From positions 1 to 64,000 of the forward strand of contig NZ_CP101154.1 in assembly GCF_024298905.1 (NCBI RefSeq): a stretch of 64,000 nt of DNA, written 5' to 3'. The notes beneath the pieces are model-generated. The model did no database searches. It saw only the letters and a program-made list of their open reading frames with translations, and was not told where the DNA came from. Positions 1 through 64,000 of this stretch are shown piece by piece; position 1 is the first letter of the stretch, and every line of letters starts with the position of its first letter. The DNA is from Natronomonas marina. Lineage in GTDB: Archaea; Halobacteriota; Halobacteria; Halobacteriales; Haloarculaceae. A program made the translations under genes and the position numbers.

Positions 1-49
1 GCCGACGCGGAGAGGAGGGCTTTTGCCGGGGCGGGACCGAACCGGAGGC

Positions 50-1048
50 ATGGACGCGCCGCTGTGGACGGAGACCCACGCCCCCACGCTGTCGGAGTTG
101 CCACAGCCGGAGGCCCGCGAGGGCCTCCAGCGCGCCGTCGAGGAGCCGATGAACCTCGTCGTCTACGGCCCCCGCGGCGCCGGCAAGACGGCCGCCGTCC
201 GGGCGCTCGCGGCGGCGACCCACGCCGACCCCGACAACGACTTCGTGGAGTTGAACGTCGCGGACTTCTTCGACCGGACGAAGAAGGAGATCCGGTCCGA
301 TCCTCGGTTCTCGCAGTTCCTCGAGGGCCGCTCGAAGCTCTCGAAGCGCGACATGATAAGCCACGTCCTGAAGGAACAGGCCTCCTACCAGCCGGTCTCC
401 GGGGATTTCCGGACGGTCCTTTTGGACAACGCCGAGGCCATCCGCGAGGACTTCCAGCAGGCGCTGCGCCGCGTCATGGAGCAACACTACGAGGCGACGC
501 AGTTCGTCATCGCGACGCGGCAGCCCTCGAAGCTCATCCCGCCCATCGAGTCGCGCTGCTTCCCCATCCCGATGCGGGCGCCGACCCACGCCGAGACCGT
601 CGAGGTCCTCCAGCGGGTCGTCGACCGGGAGGGCGTCGACCACGACGCCGACGGCCTCGAGTACGTCGCCGGCTACGGCGACGGAGACCTCCGGAAGGCG
701 CTCCTGGGCGCACAGATGGCCGCCGAAGCCGCCGGCGAGGTGACGATGACGGCGGCCTACGAGGCGCTGGGCGACGTCGGGATGGCCGACGAACTGGAGG
801 CGATGCTCGAGGCCGCCGACGCCGGCGAGTTCGCCGACGCCCGCGACGGTCTCGACGAACTGCTCTACGACGAGGGCTTCGAGGGCGAGGAGGTGCTGCG
901 GGAACTGCTGGAGACCGCCCGCGGCCGCTACGACGGCGAGGAACTCGCCCGTCTCTATCGGCTGGCCGGCGAGGTCGACTTCGAGATGTCGGAGGGCAAC
1001 GGCGACCGGGTCCACATCGGTCGCCTCCTGGCCGAACTCGGGCGATAG
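50..1048 (+). CDS. rfcC: Replication factor C small subunit 2 (clamp-loader AAA+ ATPase)
   Basis: Clamp-loader subunit that helps open and place the PCNA sliding clamp on primed DNA. The 332-residue protein has Walker A GPRGAGKT at residues 40-47, a Walker B region LLDNAE near residue 130 and the SRC arginine-finger motif (ESRCFP) typical of RFC small subunits, followed by the helical collar. Walker B reads DNAE instead of the usual DEAD/DEAH-like box. Haloarchaea normally carry two small subunits, and this divergent form fits the second (RfcC). ATG at 50 is chosen because a TATA-like CTTTTG about 25 bases upstream implies a leaderless message; an in-frame upstream codon at 23 is less likely. 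Family assignment is firm; which paralog is inference. Confidence 0.9.
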   Translation: MDAPLWTETHAPTLSELPQPEAREGLQRAVEEPMNLVVYGPRGAGKTAAVRALAAATHADPDNDFVELNVADFFDRTKKEIRSDPRFSQFLEGRSKLSKRDMISHVLKEQASYQPVSGDFRTVLLDNAEAIREDFQQALRRVMEQHYEATQFVIATRQPSKLIPPIESRCFPIPMRAPTHAETVEVLQRVVDREGVDHDADGLEYVAGYGDGDLRKALLGAQMAAEAAGEVTMTAAYEALGDVGMADELEAMLEAADAGEFADARDGLDELLYDEGFEGEEVLRELLETARGRYDGEELARLYRLAGEVDFEMSEGNGDRVHIGRLLAELGR

Positions 1049-1113
1049 GCGCGACCGTTTTCGGCTCGTTCGTCACCGCTCGCAATCCCGCGGCCTCGCT
1101 CCGGTCGGCCGCC

Positions 1114-1512
1114 CTACTGCTCGGCCGAGCGGCTGGCGATGCTCTCCCTGAGGTCGGTCGAGGAGACGATGCCGACGTAGTCGCCGTCGGTGTCCCGGAC
1201 CGGGAGGTGGTTGATGCCGTAGTTGGTCATCATCGCAGCGACCTCCTCGAGCCGCATGCCGACGTTTATCGACTCGACGGGCGACGTCATCAGGTCGGCG
1301 ACGTGGGTCCGTTCGGGGTCGCGCCCCTCCGCGACCGCCCCGATGACGTCGGTGCTCGTGATGATGCCGGTCTCGCCGCCCGGCACCAGCAGGGAACTGA
1401 TGTTCCGCTCGTGCATGGCGGTCGCCGCCTCGCTGACCGTCGCGTCGCTGGCTATCGTCGCCACCGAGGGCGTCATCACGTCCTCCACCTGGCGGTCGTT
1501 ATCACTGTCCAT
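1114..1512 (-). CDS. Two-CBS-domain protein
   Basis: Stand-alone CBS pair of 132 residues, a cytosolic module that usually binds adenosyl ligands such as AMP, ATP or SAM. The first CBS motif starts at VEDVMTPSVATI and the second at VADLMTSPVESI. Each carries the conserved DLM/DVM-TP/SP start and the GI-I/V-STD end (GIITSTD, GIVSSTD). No catalytic domain is attached, so it probably regulates a partner protein. It lies convergent to rfcC with 65 bases between the stops. The partner and ligand cannot be read from the sequence. Confidence 0.9.
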   Translation of the reverse strand: MDSDNDRQVEDVMTPSVATIASDATVSEAATAMHERNISSLLVPGGETGIITSTDVIGAVAEGRDPERTHVADLMTSPVESINVGMRLEEVAAMMTNYGINHLPVRDTDGDYVGIVSSTDLRESIASRSAEQ

Positions 1513-1572
1513 GCAGGCGCTTTCGGCGCGAACCGCTTGGCCTTTGTCCTTGCCGCAGCGCTCGCTCGGCCG

Positions 1573-2535
1573 CTACTCCAGGACGTGGACGAACCGGGTC
1601 AACGAGCCGTGGACCCGGCGGTCGAACCGCGCGGTGACGGTCCAGCCGGCGGCCTCGCTGGCCCCGTTCCAGGGCCGGTCGCCGACGAGGACGGCCCGCG
1701 GCGCGACGCGGCGGGCCTCGGTCAGGGCGCCCTCGACGAGCGCCACCAGGGAGTCGCTCTCGACCTTCGACTGGCGGCCGTAGGGCGCGTCGACGACGAC
1801 GCCGTCGAAGGCGTCGGCTTCGAAGGGGAGCCGGGTCGCGTCGCCGCGACAGACCTCGAAGCCGCCGTCGAGATAGTGGGCGAGGTTCCGGCGGGCGCCC
1901 GCGGCCATCTTCGCCTGCGCGTCGACGCCGACGACCGAGGCGCCCACGAGGCCGGCCTCGACGAGGATGCCGCCGGTGCCGCACATCGGGTCCAGAATCC
2001 GCGCACCGGGGCCGGCCCCGGCGACGTTGGCGAGGGCCCGCGCGTCCATCGGGGCCATGCTCCCCGGCTGGAAGAACGGCCTGTCGGTCGGTCGTCTGGC
2101 ACCGAATCCGCGAGCGGTCTCGGTCTCCAGCCACCCCAGCGCCGCCGTCTCGGAGAACAGCGCGACGAGCGTGTGGTCGGGGTCGTCGAGGTCGACGGCG
2201 AAGCCGCGGTCGACGAGGACCGACCCGAGTCGGCGCTCGGCGGCCTGCGTGTCGACGCCGGAAACTCCCCGGACGTCGCGGGCGCGAACGGCGACGGTGT
2301 CCGCCGGCGGGTGGTCGATCGACGCCGCCGACAGCAGCGCGACCGCGTCCTCGACGGTCGACTCGCAGGTGCCGACCAGCCGGCAGACCCGCCGGGTGTA
2401 GGCCAGCGTCTCCGGCCGGCGGACACCGCGAGCCGTCGCCAGCCCCGGCGCGAGCGCCTCGACGCCGGAGCCGCGACTGGCGGCCTCCCGGCGCGCGAAG
2501 GCGTCGTCGTCGCCGGCCAGCTCCAGCAGGTACAC
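1573..2535 (-). CDS. trmG10: tRNA (guanine10-N2)-dimethyltransferase
   Basis: SAM-dependent enzyme that methylates the exocyclic N2 of guanine 10 in tRNA. The protein is 320 residues, matching archaeal Trm-G10. The N-terminal part is THUMP-like. The Rossmann methyltransferase domain has motif I DPMCGTGGILVEA near residue 180 and catalytic motif IV DAPYGRQS near residue 255, a variant of the (D/N)PPY box typical of this family. Translation probably begins at GTG 2535, because no ATG fits the expected N terminus (MYLLEL). It is transcribed away from tbp, sharing a 116-base divergent region with it. Confidence 0.88.
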   Translation of the reverse strand: MYLLELAGDDDAFARREAASRGSGVEALAPGLATARGVRRPETLAYTRRVCRLVGTCESTVEDAVALLSAASIDHPPADTVAVRARDVRGVSGVDTQAAERRLGSVLVDRGFAVDLDDPDHTLVALFSETAALGWLETETARGFGARRPTDRPFFQPGSMAPMDARALANVAGAGPGARILDPMCGTGGILVEAGLVGASVVGVDAQAKMAAGARRNLAHYLDGGFEVCRGDATRLPFEADAFDGVVVDAPYGRQSKVESDSLVALVEGALTEARRVAPRAVLVGDRPWNGASEAAGWTVTARFDRRVHGSLTRFVHVLE

Positions 2536-2616
2536 GTCACTCCGTCGCCGCCGCCGGCTGTTAAACGGCGCGGTCGCCCCGCCGGTCGTGCGTCGCCCGG
2601 GAAACGACCACCTACA

Positions 2617-2633
2617 TTTATAAAGCTTAAATA
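2617..2633 (+). promoter_or_regulatory. Double TATA box of the tbp promoter
   Basis: TTTATAAA at 2617-2624 is followed directly by CTTAAATA at 2626-2633 in an AT-rich island. The start codon lies at 2652, so boxes centred near 2620 and 2629 predict transcription starts close to or at the ATG, giving a leaderless or nearly leaderless tbp mRNA. Since TBP itself binds TATA boxes, autoregulation is possible but is not shown by the sequence. Confidence 0.75.
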
Positions 2634-2651
2634 CGTGTTTTAAGTCGAGTC

Positions 2652-3215
2652 ATGCAGGACCCCAAGGAGACCATCAACATCGAGAACGTCGTCGCCTCGA
2701 CGGGGATCGGACAGGAACTCGACCTACAGAGCGTCGCCATGGACCTCGAGGGTGCGGACTACGACCCCGAGCAGTTCCCCGGCCTCGTCTACCGGACGCA
2801 GGAACCCAAGTCGGCCGCGCTCATCTTCCGCTCCGGCAAGATCGTCTGTACCGGCGCCAAGTCCACCGACGACGTCCACGAGTCGCTCCGTATCGTCTTC
2901 GACAAGCTACGCGACCTCGAGATCCAGGTCGACGAGGACCCCGAAATCGTCGTCCAGAACATCGTCACCTCGGCGGACCTGGGCCGGAACCTCAATCTGA
3001 ACGCCATCGCCATCGGCCTCGGTCTGGAGAACATCGAGTACGAACCCGAGCAGTTCCCCGGTCTCGTCTACCGGCTGGACGAACCCGACGTCGTCGCGCT
3101 GCTGTTCGGCTCCGGGAAACTCGTCATCACCGGCGGCAAGAAGCCCGAGGACGCCAAGGAGGCCGTCGACAAGATCGTCTCCCGCCTCGAGGAACTCGGC
3201 CTGCTCGACGGGTAG
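2652..3215 (+). CDS. tbp: TATA-box-binding protein
   Basis: General transcription factor that binds the TATA box and recruits TFB and RNA polymerase. The 187-residue protein shows the two direct repeats of the saddle fold: INIENVVASTGIG...FPGLVYRTQEPKSAALIFRSGKIVCTGAKS in the first half and VQNIVTSADLGRNLNLN...FPGLVYRLDEPDVVALLFGSGKLVITGGKK in the second. Length matches other haloarchaeal TBPs. Haloarchaea often carry several tbp copies; only one is in this window. Its own promoter has a doubled TATA element. Confidence 0.97.
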   Translation: MQDPKETINIENVVASTGIGQELDLQSVAMDLEGADYDPEQFPGLVYRTQEPKSAALIFRSGKIVCTGAKSTDDVHESLRIVFDKLRDLEIQVDEDPEIVVQNIVTSADLGRNLNLNAIAIGLGLENIEYEPEQFPGLVYRLDEPDVVALLFGSGKLVITGGKKPEDAKEAVDKIVSRLEELGLLDG

Positions 3216-3251
3216 CGACACCTACTCCCGTCACCACCACCTACCGCCCGT

Positions 3252-3602
3252 ATGGTCCCGTTGCAGGCAGAAATCGTCGGCGGCGGCCCGCTCGCGCTCG
3301 TCGTCACGTTCCTCGTGGCGACGGCTTTTTCGGCCGTCACCCTCCACCTCGCCGCGCTTTGGGTGCTCGGCGACGAGCCACACCAGCACGCCGTCAAGGC
3401 CGCACCCGTCCCCGTCCTCATCGCGATGCTGTTCAGCCAGTACAGCCCCGCACTCATCGCTCCCTTCGCCTTCGTCGGCGCCGTCGCCGCCGTCCGGTAC
3501 GCCTACGGGCTGACGACCCGTGGCGCGGCGCTGGTCTCGGTGTTCTACTTCGCCATCAGCACCATCTTCGCCTTCGCGTTCGCCAACCTCTTTCTCGTGT
3601 AG
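3252..3602 (+). CDS. Small multi-pass membrane protein of unknown function
   Basis: The 116-residue protein is almost entirely hydrophobic with about four predicted transmembrane segments: LALVVTFLVATAFSAVTLHL, then around VPVLIAMLFSQYSPALI, FAFVGAVAAVRYAYGL, and VSVFYFAISTIFAFAFANLF. Only short polar loops separate them. It starts at ATG 3252, 36 bases after the tbp stop, so it may be cotranscribed with tbp. It resembles a conserved haloarchaeal membrane family (DUF7473-like), but no function is known and the family name is from memory. Confidence 0.75.
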   Translation: MVPLQAEIVGGGPLALVVTFLVATAFSAVTLHLAALWVLGDEPHQHAVKAAPVPVLIAMLFSQYSPALIAPFAFVGAVAAVRYAYGLTTRGAALVSVFYFAISTIFAFAFANLFLV

Positions 3603-3635
3603 TCGGTGAGTCGGTACCGGAGGCGCCGTCTGGCC

Positions 3636-4514
3636 TCACTCGCCCTCCACGAACTCGACCTCCCGCCTGGCGTCGCCGCCGCGCCACCGCAACCGGAGCG
3701 ACACGCTCTCGTAGTCGTCCTCGAAGACGTCGTCTATGGTGTGCAGGCGAGAGGTGGATTCGGTCCCGTCGGGAGGGACCTGAAACGCGATGCGGGGCCC
3801 CACCATGACGAGCGGCCCGGCGTAGTGGATACCGGCGACGAAGGTGCCAGGGACGTCGGCGGTGTTGCGGACGGTGACGGTCGAGACCGCTGCCTGCTCG
3901 ACTGCCTCCACCCGGGATACCCGGTAGGACGCCTCGAACGTTGCCGGGGGGCGTCGCAGTTTCCGGACGAGGTTCTCGTCGAACTCGTGGCGGCCGCCGT
4001 CCCAGGACAGCGCGACGCGCTCGTCGTCCAGCGGCTTCGGGAGGCGGGCAGCGAGCCAGCCGGCCCGCCCGATTCGCCCACGACCGTAGGCCCGTCCGAA
4101 ACCCGCCAAGATACCGCTCCACCCCCCGACATCGGTAGTCGTCTCGTACGTCGCCGTCGGCGTTTCGACGGTGAAGGTGTCCGGCGCTGGCCCGTTCTCC
4201 TCGGTGACGATTTCCACGACTATCCACTGGGTGTCACGGCTGCCATACACCCGGTAGGAGTCGGGCGTGTTCGTGTCGACGAGTTCCGGGCGGACCGTCG
4301 TGTCGTACACGACCGCCGCTCCGCTCTCATCGGTCGGTGTCCGCGTCTCAGTCGCCGTGGCAGTCCCGGGCGGGGTCCCAGTCGGGGTCTCCGTGTCCGT
4401 CCTCGTTGGCGTGCCGTCGCCGTTCTCTCCAGTCCGGAACGAACAGCCGGACAGCGCGACGCCGGCAGCCGTCGCACCGAGTGACCTGAGGACCCGTCTG
4501 CGTGTCGGTCTCAC
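3636..4514 (-). CDS. Tat-exported lipoprotein, paralog of the protein at 5014-5880
   Basis: Start is taken as GTG 4514, giving a 292-residue precursor with a twin-arginine signal (RPTRRRVLRSLGATAAG) and a lipobox ending LSGC, so it should be exported folded and lipid-anchored outside the cell. A Thr/Pro-rich linker follows (residues about 30-65). The mature domain shares with the neighbouring paralog the blocks PELV-x3-(N/T)(S/T)PDSY, GWLAARLPKPL, WDGGRHEFD and LRRPPA-x-F. The gene is convergent with the gene ending at 3602. Function unknown; a surface binding role is a guess. Confidence 0.75.
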   Translation of the reverse strand: MRPTRRRVLRSLGATAAGVALSGCSFRTGENGDGTPTRTDTETPTGTPPGTATATETRTPTDESGAAVVYDTTVRPELVDTNTPDSYRVYGSRDTQWIVVEIVTEENGPAPDTFTVETPTATYETTTDVGGWSGILAGFGRAYGRGRIGRAGWLAARLPKPLDDERVALSWDGGRHEFDENLVRKLRRPPATFEASYRVSRVEAVEQAAVSTVTVRNTADVPGTFVAGIHYAGPLVMVGPRIAFQVPPDGTESTSRLHTIDDVFEDDYESVSLRLRWRGGDARREVEFVEGE

Positions 4515-4673
4515 ACCTCCCGGAACACGCCCGCTGTTTGAGTATCTTTTGCAAAAAAGAGTGCGGATTTTATCCCCGTTTCTGGCGGTCGGAAAACGGC
4601 GAAACAGCAAAAAGGCGGTCGGTGTGGCTGCTATCGGAAGTCGGCGCGGTCGTGGAGGGCCGAAGCGGGGGTT

Positions 4674-4922
4674 CTACCGGGGGTCGGCACGCGCCTCGCG
4701 GGCGAGGCGGGGCCGACGCGTCTCGGTTCGGGTCGCCGGCCGGCGACGGTACGCCTCGCGGACGACCAGTGCCGCGACGCCGACCGCGACGGTCACGATC
4801 GGGTACGCCGCCAGGAGCACCGCCCCGACCAGCGCCGCGACGACGCCGACCGCCGTGAGCGCGACCACCCTCGTGCCGTGTTCGTCCGTCCGTTTCCGCC
4901 GTGGTGTTCCGGTCCGTCTCAT
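4674..4922 (-). CDS. Small two-helix membrane protein
   Basis: About 82 residues. A basic N terminus (MRRTGTPRRKRTDEHG) precedes two adjacent hydrophobic stretches (VVALTAVGVVAALVGAVLLAAYPIVTVAVGVAALVV) and an Arg-rich tail. This is a hairpin membrane protein with both ends probably cytosolic. An in-frame GTG directly precedes the chosen ATG at 4922. It lies between two paralogous Tat lipoproteins on the same strand. No family is recognised and no function can be assigned. Confidence 0.55.
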   Translation of the reverse strand: MRRTGTPRRKRTDEHGTRVVALTAVGVVAALVGAVLLAAYPIVTVAVGVAALVVREAYRRRPATRTETRRPRLAREARADPR

Positions 4923-4987
4923 CACATCCGGTAGTACGGACCGATGGCCCTTAACCCTAATCTGAATGATATTTCTGTAGGCGGGTT

Positions 4988-5007
4988 TACTGAAATTCGT
5001 TTCAGTA
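4988..5007 (-). terminator. Perfect 8-bp hairpin downstream of the lipoprotein gene
   Basis: TACTGAAA at 4988-4995 and TTTCAGTA at 5000-5007 flank a four-base spacer (TTCG). The hairpin begins 7 bases past the stop of the minus-strand lipoprotein gene ending at 5014, in an AT-rich patch. It could mark transcript ends there. It could equally be an operator for the small gene starting at 4922. No long U run follows on the minus strand. Confidence 0.4.
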
Positions 5008-5013
5008 GTCGGT

Positions 5014-5880
5014 TCAGGGTCGTTCGACGTCGACCTCTCTCGTGGTCCGTTGCTCGTCCCACACGAGATGGAGTCGCATCCGGGGGTCCTCGCGGTCGTC
5101 GAGGCTCTCGTCGAGTTCGTGGGTGAACTCCCAGGTGGCGCTGTCGCCGGCCTCGACGTCGAGGACGACGGCGGCCTCGGGCGCGTAGGCGACGAGCGGC
5201 CCGACCCGGTTCAGCGCGCCGACGAAGGTGCCGTCGACGTCGCCGACGTTCTCGGCGGTGACGGTCGCGGTCACCGTGTCGCCGATGGCCGCCGACTCGG
5301 GCGCCTCGAAGCCGACCTGGAACTCGGCCGGCGGCCGCCGGAGCCGTTCCAGGACGGGGTCGTCGAACTCGTGGCGGCCGCCGTCCCAGGTCAGCGCGGC
5401 GCTTTCGGCCTCCAGCGGCTTCGGGAGGCGGGCGGCCAGCCACCCCGAGTCGCCGTCCTCGGGGTCGTAGGCCGTGTCGAACTCCGCGAGGAAGCCGTTG
5501 CCCTCGCCGACGTCCGTCACGACGCCGTGGGTCTCGTCGCCGGCCTCGACGGCGAAGGAGTCGGGCGGGTGGGCCTCGGGGCTCTCCACGGACAGTTCGA
5601 CGACGACGTACTGCTCGTTCCGGCCGCCGTAGGTCCCGTAGGAGTCCGGACTGTTCCGCGTCACCAGTTCGGGTCGCACGCTCACCGCGTCGACCGTCAC
5701 GCCGTCCGCGTCGGTGTCGGGTCCGTCCCCGTCGTCCGTTCCGTTTCCGTCGTCGGTGCCGGTCCCGTCGCCGTCCTCGGTCGGCACCTCCTGGCCGTCG
5801 CCGGAGAGACAGCCGGCCGCCGTCGCGGCGACGGCCGACGCGCCGAGCGCCCGGAGCGTCCGTCTGCGTGTCGCGTCCAT
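5014..5880 (-). CDS. Tat-exported lipoprotein, paralog of the protein at 3636-4514
   Basis: 288 residues from ATG 5880. The N terminus has the twin-arginine signal DATRRRTLRALGASAVAAT and a lipobox ending AAGC, so a lipid-anchored exported protein is expected. An acidic Asp/Gly/Thr-rich linker (residues about 30-60) precedes the globular part, which shares PELV-x2-NSPDSY, GWLAARLPKPL, WDGGRHEFD and LRRPPAEF with the other copy. The shared blocks and conserved spacing show an old local duplication with a small membrane protein gene between the copies. Function is not known. Confidence 0.78.
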   Translation of the reverse strand: MDATRRRTLRALGASAVAATAAGCLSGDGQEVPTEDGDGTGTDDGNGTDDGDGPDTDADGVTVDAVSVRPELVTRNSPDSYGTYGGRNEQYVVVELSVESPEAHPPDSFAVEAGDETHGVVTDVGEGNGFLAEFDTAYDPEDGDSGWLAARLPKPLEAESAALTWDGGRHEFDDPVLERLRRPPAEFQVGFEAPESAAIGDTVTATVTAENVGDVDGTFVGALNRVGPLVAYAPEAAVVLDVEAGDSATWEFTHELDESLDDREDPRMRLHLVWDEQRTTREVDVERP

Positions 5881-5945
5881 GCCCGGTCCTACCGGGGTCG
5901 GCACCGAGTCCCTTGTGATAACTCAAACGGCCGTTTCACAGACGG

Positions 5946-6791
5946 CTACGGGACCAGCCGCTCGATTTCGGTCACGAGGATGTCGCTCGCGCCGGCCGCC
6001 TTGAGGTCGGGCACCACCTCGAAGATCTCCCGCTCGTCGACGACGACGTGGACGGCGACGTGGTCGGTGCCGGCGACGTCCATCACGGTCGGCCCGCCCA
6101 TGCCGGGAATGACCTCCTCGACGTCCTCGAGGGCGTCCTCGGGGACGTTCATCATCAGGTAGCGCTTGCCGTCGGCGTCCAGCACCGACCGGAAGGCGGT
6201 CTTCACCTGCCGGACCTTCGGGTCGTCGGCGACGTCGGGGTGGGCGAACAGCCGGACCGACGACTCCAGCACCTCGTCGACGACCGACAGCCGGTTCATC
6301 CGGAGGGTCGTGCCCGTGGAGGTGATGTCGACGATGGCGTCGGCGATGTCGACGTGGGGGGTCAACTCCGTCGCGCCGGACACCTCGACGATGTCGGGTT
6401 CGACGCCGAGGTCCCGGAAGTACCGTTCGGTGATGCGGGGGAACTCGGTGGCGACGGTCCCGCCGGCCAGTTCCTCGGGGGCGGTGACGCCGCCGTCCTC
6501 GGGCGAGGCCAGCACCAGCCGACACCGGCCGAACTCCAGGTCGAGCAGGTCGACCAGTTCGACGTCGGACTCCCGTGCCTGGTCCAGTCCCGTGACCCCG
6601 AGGGCGGCCGCGCCGTCGGCGACGTACTCGGGGATGTCGGCGGCGCGGGCGAACAGCAGCGACACCTCGGGGTCGACGGTGTCGGCGTAGAGCTTCCGGT
6701 CGGCGCCGTCCTGGACGTGCAGGCCGGCGCGCTCGAGCAGGTTCAACGCCGGGTCGTGCAGGCGCCCCTTGTTGGGCACGGCAACGTGCAT
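5946..6791 (-). CDS. hisG: ATP phosphoribosyltransferase (histidine biosynthesis, step 1)
   Basis: Joins ATP and PRPP to give N1-(5-phosphoribosyl)-ATP, the committed step of histidine synthesis. 281 residues, the long form with its own C-terminal regulatory (ACT-like) domain, so no HisZ is needed. Visible motifs: N-terminal VPNKGRL, DADGA-type GVTGLDQ, and the PRPP-binding segment [10 protein letters not shown] near residue 155. The C-terminal part [24 protein letters not shown] is the regulatory domain where histidine usually binds. Only this his gene is present here, so the pathway is scattered as in other haloarchaea. Confidence 0.95.
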
Positions 6792-6821
6792 ACCCCCGGT
6801 TGTGGGGGGCGGGCCTTTGCC

Positions 6822-7190
6822 CTATCGGACGCCACCGAATCGCTCACGAAGCGCGTCGGTCCCGTAGCCGACGCCGGCGACGAGGAACGTCGACAGCGAC
6901 AGGAGGAACAGGCCGACCGCCACCTCGAGCAGCGGGACGGTCGCGGTGACGGCCGTGCTACCGGTCCCGGCAGCGAGCAGGTAGAAGACGAACGTCAGGA
7001 GGAAGCCGCCGAAGGAGGCCAGTCCCGCCGCCCCGCCGTAGCGGAGCAACCGGACGCCGAGGGCGTCTTCCGGGAACAGCGACTCGGCGTGGAGCCTGAG
7101 CGCGTGACGGTACCAGAGATAGGCGACGAGAAAGAGGCTGCCGGCGACCACCGTCAGGAGGAGACAGACCGGCAACAGCCACGCCATCAT
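6822..7190 (-). CDS. Four-helix membrane protein upstream of hisG
   Basis: 122 residues from ATG 7190. Four hydrophobic segments are visible: MMAWLLPVCLLLTVVAGSLFLVAYLW, LRYGGAAGLASFGGFLLTFVFYLLAAG, VTATVPLLEVAVGLFLLS and part of LSTFLVAGVGYG. A short basic C terminus (DALRERFGGVR) suggests a cytosolic end. It lies 30 bases upstream of hisG on the same strand and may share its transcript, although the two products need not be related. Family not recognised. Confidence 0.6.
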   Translation of the reverse strand: MMAWLLPVCLLLTVVAGSLFLVAYLWYRHALRLHAESLFPEDALGVRLLRYGGAAGLASFGGFLLTFVFYLLAAGTGSTAVTATVPLLEVAVGLFLLSLSTFLVAGVGYGTDALRERFGGVR

Positions 7191-7301
7191 TGATGGCCGT
7201 TTTCCGTCGGCCGTCAAAAAGGCGCCCCCGGAATCGAGCGATGAGGCCGCCGCCGGCGCCGTGTCGGCAGTTTCAATCCCCCGGTGGGCGAACGGCGCGG
7301 C

Positions 7302-8597
7302 ATGGAGACACTGGCGATATCGGGCGGGCACGTTCTCGCGCCCGACCTGACGGTCACCGAGGCCGACGTGGTGGTCGACCGGGAGCGGGGCCGCATCGTC
7401 TCGGTCGGCGACCCGGCCGACGGTCCCGACGAGACGCTCGACGCCGACGGCTGTCTCGTCGTTCCGGGGCTGGTCAACGCCCACTGTCACGTCGCGATGA
7501 CGCTCCTTCGCGGCTACGCCGACGACAAGCCGCTGGACCCCTGGCTGCAGGAGGACATCTGGCCGGTCGAGGCCGCCCTCGAACCCGAGGACGTGCGGGC
7601 CGGCGCCCGACTGGGCCTCCTCGAGATGATACGCAACGGCGTGACCGCCTTCGGCGACATGTACTTCCACGTCCCGGAGGTGGCGGCGGCCGTCGAGGAG
7701 GCCGGCCTCCGTGCCCGACTCGGCCACGGCATCGTCACCGTCGGCAAGGACGACGCCGACGCCCGCGCCGACTTCGAGGAGGGTCTCGCCGTCGCCCGCG
7801 AACTCGACGGCGCCGCGGACGGCCGAATCCGGACCGCGCTGATGCCGCACTCGCTGACGACGGTCGACGGCGACCTCCTCGCGGAGTTCGTCCCCCGCGC
7901 CCGCGATGCGGGCGTTCCGGTCCACTACCACGCGAACGAGACCGAAGCCGAGGTGACGCCGATCGTCGAGGAGCACGGCGCCCGGCCGCTGGAGTACGCC
8001 GACGACCGGGGGCTGCTGGCTGCCGGCGATTTCATCGCTCACGGCGTCCACCTCGACGGGGCCGAGATCGAACTGCTCGCCGACCGCGAGGTGGGCGTCG
8101 CCCACTGTCCGGCCTCGAACATGAAACTCGCAAGCGGCATCGCACCCGTCCAGCGACTGCTGGACGCCGGCGTCACGGTCGGTCTCGGGACCGACGGCGC
8201 CGCCTCGAACAACGACCTCGACGTCCTCGACGAACTCCGGGACGCGGCGATGGTCGGGAAACTCGCGGCCGACGACGCCAGCGCGGTCCCGGCCGGGGCG
8301 GCCGTCCGGGCGGCGACCGGGGGCGGCGCCGACCTGCTCGGGTTCGAGGCGGGCCGCATCGAGGAAGGTGCGCCCGCCGACCTCGCTGTCGTCGACTTCG
8401 AGGCGCCGCACCTCACGCCCGCACACGACCTCGTCAGCCACCTCGCGTACGCCGCCCGGGGGTCGGACGTCCGCCACACCGTCGTGGGGGGCGACGTGCT
8501 GATGCGGGACCGGGCGGTCGTTCCGTTCGACGCCGGCGCGGTTCGACGGGAGGCCGAGCGGCACGCGCGGGCCGCGATCGACCGGGCGTCAGAATAG
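7302..8597 (+). CDS. mtaD: 5-methylthioadenosine/S-adenosylhomocysteine deaminase
   Basis: Amidohydrolase-fold metal enzyme that deaminates S-adenosylhomocysteine and/or methylthioadenosine to inosyl products. 431 residues from ATG 7302. Metal ligands: HCH in NAHCHVAMTLLRGYADD near residue 65, the HxN motif HYHANETE, HGVHLD, and the late Asp in LGTDGAASNNDLDVLDE. In archaea this activity (also called DadD) helps recycle SAM by-products. The gene for S-adenosylhomocysteine hydrolase lies 1.3 kb downstream, which supports the assignment. Exact substrate preference cannot be read from the sequence. Confidence 0.92.
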   Translation: METLAISGGHVLAPDLTVTEADVVVDRERGRIVSVGDPADGPDETLDADGCLVVPGLVNAHCHVAMTLLRGYADDKPLDPWLQEDIWPVEAALEPEDVRAGARLGLLEMIRNGVTAFGDMYFHVPEVAAAVEEAGLRARLGHGIVTVGKDDADARADFEEGLAVARELDGAADGRIRTALMPHSLTTVDGDLLAEFVPRARDAGVPVHYHANETEAEVTPIVEEHGARPLEYADDRGLLAAGDFIAHGVHLDGAEIELLADREVGVAHCPASNMKLASGIAPVQRLLDAGVTVGLGTDGAASNNDLDVLDELRDAAMVGKLAADDASAVPAGAAVRAATGGGADLLGFEAGRIEEGAPADLAVVDFEAPHLTPAHDLVSHLAYAARGSDVRHTVVGGDVLMRDRAVVPFDAGAVRREAERHARAAIDRASE

Positions 8598-8603
8598 CGG
8601 ATT

Positions 8604-8623
8604 AAACGACGAGAATCGTTTTT
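8604..8623 (+). terminator. Hairpin plus T run after mtaD
   Basis: Seven bases past the mtaD stop, AAACGA (8604-8609) and TCGTTT (8616-8621) form a perfect 6-bp stem with a six-base loop. With the stem's last bases it gives a run of five T. This looks like an intrinsic-type terminator; archaeal polymerase stops mainly at the T run. It separates mtaD from the next gene. Confidence 0.5.
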
Positions 8624-8731
8624 GAATCTTCTAAACGAATCTGAAAGTCTCTATTCGAGACGCAAACCCGGGTGAACTCCCTGAACGAGATACCCCCTTT
8701 ATCGAGGAATCGTTCCTGTGGTCGAGGTGAG

Positions 8732-9787
8732 ATGAGTTCGAAACAGCGCATCACGGCGGTCGCACTGGCGGCACTCCTGGTGCTGTCGGTGGTCGGCCCC
8801 GCCTTCGCGGTCGCACAGACGGAGACGGAGACCGACGGCGACCTGACGATGGACGTCAGGGACGCCGGTAACGACACCGTGGTCATCGTCGTCGAGGACG
8901 CGAACGGCTCCGTCGAAGGAGCCACCGTGACGGTGTCGGCCGTCGAGGACACCGACGACGAAGACGAGAACGAGACGGACGACGAGAACGAGACGGACGA
9001 CGAGGAGGTCAACGAGACCGACACGGACGACGACGAGACGGTCGACGACAACGAAACGTCGGACAACGAGACCGACACGGACGAGGACGATCTCAACGAG
9101 ACGTCGGACAACGAGACCGACACGGACGACAACGAGAGCGTCTACGAGGGCACGGGCACGTACACGACGGACGAGAACGGCACCGTCGAGATTCCGGCCC
9201 CCGACGAGGGCGTTCGCCTGGAGATAAGCGTCGAGGACGGCAACCGGACGACGACCTCGGAGGTCACGCTGAACGATGGCGCGACCGTTCCGTTCGGTCA
9301 GCGCGTCTCGCTGTTCGTCCAGCAGCTCCTCGAAGGCGACAGCAACGAGAGCGTCGGACAGGCCATCGCGGACTTCGTCCGGGAGAACAACCCCGGCAAC
9401 GCGCCCGACCACGCCGGTCCGCCGGAGGACAAGGGCGGCGAGAACGGCGAGCGCGGTCCGCCGGAGGACGCCGGTAACGAGAGCGACGACGAACGCGGCC
9501 CGCCCGAGGACCGCGGACCGAAGGACGGCGAGCGTGGCCCGCCGGAGGACGCGGGTAACGAGAGCGACGACGAGCGCGGTCCGCCGGAGGACCGTGGCCC
9601 CGAGGACGGCGAGCGTGGCCCGCCGGACGACCGCGGCGATGACGAAGAGAGCGAAGAGGACGACACCGAAGAGAGCGAGGACGACGAAGAGGACGACAGT
9701 GAGGAGAGCGAAGAGGATGACGAAGACGACGAAGAGAGCGACGACGAGGAGGCCGACGACGACGAGACGCCCGGCAACGGCGCCTGA
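8732..9787 (+). CDS. Secreted, extremely acidic repeat protein
   Basis: 351 residues with a Sec signal peptide (hydrophobic core ITAVALAALLVLSVVGPAFA, cleavage near AFA or AVAQ). A short beta-rich domain (LTMDVRDAGNDTVVIVVEDANGSVEGATVTVSAV) is interrupted by a 60-residue Asp/Glu/Asn/Thr tract full of NET sequons, so it is probably N-glycosylated. The second half holds a tandem 27-residue repeat built on ERGPPED, then a long Glu/Asp/Ser tail ending ETPGNGA. No C-terminal membrane anchor or sorting motif is seen, so it is probably released or held by charge. Function unknown; it may be a cell-surface or ion-binding protein. Confidence 0.8.
   Translation: MSSKQRITAVALAALLVLSVVGPAFAVAQTETETDGDLTMDVRDAGNDTVVIVVEDANGSVEGATVTVSAVEDTDDEDENETDDENETDDEEVNETDTDDDETVDDNETSDNETDTDEDDLNETSDNETDTDDNESVYEGTGTYTTDENGTVEIPAPDEGVRLEISVEDGNRTTTSEVTLNDGATVPFGQRVSLFVQQLLEGDSNESVGQAIADFVRENNPGNAPDHAGPPEDKGGENGERGPPEDAGNESDDERGPPEDRGPKDGERGPPEDAGNESDDERGPPEDRGPEDGERGPPDDRGDDEESEEDDTEESEDDEEDDSEESEEDDEDDEESDDEEADDDETPGNGA
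9449..9610 (+). repeat. Two tandem 81-bp coding repeats
   Basis: Two in-frame 81-bp units (9449-9529 and 9530-9610) encode near-identical 27-residue blocks built from ERGPPEDAGNESDDERG and PPEDRG-P-(K/E)-DG. A partial third unit (ERGPPDDRG) follows. The units differ at scattered third positions and by one Lys/Glu change, so they are not a fresh duplication. Copy number may vary between strains. Confidence 0.85.
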
Positions 9788-9877
9788 CGCCGTTCGGTTT
9801 CACTGACGCGCGACGTTCCCTTCTGCGGTTCGTCCCGTTGCGGTAGCGTTTTCCCGCGTTCGCCCCTCGTGGCGGAC

Positions 9878-11158
9878 ATGACCCACCCGACGATAACCGA
9901 ACAGCTCGACGACCCCGCGAGCGCCCGGGAGTCCGGGCGGAAGAAGATAGCCTGGGCCCGCCAGCACATGCCAATCATGACGGCCATCGAGGGGGAGTTC
10001 GCCGCCGAGAAACCGCTCTCCGGCGAGGTCGTGGCGATGGCGATGCACGTCGAGGCCAAGACCGCGGTCCTGACGGAGGTGCTCGCGGCGGCCGGCGCGG
10101 AGGTCGCTATCACGGGCTGTAACCCACTGTCGACCCACGACGACGTGTCGGCGGCGCTGGACGCCGTCGACGGCGTCACCTCCTACGCGAAACACGACGT
10201 CGACGACGAGGAGTACTACGCTGCCATCGAGGCGACCATCGACCACGAACCGACCATCACGGTCGACGACGGCGGCGATCTGGTGATGGCCATCCACGAG
10301 GACTACCCCGAACTCATCGACTCCATCGTCGGGGGCTGCGAGGAGACGACGACGGGCGTCCACCGCCTCCGGTCGATGGACGACGACGGCGAGTTGAAGT
10401 ACCCGATGTTCGCCGTCAACGACACGCCGATGAAGCGGCTGTTCGACAACGTCCACGGGACGGGCGAGGCGACGCTGTCGAACATCGCGATGACGACGAA
10501 CCTCTCGTTTGCCTCCAAGACGGTCGTCGTCGCGGGCTACGGCTACTGCGGGCGCGGCGTCGCCAAGAAGGCGAAGGGACAGAACGCCCACGTCGTCGTC
10601 ACGGAGGTCGAACCCCGCCGGGCGCTTGAAGCCCACATGGAGGGCTACGAGGTCTGTACGATGGCCGAGGCCGCCGAGAAGGGCGACGTCTTCGTCACGA
10701 CGACGGGCAACCGCGACGTCATCGTCGAAGAGCACTTCGAGCGGATGTCCGACGGGGTCGTGCTGGCCAACGCCGGCCACTTCAACGTTGAAATCGACCT
10801 CGACGCCCTCGAGGACCTCGCGGCGTCGCGCCAGGAGGTCCGGGATGGTATCGAGGAGTTCCGGATGGACGACGGCCGCCGCATCAACGTGCTCGCGGAC
10901 GGCCGCCTGGTGAACCTGGCGTCGCCGGTCGCCATGGGCCACCCCGTCGAGGTGATGGACCAGAGCTTCGGCGTCCAGGCCGTCTGCGTCCGCGAGATGG
11001 TCGAACACAGCGACGAGTACGGCCCTGGCGTCCACGAGGTGCCCGACGAACTGGACCGCGAGGTGGCCGAAATCAAACTCGCCGCCGAGGGCGTCGAGAT
11101 AGACGAACTGACCGACGAGCAGACCGAGTACATGGACAGCTGGCAGCACGGGACCTGA
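9878..11158 (+). CDS. ahcY: Adenosylhomocysteinase (S-adenosylhomocysteine hydrolase)
   Basis: NAD-dependent cytosolic enzyme that splits S-adenosylhomocysteine into adenosine and homocysteine, relieving product inhibition of methyltransferases. 426 residues, the short archaeal form. The NAD-binding Rossmann motif is VVVAGYGYCGRGVAKKAKG near residue 220. Catalytic and substrate segments include KTAVLTEVL, EETTTGVHRL, NDTPMK and the C-terminal HPVEVMDQSFGVQA. ATG 9878 matches the usual start (MTxPxIxEQLDD); a GTG nine bases upstream is possible. Together with mtaD nearby it forms a SAM-recycling neighbourhood. Confidence 0.95.
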   Translation: MTHPTITEQLDDPASARESGRKKIAWARQHMPIMTAIEGEFAAEKPLSGEVVAMAMHVEAKTAVLTEVLAAAGAEVAITGCNPLSTHDDVSAALDAVDGVTSYAKHDVDDEEYYAAIEATIDHEPTITVDDGGDLVMAIHEDYPELIDSIVGGCEETTTGVHRLRSMDDDGELKYPMFAVNDTPMKRLFDNVHGTGEATLSNIAMTTNLSFASKTVVVAGYGYCGRGVAKKAKGQNAHVVVTEVEPRRALEAHMEGYEVCTMAEAAEKGDVFVTTTGNRDVIVEEHFERMSDGVVLANAGHFNVEIDLDALEDLAASRQEVRDGIEEFRMDDGRRINVLADGRLVNLASPVAMGHPVEVMDQSFGVQAVCVREMVEHSDEYGPGVHEVPDELDREVAEIKLAAEGVEIDELTDEQTEYMDSWQHGT

Positions 11159-11267
11159 AACGGCCGAAAACGGCTCGAAACGTCCCGAAAACGATTGAAT
11201 TCGCGGCAACCGTCGTCCCGGTTGAAGGTGGTCGGGCCTCTCTTCACGCCCGGAGGAGAACTCACCG

Positions 11268-11465
11268 ATGTCGACCACCGACCACGACGCCGACCGGCCC
11301 CTGCGACGGGCGGACCGACCGCCGCTGTGTGCGAGCCTGACCACCGTCGAGGACGGCCTGCTCCAGTGCACGCTGCACCCGCCGGACCCCGACGAGGCGG
11401 CGGCGACGACCCGCTGGCTGACCGCCGAGCAGGGCTCGTTCGTGGACGCCGGCTCGATGCGGTGA
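11268..11465 (+). CDS. Small conserved haloarchaeal protein
   Basis: 65 residues from ATG 11268, preceded by a clear Shine-Dalgarno GGAGGAG at 11252-11258, unusual in this window where many genes look leaderless. The recognisable core is LTTVEDGLLQCTLHPPDPDEAAATTRWLTAEQGSFVDA, a soluble fold seen in many haloarchaeal genomes as a small protein of unknown function (DUF7511-like, name from memory). It ends SMR. Nothing in the context fixes a role. Confidence 0.65.
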   Translation: MSTTDHDADRPLRRADRPPLCASLTTVEDGLLQCTLHPPDPDEAAATTRWLTAEQGSFVDAGSMR

Positions 11466-11510
11466 GGGGCGGACACAACGCTTTTGTTCCCGAGCGGCAA
11501 TCGGTCGCAC

Positions 11511-11588
11511 ATGGCACCCGAACCCGCCACGGACGGCGTCGCTTCCGACCGCCCCGTCGCTGTCGGGTTCGGCTTTTTCTCGCCGTAG
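11511..11588 (+). CDS. Candidate Phe-rich leader peptide of pheST
   Basis: A 25-codon frame starting at ATG 11511 and ending TAG 11586-11588; its last residues read VAVGFGFFSP, three Phe within four codons. A TATA-like CTTTTG at 11481-11486 lies about 26 bases upstream, so the frame could be translated from a leaderless mRNA. The stop codon abuts a large stem-loop 94 bases before pheS. The layout resembles the bacterial pheM leader of pheST, but such attenuation is not established in haloarchaea. The peptide is inferred, not proven. Confidence 0.35.
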   Translation: MAPEPATDGVASDRPVAVGFGFFSP

Positions 11589-11637
11589 ACGGGGTGGACC
11601 CGGCCGACCCCGAGCGGTCGGCCGGAGAAACCCCGTC
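11588..11637 (+). promoter_or_regulatory. Strong two-part stem-loop in the pheST leader
   Basis: The inner stem is a perfect 10 bp: CCGGCCGACC (11600-11609) with GGTCGGCCGG (11616-11625) around loop CCGAGC. The outer stem is a perfect 8 bp: GACGGGGT (11588-11595) with ACCCCGTC (11630-11637), separated from the inner stem by a 4x4 internal loop. The last base of the upstream 25-codon frame's stop codon is the first base of the stem, so a ribosome stalled on the Phe codons would sit against the structure. No T run follows, so it is not a simple terminator. Confidence 0.5.
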
Positions 11638-11681
11638 GTCGAGTCGGAACCGCTAACAGCCAGCCGCCTACACATCCGCCA

Positions 11682-13193
11682 ATGAGACTGCCCGACACGC
11701 AGGTCGCGCTGCTTCGAGCCGCCAGCGCGACCGAGACGAAGACGATCGCACAGCTCGCCGAGGAACTCGAGGAAGACCCCGCCGCCGTCACCGGAGCCGC
11801 CTTCGAACTCGAATCGGCGGGCCTGCTGGAGGTCGACGAACACGTCGCCGAGGAACTCTCGCTGACCGAGGAGGGCGAACGCTACCTCGAGGACGGCCTG
11901 CCGGAGCGCCGCCTCTACGAGGCCGCCATCGAGGCCGGCGCCGACGAGGAACCCGTCGAGATGGGCCGTCTCGTCGGTGCCTCGGGCCTCGAGGGCGGGG
12001 CGGTCGACATCGCGCTGACGAACTTCGCCCGGAAGGGTCTCGGCGATATCGACGGCGGCGAGGTCGTCGCCGACCCCGACGCGGGCGGCGACGACCCCGA
12101 AGTCGAGGCGCTGTCGGCTGTCGCCGACGGCTCTGCGGGCTACCACGACGCGGGCGTCCTCGAGCGCCTGGAGTCCCGCGGACTCGTCGAGCGGACCGAG
12201 ACGACGGTCCGGTCGGTGACGCTGTCCGACGACGGCGTCACCGCGCTGATGGAGGGCGTCGAGGTCGCAGAGACGGTCGGCGCCGTCACGCCGGAGTTGC
12301 TCACCTCCGGCGAGTGGGCCGACGTCGAGTTCGCCGAGTACAACGTCGAGGCCGACGCCGAGACCATCGACGGCGGCAAGAAGCACATCCTCCGACAGAC
12401 CGCCAACCGCGTCAAGGACGTCCTCGTCGGCATGGGCTTTTCGGAGATGGAGGGCCCCCACGCGGACGCGGACTTCTGGATAAACGACTGTCTGTTCATG
12501 CCGCAGGACCACCCGGCGCGGACCCACTGGGACCGCTTCGCGCTGGACGTGCCGGCGATGGAGGGAGAGGACCTGCCGGAGGGACTCGCCGACCGCGTCG
12601 AGGACGCCCACCGCAACGGCGTCGGCGAGGACGGCGACGGCTACCACTCGCCGTGGAGCGAGGAGTTCGCCCGCGCGATCGCGCTGCGGGGCCACACCAC
12701 GTCGCTGTCGATGCGGTACCTCTCGGGTGAGGCCGTCGGCGAACTGGAACCGCCCCAGCGGTACTTCAGCGTCGAGAAGGTCTACCGCAACGACACGCTG
12801 GACCCGACCCACCTGCTGGAGTTCTTCCAGATCGAGGGGTGGGTGATGGCCGAGGAGCTGTCTGTCCGGGATTTGATGGGCACGTTCACCGAGTTCTACG
12901 AGCAGTTCGGCATCACCGACCTCGAGTTCAAGCCGCACTACAACCCCTACACGGAGCCGAGTTTCGAGCTGTTCGGCAAGCATCCCGAGACGGGCGAACT
13001 CATCGAAATCGGCAACTCGGGCATCTTCCGCGAGGAGGTGCTCCGGCCGCTGGGCGTCGAGTGCGACGTGATGGCCTGGGGGCTGGCGCTCGAGCGACTG
13101 CTGATGCTGATGTACGGCTTCGAGGACATCCGGGACGTCCACGGGACGCTGTGTGACCTCGACCTCCTGCGGAACGTGGAGGTGGTGTACTGA
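11682..13193 (+). CDS. pheS: Phenylalanine--tRNA ligase alpha subunit
   Basis: Catalytic subunit of the (alpha-beta)2 class II synthetase that charges tRNA-Phe. 503 residues, the archaeal/eukaryotic-type length. The N terminus (to about 200) has winged-helix repeats (TIAQLAEELEEDPAAVTGAAFELESAGLLEV). The class II core follows: motif 1 around GKKHILRQTANRVKDVLVGMGF, motif 2 RYFSVEKVYRNDTLDPTHLLEFFQIEG and motif 3 VMAWGLALERLLML. Its TGA overlaps the pheT ATG by one base, so the pair is translationally coupled. A candidate leader peptide and stem lie upstream. Confidence 0.97.
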   Translation: MRLPDTQVALLRAASATETKTIAQLAEELEEDPAAVTGAAFELESAGLLEVDEHVAEELSLTEEGERYLEDGLPERRLYEAAIEAGADEEPVEMGRLVGASGLEGGAVDIALTNFARKGLGDIDGGEVVADPDAGGDDPEVEALSAVADGSAGYHDAGVLERLESRGLVERTETTVRSVTLSDDGVTALMEGVEVAETVGAVTPELLTSGEWADVEFAEYNVEADAETIDGGKKHILRQTANRVKDVLVGMGFSEMEGPHADADFWINDCLFMPQDHPARTHWDRFALDVPAMEGEDLPEGLADRVEDAHRNGVGEDGDGYHSPWSEEFARAIALRGHTTSLSMRYLSGEAVGELEPPQRYFSVEKVYRNDTLDPTHLLEFFQIEGWVMAEELSVRDLMGTFTEFYEQFGITDLEFKPHYNPYTEPSFELFGKHPETGELIEIGNSGIFREEVLRPLGVECDVMAWGLALERLLMLMYGFEDIRDVHGTLCDLDLLRNVEVVY

Positions 13194-15022
13194 TGCCCGT
13201 CGTCGACGTCGATCCCGACGAACTGCGGCGGCTCACCGGCCACGAGGAGAAGGACGACGAGGAACTGAAGTCGGACCTCTTCGCGCTCGGCCTGGAGTTC
13301 GAGGGCGAGACCGAGGACGGCGAGTTCGAACTGGAGTTCGCGCCCGACCGGCTGGACCGCCTCTCCGTCGAGGGCATCGCCCGCTCGCTGCGCTACCAGT
13401 ACGGCGCCGACCGCGGCGTCTACGTCCCGGACTGCAACGACGCCGAGTGGACCATCGAGGTCGAGGGGTCGGTCCCCGACGAGCGGCCCTACGTCACCGG
13501 CGCCGTCGTCCGGGGGCTGGACCTCGGGGAGGCGGAACTGGAGTCGCTCATCCAGTTGCAGGAGAAACTCCACGCGACGATGGGCCGCAAGCGCGCGAAG
13601 GGCGCCATCGGCGTCCACGACCTGGCGATGCTGAAGCCGGCCGGCGAGGACGGCGACAAGCGCATCGTCTACCGGGGCGTCGACCCCGACGGGGACACCT
13701 TCGTCCCGCTGGACGACGACGCCGAACGGACGCCCGCGGCGGTGCTCTCCGGGCACCCCATCGGGGACAAGTACGGCGACCTCGTCGCGGACCTGGACCG
13801 CTATCCGGCCATCTACGACGACATCGGCCTGTTCTCGTTCCCGCCGGTCATCAACGGCCGCCGGACGGAGGTCGAGGCCGGCTCCCGGGACCTGTTCGTC
13901 GAGATGACCGGCACCGACCAGTGGACCATCGACCGGATGCTCGCCATCGTCTGCTACGCCCTGGACGCCCGCGGCGGCCGAATCGAGGCGGTCGACGTCG
14001 AGTACGCCGACCGGACGCTCCGGCGGCCGGACCTCTCGACGGACACGAAGACGGTCGGCCACGACCGCATCGAGTCGACGCTCGGCATCGACGTCGCGGG
14101 CGAGGAGGTCGTCGACCTGCTGGAGCGGTCCGGGCTCGGGGTGACGACCGACGACGGCGCCGGCGGCACCGGCGGCACCCCTGCCGACGAGGTCGAACTG
14201 GAGGAGGTGCCCACCCGGACGACCGAGACTGCCTCCGTCGCGGGGACCGACGCCGACACGGACGCCGACACCGACACTGACGACGACGGCCTCACCTACG
14301 AGGTCGAGGTTCCGCCGTACCGCGTCGACGTGCTGCACCCGATGGACGTCGTCGACGACGTGGGCCGGGCCTACGGGTTCAACGACCTCGAACCGCGGTA
14401 CCCCGACGTCTCGACGGTGGGCGGTCGCCACGAAACGTCGCGGCTGGAGGACGCCGCCCGCGACGCGCTGGTCGGACTCGGCTTCGAGGACCTGCTGAAC
14501 TTCCACATGACGAGCGAGGCCGAACTGTTCGACCGGATGGGGCTGTCGCCGGACGACGATGCCGTCGGCGCCCGCGAGCCGCCGACCATCACTGGCCCCT
14601 ACAGCGAGGACTACACCGTCGTCCGGACGTGGGCGCTGCCGTCGCTCATGATGGTCCTGGAGAACAACACCCACCGCGCGTACCCGCAGGACCTCGCCGA
14701 GATCGGGCTGGTCGCCGCCGAGGACGACGACGAACCGACGCACGTCGCCGAGCACCGTTCGGTGGCCGGCGTCGTCGCGCGACACGACGCCTCCTACGAG
14801 GACGCGAAGGCACGCCTGCAGGCGCTGGCCCGCGCGTTCGACGCCGACCTGTCGACGCCGCCGACCGACCACCCCTCCTTCATCGACGGCCGGACCGCCG
14901 AGGTCGTCCTGGACGGCGAGTCGGTCGGGGTCGTCGGCGAGGTCCACCCACGCGTGCTGGTCGAACACGACCTGGAAGTGCCCGTGGCCGGCTTCGAGTT
15001 CCGGCTTGACGCGCTCCGGTAG
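13193..15022 (+). CDS. pheT: Phenylalanine--tRNA ligase beta subunit
   Basis: Partner of PheS, involved in tRNA binding and editing (B3/B4 domain). 609 residues from ATG 13193, overlapping the pheS stop by one base. Recognisable parts: the archaeal N terminus PVVDVDPDELRRLTG, B3/B4 with VFSFPP-like GLFSFPPVINGRRTEVE, the B5 segment (TLGIDVAGEEVVDLLERSGLG) and the C-terminal synthetase-like domain. B5 is interrupted by about 45 low-complexity residues (322-368, Gly/Thr then Asp/Thr repeats), longer than needed for the fold and probably a disordered halophilic insertion. Confidence 0.95.
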   Translation: MPVVDVDPDELRRLTGHEEKDDEELKSDLFALGLEFEGETEDGEFELEFAPDRLDRLSVEGIARSLRYQYGADRGVYVPDCNDAEWTIEVEGSVPDERPYVTGAVVRGLDLGEAELESLIQLQEKLHATMGRKRAKGAIGVHDLAMLKPAGEDGDKRIVYRGVDPDGDTFVPLDDDAERTPAAVLSGHPIGDKYGDLVADLDRYPAIYDDIGLFSFPPVINGRRTEVEAGSRDLFVEMTGTDQWTIDRMLAIVCYALDARGGRIEAVDVEYADRTLRRPDLSTDTKTVGHDRIESTLGIDVAGEEVVDLLERSGLGVTTDDGAGGTGGTPADEVELEEVPTRTTETASVAGTDADTDADTDTDDDGLTYEVEVPPYRVDVLHPMDVVDDVGRAYGFNDLEPRYPDVSTVGGRHETSRLEDAARDALVGLGFEDLLNFHMTSEAELFDRMGLSPDDDAVGAREPPTITGPYSEDYTVVRTWALPSLMMVLENNTHRAYPQDLAEIGLVAAEDDDEPTHVAEHRSVAGVVARHDASYEDAKARLQALARAFDADLSTPPTDHPSFIDGRTAEVVLDGESVGVVGEVHPRVLVEHDLEVPVAGFEFRLDALR

Positions 15023-15060
15023 TCCCGTCCGTTTATCGCTTCGGCACGCCTCGATTGAAC

Positions 15061-15924
15061 GTGGAGTGGACTCGCCGCAACGTCGCGATAACCATCCTCG
15101 CGGTACTGCTCGGCGCCGCGCTGCTCGGTGCCGCGGGAGCGGCCGCGTACTTCGAAATCGGCTACGGCCCCGACGAGGCCGCTGTCTCGGCGGTCGAGAC
15201 CGACGACTCGGTGACCGTCGAGCGGTTTGACGGCGGGACCGTCGTCCGGAGCGGCCCGGTCACGCCGGCGACGACGGGCCTGGTCTACTACCCCGGCGCG
15301 CGCGTGAACCACGAGAGTTACGTCCCGACGGCGGCCGGCATCGTCGAGGGGCGGGACGCGGTGGTCGTGGTCGTCGACGCCCCGCTCAACCTCGCGATAC
15401 TGTCGCCGGGCAGCGCCGACGCGGCCGTCGAGGCGGCGCCGGCCGTCGAGTCGTGGTACGTCGGCGGGCACTCGCTGGGCGGCGCGACGGCGTGTCGGTA
15501 CGCCGCCGGGAACGCTGCCGCTCTCGAGGGACTGGTGTTGCACGCCGCCTACTGCGACCGCGACCTCTCGGGGACGGACCTCCGGGTGCTGTCGGTGCTG
15601 GGCGCCGAGGACGCGGTCATCGACGCCGAAACCGAACGACAGCGCCGCGATTTGCTGCCGGACGACGCCACGGTCGTCGAACTGTCGGGGGTCACCCACT
15701 CGGGGTTCGGCGCCTACGGCACACAGCGGGGAGAGGGGCCGCCGCCCCGGAGTCCGGCGGCGATGCGGGCCGACGTCGCCCGGACGACGGGGACGTGGCT
15801 CGTCGGCGGGAACGTGACGGAACCGGCCGTCGGGCGAGCGGCGGGACCGGGGGCCGCGCTACAGGTCGGCGCCGACGGCCTCGGTGACGGAGTCGAAGCC
15901 GTCCCGCTCCAGCAACTCGAGTAG
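15061..15924 (+). CDS. Membrane-anchored alpha/beta hydrolase
   Basis: Probable exported serine hydrolase held by an N-terminal membrane helix (residues about 7-28, NVAITILAVLLGAALLGAAG). The nucleophile elbow GHSLGG places the Ser near residue 138. A late Asp (GAEDAVID) and His (VTHSGFG) could complete the triad. Start is taken as GTG 15061 because TTTATCG at 15032-15038 lies 26 bases upstream (leaderless); TTG 15055 is the alternative. The last 66 bases overlap the 3' end of pyrD on the other strand, so the C-terminal residues are constrained by pyrD. Substrate unknown. Confidence 0.75.
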   Translation: MEWTRRNVAITILAVLLGAALLGAAGAAAYFEIGYGPDEAAVSAVETDDSVTVERFDGGTVVRSGPVTPATTGLVYYPGARVNHESYVPTAAGIVEGRDAVVVVVDAPLNLAILSPGSADAAVEAAPAVESWYVGGHSLGGATACRYAAGNAAALEGLVLHAAYCDRDLSGTDLRVLSVLGAEDAVIDAETERQRRDLLPDDATVVELSGVTHSGFGAYGTQRGEGPPPRSPAAMRADVARTTGTWLVGGNVTEPAVGRAAGPGAALQVGADGLGDGVEAVPLQQLE

Positions 15925-16950
15925 CCCCTCGTTGATTCGCTTGGCGATGCCGGGGCCCTCGTAGACGAGGCCGGTGTACAGCTGGACCAGCGAGGCGCCC
16001 GCGCGTATCTTCTCGTAGGCGCTGCGGGCGTCGGAGACGCCGCCGACGCCGACGACGGGGGCGTCGGTGCGCTCCGCGACGAAGCGGACCATGCTCGTCG
16101 CCTCTTCTTCGATGGGTGCCCCGGAGAGACCACCCTCCTCGTCGGCGGCCGCGCCCCGGAGGTCGGCGGGTCGGCTCGTCGTGGTGTTGGTGGCGATGAC
16201 GCCGTCCAGTTCGAGTTCTTCGACGACCTCGAGGGCGTCCTCGACGGCGGGGTCGGGGAGGTCCGGCGAGAGCTTCACGAGCAGGGGTGCGGCGCCGGCG
16301 TCCTGCAGCGTCCCGAGGATGGACTCCAGACGGTCGCGCTGCTGGAGTTCCCGGAGGTCCGGCGTGTTCGGGGAGGAGACGTTGACGACGAAGTAGTCGC
16401 CACCGCCGGACGCGTCCGGCGAGGCCCCGCTCGCGGGACCGCCCTCGCGGACGCGCTCGAAGGTGTACAGGTAGTCGTCTTCCGCCTCGTCGTTGGGGGT
16501 GGACTTGGACTTCCCGAGGTTGACCCCGACGGGGACGCGGCAGTCGAGTCCGGCCAGGCGCTCGCCGACGAGGTCGGCACCGTCGTTGTTGAACCCCATG
16601 CGGTTTATCAGCGCCCGGTCCTCGGGGAGTCGGAACATCCGCGGGCGGGGGTTGCCGGCCTGCGGTTCGGCGGTGACGCCGCCGACCTCGATGTGGCCGA
16701 AGCCGAGCGCGGCCAGTGCCGGGGGAATCTCGGCGTTCTTGTCGAAGCCGGCGGCGACGCCGACCGGGTTGAGGAAGGTGTTGTCGAACGCCTCCACGCG
16801 GAGTCGGGAGTCGACGACCGTGTAGTGGTCGGCGAGGAGGCCCTCGAGTGGCGTGTCCTGGACGGCCGCCAGGAGTTCGTGGACGGTCCGGTGGGCGGTT
16901 TCGGCGTCCAGCCGGAACAGAAGGGGTTTCGCCAGGTCGTAGAGGGGCAT
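15859..16950 (-). CDS. pyrD: Dihydroorotate dehydrogenase, quinone type (class 2)
   Basis: FMN enzyme that oxidises dihydroorotate to orotate in pyrimidine synthesis, passing electrons to the membrane quinone pool. 363 residues from ATG 16950; a TATA-like GCTTAAGC about 27 bases upstream supports this start over an upstream frame opening. Class 2 hallmarks: N-terminal amphipathic segment MPLYDLAKPLLFRLD, AAGFDKNAE, EVGGVTAEPQAGNPRPRMFRL, NRMGFNN, the catalytic-Ser segment NVSSPNTPDLR and VGVGGV. A Gly/Ser-rich insertion lies at residues 169-185. The 3' end overlaps the convergent hydrolase gene by 66 bases. Confidence 0.95.
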   Translation of the reverse strand: MPLYDLAKPLLFRLDAETAHRTVHELLAAVQDTPLEGLLADHYTVVDSRLRVEAFDNTFLNPVGVAAGFDKNAEIPPALAALGFGHIEVGGVTAEPQAGNPRPRMFRLPEDRALINRMGFNNDGADLVGERLAGLDCRVPVGVNLGKSKSTPNDEAEDDYLYTFERVREGGPASGASPDASGGGDYFVVNVSSPNTPDLRELQQRDRLESILGTLQDAGAAPLLVKLSPDLPDPAVEDALEVVEELELDGVIATNTTTSRPADLRGAAADEEGGLSGAPIEEEATSMVRFVAERTDAPVVGVGGVSDARSAYEKIRAGASLVQLYTGLVYEGPGIAKRINEGLLELLERDGFDSVTEAVGADL

Positions 16951-17019
16951 TACCGGGAGGGACCGTCCGAGGCGCTTAAGCACCCCGGTCTCGCGGTGCG
17001 GCGTCGGGAGCAGTGGCGT

Positions 17020-17217
17020 TCAGAAGTCGTGTTCGACCTCGTCGGGATCGGCCTTCTGGATGATTATCTTCCCGTCCCGGACCCGGACGAACACCTCGTC
17101 GCCGATCTCCATCCCTGCCACGGCGAGTTCGTCCTCGTGAAGGTTGACGTGGACGTTGTGGTACTCCCCGTCCTCGTCTTTGGCGCCACTGGGGCTGAGC
17201 TTCTTCTTTCGCACCAT
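17020..17217 (-). CDS. AbrB/SpoVT-like small protein
   Basis: 65 residues from ATG 17217. The pattern KKLSPSGAKDEDGEYHNVHVNLHEDELAVAGMEIGDEVFVRVRDGKIIIQKAD is that of a swapped-hairpin AbrB/MazE-type fold: a strand-turn-strand with the 'GMEIGDEVFVRVRDGKIIIQ' half typical of the family. Such proteins bind DNA or act as antitoxins, but no toxin gene is adjacent. It is divergent from the MC1 gene with a 236-base region between. A TATA-like CACTTATG lies upstream on the minus strand at 17250-17259. Confidence 0.7.
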   Translation of the reverse strand: MVRKKKLSPSGAKDEDGEYHNVHVNLHEDELAVAGMEIGDEVFVRVRDGKIIIQKADPDEVEHDF

Positions 17218-17365
17218 CGGGTTACGTTCGGTCGTTCGCAACACGAGACACATAAGTGTACCGTGCGCGCGCCGCGGAATCGGGGTGCGCGCGAGCGCGC
17301 AGGAGGGTGATAGAGGGGTCGATGGCGGGTTCCGTCGGCGGGTTTTCGACTCGCTTCGCGGCGAC

Positions 17366-17415
17366 GTTTATAAGTCGGGGGACGGAAACACCCCGCTTGG
17401 GGGATATATTTATAA
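17366..17415 (+). promoter_or_regulatory. Two TATA boxes before the MC1 gene
   Basis: GTTTATAAG at 17366-17374 and ATATATTTATAA at 17404-17415 both match archaeal TATA elements. The proximal box predicts a start near 17435, leaving a short leader that contains GGAGGAG at 17439-17445 before the ATG at 17454. The distal box would give a longer leader. Two strong boxes fit high expression of a chromatin protein. Confidence 0.65.
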
Positions 17416-17453
17416 CGGCGTGTGTGCAGTTGTCGCACGGAGGAGAGCAAACC

Positions 17454-17768
17454 ATGGCACGCGACGACGACGACAAACGAAACTTCGCGCTACGCGACCA
17501 GACCGGCAACGAGACGAGCGTCTTCTCGGGACGGACGCCGCGACAGGCGGCGCTGAAAGCTGCCCGTCGGCTCGACCCCGCCGACACCGAGCAGCACGCC
17601 GAGCACAAGGAGCTTCGGCTCCGCGAGAAGGGAACGAAGAAAGTCCACATCTACGAGGGCTGGGCCTGGCAGGAGGCGGCACCCGACGACAGCCCCGACT
17701 GGATGCCCGAGGAGATAACGGAGGCCAACGTCTCCAAGCAGGGCATCGAGCACCTCGAGGAAATCTAA
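17454..17768 (+). CDS. Non-histone chromosomal protein MC1
   Basis: Small DNA-bending chromatin protein. 104 residues; the MC1 domain spans KRNFALRDQTGNETSVFSGRTPRQAALKAARRL through KELRLREKGTKKVHIYEGW, with the conserved (N)FALRD, FSGRTPRQAALKAA and EKGTKKVHIYEGW blocks. It is more acidic at the C terminus (PDDSPDWMPEEITEANVSKQG) than methanogen MC1. The start at ATG 17454 follows a Shine-Dalgarno. It sits directly before the rRNA promoter region. Confidence 0.93.
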   Translation: MARDDDDKRNFALRDQTGNETSVFSGRTPRQAALKAARRLDPADTEQHAEHKELRLREKGTKKVHIYEGWAWQEAAPDDSPDWMPEEITEANVSKQGIEHLEEI

Positions 17769-18035
17769 GCACTCACGTTTTTCCGAACGGCTATGCATCG
17801 CCGCCCCGTAGCCGGGGCTGCGCGGCCCTCACGCGTCCCGACCTCGCGTGTGCGCGCGGGATGACGGATACGGTTTCCAGCCGCGCCACAGTTTCCTACC
17901 CGAAACCCGACATGTGTGAGACGGGCCCATGGGCGACCGCGCGCGCCGGGACCTCGGGGTGGGCGTTCCGGACTCACGCGGGGACCATTCACACGGCACT
18001 AGGGCCATGAAATCGCGTGACGTGGTCCGTGTACT
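17769..18035. other. Intergenic region with no recognised feature before the rRNA promoters
   Basis: After the MC1 stop there are about 270 bases before the first rRNA promoter. Open frames here are short and lack haloarchaeal protein character. GC-rich inverted stretches (for example around 17809-17826, GCCCCGTAGCCGGGGC) could end the MC1 transcript. No T-run terminator, tRNA or repeat is seen. Confidence 0.5.
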
Positions 18036-18075
18036 TCGATGGGCTTAATACTACCACTCCCATCGAACGGAACGC
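18036..18075 (+). promoter_or_regulatory. rRNA promoter P1
   Basis: TTCGATGGGCTTAATA with the TATA hexamer CTTAAT at 18044-18049. It shares the TTCGATG start and a later ATCGAACGG block with the three promoters downstream, and is the most diverged of the four. Expected start near 18072. Confidence 0.65.
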
Positions 18076-18128
18076 GAAGGACGCGGGGCGTGACGCCCCG
18101 GGCGGGACGGCTCTTCGAGTCGTCTCGT

Positions 18129-18172
18129 ATCGACGCCCTTATGTTCGACAGGGCGCTCGATTCGGAGTACGC
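18129..18172 (+). promoter_or_regulatory. rRNA promoter P2
   Basis: ATCGACGCCCTTATG with the TATA element CTTATG at 18138-18143, then the conserved CAGGGCGCTCGATT and AGTACG blocks. It lies 94 bases after P1. Expected start near 18166. Confidence 0.7.
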
Positions 18173-18202
18173 ACCTCGCCGGGCCATCGCCCGGCGCGGG
18201 CA

Positions 18203-18247
18203 ATCCGACGCCCTTAAGTGTAACAGGGCGTTTCGGTTGAAGTACGA
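18203..18247 (+). promoter_or_regulatory. rRNA promoter P3
   Basis: TCCGACGCCCTTAAGTGTAA with TATA CTTAAG at 18213-18218, followed by CAGGGCG and AGTACG. It is nearly identical to P4 and 75 bases after P2. This is the canonical haloarchaeal rRNA promoter pattern. Expected start near 18241. Confidence 0.75.
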
Positions 18248-18281
18248 GGGCGGCGTGGAATCGCATTCCGGCGTCGTCCCG

Positions 18282-18325
18282 GTTCGATGCCCTTAAGTGT
18301 ATCAGGGCGCTCGAACCCAAGTACG
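18282..18325 (+). promoter_or_regulatory. rRNA promoter P4
   Basis: TTCGATGCCCTTAAGTGTAT with TATA CTTAAG at 18292-18297, then CAGGGCGCTCGAA and AGTACG. It lies 79 bases after P3 and about 390 bases before the 16S gene. Expected start near 18320. Confidence 0.75.
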
Positions 18326-18548
18326 GAGGTCGGCTCGGCACACCGCCGATCCGACGCTCGATTCGGCTCGCTGCGACCGCCGTGGCGGCCGGACGTGACG
18401 CGACGTGGTCGAGGGTGGTTCGAACCCGCTCTCGCTCACGGACCGGTCGAGTTCCGGTGGGTTTATGACCCGTCGTGGACTACGATTAGGTCCGAAGGAA
18501 ATGAGGATTCCACCCCTGCGGTCCGCCGTATAGATGGGATCTGATGTT

Positions 18549-18562
18549 AGCCCTGGCAGTTC
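18549..18562 (+). other. 5' arm of the 16S rRNA processing stem
   Basis: AGCCCTGGCAGTTC pairs with GAACTGTCAGGGCT at 20227-20240: 14 pairs, one a G.U. The two arms bracket the 16S gene as in archaeal pre-rRNA, where a bulge-helix-bulge in such stems is cut by the splicing endonuclease. The 5' arm also overlaps a local hairpin (GTTCGGTGAC with GTCACTGAAC), so alternative folds are possible. Confidence 0.7.
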
Positions 18563-18679
18563 GGTGACACTCGGTCGGTCCGAGCGTCACTGAACGCCGA
18601 TAGACATTGATGGAAACACACCTTTTGGGTGTGTTCCCGCCAAACCCTCCCCGAGCTGGGTAACAAGTTCGGGGAACAC

Positions 18680-20145
<1,466 letters not shown>

Positions 20146-20226
20146 AACGTCCGGGACTGGGGTTCGCCCCAGCCCACCTTTGGCCGTCTATCGTCGTTCG
20201 GTGACCGTGGCCGACCGAGCACCTTT

Positions 20227-20240
20227 GAACTGTCAGGGCT
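20227..20240 (+). other. 3' arm of the 16S rRNA processing stem
   Basis: GAACTGTCAGGGCT complements 18549-18562. It sits between the 16S 3' end and tRNA-Ala. Cutting here would free both the 16S precursor and the 5' side of the tRNA. Confidence 0.7.
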
Positions 20241-20248
20241 AGCTGGTC

Positions 20249-20320
20249 GGGCCCATAGCTCAGTGGTAGAGTGCCTCCTTTGCAAGGAGGATGCCCTGGG
20301 TTCGAATCCCAGTGGGTCCA
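20249..20320 (+). tRNA. tRNA-Ala (anticodon TGC)
   Basis: 72-base cloverleaf in the 16S-23S spacer. Acceptor GGGCCCA pairs with TGGGTCC and the discriminator is A. The D arm is AGCTCAGTGGTAGAGT, the anticodon stem-loop CCTCC-TTTGCAA-GGAGG (anticodon 20281-20283), and the T arm CTGGGTTCGAATCCCAG. CCA is not encoded. A spacer tRNA-Ala(TGC) is standard for haloarchaeal rRNA operons. Confidence 0.97.
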
Positions 20321-20461
20321 TCTCACGTACCCGCCTCGAACCGTGTCCCTTAAGTGGGAAACGCGGTTCGACTCGGGTACGCAGAACCGATGCACCACTC
20401 CGTGCAAGCGCGAGTGGGAAGGGTGGACGCTCTCCCGCAGTCGACGGGCGAGTGTATGAGA

Positions 20462-20482
20462 CCGTGTGTACGTGCGATCCAG
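20462..20482 (+). other. 5' arm of the 23S rRNA processing stem
   Basis: This 21-base arm is perfectly complementary to 23479-23499. A second block just inside (GACCCGTTTCATCGGG, from about 20491) pairs with CCCGATGAAGCGGGTC (from about 23452) with one mismatch-type G.U. The unpaired bases between the two helices give the bulge-helix-bulge layout cut by archaeal splicing endonuclease. Confidence 0.8.
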
Positions 20483-20531
20483 ACGCTCACTGGACCCGTT
20501 TCATCGGGTCGCAGAGCGATCTATCATTACC

Positions 20532-23436
<2,905 letters not shown>

Positions 23437-23478
23437 AATCATTGTCGCTCCGCCCGATGAAGCGGGTCCGGGCGTAAA

Positions 23479-23499
23479 CTGGATCGCACGTACACACGG
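23479..23499 (+). other. 3' arm of the 23S rRNA processing stem
   Basis: Perfect 21-base complement of 20462-20482. It lies between 23S and the tRNA-like element before 5S. Confidence 0.8.
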
Positions 23500-23505
23500 A
23501 CACCA

Positions 23506-23549
23506 CCGGCGGTTGGTACCGCATCGCGGTTCGATTCCGCGAGCCGGCG
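23506..23549 (+). other. tRNA-like element directly before 5S rRNA
   Basis: A 44-base mini-tRNA. Acceptor-like CCGGC (23506-23510) pairs with GCCGG (23543-23547). A perfect T arm follows tRNA rules: stem CGCGG (23525-23529), seven-base loop TTCGATT, stem CCGCG (23537-23541). There is no anticodon arm, so it is not a tRNA gene. Two bases after the acceptor the 5S begins. In Haloferax volcanii, tRNase Z has been reported to make the 5S 5' end at a tRNA-like structure; this element fits that mechanism. Confidence 0.7.
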
Positions 23550-23671
23550 TTAAGGCGGCCACAGCGGCGGGGACACTCCCGTACCCATCCCGAACACGGA
23601 AGATAAGCCCGCCAGCGTTCCGACGAGTACTGGAGTGCGCGAGCCTCTGGGAAAACCGGTTCGCCGCCTGC
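23550..23671 (+). rRNA. rrf: 5S ribosomal RNA
   Basis: About 122 bases, starting TTAAGGCGGCCACAGCGGC and containing the conserved TACCCATCCCGAACACGGAAG segment. The end GGTTCGCCGCCTG pairs with the 5' strand. Its position 114 bases after 23S fits the operon. The 3' end is estimated. Confidence 0.95.
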
Positions 23672-23690
23672 CATTCATTCCCGTTTTCAA

Positions 23691-23723
23691 CCCCCACTCA
23701 GCGTCAGCTGGGTGGGGGTTTTT
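23691..23723 (+). terminator. Intrinsic-type terminator of the rRNA operon
   Basis: CCCCCACTCAGC (23691-23702) pairs with GCTGGGTGGGGG (23707-23718): 12 pairs including one T.G, with loop GTCA, followed by five T at 23719-23723. It lies 20 bases after 5S, so the operon ends here and no tRNA-Cys is included. Confidence 0.8.
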
Positions 23724-23777
23724 CATTTACGTACCCGTCACATCGCTGTAAACTCTGCGAGCGTGGTAAGTTCCACA

Positions 23778-23785
23778 GTTTAAGT
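23778..23785 (+). promoter_or_regulatory. TATA box of the acyl-CoA dehydrogenase gene
   Basis: GTTTAAGT lies about 27 bases before ATG 23809, predicting a leaderless mRNA independent of the rRNA operon, whose terminator ends 55 bases upstream. Confidence 0.6.
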
Positions 23786-23808
23786 GCTTGCGGTCCTTTG
23801 CGGTGTGT

Positions 23809-25002
23809 ATGACAGTCTCACAATCCCCGTCGGTCGGTTTCGAGGAGACACAGGAACTGGAGATGATCCGGGAGACGGCCCGGGAGATCGCGTCGGATTA
23901 CGACGACGAGTACTTCCTCGAGGTCTCGGAGGGCAAGGAACCGACGGAGTTCTGGAACGACTGCGCCGACGCGGGCTTCCTGGGGGCGGCCATCCCCACC
24001 GAGTACGGCGGCGAGGGGATGGGGTTCTGGGAACTGTCGGCCATCGTCGAGGAACTGTGCGCCAACGGCTGTCTCGGCGCGGAGATGCTGTTCGTCGTCA
24101 ACGTCTGTTTCGGGGGAATTACGCTGACCGAGAACGGCAGCGAGGAGCAGAAGGAGGAGTGGCTGCCGGGCATCTGTGACGGCGACGTGAACTTCGCGAT
24201 GGCGCTGACGGAACCCGACGCGGGCCACAACGCGCCGAACATGGACACCTTCGCCGAGCGGGACGGCGACGAGTTCGTCATCGACGGCACGAAACAGTGG
24301 ATTTCCGGTGTCGACCTCGCCGACCGGATGCTGCTCGTCGCCCGGACGTCGCCGAAGGACGAGTCCGCGAAGATGCAGGGAATAACGCTATTTCTCGTCG
24401 ACCCGCAGGACTCGGCCATCGAGCGCCGGGAACTCGACGTGGGCATCCCGACGCCAGAAAAGCAGTTCGAACTGTCCATCGACGGCTACCGCGCCCACGA
24501 GGACGACGTCATCGGCACGGAGGGCATGGGTCTGTACCAGCTGTTCGACACGGTCAACCCCGAGCGACTGCTGGGTGCGTCGGGCGCCATCGGCGTCGGC
24601 AAGTGCGCCATCGAGCGGGCGGTCGACTACGCCAACGAGCGTGAGGTCTTCGACCAGCCCATCGGCGCCCACCAGGGCGTCCAGCACCCCATCGCGGACT
24701 CGTGGGCGAAGCTACAGTCCGCGGGGCTGCTCACCCGGAAGGCCGCCTGGATGGTCGACAACGAACCGGACCCGAAGAAGACCGCCGAGGTGTCCAACAT
24801 GGCGAAGCTGCGGGCGACGGAGGTCGGGCACGACGCGACCGACGTGGCGCTGCAGACCCACGGCGGCAACGGCTTCTCGCGGGAGTACACCGTCATCGAG
24901 ATGTGGAAGGGGTCGCGGCTGGGCAAGGTCGCGCCCGGCTCGACCGAGATGATGCGGAACCACGTCGCCGAGCACACGCTGGGCCTGCCGCGGTCGTACT
25001 AG
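23809..25002 (+). CDS. acd: Acyl-CoA dehydrogenase
   Basis: FAD enzyme introducing a trans-2 double bond into acyl-CoA, as in beta-oxidation or branched-chain amino acid breakdown. 397 residues. N-terminal helical domain to about 120. The beta-domain has FAMALTEPDAGHNAPNMDTFAERDGDEFVIDGTKQWISG. The C-terminal helical domain has GLYQLFDTVNPERLLGASGAIGVGKCAIERAVDYANEREVFDQPIG and QTHGGNGFSREYTVIEMWKGS. The first in-frame ATG compatible with the TATA box is 23809. Chain-length preference cannot be read. It is unusual here for sitting between 5S and tRNA-Cys. Confidence 0.93.
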   Translation: MTVSQSPSVGFEETQELEMIRETAREIASDYDDEYFLEVSEGKEPTEFWNDCADAGFLGAAIPTEYGGEGMGFWELSAIVEELCANGCLGAEMLFVVNVCFGGITLTENGSEEQKEEWLPGICDGDVNFAMALTEPDAGHNAPNMDTFAERDGDEFVIDGTKQWISGVDLADRMLLVARTSPKDESAKMQGITLFLVDPQDSAIERRELDVGIPTPEKQFELSIDGYRAHEDDVIGTEGMGLYQLFDTVNPERLLGASGAIGVGKCAIERAVDYANEREVFDQPIGAHQGVQHPIADSWAKLQSAGLLTRKAAWMVDNEPDPKKTAEVSNMAKLRATEVGHDATDVALQTHGGNGFSREYTVIEMWKGSRLGKVAPGSTEMMRNHVAEHTLGLPRSY

Positions 25003-25156
25003 ACCCACTTTTTACTCCCTCGGGCTTCCTCGCTCGCTTCGCTCGCTGCGGAGAGCCACTCTCTGCTCACGGCGACGCGGTCGCCGTTCGCACGGTCAGC
25101 GGGACCGCCGGTCCCGCTCGACCCGCTCCGGCTTCCTCGACGTTCCGCGGCTGCGG

Positions 25157-25183
25157 GTGGACCGCTACGCTTAAACGGTCCAC
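25157..25183 (+). promoter_or_regulatory. tRNA-Cys promoter inside an inverted repeat
   Basis: GTGGACCG (25157-25164) and CGGTCCAC (25176-25183) form a perfect 8-bp inverted repeat whose spacer ends with the TATA element CTTAAA (25170-25175). A start about 25 bases downstream falls at the tRNA 5' end (25202). The repeat could be an operator or chance. Confidence 0.5.
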
Positions 25184-25201
25184 AGCGTTACGTCCGAGTG
25201 C

Positions 25202-25277
25202 GCCAAGGTGGCAGAGTCTGGCCTTACGCGGCGGCCTGCAGAGCCGCTATACGCCGGTTCAAATCCGGCCCTTGGCT
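25202..25277 (+). tRNA. tRNA-Cys (anticodon GCA)
   Basis: 76-base cloverleaf. Acceptor GCCAAGG pairs with CCTTGGC and the discriminator is T, as expected for tRNA-Cys. The anticodon stem-loop is GCGGC-CTGCAGA-GCCGC and the T arm GCCGGTTCAAATCCGGC. No encoded CCA and no intron. In many haloarchaea this tRNA directly follows 5S; here it has its own promoter 1.5 kb away. Confidence 0.95.
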
Positions 25278-25460
25278 CTCTTACCCTAAGGCCGACGGGA
25301 CGACATCTCTGGTCTCCGCTTTTCTCGCGCGTTGTATACTCTTCGGCAGCACCGAGGCGGTCCGTGTTCCCGCGGATGGTTTCGAAGAGTGTCCGGTAAA
25401 CAGTCACGTCAGAGAGGTTCACGACTGCGCGACGACTCTCCGATTCCGTTCTCGCCGGTT

Positions 25461-25967
25461 CTATTCGTCCAGTAGTTCGGTAACGCTCTCGACGGGGGCG
25501 TAGTATCCGCGTTCGTTCTGCCAGACATCCACCCATTCGTCTGCGGTTTCGCTGTCGATGCGTTCGCGTTCGATGCCGAGGACGAGGAGACCGATTGACC
25601 CGGTAACGGAGACGTTTAGTTCCGCCGCAAGACGGCGCGCTGCGAGGTCGTCCGTGGCGATGGTCCCGTCACGTTCGACGGCTCCGCGTAACGTCTCCGT
25701 CTCTCCGGGATTGAGCCGGTCACGGAGCTTTACGCCCTCCGCTTCGGGTGGAACGTCGCCGACTGGGAGAGTGTCGTCGAACGCTTCGACCGCTTCGGAC
25801 AGGTACTCGTGGCCGAAATCGACGCCCCGTTCGATTTCATCACGGACCGCAGGGACGACGAATGGCGCTTCGAGGAGGTGAACGAGGAAGTCGACGGAGT
25901 TCGCGCTGGCGAAATTACTGATGACGGTTGCGTCGAGGAAAACGGGCTGCGGGTACCCGTCCGGCAT
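25461..25967 (-). CDS. PIN-domain ribonuclease toxin (DUF3368 type)
   Basis: 168-residue PIN-fold protein, a predicted metal-dependent RNase toxin. Acidic residues expected at the active site are visible: D12 in VFLDATVISNF, E44 in AVRDEIERG, E89/E91 in LNPGETETL, and D106/D107 in GTIATDDLAARRLA. The segment VTGSIGLLVLG is typical of DUF3368 PIN proteins. Its ATG follows the antitoxin-like stop with no gap, so the two form a coupled operon. The extra C-terminal segment (DVWQNERGYYAPVESVTELLDE) is common in the group. Confidence 0.82.
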   Translation of the reverse strand: MPDGYPQPVFLDATVISNFASANSVDFLVHLLEAPFVVPAVRDEIERGVDFGHEYLSEAVEAFDDTLPVGDVPPEAEGVKLRDRLNPGETETLRGAVERDGTIATDDLAARRLAAELNVSVTGSIGLLVLGIERERIDSETADEWVDVWQNERGYYAPVESVTELLDE

Positions 25968-26189
25968 CTACTCGCCGAGATCGAGTGCGCCGTCGAGCTC
26001 CACTTGGAGCTGGTCGTCGGTGCGCGGCCCATAGATCGACGTGAAGCCAGCTTCCTCCAGCAGTTCCTCGAACTCCCAGCGGGACATACCGGCTGCTTCG
26101 GCGGCACGTCCGAGCGAGAGGTCGCCGAGAACGTACCGTCCCACCGCGGTTGCCAGTTCGTCCGAGGGTTCGCTACTCGAAGAGGCCAT
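25968..26189 (-). CDS. UPF0175-family antitoxin
   Basis: 73 residues from ATG 26189; a GTG directly precedes it. The helix-turn-helix-like core VGRYVLGDLSLGRAAEAAGMSRWEFEELLEEAGF is characteristic of UPF0175 proteins, which pair with DUF3368 PIN toxins. It probably binds its own promoter and neutralises the toxin. A TATA-like GATTATTACG lies about 30 bases upstream in an AT-rich patch, with lower GC than neighbouring genes, consistent with acquisition next to a tRNA gene. Confidence 0.8.
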   Translation of the reverse strand: MASSSSEPSDELATAVGRYVLGDLSLGRAAEAAGMSRWEFEELLEEAGFTSIYGPRTDDQLQVELDGALDLGE

Positions 26190-26409
26190 CACACCTACCT
26201 ATCGGGTCCACGGACGTAATAATCTATCCTGCCTTCTGGTTGGTTTCTTTCCTCGCTTTCCATCGGTCCGAGCGGCCACCTCGCCCGCGAACTTCGAGCA
26301 GGTGTGATCCGCGACCCCCCGGCTCCCCCCGTGTTCGATGTCGAAGCGCCGCCGGCAGACCAGCGTCGAAAAGCGGGGTCCCGGCAGGCCCGGGCGCGGG
26401 AAGCGGCGG

Positions 26410-27957
26410 TCACGGTTCGCCCTCCTCCTCTTCGGCCCAGTCGAGCGACCGCTCGACGGCGTCGCCCCAGCGGTCGTACATCGCGTCGGCTTGCCCGCGG
26501 CGCATCTCGGGGGAGAACCGACGGTCGACCTGCCAGTTCGCGCGGAGTTCGTCGACGGAGTCCCAGTAGCCGACGGCCAGGCCGGCGGCGTACGCCGCGC
26601 CGAGGGCGGTCGTCTCGTCGACCTCGGGTCGGACGATGTCCGTCTGGAGGACGTCCGACTGGAGCCGACAGAGGAAGTCGTTCTTGACCGCGCCGCCGTC
26701 GACGCGGAGCCGGCCCATCTCGATGCCGGAGTCGGCCTCCATGGCCTCGGCGACGTCGCGGGTCCGGTAGGCGATGGACTCCAGCGTCGCCCGGACGACG
26801 TGCTCGCGGCGGGTGCCGCGGGTCATCCCGACGATGGTGCCGCGCGCGCGGCCGTCCCAGTGGGGCGCGCCCAGTCCGGCGAAGGCGGGGACGACGTAGA
26901 CGTCGTCGGTGGAGTCGACGGCGCGTGCGAGTTCGGCGGTCTCGGCGGGGTCGTCGATCAGTCCGACGTCCACGAGCCACTCGATGGCGGCGCCGGTGGC
27001 GAAGATGGCACCCTCCAGGGCGTACTGGACGGGGTCGCCCGAGCGCTGGAAGCCGACCGTCGTCAGCAGGCCGTGGTCGGACTCGACGGGTTCGTCGCCG
27101 GTGTTCATCAGGAAGAAGGCGCCGGTGCCGTAGGTGTTCTTGGCGTCGCCCTCGTCGAAGCAGGTCTGACCGAACAGCGCGGCCTGCTGGTCGCCTAAGG
27201 CGCCGGCGACCGGAACGTCGGCGCCGAGGAACCCCTCGGGGTCGGTGTGGCCGTAGTGGGCGTCGTCGCTGGACGGTCGCACCTCCGGCAGCAGTTCGGC
27301 GGGAACGTCGAACTCCTCGAGGAGTTCGTCGTCCCACTCCATCTCCCGGATGTCGTACAGCATCGTCCGGGAGGCGTTGGTGACGTCGGTGACGTGGTTG
27401 CCCGTGAGCTTGTAGATCAGCCACGAGTCGACGGTGCCGAGCATGAGTTCGCCGGCCTCGGCGCGCTCGCGGACGTCCCCCGGTCCGATGCGGTCGATTT
27501 CGATGGGGTCGGCGTTGTTCAGGAGCCACTCGGCCTTCGTCGCCGAGAAGTAGGCGTCACACTCGAGGCCGGTCTTCTCGCGTATCCACTCGGCCTTCCC
27601 GTCGGCCCGTAGCTCCTCGACCCGGTCCGTGGTTCGGCGATCCTGCCAGACCAGGGCGTTGTAGACGGGCTTGCCGGTTTCGCCGTCCCAGATCAGGGTC
27701 GTCTCGCGCTGGTTGGTGATGCCGACTCCCGCCAGTTGCTCGGGGTCGAGACTCGCCTCCCGGAGCGCCCTGCTGACGACGGTCCTGGTGTTCGCCCATA
27801 TCTCCGCGGGGTCGTGCTCGACCCACCCGGGTTCCGGGTAGATCTGTTCGTGTTTCTCGTAGGCCTCTGCGACGACCTGGCCCCCGTGGTCGAAGACCAT
27901 GAACCGGGTGCCCGTCGTCCCCTGGTCGACCGCACCGACGTAGGTGTTTGCTGCCAT
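26410..27957 (-). CDS. glpK: Glycerol kinase
   Basis: Phosphorylates glycerol to sn-glycerol-3-phosphate with ATP, the entry step of glycerol use; haloarchaea meet much glycerol from algae such as Dunaliella. 515 residues, FGGY fold. Motifs: phosphate-1 GAVDQGTTGTRFMVFD at the N terminus, GITNQRETTLIWD, ALGDQQAALFGQ, KNTYGTGAFFLMNTG and the C-terminal LRVDGGAVKNDFLCRLQSD. ATG 27957 follows AAGGAGAG, a good Shine-Dalgarno. It is divergent from glpABC, so the glycerol regulon is organised around one control region. Confidence 0.96.
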   Translation of the reverse strand: MAANTYVGAVDQGTTGTRFMVFDHGGQVVAEAYEKHEQIYPEPGWVEHDPAEIWANTRTVVSRALREASLDPEQLAGVGITNQRETTLIWDGETGKPVYNALVWQDRRTTDRVEELRADGKAEWIREKTGLECDAYFSATKAEWLLNNADPIEIDRIGPGDVRERAEAGELMLGTVDSWLIYKLTGNHVTDVTNASRTMLYDIREMEWDDELLEEFDVPAELLPEVRPSSDDAHYGHTDPEGFLGADVPVAGALGDQQAALFGQTCFDEGDAKNTYGTGAFFLMNTGDEPVESDHGLLTTVGFQRSGDPVQYALEGAIFATGAAIEWLVDVGLIDDPAETAELARAVDSTDDVYVVPAFAGLGAPHWDGRARGTIVGMTRGTRREHVVRATLESIAYRTRDVAEAMEADSGIEMGRLRVDGGAVKNDFLCRLQSDVLQTDIVRPEVDETTALGAAYAAGLAVGYWDSVDELRANWQVDRRFSPEMRRGQADAMYDRWGDAVERSLDWAEEEEGEP

Positions 27958-28203
27958 CGTCTCTCCTTCGAGTGTCTGCGGCCGTCGTGCTTCACAATCG
28001 CCGACCGATAGTTCACTACTGGACGGGAAGCGAACGTGAACATCACCGCACGATCCGATAAAGTTTGTGCAGGACGTTACCACGCGAGGGTACGGCGACA
28101 GCGGGGAACCGAGCGGCGTCGGCGGTGGTCGGGGGGCTCGGCCGCATAATTACCGGACGGCGGCCGCCGGAGGTAAGAATAAGGTCTCCCGAGACCTACG
28201 CGG
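27958..28203. promoter_or_regulatory. Divergent glpK / glpABC control region
   Basis: 246 bases. For glpK (minus strand) ACTTTATCGG near 28055-28064 is a TATA candidate. For glpA, CATAATTACC (about 28144-28153) and AAGAATAAGG (about 28173-28182) are candidates; the second lies 25 bases before the glpA GTG. No clear operator for a glycerol regulator is recognised. Confidence 0.5.
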
Positions 28204-29931
28204 GTGGACGTGACCGAAGTCCTCGTCGTCGGCGGCGGCTCGACGGGCTGTGGCATCGCCCGGGACCTCTCGATGCGGGGCATCGACGTCACGCTCGTCG
28301 AGAAGGGGAACCTGACCCACGGGACGACGGGCCGGATGCACGGCCTGTTGCACAGCGGCGGCCGCTACGCCGTCTCCGACCGGGCCAGCGCGACCGAGTG
28401 CATCGAGGAGAACCACGTCCTCCGGGACATCGCGGCCCACTGCGTCGAGGAGACCGGCGGACTGTTCGTCAAACGGCCCGAGGACACCGAGGAGTACTTC
28501 CAGGAGAAACTCGAGGGACTGGAGGCCTGCGACATCCCCGCCGAGGTCCTCTCCGCCGAGGAGGCCCGCGAGCGCGAACCGTACCTCGCGGCGGACATCG
28601 ACAGGGCCATCGCGGTGCCCGACGCGGCCATCGACCCCTTCCGGCTCTGCGTGGCCAACGCCGCCGCCGCCGAGTCCCACGGCGCCCGCGTCGCCACCCA
28701 CGCCGAGGTGACCGACGTCCTCGTCGAATCCGGCGAGGTGGTCGGCGTCGAACTCGACCACGGGACCGACCCCGAGAAGCGCGGCGACGGCACCGGCACC
28801 GAGCGCATCGAGGCCGACCACGTCGTCAACGCGACCGGCGCCTGGGCCGGGCAACTGGGTGCGATGGCCGGCGTCGACGTCGAGGTCCGGCCCTCGAAGG
28901 GCGTGATGACCGTGATGAACAGCCGGCAGGTCGACACGGTGATCAACCGCTGTCGACCCAAGGGCGACGCCGACATCGTCGTCCCCCACGAGACGGCCTG
29001 CATCCTCGGGACGACCGACGAGGAGGTGGCGGACCCCGAGGACTACCCCGAAGAGCGGTGGGAGGTCGACCTCGTCGTCGACGAACTGGCGAAACTCGTC
29101 CCCGTCCTCGCGGAGGCCCGGACGCTGCGTTCCTTCTGGGGCGTCCGCCCGCTCTACGAACCGCCCGGCTCCGGCACCGAGGACCCCACCGACGTCACGC
29201 GGGACTTCTTTCTGCTCGACCACGCCGACCGCGACGGTCTGCCCGGGATGACGAGCATCGTCGGCGGGAAGCTCACCACCTACCGGCTGATGGCCGAGCG
29301 GGTAGCCGACCACGTCTGCGGGAAACTCGGCGTCTCCGCGACCTGTCGGACGGCCGAAACGCCGCTGCCCGGCAGCGAGGACGCCTCGGTCCTCGAATCG
29401 AACATGCGGGCGTTCGGTCTCCGGTCGCCGGTCGCGCGCCGTTCGGCCCAGCGGCTCGGCTCCCGGACCGAGGCGGTGCTGGACGTCGACGGTCCCAACC
29501 CCGTGGTCTGTGACTGCGAGGCTGTCACCCGCGCCGAACTCCGCGACGCCATCGACGACGCCGGCAGCGACCTCGACGCCGTCCGCATCCGGACGCGTGC
29601 CTCGATGGGCAACTGCCAGGGGGCGTTCTGCTGTCACCGGATGGCCGCGGAACTGTACCCCGACTTCGACGCCGGGACCGCCCGCGAGTCGCTGGACGAA
29701 CTGTACCAGGAGCGCTGGAAGGGCCAGCGGCACGCGCTGTGGGGCGACCAGCTCTCGCAGGCGATGCTGAACCGGATGCTGCACGCGACGACGATGAACC
29801 GCGACGCCGACCCCGCCATCCTCGAGGATTCGGTCGATTTCGGCGCTTTCGACGACGGCGACCGTTCCCGCGACGGCTCCGGGCCCCCCGGCGAATCCGC
29901 CGCGACCGACGGGGGGACCGGATGGCGATAG
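28204..29931 (+). CDS. glpA: Anaerobic-type glycerol-3-phosphate dehydrogenase subunit A
   Basis: FAD catalytic subunit oxidising glycerol-3-phosphate to dihydroxyacetone phosphate. 575 residues from GTG 28204. FAD-binding [30 protein letters not shown] at the N terminus; the substrate region includes HSGGRYAV. The C terminus carries a BFD-like [2Fe-2S] motif: CDC in [12 protein letters not shown] and C-x4-C in [10 protein letters not shown] disordered acidic tail follows (after residue 545). Its stop overlaps glpB by 10 bases. Despite the name, haloarchaea use this type for aerobic growth on glycerol. Confidence 0.95.
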
Positions 29932-31280
29932 CGAGCGAGGTGGTGGTCGTCGGGGGCGGTCTCGCCGGCGTCACGGCCGCGCTGTCGGCGGCCCGCGAGG
30001 GTGCCGACGTCCGGCTGGTCTCTCACAAGCAGTCGACGCTCCAGCAGGCCTCGGGACTCGTCGACGCGCTGGGCTACCTGCCGCCGGTCGACCCGCCGGG
30101 CGAGGACCCGACGGCGACGCCGACGGCGGCCCGAACCGGCGCCGTCACCGACCGGCCGGACCCGGAGGGCCCGCTCGCCGACCCCTTCGAGGCCGTCGAC
30201 CGCCTGCCGGAGAGCCACCCCTACCGCCTGGTCGGCGCCGACGCCCTGCGGGCGGGCCTGGCGCTGTTCGACGACGCCGTCGACGGCTACCGCGGCGGCC
30301 ACACCGACCGCAACGCCCTCGTGCCGACCTTCGGTGGTGCGGTCAAGCCGACCGCCCGGTACCCCGCCTCGGCCGCCGCCGGCCTCGCCAGCGACGACCG
30401 GCCGATGCTCGTCGTCGGCTTCCGGTCGCTGTCGGCGTTCGACGCCCGGATGGTCGCCGACCGACTCGCGGCCGCGGACGTTCCCTTCGAGGTTGCCGGC
30501 GCCGACGTCGCGTTCCCCGCGGCTTTCCGCGAGGACGCCAAGATAACCCGCTTCGCCCACGCCCTGGACCGGGACGAACCCGTCGAGGGGACGCCCGCGC
30601 GGGCGGCGCTTGCGGCCGCGGTGGAACCGCACCTCGACGACGTCGAGGGCGGCGCCGAACGCGTCGGCTTCCCGGCGTTCCTCGGCGACGACGAGGCCGC
30701 CGCCGTCAGGGCCGCCCTCGCGGACCGGCTCGGCGCCGACGTCTTCGAGGTGCCGATGGGCCCGCCCAGTCTGCCGGGGCTCCGCCTGGAGGACCGCCTC
30801 TACGGGGCGCTCGATGCGGCCGGCGTCAGCTACGAGACCGGCGTCCCGGTCGTCGACTGCGAGACCGACGGGGCGGGCCGCATCGAGCGACTGCTGGTCG
30901 ACCGGACGGGCAGCGAGGTGCCCTACGCCGCCGAGGCGGTCGTGCTGGCGACGGGCGGCCTCGTCGGGAAGGGCATCGACGCCGACCGGGAGGGCGTCCG
31001 CGAACCCGTGCTCGGGTGTCACGTCCCGCACCCGGCGGACCGCTACGAGTGGTACGTCGACGACGCCTTCGGCGACCAGCCGTACGCCCGCTTCGGCGTC
31101 CGGACCGACGACCGACTCCGGCCGCTCGGTCCCGACGGTGAGGTGCAGTTCCCGAACGTCCGCGTCGCCGGCGCGACGCTGTCGGGCGCCGACGTGGCCC
31201 GCGAGAAGTCCGCCAGCGGCGTCTCGCTGGCGACCGGCCTCGTCGCCGGCCGCGAGGCGGCAGCGGAGGTGCCGGGATGA
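29922..31280 (+). CDS. glpB: Glycerol-3-phosphate dehydrogenase subunit B
   Basis: Flavin-containing subunit linking GlpA to GlpC. 452 residues. Rossmann motif [28 protein letters not shown] at the N terminus and a late [28 protein letters not shown] segment typical of GlpB. ATG 29922 lies inside the end of glpA (10-base overlap), and the gene ends in an ATGA overlap with glpC, giving one coupled operon. A Pro/Thr-rich loop follows the first helix (residues 55-80), longer than in bacterial GlpB. Confidence 0.93.
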
Positions 31281-32590
31281 CGGGGTCGGACGAGGAGGAG
31301 CGCACCGGGGCGGCGTCCGACCCGCTCGACCCCGACGACTACGACGCCGTCGACGTCTTCGAGGGCGGCGACCTCGATTTGCGGGCCGGGTCGGACTCCT
31401 GTTACAAGTGCACCTCCTGTGACACCTCCTGTCCGGTCGCCGAGGTCGACGACTCGTTCCCCGGCCCGAAGTTCCAGGGGCCCGAGCAGTGGCGCCTGAA
31501 GCGCAAGGAGGACGCCGATATCGACGACTCCATCACCTCGTGTTCGAACTGCATGCGCTGTGACGACGCCTGCCCCTCCTCGGTGCCGCTGTCGCAGATG
31601 CACAACGAGGCTCGCGGCGAGTACGTCGACGAGCAGATGGACAAACTCTCCCGGGAGTACGTCCGCAACCGGATCCTCTCGAACTACCGGTTCTTCGCGG
31701 CCATCGCCTCGAAGACGCCCCGGCTGGCGAACTTCGTGACCGGCCTCGGCGTCACGCAGTGGGCCGGCGAGAAACTGCTCGGCATCACGAGCGAGCGGGA
31801 GTTTCCCGACTTCGCCGAGGAGACGTTCCGCGAGTGGTGGCGAAAGCGCGGCGGTGCCGCCGTCGAGAACCCCGACAAGCGGGTGGCGTACTTCCACGGC
31901 TGCTACTCGAACTACAACACCCCGGAGGTGGGCAAGGCGATGGTCCGGGTCTACGAGGAGTTCGGCTACGAGGTGCTGGTGCCGCCGCAGAAGTGCTCGG
32001 GGACGCCGATGTTCGCAAACGGGATGTTGCCGGACGCCCGGCGGCACGCCGAGACGAACGTCGAGAACCTGGTCGCAGCCATCGGCGACGGCGCCGACGT
32101 AATCGCCTCCTGTACCTCCTGTTCGATGGCGCTGCGCCAGGAGTACCCCGAACTGTTCGACCTCCACGGCGTCGACGACGTCGCCGAGCACACCTTCGAG
32201 GCCCTGGAGTACCTCCGCATCAACGAGGACCTCGAGGGGGCGCTTTCCGAGGCCGAACTCGACGGGGAGTCCTTCGCCTACCACGCGCCGTGTCACGCCC
32301 GCAATCAGGGGCTGGCCCGGCAGGCCGTAGAGACGTTCCGCGAGGTCGAGGGCGCCGACATCGAGGACGTCGGCGACTCCTGTTCGGGCATCTCCGGCAC
32401 CTACGGCTGGAAGGCCGAGAAGTACGACTACTCGATGGAGATCGGCGCCGAGATGTTCGAGCACATGGAGGCCGCCGACGGCGAGGTCGGCATGACGGAG
32501 TGTCCCACCTGCGCGATGCAGATGGAACACGGCACCGGCTACGAGATACGGCACCCGCTGCAGGCGCTGGAGTCGGCGCTGGTCGAGTAG
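31277..32590 (+). CDS. glpC: Glycerol-3-phosphate dehydrogenase subunit C (Fe-S electron carrier)
   Basis: Passes electrons from GlpAB to membrane quinone. 437 residues. Two 4Fe-4S motifs: CYKCTSCDTSCP near residue 42 and CSNCMRCDDACP near residue 89. Two CCG-type domains follow: HGCYSNYN...CSGTPMFANG...SCTSCSM and YHAPCHARNQG...DSCSGISGTYG...CPTCAMQMEHGTG. It starts in an ATGA overlap with glpB. Membrane attachment is probably peripheral since no transmembrane helix is seen. Confidence 0.94.
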   Translation: MTGSDEEERTGAASDPLDPDDYDAVDVFEGGDLDLRAGSDSCYKCTSCDTSCPVAEVDDSFPGPKFQGPEQWRLKRKEDADIDDSITSCSNCMRCDDACPSSVPLSQMHNEARGEYVDEQMDKLSREYVRNRILSNYRFFAAIASKTPRLANFVTGLGVTQWAGEKLLGITSEREFPDFAEETFREWWRKRGGAAVENPDKRVAYFHGCYSNYNTPEVGKAMVRVYEEFGYEVLVPPQKCSGTPMFANGMLPDARRHAETNVENLVAAIGDGADVIASCTSCSMALRQEYPELFDLHGVDDVAEHTFEALEYLRINEDLEGALSEAELDGESFAYHAPCHARNQGLARQAVETFREVEGADIEDVGDSCSGISGTYGWKAEKYDYSMEIGAEMFEHMEAADGEVGMTECPTCAMQMEHGTGYEIRHPLQALESALVE

Positions 32591-32611
32591 AAGCGAGCGG
32601 GACGGCCGCCG

Positions 32612-32878
32612 TCAGGCGCCGGCCTGCGAGAGGGCCGTCTCGATGTCGTCCCGCTGGGTGACGCCGACGAACCGCTCGACGATGCCGTCGTCGTTCTCGA
32701 CGACGAGCGTCGGCAGCGAGCGAACCTGGTACTCGTTTGCGACCTCCTGCTGTTCGTCTACGTTGACTTTCTCGAAGGCGACGTCGGGGTAGTCCTCCTC
32801 GAGTTCCTCGAGGATGGGGTCCTGCGTCTTGCACGGGCCGCACCAGTCCGCGTAGAAGTCCTTGAGCGTGACGGGCAT
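32612..32878 (-). CDS. Short thioredoxin
   Basis: 88-residue thioredoxin fold starting at MPVTLKDFYADWCGPCKTQ, with the redox motif WCGPC at residues 12-16 and cis-Pro in VRSLPTLVVE. It lacks the first beta strand/helix of full thioredoxins, as common for small haloarchaeal forms. The frame stays open upstream, but that extension has no thioredoxin character. It is convergent with glpC (21 bases apart) and divergent from the Sec61-beta gene. It should reduce protein disulfides in the cytosol; the specific partner is unknown. Confidence 0.88.
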   Translation of the reverse strand: MPVTLKDFYADWCGPCKTQDPILEELEEDYPDVAFEKVNVDEQQEVANEYQVRSLPTLVVENDDGIVERFVGVTQRDDIETALSQAGA

Positions 32879-32992
32879 GACTATCGGGACTTTTCCAGCC
32901 GCGCGCATAAGGGTTTCCCAACCGGCCGCTCGGACGGCCCAACCGCCGGTCCGTGCCGAAACCCTTAGGGCCTCCGACGCGAATCGGGGCGT

Positions 32993-33154
32993 ATGAGCAG
33001 TGGTGAGAACTCCGGCGGGCTGATGTCCAGCGCGGGGCTGGTCCGGTACTTCGACGAGGAGAGTCGCAACGCGCCCACGATGGACCCCCGCACAGTCGTC
33101 GCCTTCGGGGTCCTGCTGGGCGTGTTCGTGCTGATGCTGAACGCGCTGGCCTGA
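32993..33154 (+). CDS. secG: Protein translocase subunit Sec61-beta (SecG)
   Basis: 53-residue tail-anchored subunit of the SecYE-beta channel. It begins [20 protein letters not shown], then [19 protein letters not shown], with one C-terminal membrane helix ([19 protein letters not shown]). The SAGLxRYFxEE...xPxxV pattern is diagnostic of archaeal Sec61-beta. It is too short for many gene callers. CCCTTAGG at about 32961-32968 could be a weak promoter about 28 bases upstream. It stands alone, not next to secY or secE, as usual in archaea. Confidence 0.93.
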
Positions 33155-33268
33155 CCGACCTTTTCGACTCGCCGTCCTTCCGTTCGTCGCCACGCCTCCA
33201 GCAGCCGGTCCGTCTCGGCTCCGCATCGGTAGTATTATTTGCCGCTAGCTAGAACGTTAGCATCTACC

Positions 33269-33664
33269 ATGATCGGGGACGCATCGGAACGAACGGAGTC
33301 GAAACGGGAGGACGAACGGCGAGAGCCGTCCGTCGACGCCGACGAGTTCTACCGGGCGCTCTCGCGGGAACCGAGGCGACGCGTGCTCTACTATCTACAG
33401 GAGAACGACACCGCGAGCGTCCGGGAGCTGTGCGACGTTCTCGCCGGGTGGGAGGCGGTCGGTCGGTCGCGTTCGGTCGGTACGGAGACGCGGGATCGAA
33501 TCCGGCATACGCTGTACCACAACGACCTTCCGAAACTGGACCACGCGGGTCTCGTCGCCTACGATCCCGACCAGCGGAGGGTGGCGCTGTCGCCGCTCCC
33601 GTCGGAACTGTCGTCGATACTCAGACGGGCCCGGGAGTACGACGCTCGCAGCGACCCGGCGTGA
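33269..33664 (+). CDS. Winged-helix DNA-binding protein (DUF7344-like)
   Basis: 131 residues from ATG 33269. An acidic/basic N terminus is followed by DADEFYRALSREPRRRVLYYLQENDTASVRELCDVLAG and RIRHTLYHNDLPKLDHAGLVAYDPDQRRVAL, the helix-turn-helix and wing of the haloarchaeal ArsR-like DUF7344 group. A likely transcription regulator. ATTATTTG at 33232-33239 is a TATA candidate. Its TGA overlaps the GTG of the next gene, which encodes a DICT sensory protein, so the two are probably a regulator/sensor pair. Confidence 0.82.
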   Translation: MIGDASERTESKREDERREPSVDADEFYRALSREPRRRVLYYLQENDTASVRELCDVLAGWEAVGRSRSVGTETRDRIRHTLYHNDLPKLDHAGLVAYDPDQRRVALSPLPSELSSILRRAREYDARSDPA

Positions 33665-34368
33665 CCCCTGCCGACCTGCTCCGGCAGGTCGAAGCCGAGC
33701 GGAAACGGCTCGTCCTCTACGCGGGCGAGGGCGGCGGCGACGAACTCCGGGGGTTCGAGACGCGGAACGCGACGGTGATCCGGCGACGGCTCCCGGCCGG
33801 CGCAACGTCGGGGTTCGTCGTCGTCCGTAGCAGCGACGACGAGTTCCTCGGGGCGATACCGGTATCGCGGTTGCGGCACGTCCTCGAGGCGCCCGCCGGG
33901 GACCTCGACGACGTCGACGGGGCGGGGCGGCAGGCCGTCCTCGAACTGCTCGACGACGCGGTCTTCGCCTCGCTGGAGCGGCGGCACCTGCTCGTCGCCT
34001 CCCGCGAAATCGAGGGGTTCGCCTGGCGCGTCGGTCGCGGGCGACTCGACGTCGGCTTCCAGCGGGTCGAGGCGTTCCACCGCCAGCGTCACGTCTACGA
34101 GCGTCTCGCGGCCGAGACCGACCTCGACGTCCACGTCTACGCCGAATCGTCCCCCGACGACGCGCCGGCGGGCGTCACGTTCCACTCGGAGCCAGCCGAG
34201 GAGGTCCGCCGGTTTTGGTTCCTCGTCTTCGAGGCCCCCGGCGACGGCGAGCGGGCGCGTGCGCTCCTCGCCCGACAGCGGGACGACGACCGGTACTCGG
34301 GGTTCTGGACGTACGACGCCCGACTGGTGGCCGACATCGGCGCTGCGGTTCGGGGGCTCCGGGAATAA
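33661..34368 (+). CDS. DICT sensory-domain protein
   Basis: 235 residues from GTG 33661, in a GTGA overlap with the winged-helix gene. It begins TPADLLRQVEAERKRLVLYAG, and FETRNATVIRRRLPAGATSGFVVVRSSDDEFLGAIPVSRL matches the DICT domain found with light- and redox-sensing signalling proteins. A second half (LLVASREIEGFAWRVGRGRLDVGFQRVEAFHRQRHVYERLAAE to FWFLVFEAP) is conserved in haloarchaeal DICT proteins. The ligand is unknown. Coupling to a DNA-binding partner suggests a small one-component-like switch. Confidence 0.72.
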   Translation: MTPADLLRQVEAERKRLVLYAGEGGGDELRGFETRNATVIRRRLPAGATSGFVVVRSSDDEFLGAIPVSRLRHVLEAPAGDLDDVDGAGRQAVLELLDDAVFASLERRHLLVASREIEGFAWRVGRGRLDVGFQRVEAFHRQRHVYERLAAETDLDVHVYAESSPDDAPAGVTFHSEPAEEVRRFWFLVFEAPGDGERARALLARQRDDDRYSGFWTYDARLVADIGAAVRGLRE

Positions 34369-34388
34369 CTTCCACCCCGGTCGCCGAA

Positions 34389-34397
34389 CCCTTTTAT
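34389..34397 (+). promoter_or_regulatory. TATA box of the XPD-type helicase gene
   Basis: CCCTTTTATCC at about 34389-34399 lies 25-28 bases before GTG 34421, predicting a leaderless message. It decides the start at 34421 over earlier in-frame codons, which fall within the DICT gene. Confidence 0.6.
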
Positions 34398-34420
34398 CCG
34401 AAAACCCCGGAGTAGTAGGT

Positions 34421-36595
34421 GTGTCCGAGTCGGACGGCGCCCGTCGCTTCTTCCCCTACGAGGAGCCGTACGATCACCAGACGGAGGCGATGGAAGAGAT
34501 TCGGGAGGCGCTGGTCGAACGGCGGGACGTCCTCTTCGAGGGCGCCTGCGGCACCGGCAAGACGCTCGCCTCGCTCGTGCCCGCCCTGGAGTACGCCCGG
34601 GCGGCGGGCAAGACGGTCGTCATCACGACGAACGTCCACCAGCAGACCCGCCAGTTCATCGAGGAGGCCCGCGCCATCAACGCCGAGGAGTCGATTCGCA
34701 CCGTCGTCTTCCGGGGGAAGGCGTCGATGTGCCACATCGACGTGGGCTACGAGGAGTGTCAGGCGCTGCGGGACACGACCCGCGAACTGGTCGACATGGA
34801 GGCCGACGCCGCCGACCTCGAGGAACGGGAGCGGGAACTGCTCGAGGCCAGCCAGGACGGCGACGAGGAGGCCGCTGGCGCCCGCGGTGCCGTCGCCGAG
34901 GAACTCGACGAACTGGAGGCGTCGATGGCGGCGCTCCGCGAGGAGCGGAACGTCTGTGACCGCTACTACAACAACCTCACCGAGAACACCGACGACTTCT
35001 ACGCGTGGCTCTACGAGGACGTGCGGACGCCCGACGAGATCTACGAGCACGCCCACGAGATGGACCTCTGTGGGTACGAACTGCTGAAGGACGGCATGGA
35101 GGGCATCGACCTGGCCATCTGCAACTACCACCACCTGCTGGACCCGATGATCCGCGAGCAGTTCTTCCGGTGGCTGGGTCGGGACCCCGAGGACGTCATC
35201 GCGGTGTTCGACGAGGCCCACAACGTCGCGGACGCGGCCCGCGACCACGCGACCCGGACGCTGGCCGAGCGGACGCTCGACGGCGCCCTCGACGAACTCG
35301 AGGAGTGCGACGACGCCCGTGCGGAGGCGGCGGAAAACGTCCTCGGCGCCTTCCGGACGGCGCTGGTCGAGACCTACGAGGACTCGTTCGGCTTCGGCGA
35401 GCGGGAGGCTGTCGGCGAGGAGTGGGAGGACGTCACCGTCGAGAGCGAGACGGGCCGCGACGACCTCTCGGTTTCCTTCCTCGACCACTACACGGGCCAG
35501 GGGTACGAGACGGACCTCGAGGCGGCCCTGGCGCTCGGCGAGGAACTGGACCGCCGCTACGAGCAGGCCTACAAGGACGGCGAGGCGACGACCCGCAAGG
35601 AGTGTCCGACGCTGTCGGCCGCGGCGTTCGTCGAGGAGTGGATGGACGCCGCTGTCGAACCGGGCCAGTACCCCGTCGTCGGCGTCCGGCGGACGGAGAC
35701 GGGCGTCGTCGGCCGCGCGGAACTGTACACCTGCCTGCCGCGGCAGGTGACCGAACCGCTGTTCGAGGAGCTGCACGCGACGGTGCTGATGAGCGCGACG
35801 CTGCGGCCCTTCGACGTCACCGAGGACGTCCTCGGACTCGACGACCCCGTGACGATGGCCTACGGCGAGCAGTTCCCCGAGGAGCGGCGCCGGACCTACG
35901 CCGTCGAGACGCCCGCGCTGTTCGCCAGCCAGCGGGACGACCCCGGCGTCCAGGAGACGGTCGGCGGGACCATCGAGGACGCCGTCCGATTCACGCCCGG
36001 CAACACGCTCGCGTACTTCCCGAGTTACGCCGAGGCCGAGCGCTACTACCACCGCTTCTCGGGGGACGCGACGCCGTACCTCGACGAACCCGGCACGCGT
36101 GCCGACGATCTCCGGGAGACGTTCGTCGCCGACGACGACGCGGTGCTGTTCACGTCGCTGTGGGGCACGCTCGCCGAGGGGGTCAGCTTCGACGATGACG
36201 CCGCCCGCACGGTGCTGGTGGTCGGGGTTCCCTATCCCCACCTCGACGACCGCATGGAGGCCGTCCAGCGCGCCTACGAGGGGTCGTTCGGCGACGACGA
36301 GGGCGACGAGGACGCCGGCTGGCACTACGCCGTCGAGATACCGACGGTGCGGAAGACGCGGCAGGCGCTGGGCCGGGTCGTCCGCTCGCCGACCGACTAT
36401 GGCGTCCGGGTGCTCATCGACGAGCGGTACACCCACGAGAACCGCGTCGAGTTGGGCGACTACAGCGTTTATCCGGCCTTCCCGCCGGAGGAGCGCAGCG
36501 AGCACATCGACGTCGAACCGGACAAACTCAAGATAGGCATGCTGAACTTCTACAGCGACGTGGACGCCTGGGGGGGGTCGCCCCCGGAGCCATGA
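34421..36595 (+). CDS. XPD/Rad3-type Fe-S DNA helicase
   Basis: 5'-3' SF2 helicase for DNA repair. 724 residues from GTG 34421. Walker A GACGTGKT at 41-48, DEAH-type box FDEAHNVAD, the SATLRPF motif and the terminal motif VI QALGRVVRSPTDYG. Four cysteines suited to a 4Fe-4S cluster: C104 and C113 (MCHIDVGYEECQ), C179 (NVCDRYY) and C217 (DLCGYE). About 65 mostly acidic helical residues separate C113 from C179, a wider gap than in crenarchaeal XPD. It ends in an ATGA overlap with the HNH gene. Confidence 0.92.
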   Translation: MSESDGARRFFPYEEPYDHQTEAMEEIREALVERRDVLFEGACGTGKTLASLVPALEYARAAGKTVVITTNVHQQTRQFIEEARAINAEESIRTVVFRGKASMCHIDVGYEECQALRDTTRELVDMEADAADLEERERELLEASQDGDEEAAGARGAVAEELDELEASMAALREERNVCDRYYNNLTENTDDFYAWLYEDVRTPDEIYEHAHEMDLCGYELLKDGMEGIDLAICNYHHLLDPMIREQFFRWLGRDPEDVIAVFDEAHNVADAARDHATRTLAERTLDGALDELEECDDARAEAAENVLGAFRTALVETYEDSFGFGEREAVGEEWEDVTVESETGRDDLSVSFLDHYTGQGYETDLEAALALGEELDRRYEQAYKDGEATTRKECPTLSAAAFVEEWMDAAVEPGQYPVVGVRRTETGVVGRAELYTCLPRQVTEPLFEELHATVLMSATLRPFDVTEDVLGLDDPVTMAYGEQFPEERRRTYAVETPALFASQRDDPGVQETVGGTIEDAVRFTPGNTLAYFPSYAEAERYYHRFSGDATPYLDEPGTRADDLRETFVADDDAVLFTSLWGTLAEGVSFDDDAARTVLVVGVPYPHLDDRMEAVQRAYEGSFGDDEGDEDAGWHYAVEIPTVRKTRQALGRVVRSPTDYGVRVLIDERYTHENRVELGDYSVYPAFPPEERSEHIDVEPDKLKIGMLNFYSDVDAWGGSPPEP

Positions 36596-37296
36596 GCCTC
36601 GAACCGCGCGCCGAGCGGCGCCGAACCCGCGACGGCGAGGGACCGCGCTGGGAGGCCCTCCGGGAGGCGGCCATCGAGCGGGACGGGTGGGTCTGCCAGC
36701 GGTGCGGCCACGAGGCGGGCGCCGACGCCGGACGGGAACTCGAGGTCCACCACACCGTGCCGTTCTCGGCACCCTCGATGGAGGCGCTCGACGAACTGGT
36801 CACCCTCTGTGAGCCCTGTCACGCGACGCTGCACGCCGACGACCCGGCCTACGGCGACCGGAAGGCCGACGCGCCGCTGTTTCCCGACCCGGACGCGCCG
36901 CCGGCCGTCGCGACGATGCGGTCGGACCGACAGCACGTCTGCCAGCGCTGTCAGCACGTCGCCGATTCGGCGGCCGAACTGGCGGCCTACACCCAGGACG
37001 ACCGGGAGTACGTCGTCTGCAAGCCCTGTGCCGGTGCGCTGCTCTCGGCCGGCTACGACCCCGAACGCTTCGAGGCGGCCGGCGAACTCGACGCCGAGGT
37101 GCTCGTGGACCGCGCCGCCGAGGCCCCGGTCCGGCCGGCGCTCCTGGCCTCGGGCCCCGTCCGGGCGGTGCGGCCACCGCGGACGACGACCGAGCGGGTC
37201 GTCTACGACACGCCGCTCCGGTACGCGCTCAACCCCATCGGGGTCGTAATCCTGTTCTCGGCGCTGGGCATCCTGCTTTCGTTTCTCCTCTTCTAG
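36592..37296 (+). CDS. HNH nuclease-domain protein with C-terminal membrane segment
   Basis: 234 residues. N-terminal HNH module: CQRCGHEAGAD, ELEVHHTVPFSAP and LVTLCEPCHATLHAD provide C-x2-C, HH and C-x2-CH. A second zinc-ribbon-like pair, CQRCQHVAD...VVCKPC, lies at 115-145. The C terminus ends in a hydrophobic segment (ALNPIGVVILFSALGILLSFLLF), so the protein may be membrane-tethered. It starts in an ATGA overlap with the XPD helicase, suggesting a joint role in DNA processing. Nuclease activity is inferred from the motif only. Confidence 0.78.
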   Translation: MSLEPRAERRRTRDGEGPRWEALREAAIERDGWVCQRCGHEAGADAGRELEVHHTVPFSAPSMEALDELVTLCEPCHATLHADDPAYGDRKADAPLFPDPDAPPAVATMRSDRQHVCQRCQHVADSAAELAAYTQDDREYVVCKPCAGALLSAGYDPERFEAAGELDAEVLVDRAAEAPVRPALLASGPVRAVRPPRTTTERVVYDTPLRYALNPIGVVILFSALGILLSFLLF

Positions 37297-37772
37297 GGGA
37301 GCGCGATTTCCTCGACCGGTTCGTCGTAGCGGCCGGACCAGACGAGGAGTCGGTCGATGGTCCACTCGACGTCGGCATCTCGACCAACGAGGCGGGCGGC
37401 GTCGCCGCCGCGGGCGACGGTGACGTGCGGGACGTAATCGTCGCCCTCCAGGTCGTCGACGGTCCCGAACCGCTCGCAGAGCCGCCGGTGGAGTCGTTCG
37501 AGGGCCGGCGACTCGACGCGGAGGTACGCGACCGGGGCCGAACCGGTCGGTGGGTCATCGAACCCCCCGACACCGGTGACGCGCGCCTCGAAGGGGGCGG
37601 TGCCGGCGACGAACTCGCGGACATCGCGGGCCAGCGCCCCGGGGTCGCCGTCGCCGAGGCGCTTGACGACGAGGGTGTGGCGCTCGCGGACGGTGGCGTC
37701 CAGCAGGTCGGCCGCCAGACCGCTCGCCAGGCGGGCGACCGCCGTCGGAACCGGCGCGTTGAGGCTGTACAC
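37293..37772 (-). CDS. 2'-5' RNA ligase / cyclic phosphodiesterase family protein
   Basis: 159 residues from GTG 37772 (VYSLNAPVP, matching family N termini). The fold is supported by the second HxT motif PHVTVARGG and the flanking VAYLRVESPALERLHRRLCERFG. The first motif appears as RHTLVVKRLG, so the canonical HxTx is shifted or degenerate. Family members hydrolyse 2',3'-cyclic phosphates or related RNA ends. Its GTG overlaps the stop of the small membrane gene upstream (TAGTG), and its stop overlaps the HNH stop on the other strand. Confidence 0.75.
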   Translation of the reverse strand: MYSLNAPVPTAVARLASGLAADLLDATVRERHTLVVKRLGDGDPGALARDVREFVAGTAPFEARVTGVGGFDDPPTGSAPVAYLRVESPALERLHRRLCERFGTVDDLEGDDYVPHVTVARGGDAARLVGRDADVEWTIDRLLVWSGRYDEPVEEIALP

Positions 37773-37957
37773 TAGATGTAATCGAGGAAGTACGCGATGA
37801 TGAGCGCGACGATGACGAGACCGACCAGGGGCCCGAGCGGCGCGAAGACGAAGCTGATGACCTCCATGACGATCTCGATGAGGATCCAGACGATGATCAA
37901 GACGAGGATGATCTTCAGGAGGTCCTCGACCTCGAGGCTGCCTCTGTTCGGGAGCAT
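37772..37957 (-). CDS. Small two-helix membrane protein
   Basis: 61 residues from ATG 37957. A short polar N terminus (MLPNRGSLEVED) is followed by two long hydrophobic helices (LLKIILVLIIVWILIEIVMEVISFVF and GPLVGLVIVALIIAYFLDYI). It overlaps by one base with the RNA-ligase-family gene downstream. No enzyme motif is present. Similar tiny membrane proteins are common in haloarchaea; role unknown. Confidence 0.65.
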   Translation of the reverse strand: MLPNRGSLEVEDLLKIILVLIIVWILIEIVMEVISFVFAPLGPLVGLVIVALIIAYFLDYI

Positions 37958-38027
37958 ACCCGGGGGTCGGATGGGCGGGCGCAAAAGCGCTGTGGCTAGT
38001 TTCGGAGGTACGCCGTCGGCGTCCGGG

Positions 38028-38047
38028 CCCGCGCCGGCCGGCGCGGG
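38028..38047. repeat. Perfect 20-bp GC palindrome in a divergent intergenic region
   Basis: CCCGCGCCGG followed directly by CCGGCGCGGG, with no spacer. It lies between the divergent genes starting at 37957 (minus) and 38098 (plus). It may be a regulator site or simply a GC-rich fold. Confidence 0.6.
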
Positions 38048-38097
38048 ATGCGACGGGAGCGAAACCGATTTGCCACAGGGTCACGGACGAACGGGCG

Positions 38098-38820
38098 ATG
38101 CGACGAGCGCTCGCGGCGCTGGCCGTCGTGACTCTCTGTCTGTCCGTGGCGGTCGGCGTCGGTGCGGCCGCCCACGAGGAACCCGAGCGGTCGCTCCTCG
38201 GCATCGAACTCGAGGCGGACGGGAACGCGACGGTCTACTACGTCAACGCCTTCGACCTCTCGGCCGAGGAGGGACGGACGGCCTACGAGTCCTACACGGA
38301 CAACGAGAGCCGGCGGGCGGCGTTCCGGGCGGCGGTCGTCGCCGAACTGCGCGGTGCCGCCGAGAACGCCAGCGAGGAGGCCGGCTGGGAGACCCGCGTC
38401 CACAACGTCTCGGTCCGCACCTACGAACAGGGCGACTACGGTCGCGTCGAGGTCCGTGCCGACTGGCAGAACCTCGCGTACGCCGACCGGCGGAAGGTCA
38501 TCGTGGCCCAGCCGTTCCGGGCCGGCTACGAGCCGAACCGCGAGGTGGCCGTCCACGGTCCCGAGGGGTACCGCCGGAACCGGACCGCTCCCTCGCCGCT
38601 CCGGGCCAGACAGAACAGCGTCCTCCTGAACCCGATGACGTCGGACTTCTCGGGGTTCTTCGCGGAGTTCGTCGACCCCGACGCGCCGACGGCCACGCCG
38701 ACGGAGACGCCGACACCGGCGGGCGGTGGCGGCGGTGGCACCACGCTGGTGTTGCAGGCGTTGCTTCTCGCCGTGATTCCCGCCGCGCTCGTCGTGCTGG
38801 CGATACGGCGACGGGAGTAG
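38098..38820 (+). CDS. Exported surface protein with C-terminal membrane anchor
   Basis: 240 residues. Sec signal (ALAALAVVTLCLSVAVGVGAAA), an extracellular domain with several N-glycosylation sequons (NAT, NES, NAS, NVS, NRT), then a Thr/Pro linker (TATPTETPTPAGGGGGG) and a C-terminal helix (LVLQALLLAVIPAALVVLAI) with a positive stop RRRE. The outside domain (VYYVNAFDLSAEEGRTAYESY...VRADWQNLAYADRRKVIVAQPF) resembles haloarchaeal DUF7345 proteins. Probably a single-pass envelope protein; binding partner unknown. Confidence 0.75.
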   Translation: MRRALAALAVVTLCLSVAVGVGAAAHEEPERSLLGIELEADGNATVYYVNAFDLSAEEGRTAYESYTDNESRRAAFRAAVVAELRGAAENASEEAGWETRVHNVSVRTYEQGDYGRVEVRADWQNLAYADRRKVIVAQPFRAGYEPNREVAVHGPEGYRRNRTAPSPLRARQNSVLLNPMTSDFSGFFAEFVDPDAPTATPTETPTPAGGGGGGTTLVLQALLLAVIPAALVVLAIRRRE

Positions 38821-38933
38821 GCCGCACGGCCGTGGGGTGCGCCGCGACCGGGCCGCCGTCTGTCCCACGGCACCGAGTCACAAATCATTCTTGCCGACCC
38901 GCAAGGGTTTAATACCGCCGTCGGAGTAGGGTG

Positions 38934-39023
38934 ATGTACATGACCGGGACCCACCGCTCCGGCACGCGCGAAGCCACCGGCGGGTCCGTTCTTCTCCCGC
39001 GACCGCGACGACCGGGCCGTTAG
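38934..39023 (+). CDS. Candidate Arg-rich leader peptide of argG
   Basis: A 29-codon frame whose last residues read LLPRPRRPGR, four Arg in seven codons and six in all. A TATA element TTTAATA at 38908-38914 is centred 23 bases upstream, so transcription could start at or very near its ATG. Its stop TAG lies in the loop and first stem base of a 6-bp hairpin. GC-rich noncoding DNA often spells Arg by chance, so this is a hypothesis. Confidence 0.25.
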   Translation: MYMTGTHRSGTREATGGSVLLPRPRRPGR

Positions 39024-39090
39024 GCCCGAACAGTACCACCTCCCCGTCGCGCTCGCACAGTTTCCAACGACGACCGTCCGGACGACGGTC
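39013..39090 (+). promoter_or_regulatory. Two hairpins in the argG 5' region
   Basis: CGGGCC (39013-39018) with GGCCCG (39023-39028), loop GTTA, and GACCGTC (39072-39078) with GACGGTC (39084-39090), loop CGGAC. Both are perfect. Given the TATA box at 38908-38914, the argG mRNA would carry a leader of about 175 bases, unusually long for this genome and room for control. Confidence 0.4.
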
Positions 39091-39112
39091 CCCGAATCAA
39101 AACCAACCACAA

Positions 39113-40309
39113 ATGTCAGATAACGAACGCGTCACGCTCGCCTTCTCCGGGGGGCTCGACACCACGGTATGCGTCCCGCTGCTCGAAGAGGAGTACGGCT
39201 ACGACGAGGTCGTCGGCGTCACGGTCGACGTCGGCCAGCCCGCAGAGGAGTTCGCCGAGGCCGAGGAAACCGCCGAGGCGCTCGACCTCGAACACTACGT
39301 CGTCGACGCGAAGGCTGAGTTCGCCGACCTCTGTTTCGACGCCGTCCGCGCGAACGCCTCCTACCAGGGGTACCCCCTGGGGACGGCGCTGGCTCGCCCC
39401 GTCATCGCGGCGGCCATCCTCGAGGTGGCCGAGCGCGAGGGCTGTACGGGCCTGGCGCACGGCTGTACCGGCAAGGGCAACGACCAGCTCCGGTTCGAGG
39501 CCGTCTGGCGCGACTCCGAGATGGAGGTCATCGCGCCGGTCCGGGAGCTCGGGCTGACGCGGAGCTTCGAACAGGAGTACGCCGCCGAGCGTAATCTTCC
39601 GGTCTCGGGCGGCGACGAGGGCAAGTACAGCATCGACACGAACCTCTGGAGCCGCTCCATCGAGGGGTCGGAACTCGAGGAGCCGAGCTACGTCCCCGGC
39701 GAGGAGATATACGAGTGGACGACCGCGCCGGGCGAGGAGACGCTCGAACTCGAGATCGGCTTCGAGAACGGCTATCCGGTCAGTCTCGACGGGAACGAGA
39801 TGGAGCCGGTCGAACTCGTCGAGGAACTGAACGACGTGGCGGGCGCCTACGGCGTCGGTCGCTCCGACATCATGGAGGACCGCATGCTCGGGCTGAAGGT
39901 CCGCGAGAACTACGAGCACCCCGCGGCGACGGTGCTGTTGAACGCCCACCGCGCGCTGGAGGACCTCGTGCTCACGAAGGAGGAGCGCGCGTTCAAAGGG
40001 CGCGTCGACCACGAGTGGTCCGAGAAGGGATACCAGGGACTGGTGAACGCGCCGCTCGTCGGCGCGCTGGAGGCGTTCATCGAGAAGACCCAGACCCGCG
40101 TCACGGGCACGGTCACGATTCGGCTCGAGGGCGGGCAGGCCCGCCCGGTCGGCCGGGACTCGACGTACGCCGTCTACTCGGCGGAGGCCTCCTCGTTCGA
40201 CACCGAGGACGTGATGGGCGGTATCGAGCAGGCCGACGCCACCGGCGTCGCCAAGTACCACGGCTTCCAGGAACGGCTGGCGAACAGCATCATCGACGGC
40301 CAGGAGTGA
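39113..40309 (+). CDS. argG: Argininosuccinate synthase
   Basis: Joins citrulline and aspartate with ATP, the seventh step of arginine synthesis. 398 residues. N-type ATP pyrophosphatase loop AFSGGLDTTVCV at residues 9-20; citrulline/aspartate-binding AHGCTGKGNDQLRFE; conserved GGDEGKYSIDTNLWSRSIEG and HRALEDLVLTKEE. It opens the arginine gene cluster and is followed two bases later by argH. A long leader with hairpins precedes it. Confidence 0.97.
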   Translation: MSDNERVTLAFSGGLDTTVCVPLLEEEYGYDEVVGVTVDVGQPAEEFAEAEETAEALDLEHYVVDAKAEFADLCFDAVRANASYQGYPLGTALARPVIAAAILEVAEREGCTGLAHGCTGKGNDQLRFEAVWRDSEMEVIAPVRELGLTRSFEQEYAAERNLPVSGGDEGKYSIDTNLWSRSIEGSELEEPSYVPGEEIYEWTTAPGEETLELEIGFENGYPVSLDGNEMEPVELVEELNDVAGAYGVGRSDIMEDRMLGLKVRENYEHPAATVLLNAHRALEDLVLTKEERAFKGRVDHEWSEKGYQGLVNAPLVGALEAFIEKTQTRVTGTVTIRLEGGQARPVGRDSTYAVYSAEASSFDTEDVMGGIEQADATGVAKYHGFQERLANSIIDGQE

Positions 40310-40311
40310 CC

Positions 40312-41826
40312 ATGACCGACGAGGAGGACAGCGAAGACGGGAGCGAGGCCCAGCGGGCCTCGAAAAGGTCGAGCGGGGAGCGGAGCGACCCGCGAGACGT
40401 CGTCCGCCGCGAGCGGTTCAGCGGCGGCCCTGCCCGCGACTTTCTGTCGAGTCTGGCGGCCGACGAGCGCATCTTCGCGGCGGACCTGGCGGTCGACCGC
40501 GCCCACGTCGTGATGCTCGCAGAGCAGGACATCGTCGACGAGGCGGACGCGGCTGCCATCCTCGAAGCACTCGCCGACGTGGAGGCGGCGGGCCACGGCG
40601 AACTCCCGGACGGCGAGGACGTCCACGCCGCCATCGAGACGGCGGTCATCGACCGGGTCGGCGCCCGCGGCGGCCGGATGCACACGGCTCGCTCGCGCAA
40701 CGACGAGGTGGCGACCTGCATCCGGTACCGCCTGCGGGAGGACGTCCTCGACGTCGCCGAGGCGACGCTCGCGGCCCGGGAGGTGCTGGCCGACGCCGCG
40801 GCCGACCACACCGACACCGTGATGCCGGGCTTCACCCACCTCCAGCCCGCCCAGCCGACGACGCTGGGGCACTACCTGTCCTCCTACGAGTCGGCGCTGG
40901 CACGCGACACCGACCGGTTGCTCGACGCCTACGAGCGGGTGAACCGCTCGCCGCTGGGCGCGGCGGCCTTCGCGGGCACGCCGTTCGACGTCGACCGCGA
41001 GCGGACGGCCGAACTGCTCGGCTTCGACGGCCTCGTCGTGAACTCGATGGACGCCGCCTCGGCGCGGGACTTCCTCGTCGAGACGACCGCGGCCGCTGCG
41101 ACGCTCGCGACGACGCTGTCGGGGCTGGCCGAGGACCTCGTCGTCTACTCGACGCAGGGCTACGTCGAGTTGGCCGACGAGTACGCCTCGACGTCCTCCA
41201 TCATGCCGCAGAAGAAGAACCCCGACACGATGGAACTGGTCCGCGGGACGGCCGGCGACGCCGCGGCCGGCCTGAACGGCCTGCTGTCGACGCTGAAGGG
41301 GCTTCCCCGGGCGTACAACCGCGATCTGCAGCGGGCCCACCCCCACGCCTTCGAGGCGGTCGAGGCGGTCGAGGCGGCCACGGAGGTCGCCGCCGGCGCG
41401 GTCGCCACCGCCGACTGGCGGACCGAGGCGCTTTCGGCGGCGGCCGGCGAGGGCTTTTCGACCGCGACCGGCGTGGCCGACCTGCTGGCGATGGCCGGCG
41501 TGCCGTTCCGGACGGCCCACGAGGTGGTCGCCCGCGCCGCCGAGGAGGGGAGCGACTACGCGGCGTGCGAGGCCGCTGCCGAGGCGGTGCTCTCGGAGTC
41601 GCTCGACGCCTACGTCGACCGCGAGGCCGTCGAGGCGGCCTTGGACCCCGAGACGAGCGTCGCCTCCCGGGACTCGGTCGGCGGTCCCGCGCCCGCGGCC
41701 GTCGAGAACGCGCTGGCCGAGGCCCGCGACGACATCGACGCCGACGCCGCCGCCGTCGAGTCCCGCCGTGCGGACCTCGCGGCGGCCGAGAACGGCCTCG
41801 AGGCGGAGGTGGCGACGTATGTCTGA
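40312..41826 (+). CDS. argH: Argininosuccinate lyase
   Basis: Splits argininosuccinate to arginine and fumarate, the last step. 504 residues, longer than bacterial ArgH (about 460) because of an acidic/Ser-rich N terminus (first 30 residues). Fumarase-superfamily motifs: GGRMHTARSRNDEVAT, FTHLQPAQPTTLGHYL and the signature SSIMPQKKNPDTMELVRG. ATG 40312 is two bases after the argG TGA, so the two are cotranscribed. Confidence 0.96.
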   Translation: MTDEEDSEDGSEAQRASKRSSGERSDPRDVVRRERFSGGPARDFLSSLAADERIFAADLAVDRAHVVMLAEQDIVDEADAAAILEALADVEAAGHGELPDGEDVHAAIETAVIDRVGARGGRMHTARSRNDEVATCIRYRLREDVLDVAEATLAAREVLADAAADHTDTVMPGFTHLQPAQPTTLGHYLSSYESALARDTDRLLDAYERVNRSPLGAAAFAGTPFDVDRERTAELLGFDGLVVNSMDAASARDFLVETTAAAATLATTLSGLAEDLVVYSTQGYVELADEYASTSSIMPQKKNPDTMELVRGTAGDAAAGLNGLLSTLKGLPRAYNRDLQRAHPHAFEAVEAVEAATEVAAGAVATADWRTEALSAAAGEGFSTATGVADLLAMAGVPFRTAHEVVARAAEEGSDYAACEAAAEAVLSESLDAYVDREAVEAALDPETSVASRDSVGGPAPAAVENALAEARDDIDADAAAVESRRADLAAAENGLEAEVATYV

Positions 41827-41946
41827 GCGACGACCGACGGACGAGACGGTGGCGGGCGGCCCACAGTGCGTCGCCTTCCCGCGGGACCCGCCGCGCCGCG
41901 GGCCGCCGCCGTCCCCTGCCGGGGACGTACTACCAGAATACTGATA

Positions 41947-41961
41947 CCAAATTCAGTTTGG
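41947..41961. promoter_or_regulatory. Inverted repeat upstream of lysW (operator candidate)
   Basis: CCAAA-TTCAG-TTTGG, 5-bp arms with a 5-base spacer, in an AT-rich island 120 bases before lysW and 72-86 bases upstream of its TATA box. Location and symmetry suit a dimeric regulator. No second copy was found before argG or argD. Confidence 0.35.
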
Positions 41962-42032
41962 GCGGTAATTGTGCGCTCTGACGCCGTTAGAGTGAGGTAT
42001 ATGTCGTTACTTTATTCTGATAGGTCCGAAGG

Positions 42033-42040
42033 GCTTAAGT
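42033..42040 (+). promoter_or_regulatory. TATA box of the lysW-argXCB transcript
   Basis: GCTTAAGT at 42033-42040, about 30 bases before ATG 42067, predicting a leader of a few bases. It separates the carrier-dependent genes from argGH. Confidence 0.6.
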
Positions 42041-42066
42041 GCGTCCCGGGCCGAGTGGGGGGTACG

Positions 42067-42231
42067 ATGACGGAATGTCCCGAGTGCGGGGCCGACCTGG
42101 ACCTGCACGACGACCTGGAGGTCGGAGAGATAGTCGACTGTGCCACCTGCGGTGCCGAACTCGAAGTCGTGGGCGAAGACCCCGTCGACCTCGATACGGC
42201 GCCCGAACTCGAAGAGGACTGGGGGGAGTAG
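42067..42231 (+). CDS. lysW: Amino-group carrier protein LysW (ArgW)
   Basis: 54-residue acidic carrier whose C-terminal Glu is joined to the alpha-amino group of glutamate, protecting it through arginine synthesis. Zinc-binding pairs CPECGADL and CATCGAEL and the C terminus EEDWGE, with the essential final Glu, are all present. The start ATG 42067 gives the normal length; the open frame extends upstream without LysW character. It sits just before argX, the ligase that loads it. It replaces the acetyl group of the bacterial pathway. Confidence 0.96.
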   Translation: MTECPECGADLDLHDDLEVGEIVDCATCGAELEVVGEDPVDLDTAPELEEDWGE

Positions 42232-42288
42232 GGCCGTGTACGTCGGCACCGCCCGCCGGACGACCGCAGCGTCGCGCGAGGGGTCCGC

Positions 42289-43164
42289 ATGAACGTCGGA
42301 ATCCTCTACTCGCGCATCCGCCGCGACGAGAAGCTCCTGTTGAGCGAACTCCGGGACCGCGGCCACGAGGTGACGAAGATCGACGTCCGCAAGGAGCGGT
42401 TCGGCGTCCACGAGCCGCCGGCGGCCTTCGACGGCGTCGACATCGTCGTCGACCGCTGTCTCGCGACCAGCCGGTCGCGGTACATCACCCGGTTCGTCGA
42501 CGCCTACGACGTCCCGGTGGTCAACGACCCGGAGACGGCGGCGGTCTGTGCCGACAAGGCGCACAACAGTCTCGTGCTGGCCGAGGAGGGGATTCCGACG
42601 CCGGCGACCGAGGTCGCCTTCACCAAGGAGTCGGCGCTGGAGTCAATCGAGGAGTTCGGCTACCCCTGCGTGCTCAAGCCGGTCGTCGGCTCGTGGGGTC
42701 GGTTGATGGCGAAAATCGACTCCCGCTCGGCTGCCGAGGCAATCCTCGAGCACAAGGAGACGCTGGGCCACTACGAGCACAAGGTGTTCTACATTCAGGA
42801 GTTCGTCGAGAAGCCGGGCCGCGACATCCGCGTCGTCGCCACGGACGGCGAGCCGGTCGCCGCGATGGCCCGCTCCTCGGAGCACTGGCTGACGAACGCC
42901 GCCCAGGGTGCCGAGACCGAGGAAATCGAGGTGACGCCGGCGATGGCCGACCTCGTCGAGCGCGCCTCCGACGCCGTCGGCGGCGGCCTGCTCGGCGTCG
43001 ACCTCATGGAAGTCGGCGGGGCCGACTCCGGCGAGTACACCGTCCACGAGGTCAATCACACCGTCGAGTTCAAGGCGCTCAACGAGGTGACTGACGTGGA
43101 TGTCCCCGCCGCCGTCGTCGACTGGCTCGAGGCGACGGTGCAGGGCGTCGAGGTGACCGCATGA
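42289..43164 (+). CDS. argX: Glutamate--LysW ligase
   Basis: ATP-grasp ligase that attaches glutamate through its amino group to the LysW C-terminal Glu. 291 residues. Family marks: N-terminal MNVGILYSRIRRDEKLL, the ATP-binding VLKPVVGSWGRLMAKI, and IQEFVEKPGRDIRVVATDGEPVAAMARSS. The late metal/substrate motif is HEVNHTVEFKALNE. Haloarchaea make lysine by another route, so the ArgX role is preferred over the LysX aminoadipate role. It ends in an ATGA overlap with argC. Confidence 0.93.
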   Translation: MNVGILYSRIRRDEKLLLSELRDRGHEVTKIDVRKERFGVHEPPAAFDGVDIVVDRCLATSRSRYITRFVDAYDVPVVNDPETAAVCADKAHNSLVLAEEGIPTPATEVAFTKESALESIEEFGYPCVLKPVVGSWGRLMAKIDSRSAAEAILEHKETLGHYEHKVFYIQEFVEKPGRDIRVVATDGEPVAAMARSSEHWLTNAAQGAETEEIEVTPAMADLVERASDAVGGGLLGVDLMEVGGADSGEYTVHEVNHTVEFKALNEVTDVDVPAAVVDWLEATVQGVEVTA

Positions 43165-44195
43165 AAACGGCCAGCGTCGTCGGGGCGAGCGGCTTCACCG
43201 GCGGGGAACTGCTCCGCCTGCTGGAAAGCCACCCCGAGTTCGAGGTGGTCCAGGCGACCTCTCGCAGTTACGAGAACAAGACGGTGGGGTCGGTCCACCC
43301 GAACCTGCGGGGGATGGGCCTCCGCTTCTCCGACCCGGGGGACCTCGAATCCGTGGACGTCCTCTTTGCGTGTACGCCCCACGGCGTCTCGATGGAACAC
43401 ATCGACGCCTATCGGGAGGCGGCCGACACGGTCGTCGACCTCAGCGCGGACTTCCGGCTGGACAGCGAGGCCCAGTACGAGGAGTACTACGACGGCCACG
43501 ACCGGCCGGAACTGCTCGCCGACGCGGAGTACGCGCTGCCCGAACTCAACCGCGAGAACCTCCGCGGCGCCGACATCGTCGCCTCGGGCGGCTGTAACGC
43601 CACGGCCGCCATCCTCGGGCTGAAGCCGCTGTTCGACGACGGCATCCTGGGCGGCGACGAGCGAATCGTCGTCGACGTGAAGGTCGGCTCCTCGGAGGGC
43701 GGCGCCGGCGGCGGCGAGGCCTCCTCGCATCCCGAGCGGTCCGGCGTCGTCCGGCCCTACGCGCCGACGGGCCACCGCCACGAGGCCGAAATCGAGCAGT
43801 TCCTCGGCACCTCGGTGTCGTTCACCGCCCACGCGGTCGACATGACCCGCGGCGCGTCGGCGACCTGTCACGTCTACCCCGACTCGCCCGTCTCGAAGGG
43901 CGACCTCTGGGGTGCGTTCCGCGAAAGTTACGAGGACGAGCCGTTCGTCCGGCTCGTGGCCGGCGGGTCCGGCGTCTACCGCTACCCCGAGCCGAAGGCC
44001 GTCGCCGGCTCGAACTACGCGGAGGTCGGCTTCGAACTCGACCCCGGGAACCGGCGCGTGGTCGTCTTCTCGGCCATCGACAACATGATGAAGGGGTCGG
44101 CGGGCCAGGCGGTCCACGCCGCCAACGTCGCCCTGGGCTTCGAGGAGACCGCTGGCCTGGAGTTCACCGGTCTGCATCCGGTGGGGGCGCCCTGA
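43161..44195 (+). CDS. argC: LysW-glutamyl-phosphate reductase
   Basis: NADPH-dependent reductase making the LysW-bound glutamate semialdehyde. 344 residues. NADP-binding SVVGASGFTGGELLRLLESHPEF at the N terminus; catalytic Cys in ASGGCNATAAILGL near residue 150; HRHEAEIEQFL helps bind substrate. Same family as ArgC but acting on a carrier-bound substrate, judged by linkage to lysW and argX. One base separates its stop from argB. Confidence 0.95.
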   Translation: MKTASVVGASGFTGGELLRLLESHPEFEVVQATSRSYENKTVGSVHPNLRGMGLRFSDPGDLESVDVLFACTPHGVSMEHIDAYREAADTVVDLSADFRLDSEAQYEEYYDGHDRPELLADAEYALPELNRENLRGADIVASGGCNATAAILGLKPLFDDGILGGDERIVVDVKVGSSEGGAGGGEASSHPERSGVVRPYAPTGHRHEAEIEQFLGTSVSFTAHAVDMTRGASATCHVYPDSPVSKGDLWGAFRESYEDEPFVRLVAGGSGVYRYPEPKAVAGSNYAEVGFELDPGNRRVVVFSAIDNMMKGSAGQAVHAANVALGFEETAGLEFTGLHPVGAP

Positions 44196-44196
44196 C

Positions 44197-45039
44197 ATGG
44201 CCGACGGCGACCCCGTCGTCGTCAAGATCGGCGGCGCCCGCGCGGTCGACCCCGGGGGCGCGCTGGCCGATGTCGCCGCCACGGTCGAGGAGGGTATCGA
44301 CGTCGTCGTCGTCCACGGCGGTTCGACGGCGGTCGACGACGCCCTCGAGCGGATGGGCATGGAACCGGAGTACGTCGAGACGCCGTCGGGCGTCGTCGGC
44401 CGGTTCACCGACGCCGAGACGATGGACGTGTTCAAGATGGCGATGGCGGGGCTGGTGAACACCGACCTCGTGACCGGCCTGCGGAACGAGGGGTGCGACG
44501 CCGTCGGACTGTCCGGCGTCGACGGCGGCCTCCTCACCGGTTCCCGGAAGTCGGCGGTCCGTGTCGTGGAGGACGGCAAGAAGAAGATACGCCGCGGCGA
44601 CCACTCCGGGAGGATCGAGGACGTGAACGGCGAGTTGCTGGAGACGCTGCTCGAAGACGGCTACACGCCCGTCGCCTCGCCGCCGATGCTGGCCGAGGAC
44701 GGCGTGGCGGTCAACACCGACGCCGACCGCGCCTCGGCGGCCGTCGCGGCCGAACTCGGCGGGACGCTCGTCTCGCTGACCGACGTCGCCGGCGTCTACC
44801 GGAATCCCGACGACCCCGCGACGCTCATCGAACGGGTCGCGACGCCCGACGAGTACGAGGAACTGCAGGACGCCGCCGAGGGATTCATGGGTCGGAAGGT
44901 GATGGCCGCCGAGGAGGCGCTGGCCGGCGGCGCAAGCGAGGTGGTCGTCGCCGACGCCAACGCCGACTCCCCCGTCCGGTCGGCGCTGGAGGGGGGCGGC
45001 ACCCACATCCTCCCCGCCGCACTCGGAGGTGCCGAGTGA
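44197..45039 (+). CDS. argB: LysW-glutamate kinase
   Basis: Amino-acid kinase that phosphorylates the side-chain carboxylate of LysW-bound glutamate. 280 residues. KIGGARAVDP near the N terminus (usually KxGG), VVVHGGSTAVDDAL, NTDADRASAAVAAELGGTLVSLTDVAGVYRNPDDP and the terminal GFMGRKVMAAEEAL. The order argC then argB is usual in this pathway. The next gene argD is separated by 410 bases, the only large gap in the cluster from lysW onwards. Confidence 0.95.
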   Translation: MADGDPVVVKIGGARAVDPGGALADVAATVEEGIDVVVVHGGSTAVDDALERMGMEPEYVETPSGVVGRFTDAETMDVFKMAMAGLVNTDLVTGLRNEGCDAVGLSGVDGGLLTGSRKSAVRVVEDGKKKIRRGDHSGRIEDVNGELLETLLEDGYTPVASPPMLAEDGVAVNTDADRASAAVAAELGGTLVSLTDVAGVYRNPDDPATLIERVATPDEYEELQDAAEGFMGRKVMAAEEALAGGASEVVVADANADSPVRSALEGGGTHILPAALGGAE

Positions 45040-45162
45040 TGACCATTATCACCGGCGCGATTTCCATACAACACGACACCGAAGCGGCCGGTTTTGATAC
45101 AGCACAGACTGCCAGGCAGCCGAGAGCGACAGCCGACACCACTCTCACTCCCCTGGCGGACT

Positions 45163-45377
45163 GGAAGGGCGAGCGCTCTCGTCGTGTCCCCGGCGAAGCA
45201 AGCCGCGAGGGACCGGAGGTCCCTCGGCCCGCTCGCGCGGCGCAGCAGCGCGAGGACACCGGAGCGAACGGAGTGAGCGAGGAGCACAGCGAGGCGTGCG
45301 CGGCCGACCGGAGGGAGGCCGCGAAGGGCGAGCGGCGCAGCCGCGAGCCGCGGGCACACGAGAGCGCGAGGGCTTCC
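45163..45377. repeat. Structured GC-rich insertion between argB and argD
   Basis: The argB-argD gap (45040-45448) holds no gene. Imperfect inverted ends, 45163-45191 and 45352-45377, share a perfect 10-bp core (GCGCTCTCGT with ACGAGAGCGC). Inside is a perfect 9-bp hairpin, CGAGGGACC (45206-45214) with GGTCCCTCG (45218-45226), and GAGCGAACGGAGTGAGCGAG-like repeats common in haloarchaeal intergenic DNA. It may be a small nonautonomous repeat or a structured RNA. The last 70 bases (from about 45378) form the AT-richer argD promoter. Confidence 0.5.
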
Positions 45378-45448
45378 GAGGTGTCTGCGGTAGTCGAGGC
45401 GACGGAAAACATCAGGTATTCGCCGAATTTTCAACATACGTCGTACCA

Positions 45449-46576
45449 ATGAGCGGATTCGTCTTCTCCGAGAAACCCATCGGCATCGACCGTGGCGAGG
45501 GGGTCCACCTCTACGACACGAACGGCGACGAGTACCTGGACTTCGGCGCCAGTTACGCCTGCGCGCCGGTCGGCCACTGCCACCCCGAGGTGGTCGATGC
45601 GACGACCGCCCAAATCGAGAAACTGCTGTACGTCCAGGCGTCGTACCCGAACGCGCCCCGGACGGCGCTGTACGAGCAGTTGGCCGACCTCGCGCCGGGC
45701 GACATCGACAACGTCTGGCTCTGTAACTCCGGGACGGAGGCCAACGAGGCGGCGCTGAAGTTCGCCCGCCACGCGACCGGCCGTTCGAAGATAATCGCGA
45801 CGATGCAGGGGTTCCACGGCCGGACGATGGGGTCGCTGGCGACGACGTGGAAGAAGCAGTACAAGCAGGGCTTCGAGCCGCTGGCCGGCGGCGTCGAGTT
45901 CGTCCCCTACGGCGATAGCGAGGCCATGCGGGAGGCCGTCGACGAGGAGACGGCCGCGGTCATCGTCGAACCGCTGCAGGGGGAGGGCGGCATCAACCCC
46001 GCCTCGACGGCGTACCTGCGGACGGTCCGGGAGGCGACCGAGGCGGCCGGCGCCGCGATGATACTCGACGAGATACAGACGGGTCTCGGCCGGACCGGGA
46101 CGCTGTGGGCCGCCGACGGCCACGGCGTCGTCCCCGACGTCCTGACGACGGCGAAGGGGCTCGGTAGCGGCCTGCCGGTCGGTGCGACGCTGGTCCGCGA
46201 GTGGATCGCCGAGGACGCCGGCAACCACGGCTCGACGTTCTCGGGCGGGCCGGTGGTCTCGGCGGCCGCGGGCGCGACGCTTTCCGTCATCACGCGGGAA
46301 GATCTGCCGTCCCACGCCGCCGCGGTGGGCGAGTACCTCGTCGAACAACTGCGCGACGCCCTGGGGGAGTCGGTCCGGGAGGTCCGCGGCGAGGGGCTGA
46401 TGGTCGGCGTCGAGGTGAAACGGGGGGCCAACCCCATCCTGCGGGACCTCGCCGTCGAGCACGGCATCCTCGCGCTGCCCGCCGGTCGCAGCGTCGTCAG
46501 ACTGCTGCCGCCGCTGACCGTCGAGCGCGAGCACGCCGACGAGGTCGTCGACGCCCTGGAGGCGATCGTCGCGTGA
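45449..46576 (+). CDS. argD: LysW-glutamate-semialdehyde aminotransferase
   Basis: PLP enzyme converting the carrier-bound semialdehyde to carrier-bound ornithine. 375 residues, class III aminotransferase. LCNSGTEANEAALKFAR binds phosphate; FHGRTMGSLATT, VEPLQGEGGINP, ILDEIQTGLGRTG and the PLP-lysine segment TTAKGLGSGLPVGA are clear. ATG 45449 starts the protein at MSGFVFSEKPI. It ends in a GTGA overlap with argE. Confidence 0.95.
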   Translation: MSGFVFSEKPIGIDRGEGVHLYDTNGDEYLDFGASYACAPVGHCHPEVVDATTAQIEKLLYVQASYPNAPRTALYEQLADLAPGDIDNVWLCNSGTEANEAALKFARHATGRSKIIATMQGFHGRTMGSLATTWKKQYKQGFEPLAGGVEFVPYGDSEAMREAVDEETAAVIVEPLQGEGGINPASTAYLRTVREATEAAGAAMILDEIQTGLGRTGTLWAADGHGVVPDVLTTAKGLGSGLPVGATLVREWIAEDAGNHGSTFSGGPVVSAAAGATLSVITREDLPSHAAAVGEYLVEQLRDALGESVREVRGEGLMVGVEVKRGANPILRDLAVEHGILALPAGRSVVRLLPPLTVEREHADEVVDALEAIVA

Positions 46577-47628
46577 GCGAGACGACCGACCGCCTGGCGG
46601 CCGACGAGGAGGCCCGCGCGTTGCTGGAGACGCTCGTGTCCATCCCGTCGCCGACGCCCGAGGAAGACGAGTGCGCCGCGGCGCTCGTGGCCTTCTTCGA
46701 GGACCACGGCCGGGAGGTCTACCGCGACGAGGTCGGCAACGTCCGGGCGCCCGCTGACGACTCGGTGCTGTACACCTCCCACATCGACACGGTGCCGGGC
46801 GAGATTCCCGTCCGGGTGGAGGACGGCGAGGACGGTCCCGTCCTGTGGGGACGGGGCTCGGTCGACGCGAAGGGTCCGCTCGCGGCGCTTGCGGTCGCGG
46901 CTGTCCGCACCGGCGTCTCCTTCGTCGGCGTCGTCGGCGAGGAGACGACCTCCCGTGGCGCCCGCCACCTCGTCGACGACCGCGAGGCGCCCGACGCCGT
47001 CGTCAACGGCGAACCGTCGGGCTGGGACGGCATCACGCTCGGCTACCGGGGCATCCTCCAGGGCACCTACGTCGCCACCTCGGAGTCGGGCCACACCTCC
47101 CGCCCGGAGAACAACGCCATCCAGGACGCTATCGCGTGGTGGTCGGCCGTCGAGGAACGGTTCGCCGCGGAGGACTACGAACCCGTCTTCGAGCAGGTGA
47201 CGCCCAAGCCCGTCGCCGTCGAGGGCGGCGTCAGCGAGGACGGTCTCGCCGTCGAGACGACGATGGAGGTCCAGTTGCGGGTGCCGCCCGCCCACTCGAC
47301 GGAGGAGGTCCGGGAACTGGCGGACGGCGAACTGGGCGCCGGTACGGTTAACTGGACGGACGCGGTGGAACCGACGATGCAGAGTCCCAGAACGCCGGTC
47401 GCGCGGGCGTTCCGCGCCGCGATTCGGGAGGCGGGCGGCGACCCGCGTCTGCTCCGGAAGACCGGCACGGCCGACATGAACCTCTATGCGGGCTCCTGGG
47501 ACTGCCCGATGGCGACGTACGGTCCCGGCGACTCCGCGCTGGACCACGCGCCGGACGAACGGCTCGCGCTGGGCGAACTCGACCGCGCGGTGGCGGTCCT
47601 GGAGGCCGTCGCGGAGGACCTGCAATGA
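46573..47628 (+). CDS. argE: LysW-ornithine hydrolase
   Basis: Zinc M20-type amidohydrolase that releases ornithine from LysW. 351 residues from GTG 46573, overlapping the argD stop. Metal-binding signatures: YTSHIDTVPG (H-x-D), GRGSVDAKGPLAAL, GVVGEETTSRGARHL (EE pair) and NGEPSGWDG. This is the LysK/ArgE form without the long dimerisation insert of bacterial ArgE. It is followed by argF in an ATGA overlap. Confidence 0.93.
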   Translation: MSETTDRLAADEEARALLETLVSIPSPTPEEDECAAALVAFFEDHGREVYRDEVGNVRAPADDSVLYTSHIDTVPGEIPVRVEDGEDGPVLWGRGSVDAKGPLAALAVAAVRTGVSFVGVVGEETTSRGARHLVDDREAPDAVVNGEPSGWDGITLGYRGILQGTYVATSESGHTSRPENNAIQDAIAWWSAVEERFAAEDYEPVFEQVTPKPVAVEGGVSEDGLAVETTMEVQLRVPPAHSTEEVRELADGELGAGTVNWTDAVEPTMQSPRTPVARAFRAAIREAGGDPRLLRKTGTADMNLYAGSWDCPMATYGPGDSALDHAPDERLALGELDRAVAVLEAVAEDLQ

Positions 47629-48509
47629 ACTTCCTGACCATCGACGACCTGACCGCGGCGGAACTGGAGACGGTGTTGAGCCGTGCGGCCGACTACAAGA
47701 ACGGCGAGACGCCGAAGGCGATGGCCGACGGGACGCTCGGGATGATATTCGAGAAGCCCTCGACGCGGACCCGGGTCTCCTTCGAGACGGGCGCGACCCA
47801 GCTGGGCGGCCACGCCATCTTCCTCGGGCCCGACGACGTCCACCTCGGACACGGCGAGCCGATCAAGGACACTGCGCGGGCGGTTTCGCGGTACGTCGAC
47901 GTCGTCATGGCCCGGCTGTTCGACCACGCCGACGTCGTCGAGTTGGGCGAGTACGCGACGGTGCCGGTGGTCAACGGCCTGACGGACGACGCCCACCCGT
48001 GTCAGACGCTGGCGGATCTGCTGACGATACGGGAGCGGTTCGGCGGCTTCGACGCCGACGTCGCCTGGGTCGGCGACGGCAACAACGTCTGTCAGTCGCT
48101 GGTGCTCGGCGCGGCGATGGTCGGGCTCGATTTGACGGTCGCCACGCCCGCCGAGTACGCCGTCGACGACGAGGTGCTGGCTCGTGCCGCCGAACTCGGG
48201 GACGCGCCGGAGACGACGACCGACCCCGAGGCGGCCGCCGACGGCGCCGACGTCGTCTACACGGACGTGTGGGTCAGCATGGGCGAGGAATCCGAACGCG
48301 AGGCGAAACTCGACGTCTTCGAGGCGGGCGGCTTCCGACTCGACGAGGAACTGCTGGACGACCAGCTGGTGATGCACTGTCTGCCGGCCCACCGGGGCGA
48401 GGAGATAACGGACGCGGTGCTGGAGAGCGACCGCGCGGTCGTCTGGGACCAGGCCGAAAACAGACTCCACGCACAGAAGGCGCTTCTGACGTACCTGCTG
48501 GAGGGGTAG
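47625..48509 (+). CDS. argF: Ornithine carbamoyltransferase
   Basis: Makes citrulline from ornithine and carbamoyl phosphate. 294 residues. Carbamoyl-phosphate motif STRTR in FEKPSTRTRVSFETG, HPCQ in DDAHPCQTLADLL, and the ornithine-binding HCLPAHRG. It is the last enzyme gene of the cluster and links to argG at its start, so the whole path from glutamate to arginine is encoded within 9.4 kb. It may also serve arginine fermentation in reverse, as known in Halobacterium, but no arcA is here. Confidence 0.96.
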   Translation: MNFLTIDDLTAAELETVLSRAADYKNGETPKAMADGTLGMIFEKPSTRTRVSFETGATQLGGHAIFLGPDDVHLGHGEPIKDTARAVSRYVDVVMARLFDHADVVELGEYATVPVVNGLTDDAHPCQTLADLLTIRERFGGFDADVAWVGDGNNVCQSLVLGAAMVGLDLTVATPAEYAVDDEVLARAAELGDAPETTTDPEAAADGADVVYTDVWVSMGEESEREAKLDVFEAGGFRLDEELLDDQLVMHCLPAHRGEEITDAVLESDRAVVWDQAENRLHAQKALLTYLLEG

Positions 48510-48576
48510 AGGTCGCGGTCCCGCCGCTGTCGACCCGGAGCGGCCGGCGACGGGGTTACCGTCCGGTATCGGGTGG

Positions 48577-48584
48577 ATTTATCG
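48577..48584 (+). promoter_or_regulatory. TATA box of the TrmB-like regulator gene
   Basis: ATTTATCG lies about 27 bases before ATG 48608, giving a leaderless start separate from argF. Confidence 0.6.
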
Positions 48585-48607
48585 CCCGCGGGACCTACCC
48601 GGCAGAC

Positions 48608-48988
48608 ATGGAAGCCGACCCGGATCCCTCGCGGTTCCGAGACCTCATGCTGGACTCCGAGCCGGGCTTCGAGGAGGTGCTCCGTTGTGTCTTCGGGATA
48701 CAGGACCACGAAGCGCGTCTCTACGTGGAGCTACTCGAGGTCCCGGACAGCACCGTCGCGGAACTGGCCGACAGGGTCGACCGAGACCGGAGCAACGTCA
48801 ACCGCGGGCTCGCCACGCTCCGGGAGAAGGGGCTTGCCGACAGACAGCGGCGCCTGCTCGACAGCGGCGGCCACGTCTACCAGTACCGCGCGACGCCGCC
48901 CGCGGAGGCCCGCGAGTTGATGCACGAGACGCTCAACGAGTGGGCCGCATACGTCCACGAGCGGATCGACGAGTTCCCCGGCCAGTAG
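48608..48988 (+). CDS. TrmB-type winged-helix regulator
   Basis: 126 residues from ATG 48608. The helix-turn-helix reads LYVELLEVPDSTVAELADRVDRDRSNVNRGLATLREKGLADRQRRLLDSGGHVYQYRATPP, the TrmB/MarR-like pattern in which a single recognition helix (DRSNVNRGLATLREKG) is followed by a wing. There is no sugar-binding domain, so it is the short form. It lies 98 bases after argF with its own promoter. Control of the arginine genes is a guess from position. Confidence 0.8.
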   Translation: MEADPDPSRFRDLMLDSEPGFEEVLRCVFGIQDHEARLYVELLEVPDSTVAELADRVDRDRSNVNRGLATLREKGLADRQRRLLDSGGHVYQYRATPPAEARELMHETLNEWAAYVHERIDEFPGQ

Positions 48989-48991
48989 CGT

Positions 48992-49153
48992 TCAGACCAG
49001 CGCCTCCAGTGAGACGGCGCCCGACGACTGAATCCAGGCGGTCGGCTCCTCGGTGTCGTAGATGACCACCTCGCCGCTCTCGAGGTGGAGTTCGGCCCAG
49101 CGGGTACTCGTCGTCTCGGGGCTGTCGCCGTCGTCTTGGAGTGGCGCTGGCAT
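48992..49153 (-). CDS. Small conserved haloarchaeal protein (DUF7331-like)
   Basis: 53 residues from ATG 49153. The core STRWAELHLESGEVVIYDTEEPTAWIQS is a recognisable short haloarchaeal family. Acidic and without membrane segment or metal motif. It is convergent with the regulator gene, with only three bases between the stops. Function unknown; the family name is from memory. Confidence 0.7.
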   Translation of the reverse strand: MPAPLQDDGDSPETTSTRWAELHLESGEVVIYDTEEPTAWIQSSGAVSLEALV

Positions 49154-49289
49154 GGTTCGTTCCGGGCAGTATCGCCCTACAGACGTCGCTTGAGGAGGGT
49201 ATGTGTTAAGTGTTACCGCCTGTCAGACATTCGGCTGACGGACGGCCGGCTTTGGAAGGCGTCAAGTGGGTCCCGGTCCTCGTGGCGGT

Positions 49290-49529
49290 ATGAGCGGTCC
49301 AACGGTCGTCGAGGCCGGCGAACACGACACCGAGGAGCTACTGGAGCGTCTCCGCCAGCGGGAACGGCTCGTCGTGCGGACCGACGTACTCGGGAGTCCC
49401 GAGGAGATGACGCTGCGGTTCGATGGGGAGACGTACTACTGCGACACGCCGACGACCCTCCACAAGCACGACACCCCCGAGGAGATGGCCGAGTGCATGC
49501 GACACTACGGCTACGTCCGGGACGTCTGA
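49290..49529 (+). CDS. Small conserved haloarchaeal protein
   Basis: 79 residues from ATG 49290. A helical N terminus (DTEELLERLRQRERLVVRTDVLGSPEEMTLRFDGETYYCD) is followed by TPTTLHKHDTPEEMAECMRHYGYVRDV. Two Cys and a His cluster (YYCD, HKHD, ECMRHYGY) could bind a metal, but no standard zinc finger is formed. It lies 60 bases before thrC. I recognise the pattern as widespread in haloarchaea but without known function. Confidence 0.7.
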   Translation: MSGPTVVEAGEHDTEELLERLRQRERLVVRTDVLGSPEEMTLRFDGETYYCDTPTTLHKHDTPEEMAECMRHYGYVRDV

Positions 49530-49589
49530 ACGGCCGCAAGTCCGGCGCCGACCGCCCCCTTTTTGCCCGCTCGCCGCCAGCATCGACCG

Positions 49590-50906
49590 ATGGCCGAGCT
49601 AACGCTCCCCGACGCCCCGACGGAGCCGGCAGTCGCCGACGACGGGGTCTGGCTGCGCTGCATCGAGTGCGGCCACGACCACGCCCCCTTCGAGTCGGTC
49701 CGCTACACCTGCCAGGAGTGCGACGGCCTGCTGGAGGCTCGCTACGACACGTACCCCACCTTCGACGACTTCGAGGGATCGGGCGTCTGGCGGTACGACG
49801 CCGCCCTGCCCTTCGACTCGGGGGTAACCCTTCCCGAGGGCGACACGCCGCTGCACTACGTCCCCCGCCTCGAGGCGTCCGTCGGCGTCCGAAACCTCCG
49901 CGTCAAACACGAGGGGATGAACCCCACCGGCTCGTTCAAGGACCGCGGGATGACCGTCGGCGTCCGTGTCGCCCAGGAGCTGGGTGTCGACCGACTGGCC
50001 TGTGCCTCGACGGGCAACACGTCGGCGGCGCTGGCCGCCTACGGCGCCCGCGCCGGCCTGCAGACGCTCGTGTTGCTGCCCGAGGGGAAGGTCGCCGCCG
50101 GCAAGATAGCCCAGGCGAGCCTCCACGGCGCACGCATCCTGGAGGTCGACGGCAACTTCGATTCGTGTCTCGACATCGTCCAGGAACTGGCCGACCGCGG
50201 CGAGGCGTACCTGCTGAACTCGCTGAACCCGTTCCGCCTGGAGGGCCAGAAGACCATCGGCCTCGAGATACTCGAGGAGTTCTACGCCGACGAGGGACGG
50301 TTCCCGGACCGAATCGTCCTGCCGGTCGGCAACGCGGGCAACACCGCCGCTCTCTACAAGTGCTTCCGGGAGATGGTCGCCGGCGGCGACCTGGCGCCCG
50401 GCGACGTGCCGAAACTCACCGGCGTCCAGGCCGAGGGGGCGGCGCCGATGGTCGAGGCCATCGAGTCCGACGCCGACGGCATCGAGCGGTGGGACGACGT
50501 GGAGACGGTGGCGACCGCCATCCGCATCGGCAACCCCGTCAACGCGCCGAAGGCGCTGCCCGGCATCCGGGAGACGGGTGGGACCGCCGTCGCCGTCTCC
50601 GACGAGGAGATCACGGACGCCCAGCGCGCGCTGGCCGGCGAGGGCGTCGGCGTCGAACCTGCCTCGGCGGCCTCCATCGCCGGCCTCCGGAAACTCCGCG
50701 ATTCGGGCGTCGTCGGGTCGGGCGAGGATGTGGTCTGTCTGACGACCGGCCACCTGCTGAAGGACCCCGACGCCGCGGCGGCGGCCGGCGGCGACCCCGA
50801 ACCGGTGCCCAACGACACCGACGACGTGCTGGCGCACCTGGCCGGCGAGGACGTCTCCGGCGACGGCGACGGTGGGCTGTTCGCCCGGCTTCGCGGGCTG
50901 TTGTAG
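49590..50906 (+). CDS. thrC: Threonine synthase
   Basis: PLP enzyme converting O-phosphohomoserine to threonine. 438 residues from ATG 49590. An N-terminal zinc ribbon (CIECGHDH...CQECDGLLEARYD) is typical of the archaeal form. The PLP lysine is in EGMNPTGSFKDRGMT; phosphate-binding and substrate segments are ACASTGNTSAALAAYGARAG and PVGNAGNTAALYKCFREM. The C-terminal 45 residues form an Ala/Asp-rich tail. No other threonine gene is adjacent. Confidence 0.95.
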   Translation: MAELTLPDAPTEPAVADDGVWLRCIECGHDHAPFESVRYTCQECDGLLEARYDTYPTFDDFEGSGVWRYDAALPFDSGVTLPEGDTPLHYVPRLEASVGVRNLRVKHEGMNPTGSFKDRGMTVGVRVAQELGVDRLACASTGNTSAALAAYGARAGLQTLVLLPEGKVAAGKIAQASLHGARILEVDGNFDSCLDIVQELADRGEAYLLNSLNPFRLEGQKTIGLEILEEFYADEGRFPDRIVLPVGNAGNTAALYKCFREMVAGGDLAPGDVPKLTGVQAEGAAPMVEAIESDADGIERWDDVETVATAIRIGNPVNAPKALPGIRETGGTAVAVSDEEITDAQRALAGEGVGVEPASAASIAGLRKLRDSGVVGSGEDVVCLTTGHLLKDPDAAAAAGGDPEPVPNDTDDVLAHLAGEDVSGDGDGGLFARLRGLL

Positions 50907-51084
50907 CCGAGAGCGTCATAGAACCGCTCACGGAGCTTGTTTGCACCCTCACTTCGGAGAGGTAGCCGAACGAACGTGACTGCGTATCGAGCGGTTCGGG
51001 AGACGTTTCGTTGGTCGACGACAACACGCCCGCGACTGCCTGCACCGGCAAAGACTGAAGGCCACTGCGATGGTATTTTACGCT

Positions 51085-51390
51085 ATGTCGAAGCAGATGA
51101 ACACCGTCATCTCGGGTGACGAGTCGGGTATTCACGACGAGCCCCATATCCGGGACCGGCGAATCACCGTGAGCCACATCCACGCGCTGGTCGAAGAGCG
51201 CGACCTCAGCGCCCAGACGGTAGCAGACCGCTTTGACCTCACTGCTTCGGACGTCTATCACGCACTGGCGTACTATCACGACCACCCCGAAGAGATGCGG
51301 GCGGTCGAGGAACGCCGTCGAGAGCTACACGAAGCCGCAAAAGAGGACCCGAAAATCGTCACCGGTCCCGACGATCTGCCGGAATCGTAG
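51085..51390 (+). CDS. DUF433-family antitoxin
   Basis: 101 residues from ATG 51085; a second Met at 51100 is possible. HIRDRRITVSHIHALVEERDLSAQTVADRFDLTASDVYHALAYYHDHPEEM is the DUF433 helix-turn-helix core, which partners with PIN-like DUF5615 proteins. The charged C-terminal tail (RRRELHEAAKEDPKIVTGPDDLPES) would contact the toxin. Two bases separate it from the toxin gene. The 178 bases upstream (from 50907) show no gene; GTATTTTACG just before the ATG is AT-rich. Confidence 0.82.
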   Translation: MSKQMNTVISGDESGIHDEPHIRDRRITVSHIHALVEERDLSAQTVADRFDLTASDVYHALAYYHDHPEEMRAVEERRRELHEAAKEDPKIVTGPDDLPES

Positions 51391-51392
51391 GT

Positions 51393-51737
51393 ATGCGGGT
51401 GTCGTTTCTGCTTGACGAGAACATCGCGGCTCCGCTGGCCGACAAACTCGACAAAGCAGGCCACGATGTAGAGCGTGTCGTCGATGTGAACGAATTGGGC
51501 GAAGGCGTCGACGACACAACGATTCGTCTGTACGCCGTCCGAGAGGGCCGCCTCATCGTCACCAGCGACGACGACTTTGTGCAGATGCCGGCAGACTCTC
51601 ACAGTGGCGTATTCTACGTCTCCGACCAGTCGCTCCCCGCGCACGAACTCTACCATATCATCCAGCGCGTTATCGAAAGGTTCCCGAGTCGAGAAGCGAT
51701 GAATACAGTGACGTACATTACTACCGATTGGCTGTGA
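51393..51737 (+). CDS. DUF5615 PIN-like toxin
   Basis: 114 residues. The N terminus MRVSFLLDENIAAPLADKLDKAGHDVERV has the DEN motif of DUF5615, and LIVTSDDDFVQMP supplies the SxDxDF acidic motif. This compact PIN-like fold is thought to be an RNase toxin. It is the second gene of a two-gene module with DUF433 and ends 42 bases from the convergent antiporter operon. Codon use is less GC-biased than in neighbouring genes, consistent with mobility. Confidence 0.84.
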   Translation: MRVSFLLDENIAAPLADKLDKAGHDVERVVDVNELGEGVDDTTIRLYAVREGRLIVTSDDDFVQMPADSHSGVFYVSDQSLPAHELYHIIQRVIERFPSREAMNTVTYITTDWL

Positions 51738-51779
51738 TTCACGAGTGAAGCGAGTGGGATGTCAGTCCCCTATAACTCC

Positions 51780-52181
51780 CTACTCCTCGCCCGGATCGTC
51801 CGATTCGCCGTCGTCCCGCTCGTCGTCCCGCGTGCGCTCGTTCTCGCCGGGGCCGGGCCAGGTGACGCCGACGAGGAACTCGACGCCGGTCTTCTGTGCG
51901 GCCCGCGAGATCATGTGTGCGCCCGTCGGCACCGTCAAAAAGAGGAAGACGATGCCGATGAGCGACGCGAGGCCGGCGCCGCCGGGGCCGAACCGGACGA
52001 ACCCGGCGAGAAAGACCGCGGCGGTCCCGAGCGTGGTCGGCTTGCTGGTGGCGTGCATCCGGTTGTAGACGTTCGGAAGCCGGAGCAGTCCGAGGGTGCC
52101 GACCGCGAGGAAGAACGTCCCGGACGCGACCAGCGCGACCACGGTCAGGTTCCGGACGGTCTCGACGAGCGCCGCGCTCAC
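51780..52181 (-). CDS. mnhG: Multisubunit cation/proton antiporter subunit G
   Basis: Membrane subunit of the Mrp-type Na+(K+)/H+ antiporter. 133 residues from GTG 52181. Three helices: VVALVASGTFFLAVGTLGLLRLPNVYNRMHATSK (with the conserved RLPNVYNRMHA motif), TTLGTAAVFLAGF and LASLIGIVFLFLTVPTGAHMISRAA. An acidic cytosolic tail follows. Last gene of the operon A-B-C-D-E-F-G read on the minus strand. Confidence 0.94.
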   Translation of the reverse strand: MSAALVETVRNLTVVALVASGTFFLAVGTLGLLRLPNVYNRMHATSKPTTLGTAAVFLAGFVRFGPGGAGLASLIGIVFLFLTVPTGAHMISRAAQKTGVEFLVGVTWPGPGENERTRDDERDDGESDDPGEE

Positions 52182-52239
52182 GGCTCGCCTCCCCCGAGAT
52201 TCGCCCCGGCCGTCTCGTCGGTTGTCGGTTCCCTCATGA

Positions 52240-52533
52240 TCACTCCCGCCTCGTGATGATGTCGCCCTCGGTGATGTACTTCGCGACCGCGACCGTCGAG
52301 AGGAAGCCGATGATGGCCAGCACGAGGCTGACGGTCACGTAGAGGCCGCGCCCCGTCTTCAGCGCGAACAGCACCGCGATGGCGACGACGTTGGTGGCGA
52401 TGGCGTCGAGTGCGACCACCCGGTCGGGGACGGTCGGTCCCTCGACGACCCGGTAGCCACAGAGGAGACACAGCGCCGCGACGACGACCAGGGCGGCGTC
52501 GACCGCGGCCGCGGCCAGCGCCTCACCCGCCAT
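52240..52533 (-). CDS. mnhF: Multisubunit cation/proton antiporter subunit F
   Basis: 97 residues with three hydrophobic helices: VDAALVVVAALCLLCGYRVVEGPTVPDRVVALDAI, NVVAIAVLFALKTGRGLYVTVSLVLAIIGFLSTVAVAKYI. GPTVPDRVVALD is the MnhF signature. ATG 52533 is preferred; a GTG three codons upstream is possible. It overlaps the end of mnhE by 11 bases. Fifty-eight bases separate it from mnhG. Confidence 0.93.
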   Translation of the reverse strand: MAGEALAAAAVDAALVVVAALCLLCGYRVVEGPTVPDRVVALDAIATNVVAIAVLFALKTGRGLYVTVSLVLAIIGFLSTVAVAKYITEGDIITRRE

Positions 52534-53191
52534 CGCCGTCACCTCCCGTCTCCGCGCCGGAGTCGGCGCCCCCCCCGACGCCCGGCGCCTCGCCGACGCC
52601 CGGTTCGGGTATCGTCTTCGGTTCCGGCGGGTAGTCGGAGGGGTGGACCCGGACCGCGGGCGTCGGGTCGGCCGGGTCGGCGTCCTCGTCGAAGATGGCC
52701 AGCGCGTAGTCCTCCCACTCGCGGATGGGGTCGACGAGGGCGTCGATGTCGCGGCCGTCGATGGTGTGGACGTAGAGACCGTTCTCCTCGGGGTCGTGGT
52801 CCAGCGTCACTGTCCCGGGCGTGATGGTGATGCTGTTGGCGATGGTGGTGACGCCCAGCGCCGTCTCCACGCGCAGCGGGACGAACACCACCTGCGGTTC
52901 CAGCCGCATCCCCGGCGCGAGCACCCGGTAGGCGACGTCGAGGTTGGCGACGATTATCTGCCGGACGAAGGTCAGGACGTACCGGGCGAGCGCGGGGGTC
53001 GCGCCGGCGACCCGGGCGAGGTCGACCGTCGGCGCGTAGAGCCGCCGGAACACGTACGCGACCGGGAGTCCGACCGCGAGACCGGCGACGGCGGCTCGCA
53101 GGAGCGGGACGGGAGCGAGCGCCGGCCCGGTGACGAACACCCAGATGACCGCGAACACGACGCCGGTCGCGGGCCACCGCCGGACCTTCAC
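52523..53191 (-). CDS. mnhE: Multisubunit cation/proton antiporter subunit E
   Basis: 222 residues from GTG 53191 (MKVRRWPATG). N-terminal helices (VVFAVIWVFVTGPAL, AVAGLAVGLPVAYVFRRL) and the MnhE core YVLTFVRQIIVANLDVAYRVLAPGMRLEPQVVFVPLRVETALGVTTIANSITITPGTVTLDHD. A long acidic/Gly-rich tail (last 45 residues) goes beyond the usual length. Start and stop overlap the neighbours (GTGA with mnhD), so translation is coupled. Confidence 0.93.
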   Translation of the reverse strand: MKVRRWPATGVVFAVIWVFVTGPALAPVPLLRAAVAGLAVGLPVAYVFRRLYAPTVDLARVAGATPALARYVLTFVRQIIVANLDVAYRVLAPGMRLEPQVVFVPLRVETALGVTTIANSITITPGTVTLDHDPEENGLYVHTIDGRDIDALVDPIREWEDYALAIFDEDADPADPTPAVRVHPSDYPPEPKTIPEPGVGEAPGVGGGADSGAETGGDGDGG

Positions 53192-54780
53192 GTCCCCGCA
53201 CCCCCCAGCACGACCTCGACGTAGCCGTCGGTGTCCAGCGCGGCCCCCGCGGCGGCGTCGGCGAACCGGTACACCGGCTCGAAGCCGACCCCGACGGCGA
53301 CGACCAGCACCGCAAGCGTCGCCACCAGCGCGACCAGCGGGCGGTCGACGCTCCCCGTCTCGACGCGCTCGCTCTCGACGCCCCAGACGCTGCTCATCCA
53401 GGCCCGCGTCGTGTAGACGATGGTCAGGAGCGCGCCGACGAGCAGGACGAGGACGGTGAGGACGGCCGCGGGCGTCGGCGCCGCGGTCAGGCGTGCGGCG
53501 GCCACCTCGAAGACCAGCAGTTTGCCGAAGAAGCCGGCCAGCGGGGGGATGCCGACCAGCGAGAGGCCGCCGACGAAGAAGACGGCCCCGAGGATCGGCG
53601 ACCGCTGGCCGAGACCGCCCACCTCCGCGAGGCGGGTCGTCCCCGCCACGTCCCGAACGACGGCGGCCACGAAGAAGAGCAGCCCCTTCGTCAGGGCGTG
53701 GTGCAGCGCGTAGATCAGCGCGGCCAGGAGGCCGAGGCGTCGCAGCGACGGGTCGGCCGCGGCGACTGCAATCGGCACGGCGATGAAGCCGACCTGCCCG
53801 ATGGAGGAGTACGCCAGCAGGCCGTCGACGCTGTCGCGGTTCACCGCGCCGATTCCGCCGACGAGGACGCTTGCGGCCGCCGCCACCCCGAGGACGGGTG
53901 CGAGCGCCGCGAGGGGCGAGGTGCCGGGGAGCCCGGGCACGCGGACCGACACCGCCGCGCCGGCGAAGACCGTGAAGTACAGGCGGACGATGGCGTAGAT
54001 GCCGACCTTCTTGGTCACGCCGGCCAGCACGGCCGCGACGGGCATCGGCGCCGCCCGGTAGGCGGCGGGCACCCAAAACTGGAAGGGGGCCAGGCCGGCC
54101 TTCAGCGCGAAGGTGACGAAGAGCAGCGCGCCGAAGCCGACCAGCGGTGCGGCCCGGACGCTGGCCGGCGACGCGACGAGTCGCTGGGCCATCTCGGCCA
54201 TGTTGAGCGTCCCGACGGTCGCGTAGAGACCGCCGACGGCAACGAGCATGCAGACGCTCCCGAGGACGTTCAAAACGAGGTACCGCATCGCCGCGGCGGT
54301 GTGCTCGGCGCCGCCGTAGAAGGCGACGAAGACGTAACTGGCCATCAGCGTCACCTCGAACCACACGAAGAGGTTGAAGAGGTCGCCGGCGAGGAAGGCG
54401 CCGGTGACGCCGACCAGCAGCAACTGGAAGGTGGGGTGGTAGTAGGTCCGCTGGTTGCGGCGGTCGATAAAGCGGACGGAGACGGCGACGGCGTACAGGC
54501 CCACGACCGCCGCGAGCGAGAGCATGAACGCCGAGAGGGCGTCGGCGACGAGCGTGATGCCGTGCGGGGCCCGGATGCCGCCGACCTGGTAGGCGACGGC
54601 GCCCGGCGCGTCGGGCGACAGGACGACCGTCCACGCCAGGGCGGCGACGGCGGCGGCGTAGACGGCGACGCCGGCGACGCTCGTGGCCCGCTGGAGGCGC
54701 GGGCGACTCCGGACGGCGAGCGTGGCGACGGCGGTGCCGAAGACGACGAGCAGCGGCGCGACGACGAGCGTTCCCGTCAT
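53188..54780 (-). CDS. mnhD: Multisubunit cation/proton antiporter subunit D
   Basis: NuoN/NuoM-like proton-channel subunit. 530 residues, about 14 helices. Conserved features: LFNLFVWFEVTLMASYV (key Glu), ALKAGLAPFQFWVPAAYRAAPMPVAAVLAGVTKKVGIYAIVR (Lys of the channel), DGLLAYSSIGQVGF and ALHHALTKGLLFFVAAVV. ATG 54780 sits in an ATGA overlap with mnhC. Confidence 0.95.
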   Translation of the reverse strand: MTGTLVVAPLLVVFGTAVATLAVRSRPRLQRATSVAGVAVYAAAVAALAWTVVLSPDAPGAVAYQVGGIRAPHGITLVADALSAFMLSLAAVVGLYAVAVSVRFIDRRNQRTYYHPTFQLLLVGVTGAFLAGDLFNLFVWFEVTLMASYVFVAFYGGAEHTAAAMRYLVLNVLGSVCMLVAVGGLYATVGTLNMAEMAQRLVASPASVRAAPLVGFGALLFVTFALKAGLAPFQFWVPAAYRAAPMPVAAVLAGVTKKVGIYAIVRLYFTVFAGAAVSVRVPGLPGTSPLAALAPVLGVAAAASVLVGGIGAVNRDSVDGLLAYSSIGQVGFIAVPIAVAAADPSLRRLGLLAALIYALHHALTKGLLFFVAAVVRDVAGTTRLAEVGGLGQRSPILGAVFFVGGLSLVGIPPLAGFFGKLLVFEVAAARLTAAPTPAAVLTVLVLLVGALLTIVYTTRAWMSSVWGVESERVETGSVDRPLVALVATLAVLVVAVGVGFEPVYRFADAAAGAALDTDGYVEVVLGGAGT

Positions 54781-55121
54781 CGCTCCCACTCCGTGAGGTC
54801 CATGCTCTCGTTTTCCTCGTAGCCGCGGTACGACAGCACCAGCGCGAAGGCGGTGATGCCGAAACTGATGACGATGGCGGTCAGCACGAGCGCCTGCACC
54901 AGCGGGTCGGCCGTCGCCGGGAACGGGCCCTTCTTCGAGGCCAGCACCGGCACCGAGTCGGCCGTCCCCTCCCGGATGCCCCCCATCCCGATGAGGTAGA
55001 CGTTGGCGGCCTGCGAGACGACGGCGACCCCCCAGACGACGTGGACGACGTCGTCCCGCAGCAGGAGGAACGTGCCCACGGCGAAGAGGACGCCGACGGC
55101 GGCCGCGACGGCCAGCGTCAC
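54777..55121 (-). CDS. mnhC: Multisubunit cation/proton antiporter subunit C
   Basis: NuoK-like subunit of 114 residues from GTG 55121. Three helices: LAVAAAVGVLFAVGTFLLLR, VVHVVWGVAVVSQAANVYLIGMG and PLVQALVLTAIVISFGITAFALVLSYRGY. The segment before the third helix (ASKKGPFPATADPLVQAL) is the MnhC signature with the ADPLxQAL motif. Confidence 0.94.
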   Translation of the reverse strand: MTLAVAAAVGVLFAVGTFLLLRDDVVHVVWGVAVVSQAANVYLIGMGGIREGTADSVPVLASKKGPFPATADPLVQALVLTAIVISFGITAFALVLSYRGYEENESMDLTEWER

Positions 55122-55170
55122 CGGCGGTCACCTCCCGGCAGGGCGGGTTCGGCGGCGCGCTCGACGGCGG

Positions 55171-55632
55171 TCATTCGGCGCCCACCACCGACAGGATGGC
55201 CAGCAGGCCGCCGACGACCACGCAGTAGATGCCGACGTCGAAGACCAGCGCCGACGCCAGTTCGTACTCGCCGAGCACCGGCACGTGGACGTAGTCGTGG
55301 TGCTGGTAGAGGAACGGCTTGCCGAAGAGCATCCCGGCGAGGCCGCTGGCGAGGGCGATTCCGAGACCGAGGGTGAACAGCCGGCGGTAGGCGGCGACGG
55401 TCCGGTGTTCGAGGATGCCGCCGCCGGGGTCGACCTCGCGGTCGAGGACGCCCACCTCGAGGTAGTCCAGGCCGTAGGCGACGTACACCAGGACGAACGC
55501 GCCGACGGTCAGGACGCCGCCGATGAAGCCGCCGCCGGGGGCGTTGTGGCCGCCGAGGAACAGCGACGTGGCGACGACGAGGACGATGGGGACGACGACG
55601 CGGGCCGTCGTCCGCACGATGGTCGTCGTCAT
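55171..55632 (-). CDS. mnhB: Multisubunit cation/proton antiporter subunit B
   Basis: 153 residues, four helices. The MnhB motif GGHNAPGGGFIGGVLTVGAFVLVYVAYG is at residues 27-55, and the last two helices include LGIALASGLAGMLFG and ALVFDVGIYCVVVGGLLAILSVVG. ATG 55632 overlaps the mnhA stop (ATGA). Forty-nine bases to mnhC. Confidence 0.95.
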   Translation of the reverse strand: MTTTIVRTTARVVVPIVLVVATSLFLGGHNAPGGGFIGGVLTVGAFVLVYVAYGLDYLEVGVLDREVDPGGGILEHRTVAAYRRLFTLGLGIALASGLAGMLFGKPFLYQHHDYVHVPVLGEYELASALVFDVGIYCVVVGGLLAILSVVGAE

Positions 55633-57968
55633 CCGGTCTCACCCCTGTCGCGCATGGCGAGCAGCACCAGCACCGACGCCGCCGCCAGCAGGATGACGGC
55701 GGCCTCGCCGAGCGTGTCGAACGCCCGGAAGTCCGTCAACACGACGTTGACGACGTTGGTGCCGCCGCCCTCCTCGACGGCGTTGTTCACGTACCACTCC
55801 GCCGTCTCCGACAGGCCCTGATCCGGCGCGGCCACGAGCACGGCGACGAACGCCGTCGCGCCGACCAGCACCGACAGCGCGGCGTCGCGGGCGGCGACGC
55901 GGACCCGGAGTTCGGCGTAGTAGGCCGGCAGTTCCTCGATGACGAGCAGGAAGACCACGAGCAACAGCGTCTCGACGACCAGCTGCGTCAGCGCGAGGTC
56001 CGGGCCCGAGGCCAGCACGTAGAAGACCGCCACCATGAACCCGAGGATGCCGAGCGTCAGGACGCCGGCGACGTGGGAGGGCGCGGCCGCGACGGCCACC
56101 GCGGCCACCGCGGCCACCGCCAGCACGAGTATCATCGCGGTCGGCGCCAGCGGTCCCGTCGGCGGGACGGCAACCCCCGTCGAGAGGAAGCCCAGCAGGA
56201 CGAGCGCGCACGTCGTCGCCAGCACCCAGGTGACGTGGGTCCGCAACGGGCCGCCGTGGACCGTCGCGTCCAGTCGGTCGCTGGCCCACTCGACTTCGTC
56301 GAGCAGCCAGTCGTAGAGGTTCGTCGGGCGGGCCAGCGTCGACCCGGCCTCGAACCGCGCGATGCCGTTTCGGACCCGGTCGACCGAGGGGTAGGCGGCG
56401 GCGCCGACGACCAGCGCCGCGAGGCTCATCAGCGCGGGTCCGCTCGGTTCGGTCGGAATCTTCGCCGTGACGTCGACCGCTTCGACGGCGGTCACGGCGG
56501 CGGCGTCGCCGACGACGGCCTCGATTGCCAGCCCCGGCGCGACGCTCGTGACGAGGGTGAGCGCGGCCAGGAGGGCGGGCGGCGCGACCAGCGCGACCGG
56601 CGGCCGGGCGACGTCCTCGACGGTCGCCGGCCGTTCGCCGAGGAAGGCACTCAGGAATCGCAGCGAGTAGAGGACGGTGAAGACGCTGGCGCCGACCGCG
56701 ACCGCCGGGTACAGCCAGTAGAGACCGCCCTCGGCGAGGCCGGTCTCCCAGGCCGCCTTGAACAGCAGTTCCTTCGAGTAGAAGCCGCCGAACGGCGGGA
56801 CGCCCGCCATGCTGAGGACGGTCACACCGGCGATTGCGGCGGTAATCGGGAGGTCCCGGTACAGCCCTCCGAGGTCGTCGAGGCGTCGCGTCCCGACCTC
56901 GTGGGCGACGACGCCGGCGACGAGGAACAGCGCCGCCTTGAACAGCGCGTGGTTGAACAGGTGGAAGACGCCGGCCTCGGCGCCGTAGTGGGTCCGGAAG
57001 CCGAACCCGGCGACCATCAGGCCGAGGTGGCTCGCCGTCGAGTACGCCAGCAGTTCCTTGATGTCGTTGGCGGTGACGGCCAGGACGGCGCCGACGGTCA
57101 TCGTCGCCAGGCCGACGGTGGCGACCAGGAGCGTCCACGCCTCGCCGAGAAAGAGCGGCCGGACCCGCCCGAGGACGTAGACGCCGACCTTCACCATCGT
57201 CGCCGAGTGGAGGAACGCCGAGACGGGCGTCGGGGCGACCATCGCGTTGGGCAGCCAGAAGTGAAGCGGCACCTGTGCGGACTTGGCGCCGGCGGCGACG
57301 GCCACGAGGACGAGGACGGGGACGAACAGCCCCGAATCCGAGAGCGCCGCCCGCATCGCCCGTATCGTCCCTTCGTTCGCCAGCATCGCCGCGAGGTCGA
57401 ACGTGCGGGCGCCGAGGGCGGGACCGCTGGCCACCGACAGCAACAGGAGCGCGACGAGCAGACAGAGACCGCCCCCGACGGTGATTATCATCGCCATCCG
57501 GGCGGAGTAGCGCGATTCCGCGTCCTCGGTGTGGTAGCCGATGAGGACGAACGAGCAGACGCTCGTCAGTTCCCAGAAGAGGAACAGCGCCACCAGGTCC
57601 GAGGCGAAGGCGACGCCGAGTATCGAACCCATGAAGGCCGACAGCGCCGCGTAGAATCGTCCGAGGGACGGCTTGCCGTGCATGTAGCGGGCGGCGTAGG
57701 CGAAGACGAGGACGCCGATGCCGCTGGCAAGGAGTGCGAAGAGCAGCGCCCAGGCGTCGACGCGGAGTCGCAGCGCCACGTCCATTGAGGGCACCCAGGC
57801 GACTGCGCCGCTCCCGGTGGTGCCGAGCCGGGACGCGACGAGACCGAAGGAGGCGACCGCGACGGCGGCACCGACGTAGCCCACCCGGTCGCCGAGGACC
57901 CGGTGCAGCGGCGGGAGGGCGACGACGGCGAGGAACGGGAGCGCGACCGCCAGGAATACGGACTCCAT
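55629..57968 (-). CDS. mnhA: Multisubunit cation/proton antiporter subunit A
   Basis: Large NuoL-like subunit, 779 residues, first gene of the operon. The N-terminal two thirds match NuoL (FLFWELTSVCSFVLIGY, AKSAQVPLHFWLPNAMVAPTPVSAFLHSATMVKVGVY, ELLAYSTASHLGLMVAG, HLFNHALFKAALFLVAG). The C-terminal third is the fused MbhD/E-like domain (GPDLALTQLVVETLLLVVFLLVIEELPAYYAELR), ending with three further helices. GGGTTAAGGAC at 57995-58005 (minus strand) is a TATA candidate. The complex pumps Na+ out and helps pH and salt balance. Confidence 0.96.
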   Translation of the reverse strand: MESVFLAVALPFLAVVALPPLHRVLGDRVGYVGAAVAVASFGLVASRLGTTGSGAVAWVPSMDVALRLRVDAWALLFALLASGIGVLVFAYAARYMHGKPSLGRFYAALSAFMGSILGVAFASDLVALFLFWELTSVCSFVLIGYHTEDAESRYSARMAMIITVGGGLCLLVALLLLSVASGPALGARTFDLAAMLANEGTIRAMRAALSDSGLFVPVLVLVAVAAGAKSAQVPLHFWLPNAMVAPTPVSAFLHSATMVKVGVYVLGRVRPLFLGEAWTLLVATVGLATMTVGAVLAVTANDIKELLAYSTASHLGLMVAGFGFRTHYGAEAGVFHLFNHALFKAALFLVAGVVAHEVGTRRLDDLGGLYRDLPITAAIAGVTVLSMAGVPPFGGFYSKELLFKAAWETGLAEGGLYWLYPAVAVGASVFTVLYSLRFLSAFLGERPATVEDVARPPVALVAPPALLAALTLVTSVAPGLAIEAVVGDAAAVTAVEAVDVTAKIPTEPSGPALMSLAALVVGAAAYPSVDRVRNGIARFEAGSTLARPTNLYDWLLDEVEWASDRLDATVHGGPLRTHVTWVLATTCALVLLGFLSTGVAVPPTGPLAPTAMILVLAVAAVAAVAVAAAPSHVAGVLTLGILGFMVAVFYVLASGPDLALTQLVVETLLLVVFLLVIEELPAYYAELRVRVAARDAALSVLVGATAFVAVLVAAPDQGLSETAEWYVNNAVEEGGGTNVVNVVLTDFRAFDTLGEAAVILLAAASVLVLLAMRDRGETG

Positions 57969-58165
57969 CGAACGTTCGTATCCAGTGCCACGTCGTCCTT
58001 AACCCTACCGCAGTCCCGTCGTCGGGCCGTCGTTCGCACGTCCGCTGTCCCGGGGGCAGCGACCGACCGGCGCCGCGGTCGAAACGACAGCGCGACCCCC
58101 GCGAGGGGGCCGGCACCGATCCGGTCTGGCTGGCCGGTACCCGGCGGAGAGATGAATAAATAACT
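57969..58165. other. Intergenic region before the antiporter operon
   Basis: About 200 bases holding the minus-strand mnh promoter (TATA-like GGTTAAGG near 57996-58005) and, near 58150-58200, an AT-rich patch (ATGAATAAATAACTG). No gene is recognised. Downstream it merges with the degenerate transposase end. Confidence 0.45.
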
Positions 58166-58414
58166 GTGCATAGCCGGCAGATGGGTTATGATAGTGTGGG
58201 ATGTTACCGTGCTTCTGGGGAGGGGGCACCCGAACGGTACCCGGTCCGGACTGCGACGCAGGAACCCCAGCCTTCACGCGGTCCGGCACCGACGTGGTCC
58301 CACGCCGGGGCGTTCCCGCAACGGTGTCGGCGGCCGGTCAGCGGTTTCGAGGCGGAGCCTCCGGCCTCAAGAAGCGAGGACTTCCGACGCCAGTCGGAAG
58401 GACGACGCGAGTAG
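58166..58414 (+). pseudogene. Degenerate 3' end of a TnpB (IS1341/IS605-type) element
   Basis: The DNA around 58340-58430 matches the typical right end of haloarchaeal tnpB elements: AGCCTCCGGCCTCAAGAAGC, then a short GC hairpin (ACTTCCGAC with GTCGGAAG), then GCGAGTAGGCCGGGGAGG with the TAG stop at 58412-58414. The outer parts CCTCCGGCCT and AGGCCGGGGAGG pair imperfectly, as in the guide-RNA-encoding 3' ends of these elements. Upstream residues do not preserve the catalytic domain. The frame begins without a credible start, so only a remnant is left. Identification is by pattern, without a search. Confidence 0.42.
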
Positions 58415-58476
58415 GCCGGGGAGGAAGCCGACAACTCCGGCACAACCCACGGATTGTGGCCGCCTTTTGACGGTGT

Positions 58477-60837
58477 TTAGGCCAGCGCGCCGGATTCGGG
58501 ACCGCGCTCCCCGAGCAGGACTTTCTTCGTCGACTCGCCGGCCGGCACCTCGATGTCGTGGGTGTCGAACGCCGTCGCCAGCGTGATCGTCGCCGGGGCG
58601 TCGCTGTCGATGTCGATGGTCAACTCGTCGTCGACGTCGAGACCGGCCTCCTCGACCCACAGCGTCACCGAGTCGACGCCCTCCAGTCGGACCTCGAGGC
58701 GGTTCTCCGGGGCGGTCCGGGCGTCGATGGGCGGCGTCTCCCACTGGACGCCGCGGCTGAGGTGCCGTCGCGGCTGGCGGCCGTACTCGGTGAAGGTGCC
58801 GACCTCGGGCGGGGCGTAGCCGTCGGCGTAGGAGATGGCGTCGACGAGCCCCGAGTTGCGGTCCTCGCGGGTTCGGATGTCCGACACCCAGTAGGCGCCG
58901 TCGTGGACGAGGTCGACCTCGGGGTGGTCGAGCCGTGGGAGGTGCCTGTACGTCACCCGGCGGGGGTTGCGGATGACCTTGCTCCGGGAGACGAACTCGG
59001 GGATGCCGGTCCAGCGGTCCCGGACGCCAAAGGAGAGGTGGGTCTCGGCGGGGAAGACGTCGAACTGGTGGCGGTAGCCGTGCTTCCGGAGTCGGCGGGC
59101 GTAGTTGTCCGGCGAGATGACCGGCACCAGCGGGTCCCCGAGGCCGTTCCAGACGAGCATCGGGACGTGCCGGAGGTTCTCGGTTATCTCCAGGGCGCTG
59201 GAGGGCCCCTCGGTGAAGACGTTGAGGACCTGGCCGCCGCCCTCGCCGCCGAAGAGGTCCGTCGTCAGCGACGGGGGCGCCCGAATCAGCCCGCCGGTGA
59301 CGCCCTCGATGGGGTCCTCGGTCGGCGGGCCGACGACCGAGAAGCCGCGGCCGAACAGGTCCGGACACTGCGCGGCCAGCACGCAGGTGCCGAAACCGCC
59401 CATCGAGTAGCCGCCCAGCGTCACGCGACTGCGGTCGATGTCGACTCTCGTCTCGAGGTCGCGCCAGGCCTCGAAGATGTCGAGTTCGGCCTCCCGCTTG
59501 TACCACCGCCCCGGCCCCCGCGCCTGCGGCATCAGGACGACGGCGTTGTTCGGTTCGCTGATGTCCTTTATCAGGTTCGGCGTGTAGACGGCGTACTGGG
59601 TGTACGAACAGCTCAGCGAGTGCAGCAGCATCACCATCGGCGCCGGTTCCTCGAGGTCCTCGGGGATGTAGGCGCTGTACGGCTGGATCCGGCCCTCGAG
59701 GATGTCGTGGTCGGTGTCGATGCCCTCCCCGAGGTAGTACCGGGAGGGGTACAGCAGCGAGACGATGCCCGACTCGGGGGTGTTGCGCTCGGTGACGCGG
59801 TCGCGGAGCTTCCCGAAGTCGACGTCGGCGCCGAACCGCGAGATGTCGCGGTCGGCCAGCGCCATTGCCTGGGCGTGTTCGCGCCAGTTGCCCTCCCCGA
59901 GGACGCGCGGCGAGCGGTCGAGTATCTGTTCGAGGATGCTGTGACCGATGCCGGTCACGTCCAGCAAATCGAAGAGCCCGCGACCGACGTCGACGGGACC
60001 GAGGTTCCGGTTGTACGGCTCGTCGAAGCGGAAGCCGACGTTGAACACCGGCGGCGTGTCGCGGCCCTTCTTCGCGCCGCCGGGGCGTTCGTCGTCGGGA
60101 CTGACCGCGACCTGCTTGAACTCGCGGGTCGCCGGGTCCCACAGGCCGACGACGACGTAGTGGCGCCAGGTTTCCTCGCCCGGGTCCAGCGGCACCTCGA
60201 CGTCTATCTGCCGGCGACGGACGTCGACCGTGAGGCGGTCGTCGTCGAGGGGTTCGTCGTCGAGTTCGGCGCCGGTGCCCCAGGTGACCAGCCGGTGGTC
60301 GACGGGGGCGCCCAACTCGCCGAGTCCGTACCCCCAGTCCGTGCGGCGCTCGGGACCGCCCTCGAAGTCCTGGGCGGCCTCGGTGTCGATGCCGACGGCG
60401 ACGGCGGCGGCATCGGGTTCGAGCATCGTGTTCAGCGTGATGCGGTACCGGACGCCCTCCTCGGTCGGCTGGGCGCGGAACTCCAGTAAGTCGGCGGCGT
60501 TGTAGCCGTACCGCTCGACGTCGTTGGGGTAGTGGTAGTCGCCGGTCGGCTGCGAGAGGACGCCGCCCAGCGAACTGGCGTTCGTCGGCGACCCCGAGAC
60601 CCACGAGCGGGTGTCGGCGCCGCGGTCGTCGTAGACGTAGTCCTGATAGAGGTACTCGCCGTCGACGTAGGCGTCACACCCCGAGACCATCAGGGGCTCG
60701 GCCTCCCAGCCGGGGCCGTTCTCCAGCTGTGGCGGCGTGGGGTTGTCGCCGTACAGCGCGTCCGGTCCCGGACGGGGTGGCGACGACGGTGCCTCCTCCT
60801 CCGATTCGCTCTCGGAAGCACCGTACTCCTTCGACAT
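58477..60837 (-). CDS. Large multidomain alpha/beta hydrolase, copy 1
   Basis: 786 residues from ATG 60837. An acidic Ser/Glu N terminus is followed by a beta-rich domain (60-280; PTPPQLENG, AYVDGEYLYQDYVYDD, YGYNAADLLEFRA, YRITLNTMLEPDAAAVAVGIDT), weakly recalling glucodextranase-C/DOMON sandwiches. The esterase-like catalytic domain (about 390-640) has GYSMGGFGT (nucleophile Ser), WNGLGDPLVPV (Asp) and FPAETHLSF (His). A C-terminal beta domain ends the protein. No signal peptide is visible, so it appears cytosolic. Substrate unknown. Confidence 0.8.
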   Translation of the reverse strand: MSKEYGASESESEEEAPSSPPRPGPDALYGDNPTPPQLENGPGWEAEPLMVSGCDAYVDGEYLYQDYVYDDRGADTRSWVSGSPTNASSLGGVLSQPTGDYHYPNDVERYGYNAADLLEFRAQPTEEGVRYRITLNTMLEPDAAAVAVGIDTEAAQDFEGGPERRTDWGYGLGELGAPVDHRLVTWGTGAELDDEPLDDDRLTVDVRRRQIDVEVPLDPGEETWRHYVVVGLWDPATREFKQVAVSPDDERPGGAKKGRDTPPVFNVGFRFDEPYNRNLGPVDVGRGLFDLLDVTGIGHSILEQILDRSPRVLGEGNWREHAQAMALADRDISRFGADVDFGKLRDRVTERNTPESGIVSLLYPSRYYLGEGIDTDHDILEGRIQPYSAYIPEDLEEPAPMVMLLHSLSCSYTQYAVYTPNLIKDISEPNNAVVLMPQARGPGRWYKREAELDIFEAWRDLETRVDIDRSRVTLGGYSMGGFGTCVLAAQCPDLFGRGFSVVGPPTEDPIEGVTGGLIRAPPSLTTDLFGGEGGGQVLNVFTEGPSSALEITENLRHVPMLVWNGLGDPLVPVISPDNYARRLRKHGYRHQFDVFPAETHLSFGVRDRWTGIPEFVSRSKVIRNPRRVTYRHLPRLDHPEVDLVHDGAYWVSDIRTREDRNSGLVDAISYADGYAPPEVGTFTEYGRQPRRHLSRGVQWETPPIDARTAPENRLEVRLEGVDSVTLWVEEAGLDVDDELTIDIDSDAPATITLATAFDTHDIEVPAGESTKKVLLGERGPESGALA

Positions 60838-60954
60838 ACCGCTAGAGTACCCTCCCGACGGGAAGTACATTTAGCCTGAAAGAGCTTGCAGATTTAAGTG
60901 CGACCATTATCAACCCCGTGTAGAATTTAAAGACGTTTAAGCACTCGGGTCGGC

Positions 60955-63462
60955 TCACGCCTCGGGTCGTTCGAGGGGTTCGACCACCAGCGTCGAGGTT
61001 CCGGGTTCGACGTCGAGGCGCTGGCTCCCGAAGGAGCCCCTGAAGGTCAGCGTCGCCGCGGTGTCGCTGTCGACGTCGACGGTCAGTTCCTCGCCGGGGT
61101 CCAGCCCCGCGCTCTCGACCCATATCGTCGCTGTCTCGACGCCCCGCAGTTCGAGTTCGAGCGCGTTCGCCGGTCCCCGGACGTCCTCCTCGGGGTCGCT
61201 CCACTCGACGCCGCTGGCGGTGTAGGCAAGCGGCGTAGTTCCCGTGCGGGTGTAGGTCTCGGCGCTCGGTTCGGCGTAGCCGTCCGCCAGCGACGTGGCG
61301 TCGACGAGACCGCTGTCGGCCGCCTCGCTCGTTCGCACGTCGGTCACCCAGTAGGCGCCGTCGTGGTAGACGTCCAGTTCCGGGTAGTCGAACTCGGGGA
61401 CGTGCCGGAAAGTCACGCGGGCCGGCCGTTCGGGCTTGTCGGTGTCGGCGAGGTAGTCGGGACCGCGTTCCCAGCGGTCCTGCAACGCGAGGAAGAAGTG
61501 GTCGGCGGCCGGGAAGACGTCGATCTGGTGGCGGTAGCCGTGCGAACGGAGCTTCGTCGCGTAGTTGGTCGGACCCAGGAGGGGTACGAGCGGGTCCGTC
61601 CCGCCGTGCCACAGCAGCATCGGGACGTGCCGGAGGTTGTCGGTCAACCGCAGGGCGTTTTCGGGTTCCTCGGTGAATATCGAGAAGAGCCGGCCGCCGT
61701 CCTCGCCGCCGAAGAGGTCCTGCATCAGGACCGACGGGGTGGCGAGCAGGTTGCTCGTCGGCCCCTCGAGGGGGTCCTCGGCCGGCGGGCCGACGACCGC
61801 GAAACACCGCCCGAAGCAGTCGGGGTTCTTCGTCGCCACGATGATGGCGCCGAAGCCGCCCATCGAGTAGCCCGTAACCGACACCTTCGAGCGGTCGACG
61901 TCGACGCGGTGTTCGAGGTCGCGCCAGGCCTCGAAGACGTCGAGTTCGGCCCGCCGCTTGTACCAGATGCCCGGTCCCCTGGTCTGGGGCATGAAGACGA
62001 CGCCGTCGGTCGCCTCCGCCAGCGCCTCGACGTAGCCCGGCATCCACACCCGGTACTGGGTGTAGCAGTTCCCCAGCGAGTGCAGCGCCGTCACCATCGG
62101 CACGTCCTCGTCGTCGAGGTCGACGTCGTCGGGGACGTAGACGCCGTACGGCTGGATGCGGCCCTGGAGGACGTTGGCGTGGGGGTCGACGCCCGCCCCG
62201 AAGTCGTGCCGGGAGGGGTAGAGGTAGGTCACGAACCCGGAGTCGGGGCGGTCCCGCTCGGTGACGCCGGCGTCGAGCTTCTCGAAGTCGACGTCGGCAC
62301 CGAACCGCGAGATATCGCGGTCGGCCAGCGCCGCCGCCTGGGCGTGCTCGCGCCAGTTGCCCACGCCGAGGACGCGCGGCACTCCTTCGATCTCGCCCAG
62401 GAGCCAGAACCGGTCGAGTTCGTTCAACAGTTCGGAGAGGCCCGTCGCCTCGAAGGGGTCGAACGGGCTCCCGAGCGGGTTCAGCAGGTCCAGCGGGTCC
62501 TCGAGCTGGTCGAGCAGGTTGGCGGTCCGGCCGAACCGCTGGAGGGTCTCGAAGGGGTCCTCCAGTTCGGCCAGCAGTTCCTGGGGGGCGTTGGCCAGCA
62601 CCGTCGCCAGCCGCGGGACGAGCGTCTCTAGGTCGACGTTGCGGTTCATCGGCTCCTGGTCCGGCGAGCGGAAGCCGACGTTGAACACCGGCGGCGCGTC
62701 GCGGCCGGCCTTCCGGCCGCCCGGTGCGGTCCGGTCGGCGTCGACCGCGATCTCCCGGAACTCGCCGTCGCCGTCGTCCCACAGGCCGACGACGACGTAG
62801 TGGCGCCAGGTCTCCCCGCCGGGCTCCAGCGGCACCTCGACCTCGATCTGTTGTCGGCGGACGTCGACGTCGAGGCGGTCGTCGTCGAGGGGGTCGCCGT
62901 CGAGTTCGGCGCCGGTACCCCAGGTGACCAGCCGGTGGTCGACCGGCGCACCGAGTTCGCCCAGCCCGTACCCCCAGTCTGTCCGGCGCGCTCCGCTCTC
63001 GTCGTCGGGGTCCGCTTCGGTGTCGACGCCGATTGCGACGGCGGCGGCGTCCGGCTCCAGCATCGTATTCAGCGTGATCCGATAGGCGATGCCCTCGTCG
63101 GTCGGCCGGGCGCGGAACTCCAGCAGGTCGGCGGCGTTGTAGCCGTACCGGTCGGGGTCCGACGGGTAGCGGTAGTCGCCCGTGGCCCGCGAGTAGAACC
63201 CGCCCATGGTGTGGCCCTCCGGCTGCTGGTCGAACACCGACCGGGTGTCGGCGCCGTGGTCGTCGTAGACGTAGTCCTGATAGAGGTACTCGCCGTCGAC
63301 GTAGGCGTCGTGTCCGGCGACCAGGAGGGGGTCGGCGTCCCAGCCGAACCCGTTCTCCAGCTGTGGCGGCGTGGGGTTGTCGCCGTACAGCGCGTCCGGT
63401 CCCGGACGGGGCTCGGTCCGCTCGGCGCCGGCGGCGTCCCGGCCGCTCGACTCGTCTGACAT
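60955..63462 (-). CDS. Large multidomain alpha/beta hydrolase, copy 2
   Basis: 835 residues from ATG 63462, chosen because TTTTAAAC at 63516-63523 (minus strand) puts the transcription start near 63495, inside the longer reading. Same architecture as copy 1: beta domain, then a hydrolase core with GYSMGGFGA (Ser), WHGGTDPLVPL (Asp) and FPAADHFFL (His), then a C-terminal beta domain. It has about 50 extra residues between the first domain and the core (LETLVPRLATVLANAPQELL onward), rich in Leu/Asp/Pro. A 118-base gap separates the copies. Confidence 0.8.
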   Translation of the reverse strand: MSDESSGRDAAGAERTEPRPGPDALYGDNPTPPQLENGFGWDADPLLVAGHDAYVDGEYLYQDYVYDDHGADTRSVFDQQPEGHTMGGFYSRATGDYRYPSDPDRYGYNAADLLEFRARPTDEGIAYRITLNTMLEPDAAAVAIGVDTEADPDDESGARRTDWGYGLGELGAPVDHRLVTWGTGAELDGDPLDDDRLDVDVRRQQIEVEVPLEPGGETWRHYVVVGLWDDGDGEFREIAVDADRTAPGGRKAGRDAPPVFNVGFRSPDQEPMNRNVDLETLVPRLATVLANAPQELLAELEDPFETLQRFGRTANLLDQLEDPLDLLNPLGSPFDPFEATGLSELLNELDRFWLLGEIEGVPRVLGVGNWREHAQAAALADRDISRFGADVDFEKLDAGVTERDRPDSGFVTYLYPSRHDFGAGVDPHANVLQGRIQPYGVYVPDDVDLDDEDVPMVTALHSLGNCYTQYRVWMPGYVEALAEATDGVVFMPQTRGPGIWYKRRAELDVFEAWRDLEHRVDVDRSKVSVTGYSMGGFGAIIVATKNPDCFGRCFAVVGPPAEDPLEGPTSNLLATPSVLMQDLFGGEDGGRLFSIFTEEPENALRLTDNLRHVPMLLWHGGTDPLVPLLGPTNYATKLRSHGYRHQIDVFPAADHFFLALQDRWERGPDYLADTDKPERPARVTFRHVPEFDYPELDVYHDGAYWVTDVRTSEAADSGLVDATSLADGYAEPSAETYTRTGTTPLAYTASGVEWSDPEEDVRGPANALELELRGVETATIWVESAGLDPGEELTVDVDSDTAATLTFRGSFGSQRLDVEPGTSTLVVEPLERPEA

Positions 63463-63515
63463 GTTCGAGGGGTCGGTTTCGACTCCGAAAGGCGTTCCCC
63501 CGGTCATCGGACCCT

Positions 63516-63523
63516 GTTTAAAA
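63516..63523 (-). promoter_or_regulatory. TATA box of the copy 2 hydrolase gene
   Basis: On the minus strand TTTTAAAC, centred about 25 bases before the predicted start near 63495. It excludes the in-frame ATG at 63507 as the main start and leaves a leader of about 33 bases before ATG 63462. Confidence 0.55.
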
Positions 63524-63610
63524 TCCCCTGTCACGGGATCACGCGGGACGTTCGCCGGATATGACGGGCGTCTGACTGACTCTTTTGTGACTGGGTGACA
63601 CACGTCGGGT

Positions 63611-63874
63611 ATGGCATCCGCACCGTCCGAACCGGTCGCCACCGACGCGCAGGCGCGAGAGCGCGTGGCGCGACTGGAGGCGAAACTCCGGCGAAGCGAG
63701 CGCCGCCGCGAGGCGGCCGAACAGTGGGCCGAGTTCCTCGAGAGCGAACTCGAGACCCGAGACGAACGACTCGAGGACGTCATCGTCGAGTACGAGCGCA
63801 GACTCGAGGACGCGAAACGGCGCAACGAAACGAGCGACGACGGCCTGTGGGCGCGGCTGACGGACTGGTTCTGA
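63611..63874 (+). CDS. Small coiled-coil protein
   Basis: 87 residues from ATG 63611. Almost the whole length is a charged helix (ARERVARLEAKLRRSERRREAAEQWAEFLESELETRDERLEDVIVEYERRLEDAKRRNE) with heptad spacing of Leu/Val/Ala, so a parallel or antiparallel coiled coil. The end DGLWARLTDWF is amphipathic and could touch a membrane. Divergent from the hydrolase pair. Function unknown. Confidence 0.65.
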   Translation: MASAPSEPVATDAQARERVARLEAKLRRSERRREAAEQWAEFLESELETRDERLEDVIVEYERRLEDAKRRNETSDDGLWARLTDWF

Positions 63875-64000
63875 TCGGGGTCGTCGCGCTATCTAGCACG
63901 CGGCGGCGGTCCCACTCTCGAGGGCGCCGGTTCCGCCCTCGGCGGAAACGGGCATTCGGGTCGGGAGGACAGCGCGATACGTGATCTCGCGGGCCGTGAG
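63875..64000. other. Window end with no supported gene
   Basis: The last 126 bases contain no assignable plus-strand start. A minus-strand frame is open from the window edge to a stop near 63892 and could be the C-terminal 35 residues of a gene beyond the edge, but it shows no recognisable motif. Confidence 0.4.

Follow-up and report, generated by a model that had tools for sequence, protein, structure and literature searches.

A Phe-rich leader frame and hairpin upstream of haloarchaeal pheST resemble a phenylalanine-supply sensor of the bacterial kind

Ribosome-mediated attenuation is a textbook mechanism of bacteria, and it requires that transcription and translation are coupled. The attenuator of the Escherichia coli pheST operon has the leader peptide pheM, and in Streptomyces auxiliary TrpRS genes are attenuated by means of a leader containing Trp codons. 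Synthetase genes can also be controlled by the charging state of tRNA through T-box riboswitches, which bind the tRNA directly and do not have a leader ORF. In Archaea, the evidence for transcription-translation coupling still consists mostly of interactions and imaging. Here, we describe a Phe-rich leader and a hairpin upstream of the pheST genes of Halobacteria which, by analogy, look like a built-in sensor of the Phe supply of the bacterial kind.

The window, by which we mean the whole stretch of DNA analysed (64,000 nucleotides of Natronomonas marina, contig NZ_CP101154.1, positions 1 to 64,000), contains a locus that is similar to the bacterial pheM system in that a short leader ORF ending in Phe codons, with RNA stems around it, is followed by pheS and pheT. 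It differs from that system in that the transcript is predicted to be leaderless, the first Phe codon lies within one of the stems (stem A), the other stem (stem B) starts at the stop codon, and neither a U-tract terminator nor a conserved antiterminator was found; homology between the two systems is not claimed. The features of the locus are as follows.

11473 to 11486, forward strand: putative promoter P1, a BRE/TATA-like element (acacaacgcttttg), supported by the TTTT-to-ATG spacing in relatives and by the transcription start site (TSS) in Haloferax volcanii.
11511 to 11588, forward strand: leader ORF with an ATG start, 25 codons (MAPEPATDGVASDRPVAVGFGFFSP) followed by the stop, from the ORF list and relatives.
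11518 to 11526, forward strand: 5' arm of stem A (CCGAACCCG), leader codons 3-6, pairing with 11564-11572.
11564 to 11572, forward strand: 3' arm of stem A (CGGGTTCGG), comprising a Gly codon, the first Phe codon and the start of the next codon.
11568 to 11579, forward strand: leader Phe codons TTC (11568-11570), TTT (11574-11576) and TTC (11577-11579).
11588 to 11595, forward strand: 5' arm of the outer helix of stem B (GACGGGGT), starting on the last base of the stop codon (G of TAG).
11596 to 11599, forward strand: 5' side of the internal loop of stem B, GGAC; GGA in 92 of 93 scored genomes.
11600 to 11625, forward strand: inner hairpin of stem B, CCGGCCGACC-ccgagc-GGTCGGCCGG, a 10-bp helix of CCGGCCGACC (11600-11609) with GGTCGGCCGG (11616-11625), from folding and covariation.
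11626 to 11629, forward strand: 3' side of the internal loop of stem B, AGAA; GAAA or GAAC in all 93 scored genomes.
11630 to 11637, forward strand: 3' arm of the outer helix of stem B (ACCCCGTC), 8 bp with 11588-11595, from covariation.
11645 to 11657, forward strand: P2-like element (CGGAACCGCTAAC), BRE/TATA-like with a weak TATA, conserved near pheS.
11682 to 13193, forward strand: pheS, phenylalanine-tRNA ligase alpha subunit (PF01409, E 6e-77).
13193 to 15022, forward strand: pheT, beta subunit, assigned from the ORF and its position only, without a family search.

The leader peptide ends in GFGFFSP before a TAG stop codon (11586-11588), the pheS ATG (11682) lies 44 nt past the end of stem B (11637), and the start of pheT overlaps the stop of pheS. 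A sequence-only reading of this DNA had proposed the 25-codon Phe-rich frame at 11511-11588 and a stem of 8 + 10 bp at 11588-11637 that opens on the last base of the stop codon, and both turned out to be exact. Its wording of an 18-bp stem was right about the two helices, but these do not form one continuous stem: they are arranged around a conserved purine internal loop.

In a pilot set of 80 pheS loci, which were fetched as best matches and are biased towards these, about 70 had a short upstream frame with a Phe-rich end block such as GFGFFF, and most of these leaders were preceded by a GTTTTTG-like box before the ATG. For an unbiased sample, 145 genomes were drawn evenly from Halobacteria, other Archaea being outside the scope of the survey, and the 600 nt upstream of each pheS were searched for a frame that starts with ATG, spans 14-48 codons and contains a given residue three or more times within its last 12 codons. 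A Phe leader according to this rule was present in 112 of the 145 genomes, covering 49 of 58 genera and nine of ten families, and its length was mostly 24-30 codons. Under the same rule, none of the 145 genomes passed for Trp, Tyr, His, Met, Cys, Ile, Lys or Gln, a single one passed for Asn, and none passed for Phe on the reverse strand; the residues that are common in haloarchaeal frames passed in 19 (Asp), 5 (Glu) and 8 (Pro) genomes. The earlier claim that a terminal Phe cluster is unlikely to arise by chance is thus well supported, and the alignment with relatives that had been suggested as a check shows that they keep the frame, the Phe codons and the stem together (112/145), with changes in the stem that are compensatory; the first of the refuting conditions named there was thereby not fulfilled. 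The remaining 33 genomes, which include the other four sampled genomes of Natronomonas, fail the rule and the device must therefore be dispensable; by eye, some of them have degenerate leaders with two Phe.

Regarding transcription, the sequence-only reading had noted a TATA-like box upstream of the leader ATG. Such a box is indeed present in P1, whose TTTT (11482-11485) is located 29 nt before the ATG. A TTTT at 29-30 nt before the leader ATG was found in 90 of the 112 leader genomes, as compared with 12 of 355 other ATGs having a TTTT at 22-32 nt upstream; sixteen leaders lack the TTTT, and most of these show another TATA-like box by eye. From this spacing, the leader ORF is predicted to be leaderless. 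For Haloferax volcanii, a dRNA-Seq study places a uORF of 26 aa (pI 5.9) within a pheS 5'-UTR of 150-250 nt; the TSS is upstream of the uORF, and Table 2 of that paper gives no additional TSS at pheS itself (Babski et al. 2016, PMC4983044). The Haloferax leaders that we identified have 26 aa, a pI of 5.94 in several species, and are located about 210 nt before pheS. The reported mass of 2772 matches none of the Haloferax leaders examined, the nearest one (2792, pI 5.94) being 20 Da off. Judging from length, pI and position, the H. volcanii uORF very likely is the Phe leader; identity is not proven, and the masses differ. As far as the accessible part of that paper goes, the uORF occupies a single table row among uORFs and small-protein genes, without interpretation and without discussion of the Phe codons, their conservation, the stems or regulation (PMC4983044). 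The statement that the element has not been described for haloarchaea is therefore correct only in part: the uORF had already been listed, while a description of Phe attenuation was found neither there nor, for Archaea in general, in a literature search that left most subscription journals outside.

Stem B of the window folds at -40.2 kcal/mol (z -4.4), and none of 200 shuffles folded as low. For the analysis of covariation, 62 distinct stems were divided into their outer arms, inner arms and loop; pairing was present in 89.4% of the cells, with 199 double changes (shuffles 76, slid versions at most 68) and a covariation of 0.673 versus 0.193, and all six inner pairs scored show double changes. 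The paired percentage leans upwards because pairing was rewarded in the search that placed the arms, which also applies to the slid control, and the firmer evidence is therefore the number and variety of the double changes. The arms have little fixed sequence. The loop counts given above likewise come from stems found by a search that itself favoured these loop sides; the GGA/GAA loop is consistent with three consecutive purine pairs, a reading taken from known internal-loop motifs and not from a test. It should be noted that the GGA/GAA(A) loop is nearly invariant throughout the class, beyond what pairing needs, and could be a protein-binding site. The possibility that stem B is a generic repeat or terminator was rejected, as the covariance model R1 scores 31 bits for the copy at pheS and 23 bits for the next match in the genome; in 59 relatives, strong matches were at pheS, and one weaker off-target match that was inspected corresponded to the start of a coding frame.

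Stem A, which is a new addition to the earlier description, is a covarying helix within the frame, in which CCGAAYCCS (leader codons 3-6) pairs with SGGRTTCGG around the first Phe codon. Leaders with CCC as their fifth codon mostly have GGG as the Gly codon (35 cases), and those with TCC mostly have GGA (28 cases). With one genome per genus (44 genera), 366 of 396 cells were paired and 29 double changes were observed, and 2000 whole-arm shuffles reached at most 349 paired cells and 21 double changes. The middle of the leader peptide is free to vary (mean column identity 46%). The conserved parts of the peptide, Glu-Pro/Ser close to the N-terminus and Gly-Phe close to the C-terminus, are accounted for by the pairing of stem A. 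As a whole, the leader RNA of the window has a folding z of -3.2.

Two criteria of an attenuator are thus met, namely an upstream ORF rich in codons for the amino acid of the downstream gene (112/145), and conserved covarying stems (A and B) that, according to spacing and constrained folds, are placed to fold depending on the position of the ribosome. Two others are not. Stem B as an intrinsic terminator was rejected, since a TTTT within 45 nt from its GAAA, which would represent the U-tract, was present in 0 of 110 genomes, and no conserved antiterminator pairing of stem B with the Phe codons was found: its 5' arm shows only weak pairing to each of the last two codons (about 10%) and none to the Phe codons. 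In the absence of both a U-tract after stem B and a conserved alternative pairing there is no classical switch, so that the mechanism cannot simply copy that of bacterial pheM; the read-out differs from that of pheM and is not identified. A T-box riboswitch, which unlike the haloarchaeal leader has no leader ORF, was rejected too, as neither a T-box nor another plausible Rfam family was detected in 11200-11800 at E values up to 5; the three weak matches obtained did not come close to their gathering scores. We also rejected the idea that stem B masks the pheS start, the access being unchanged with the modelled ribosome position (p 0.17).

Based on these data, which support the interpretation given by the sequence-only reading, we consider it probable that the region is a cis-acting, ribosome-stalling sensor of Phe-tRNA that controls pheST, with the stalling, the regulation and its sign, and the read-out all being inferred in the absence of expression data under Phe limitation. 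P1 would produce a leaderless RNA starting at or near the leader ATG and running on into pheST. When Phe-tRNA is scarce, the ribosome would halt on the three to five terminal Phe codons. It would there melt stem A, as the first Phe codon is part of the 3' arm of this stem, and stem B would be left free to fold. A ribosome reaches about 12 nt beyond the first base of its A-site codon. Counted from the first base of the last Phe codon, the median distance to the start of the outer arm of stem B is 15 nt, which would place this arm immediately ahead of the ribosome front and keep stem B free during a stall; counted from the first base of the stop codon, the distance is mostly 0-9 nt. When Phe-tRNA is ample, the ribosome would reach the stop codon and its front would cover the 5' arm of stem B; therefore, stem B would report stalling. 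In constrained folds, a ribosome at the stop codon abolishes the 5' arm of stem B, and with a ribosome on the last Phe codon 66% stays paired; by construction, these folds agree with the geometry of the ribosome positions. The folding of stem B under scarce Phe-tRNA would raise pheST expression, and the likeliest read-out would be that, within the untranslated spacer, stem B shields the growing transcript from termination by a factor of the FttA type. Transcription-translation coupling in H. volcanii (PMC8576121) and termination by FttA (PMC11616081) have been reported, which makes this read-out possible without showing it.

The evidence on the Phe codons themselves bears on a first alternative, in which stem A and a U-rich CTTTTTC form an intrinsic terminator within the frame; RNA polymerase would be halted there except when stem A is opened by a ribosome, and the Phe codons would be a mere consequence of the U-tract. 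The conserved stem A directly precedes the T-rich block, a T-run of 5-6 is present in 50 of the 112 leaders, and TTT makes up 25% of the leader Phe codons (57/231) as compared with 4% in pheS (47/1132; p 2e-20, a value that overstates the independence of the data because codons were counted over related genomes). This enrichment could reflect slower decoding or U-richness, and we prefer neither. However, three to five Phe are kept in all 112 leaders, including the 54 in which the longest T-run is at most 3, U-rich non-Phe codons account for only 12 of the 151 interspersed codons, and TTC is the commonest leader Phe codon. Codon positions 1 and 2 of the block are almost fixed, and the variation at most third positions amounts to 0.9-1.4 bits; an exception is the first Phe codon, located in stem A, which is always TTC. 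As it also leaves stem B unexplained, we regard the terminator as very unlikely.

Nor do we find it at all probable that the frame is an ordinary uORF or microprotein gene, acting on pheS by reinitiation or through a peptide with a role of its own and without Phe sensing. Such a role would agree with its listing among uORFs and small-protein genes in the accessible part of Babski et al. (PMC4983044), and in one genome (G001) about 20 nt separate the stop from the likely start of pheS. The variable middle of the peptide and the lack of any matching Pfam family speak against it, as do the conserved Glu-Pro/Ser and Gly-Phe codons, for which stem A pairing is sufficient, and the fit between the leader amino acid and the downstream synthetase, Trp taking the place of Phe before TrpRS. 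It has also to be considered that stem B is an operator or a protein-binding hairpin, for instance for autoregulation by PheRS, with the ORF being secondary. Synthetase autoregulation is exemplified by the bacterial ThrRS, the near-invariance of the GGA/GAAA loop exceeds what pairing requires, and its 3' GAA resembles the anticodon of tRNA-Phe, although this is an impression only. This would leave the Phe codons, the spacing to the stop codon and stem A all unexplained, the little fixed sequence in the arms argues against a DNA operator, and Phe leaders without stem B exist in two genomes (G001 and G007), so that we deem this explanation most improbable.

The amino acid fit also rests on a second group of leaders. 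Accessory haloarchaeal TrpRS genes, on plasmids and in genomes, are preceded by short leader ORFs whose Trp codons occur in clusters (CWRW, PWRWW) with a surrounding stem, examples being MVSTSHANCWRWHAFREVDSIAV (23 aa) and MTTAPWRWWSPLSGADSPAVVVAAA. At 26 of 30 accessory TrpRS loci, a short frame upstream of the gene contains W-x-W or WW; other residues gave 0-5 of 30. These loci are similar to the accessory TrpRS genes of Streptomyces in having a Trp-codon leader and unlike them in that the latter are bacterial and terminator-based. For H. volcanii, a uORF of 23 aa upstream of a Trp-tRNA ligase is listed in the accessible part of the uORF study (PMC4983044). No Trp leader was found upstream of the window genome's own trpS1, and examination of the regions upstream of pheA, trpE and hisS revealed no such leaders.

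Taking both groups together, we propose tentatively, with slightly less than even confidence, that haloarchaea have a form of ribosome-position attenuation of synthetase genes that is common within the class and probably old (Phe before pheST, Trp before accessory TrpRS genes), with leaderless ORFs and a U-tract-independent read-out, possibly involving FttA, which would be the first amino-acid attenuation in Archaea. If true, leader peptides would serve as amino-acid sensors in a second domain of life as well. The presence of the leader in most sampled Halobacteria, together with the tractable Haloferax, would permit an in vivo test of archaeal coupling and of factor-dependent termination.

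The P2-like element is present in 121 of the 145 genomes, including 30 of the 33 without a leader, and is not recognisable in five leader-bearing genomes (G042, G074, G090, G001 and G007). By its sequence, CGGAACCGCTAAC is likely to be a second core promoter, P2, although no TSS was found there in the data accessible for H. volcanii. It may be a source of leader-independent transcripts, which is a point against control by the leader. In the genus of G001 and G007, the distance from the end of the Phe leader to pheS is 20-35 nt, and both stem B and the P2-like element are missing; the true pheS start of G001 probably precedes the matched start by about 17 nt. In the window, a 65-aa ORF (11268-11465) directly upstream of P1 contains a DUF7511 domain (PF24351, E 3e-14), and the first 50 residues of PheS (11682-11840) are matched by MarR-type winged-helix models (PF01047, E 7e-7).
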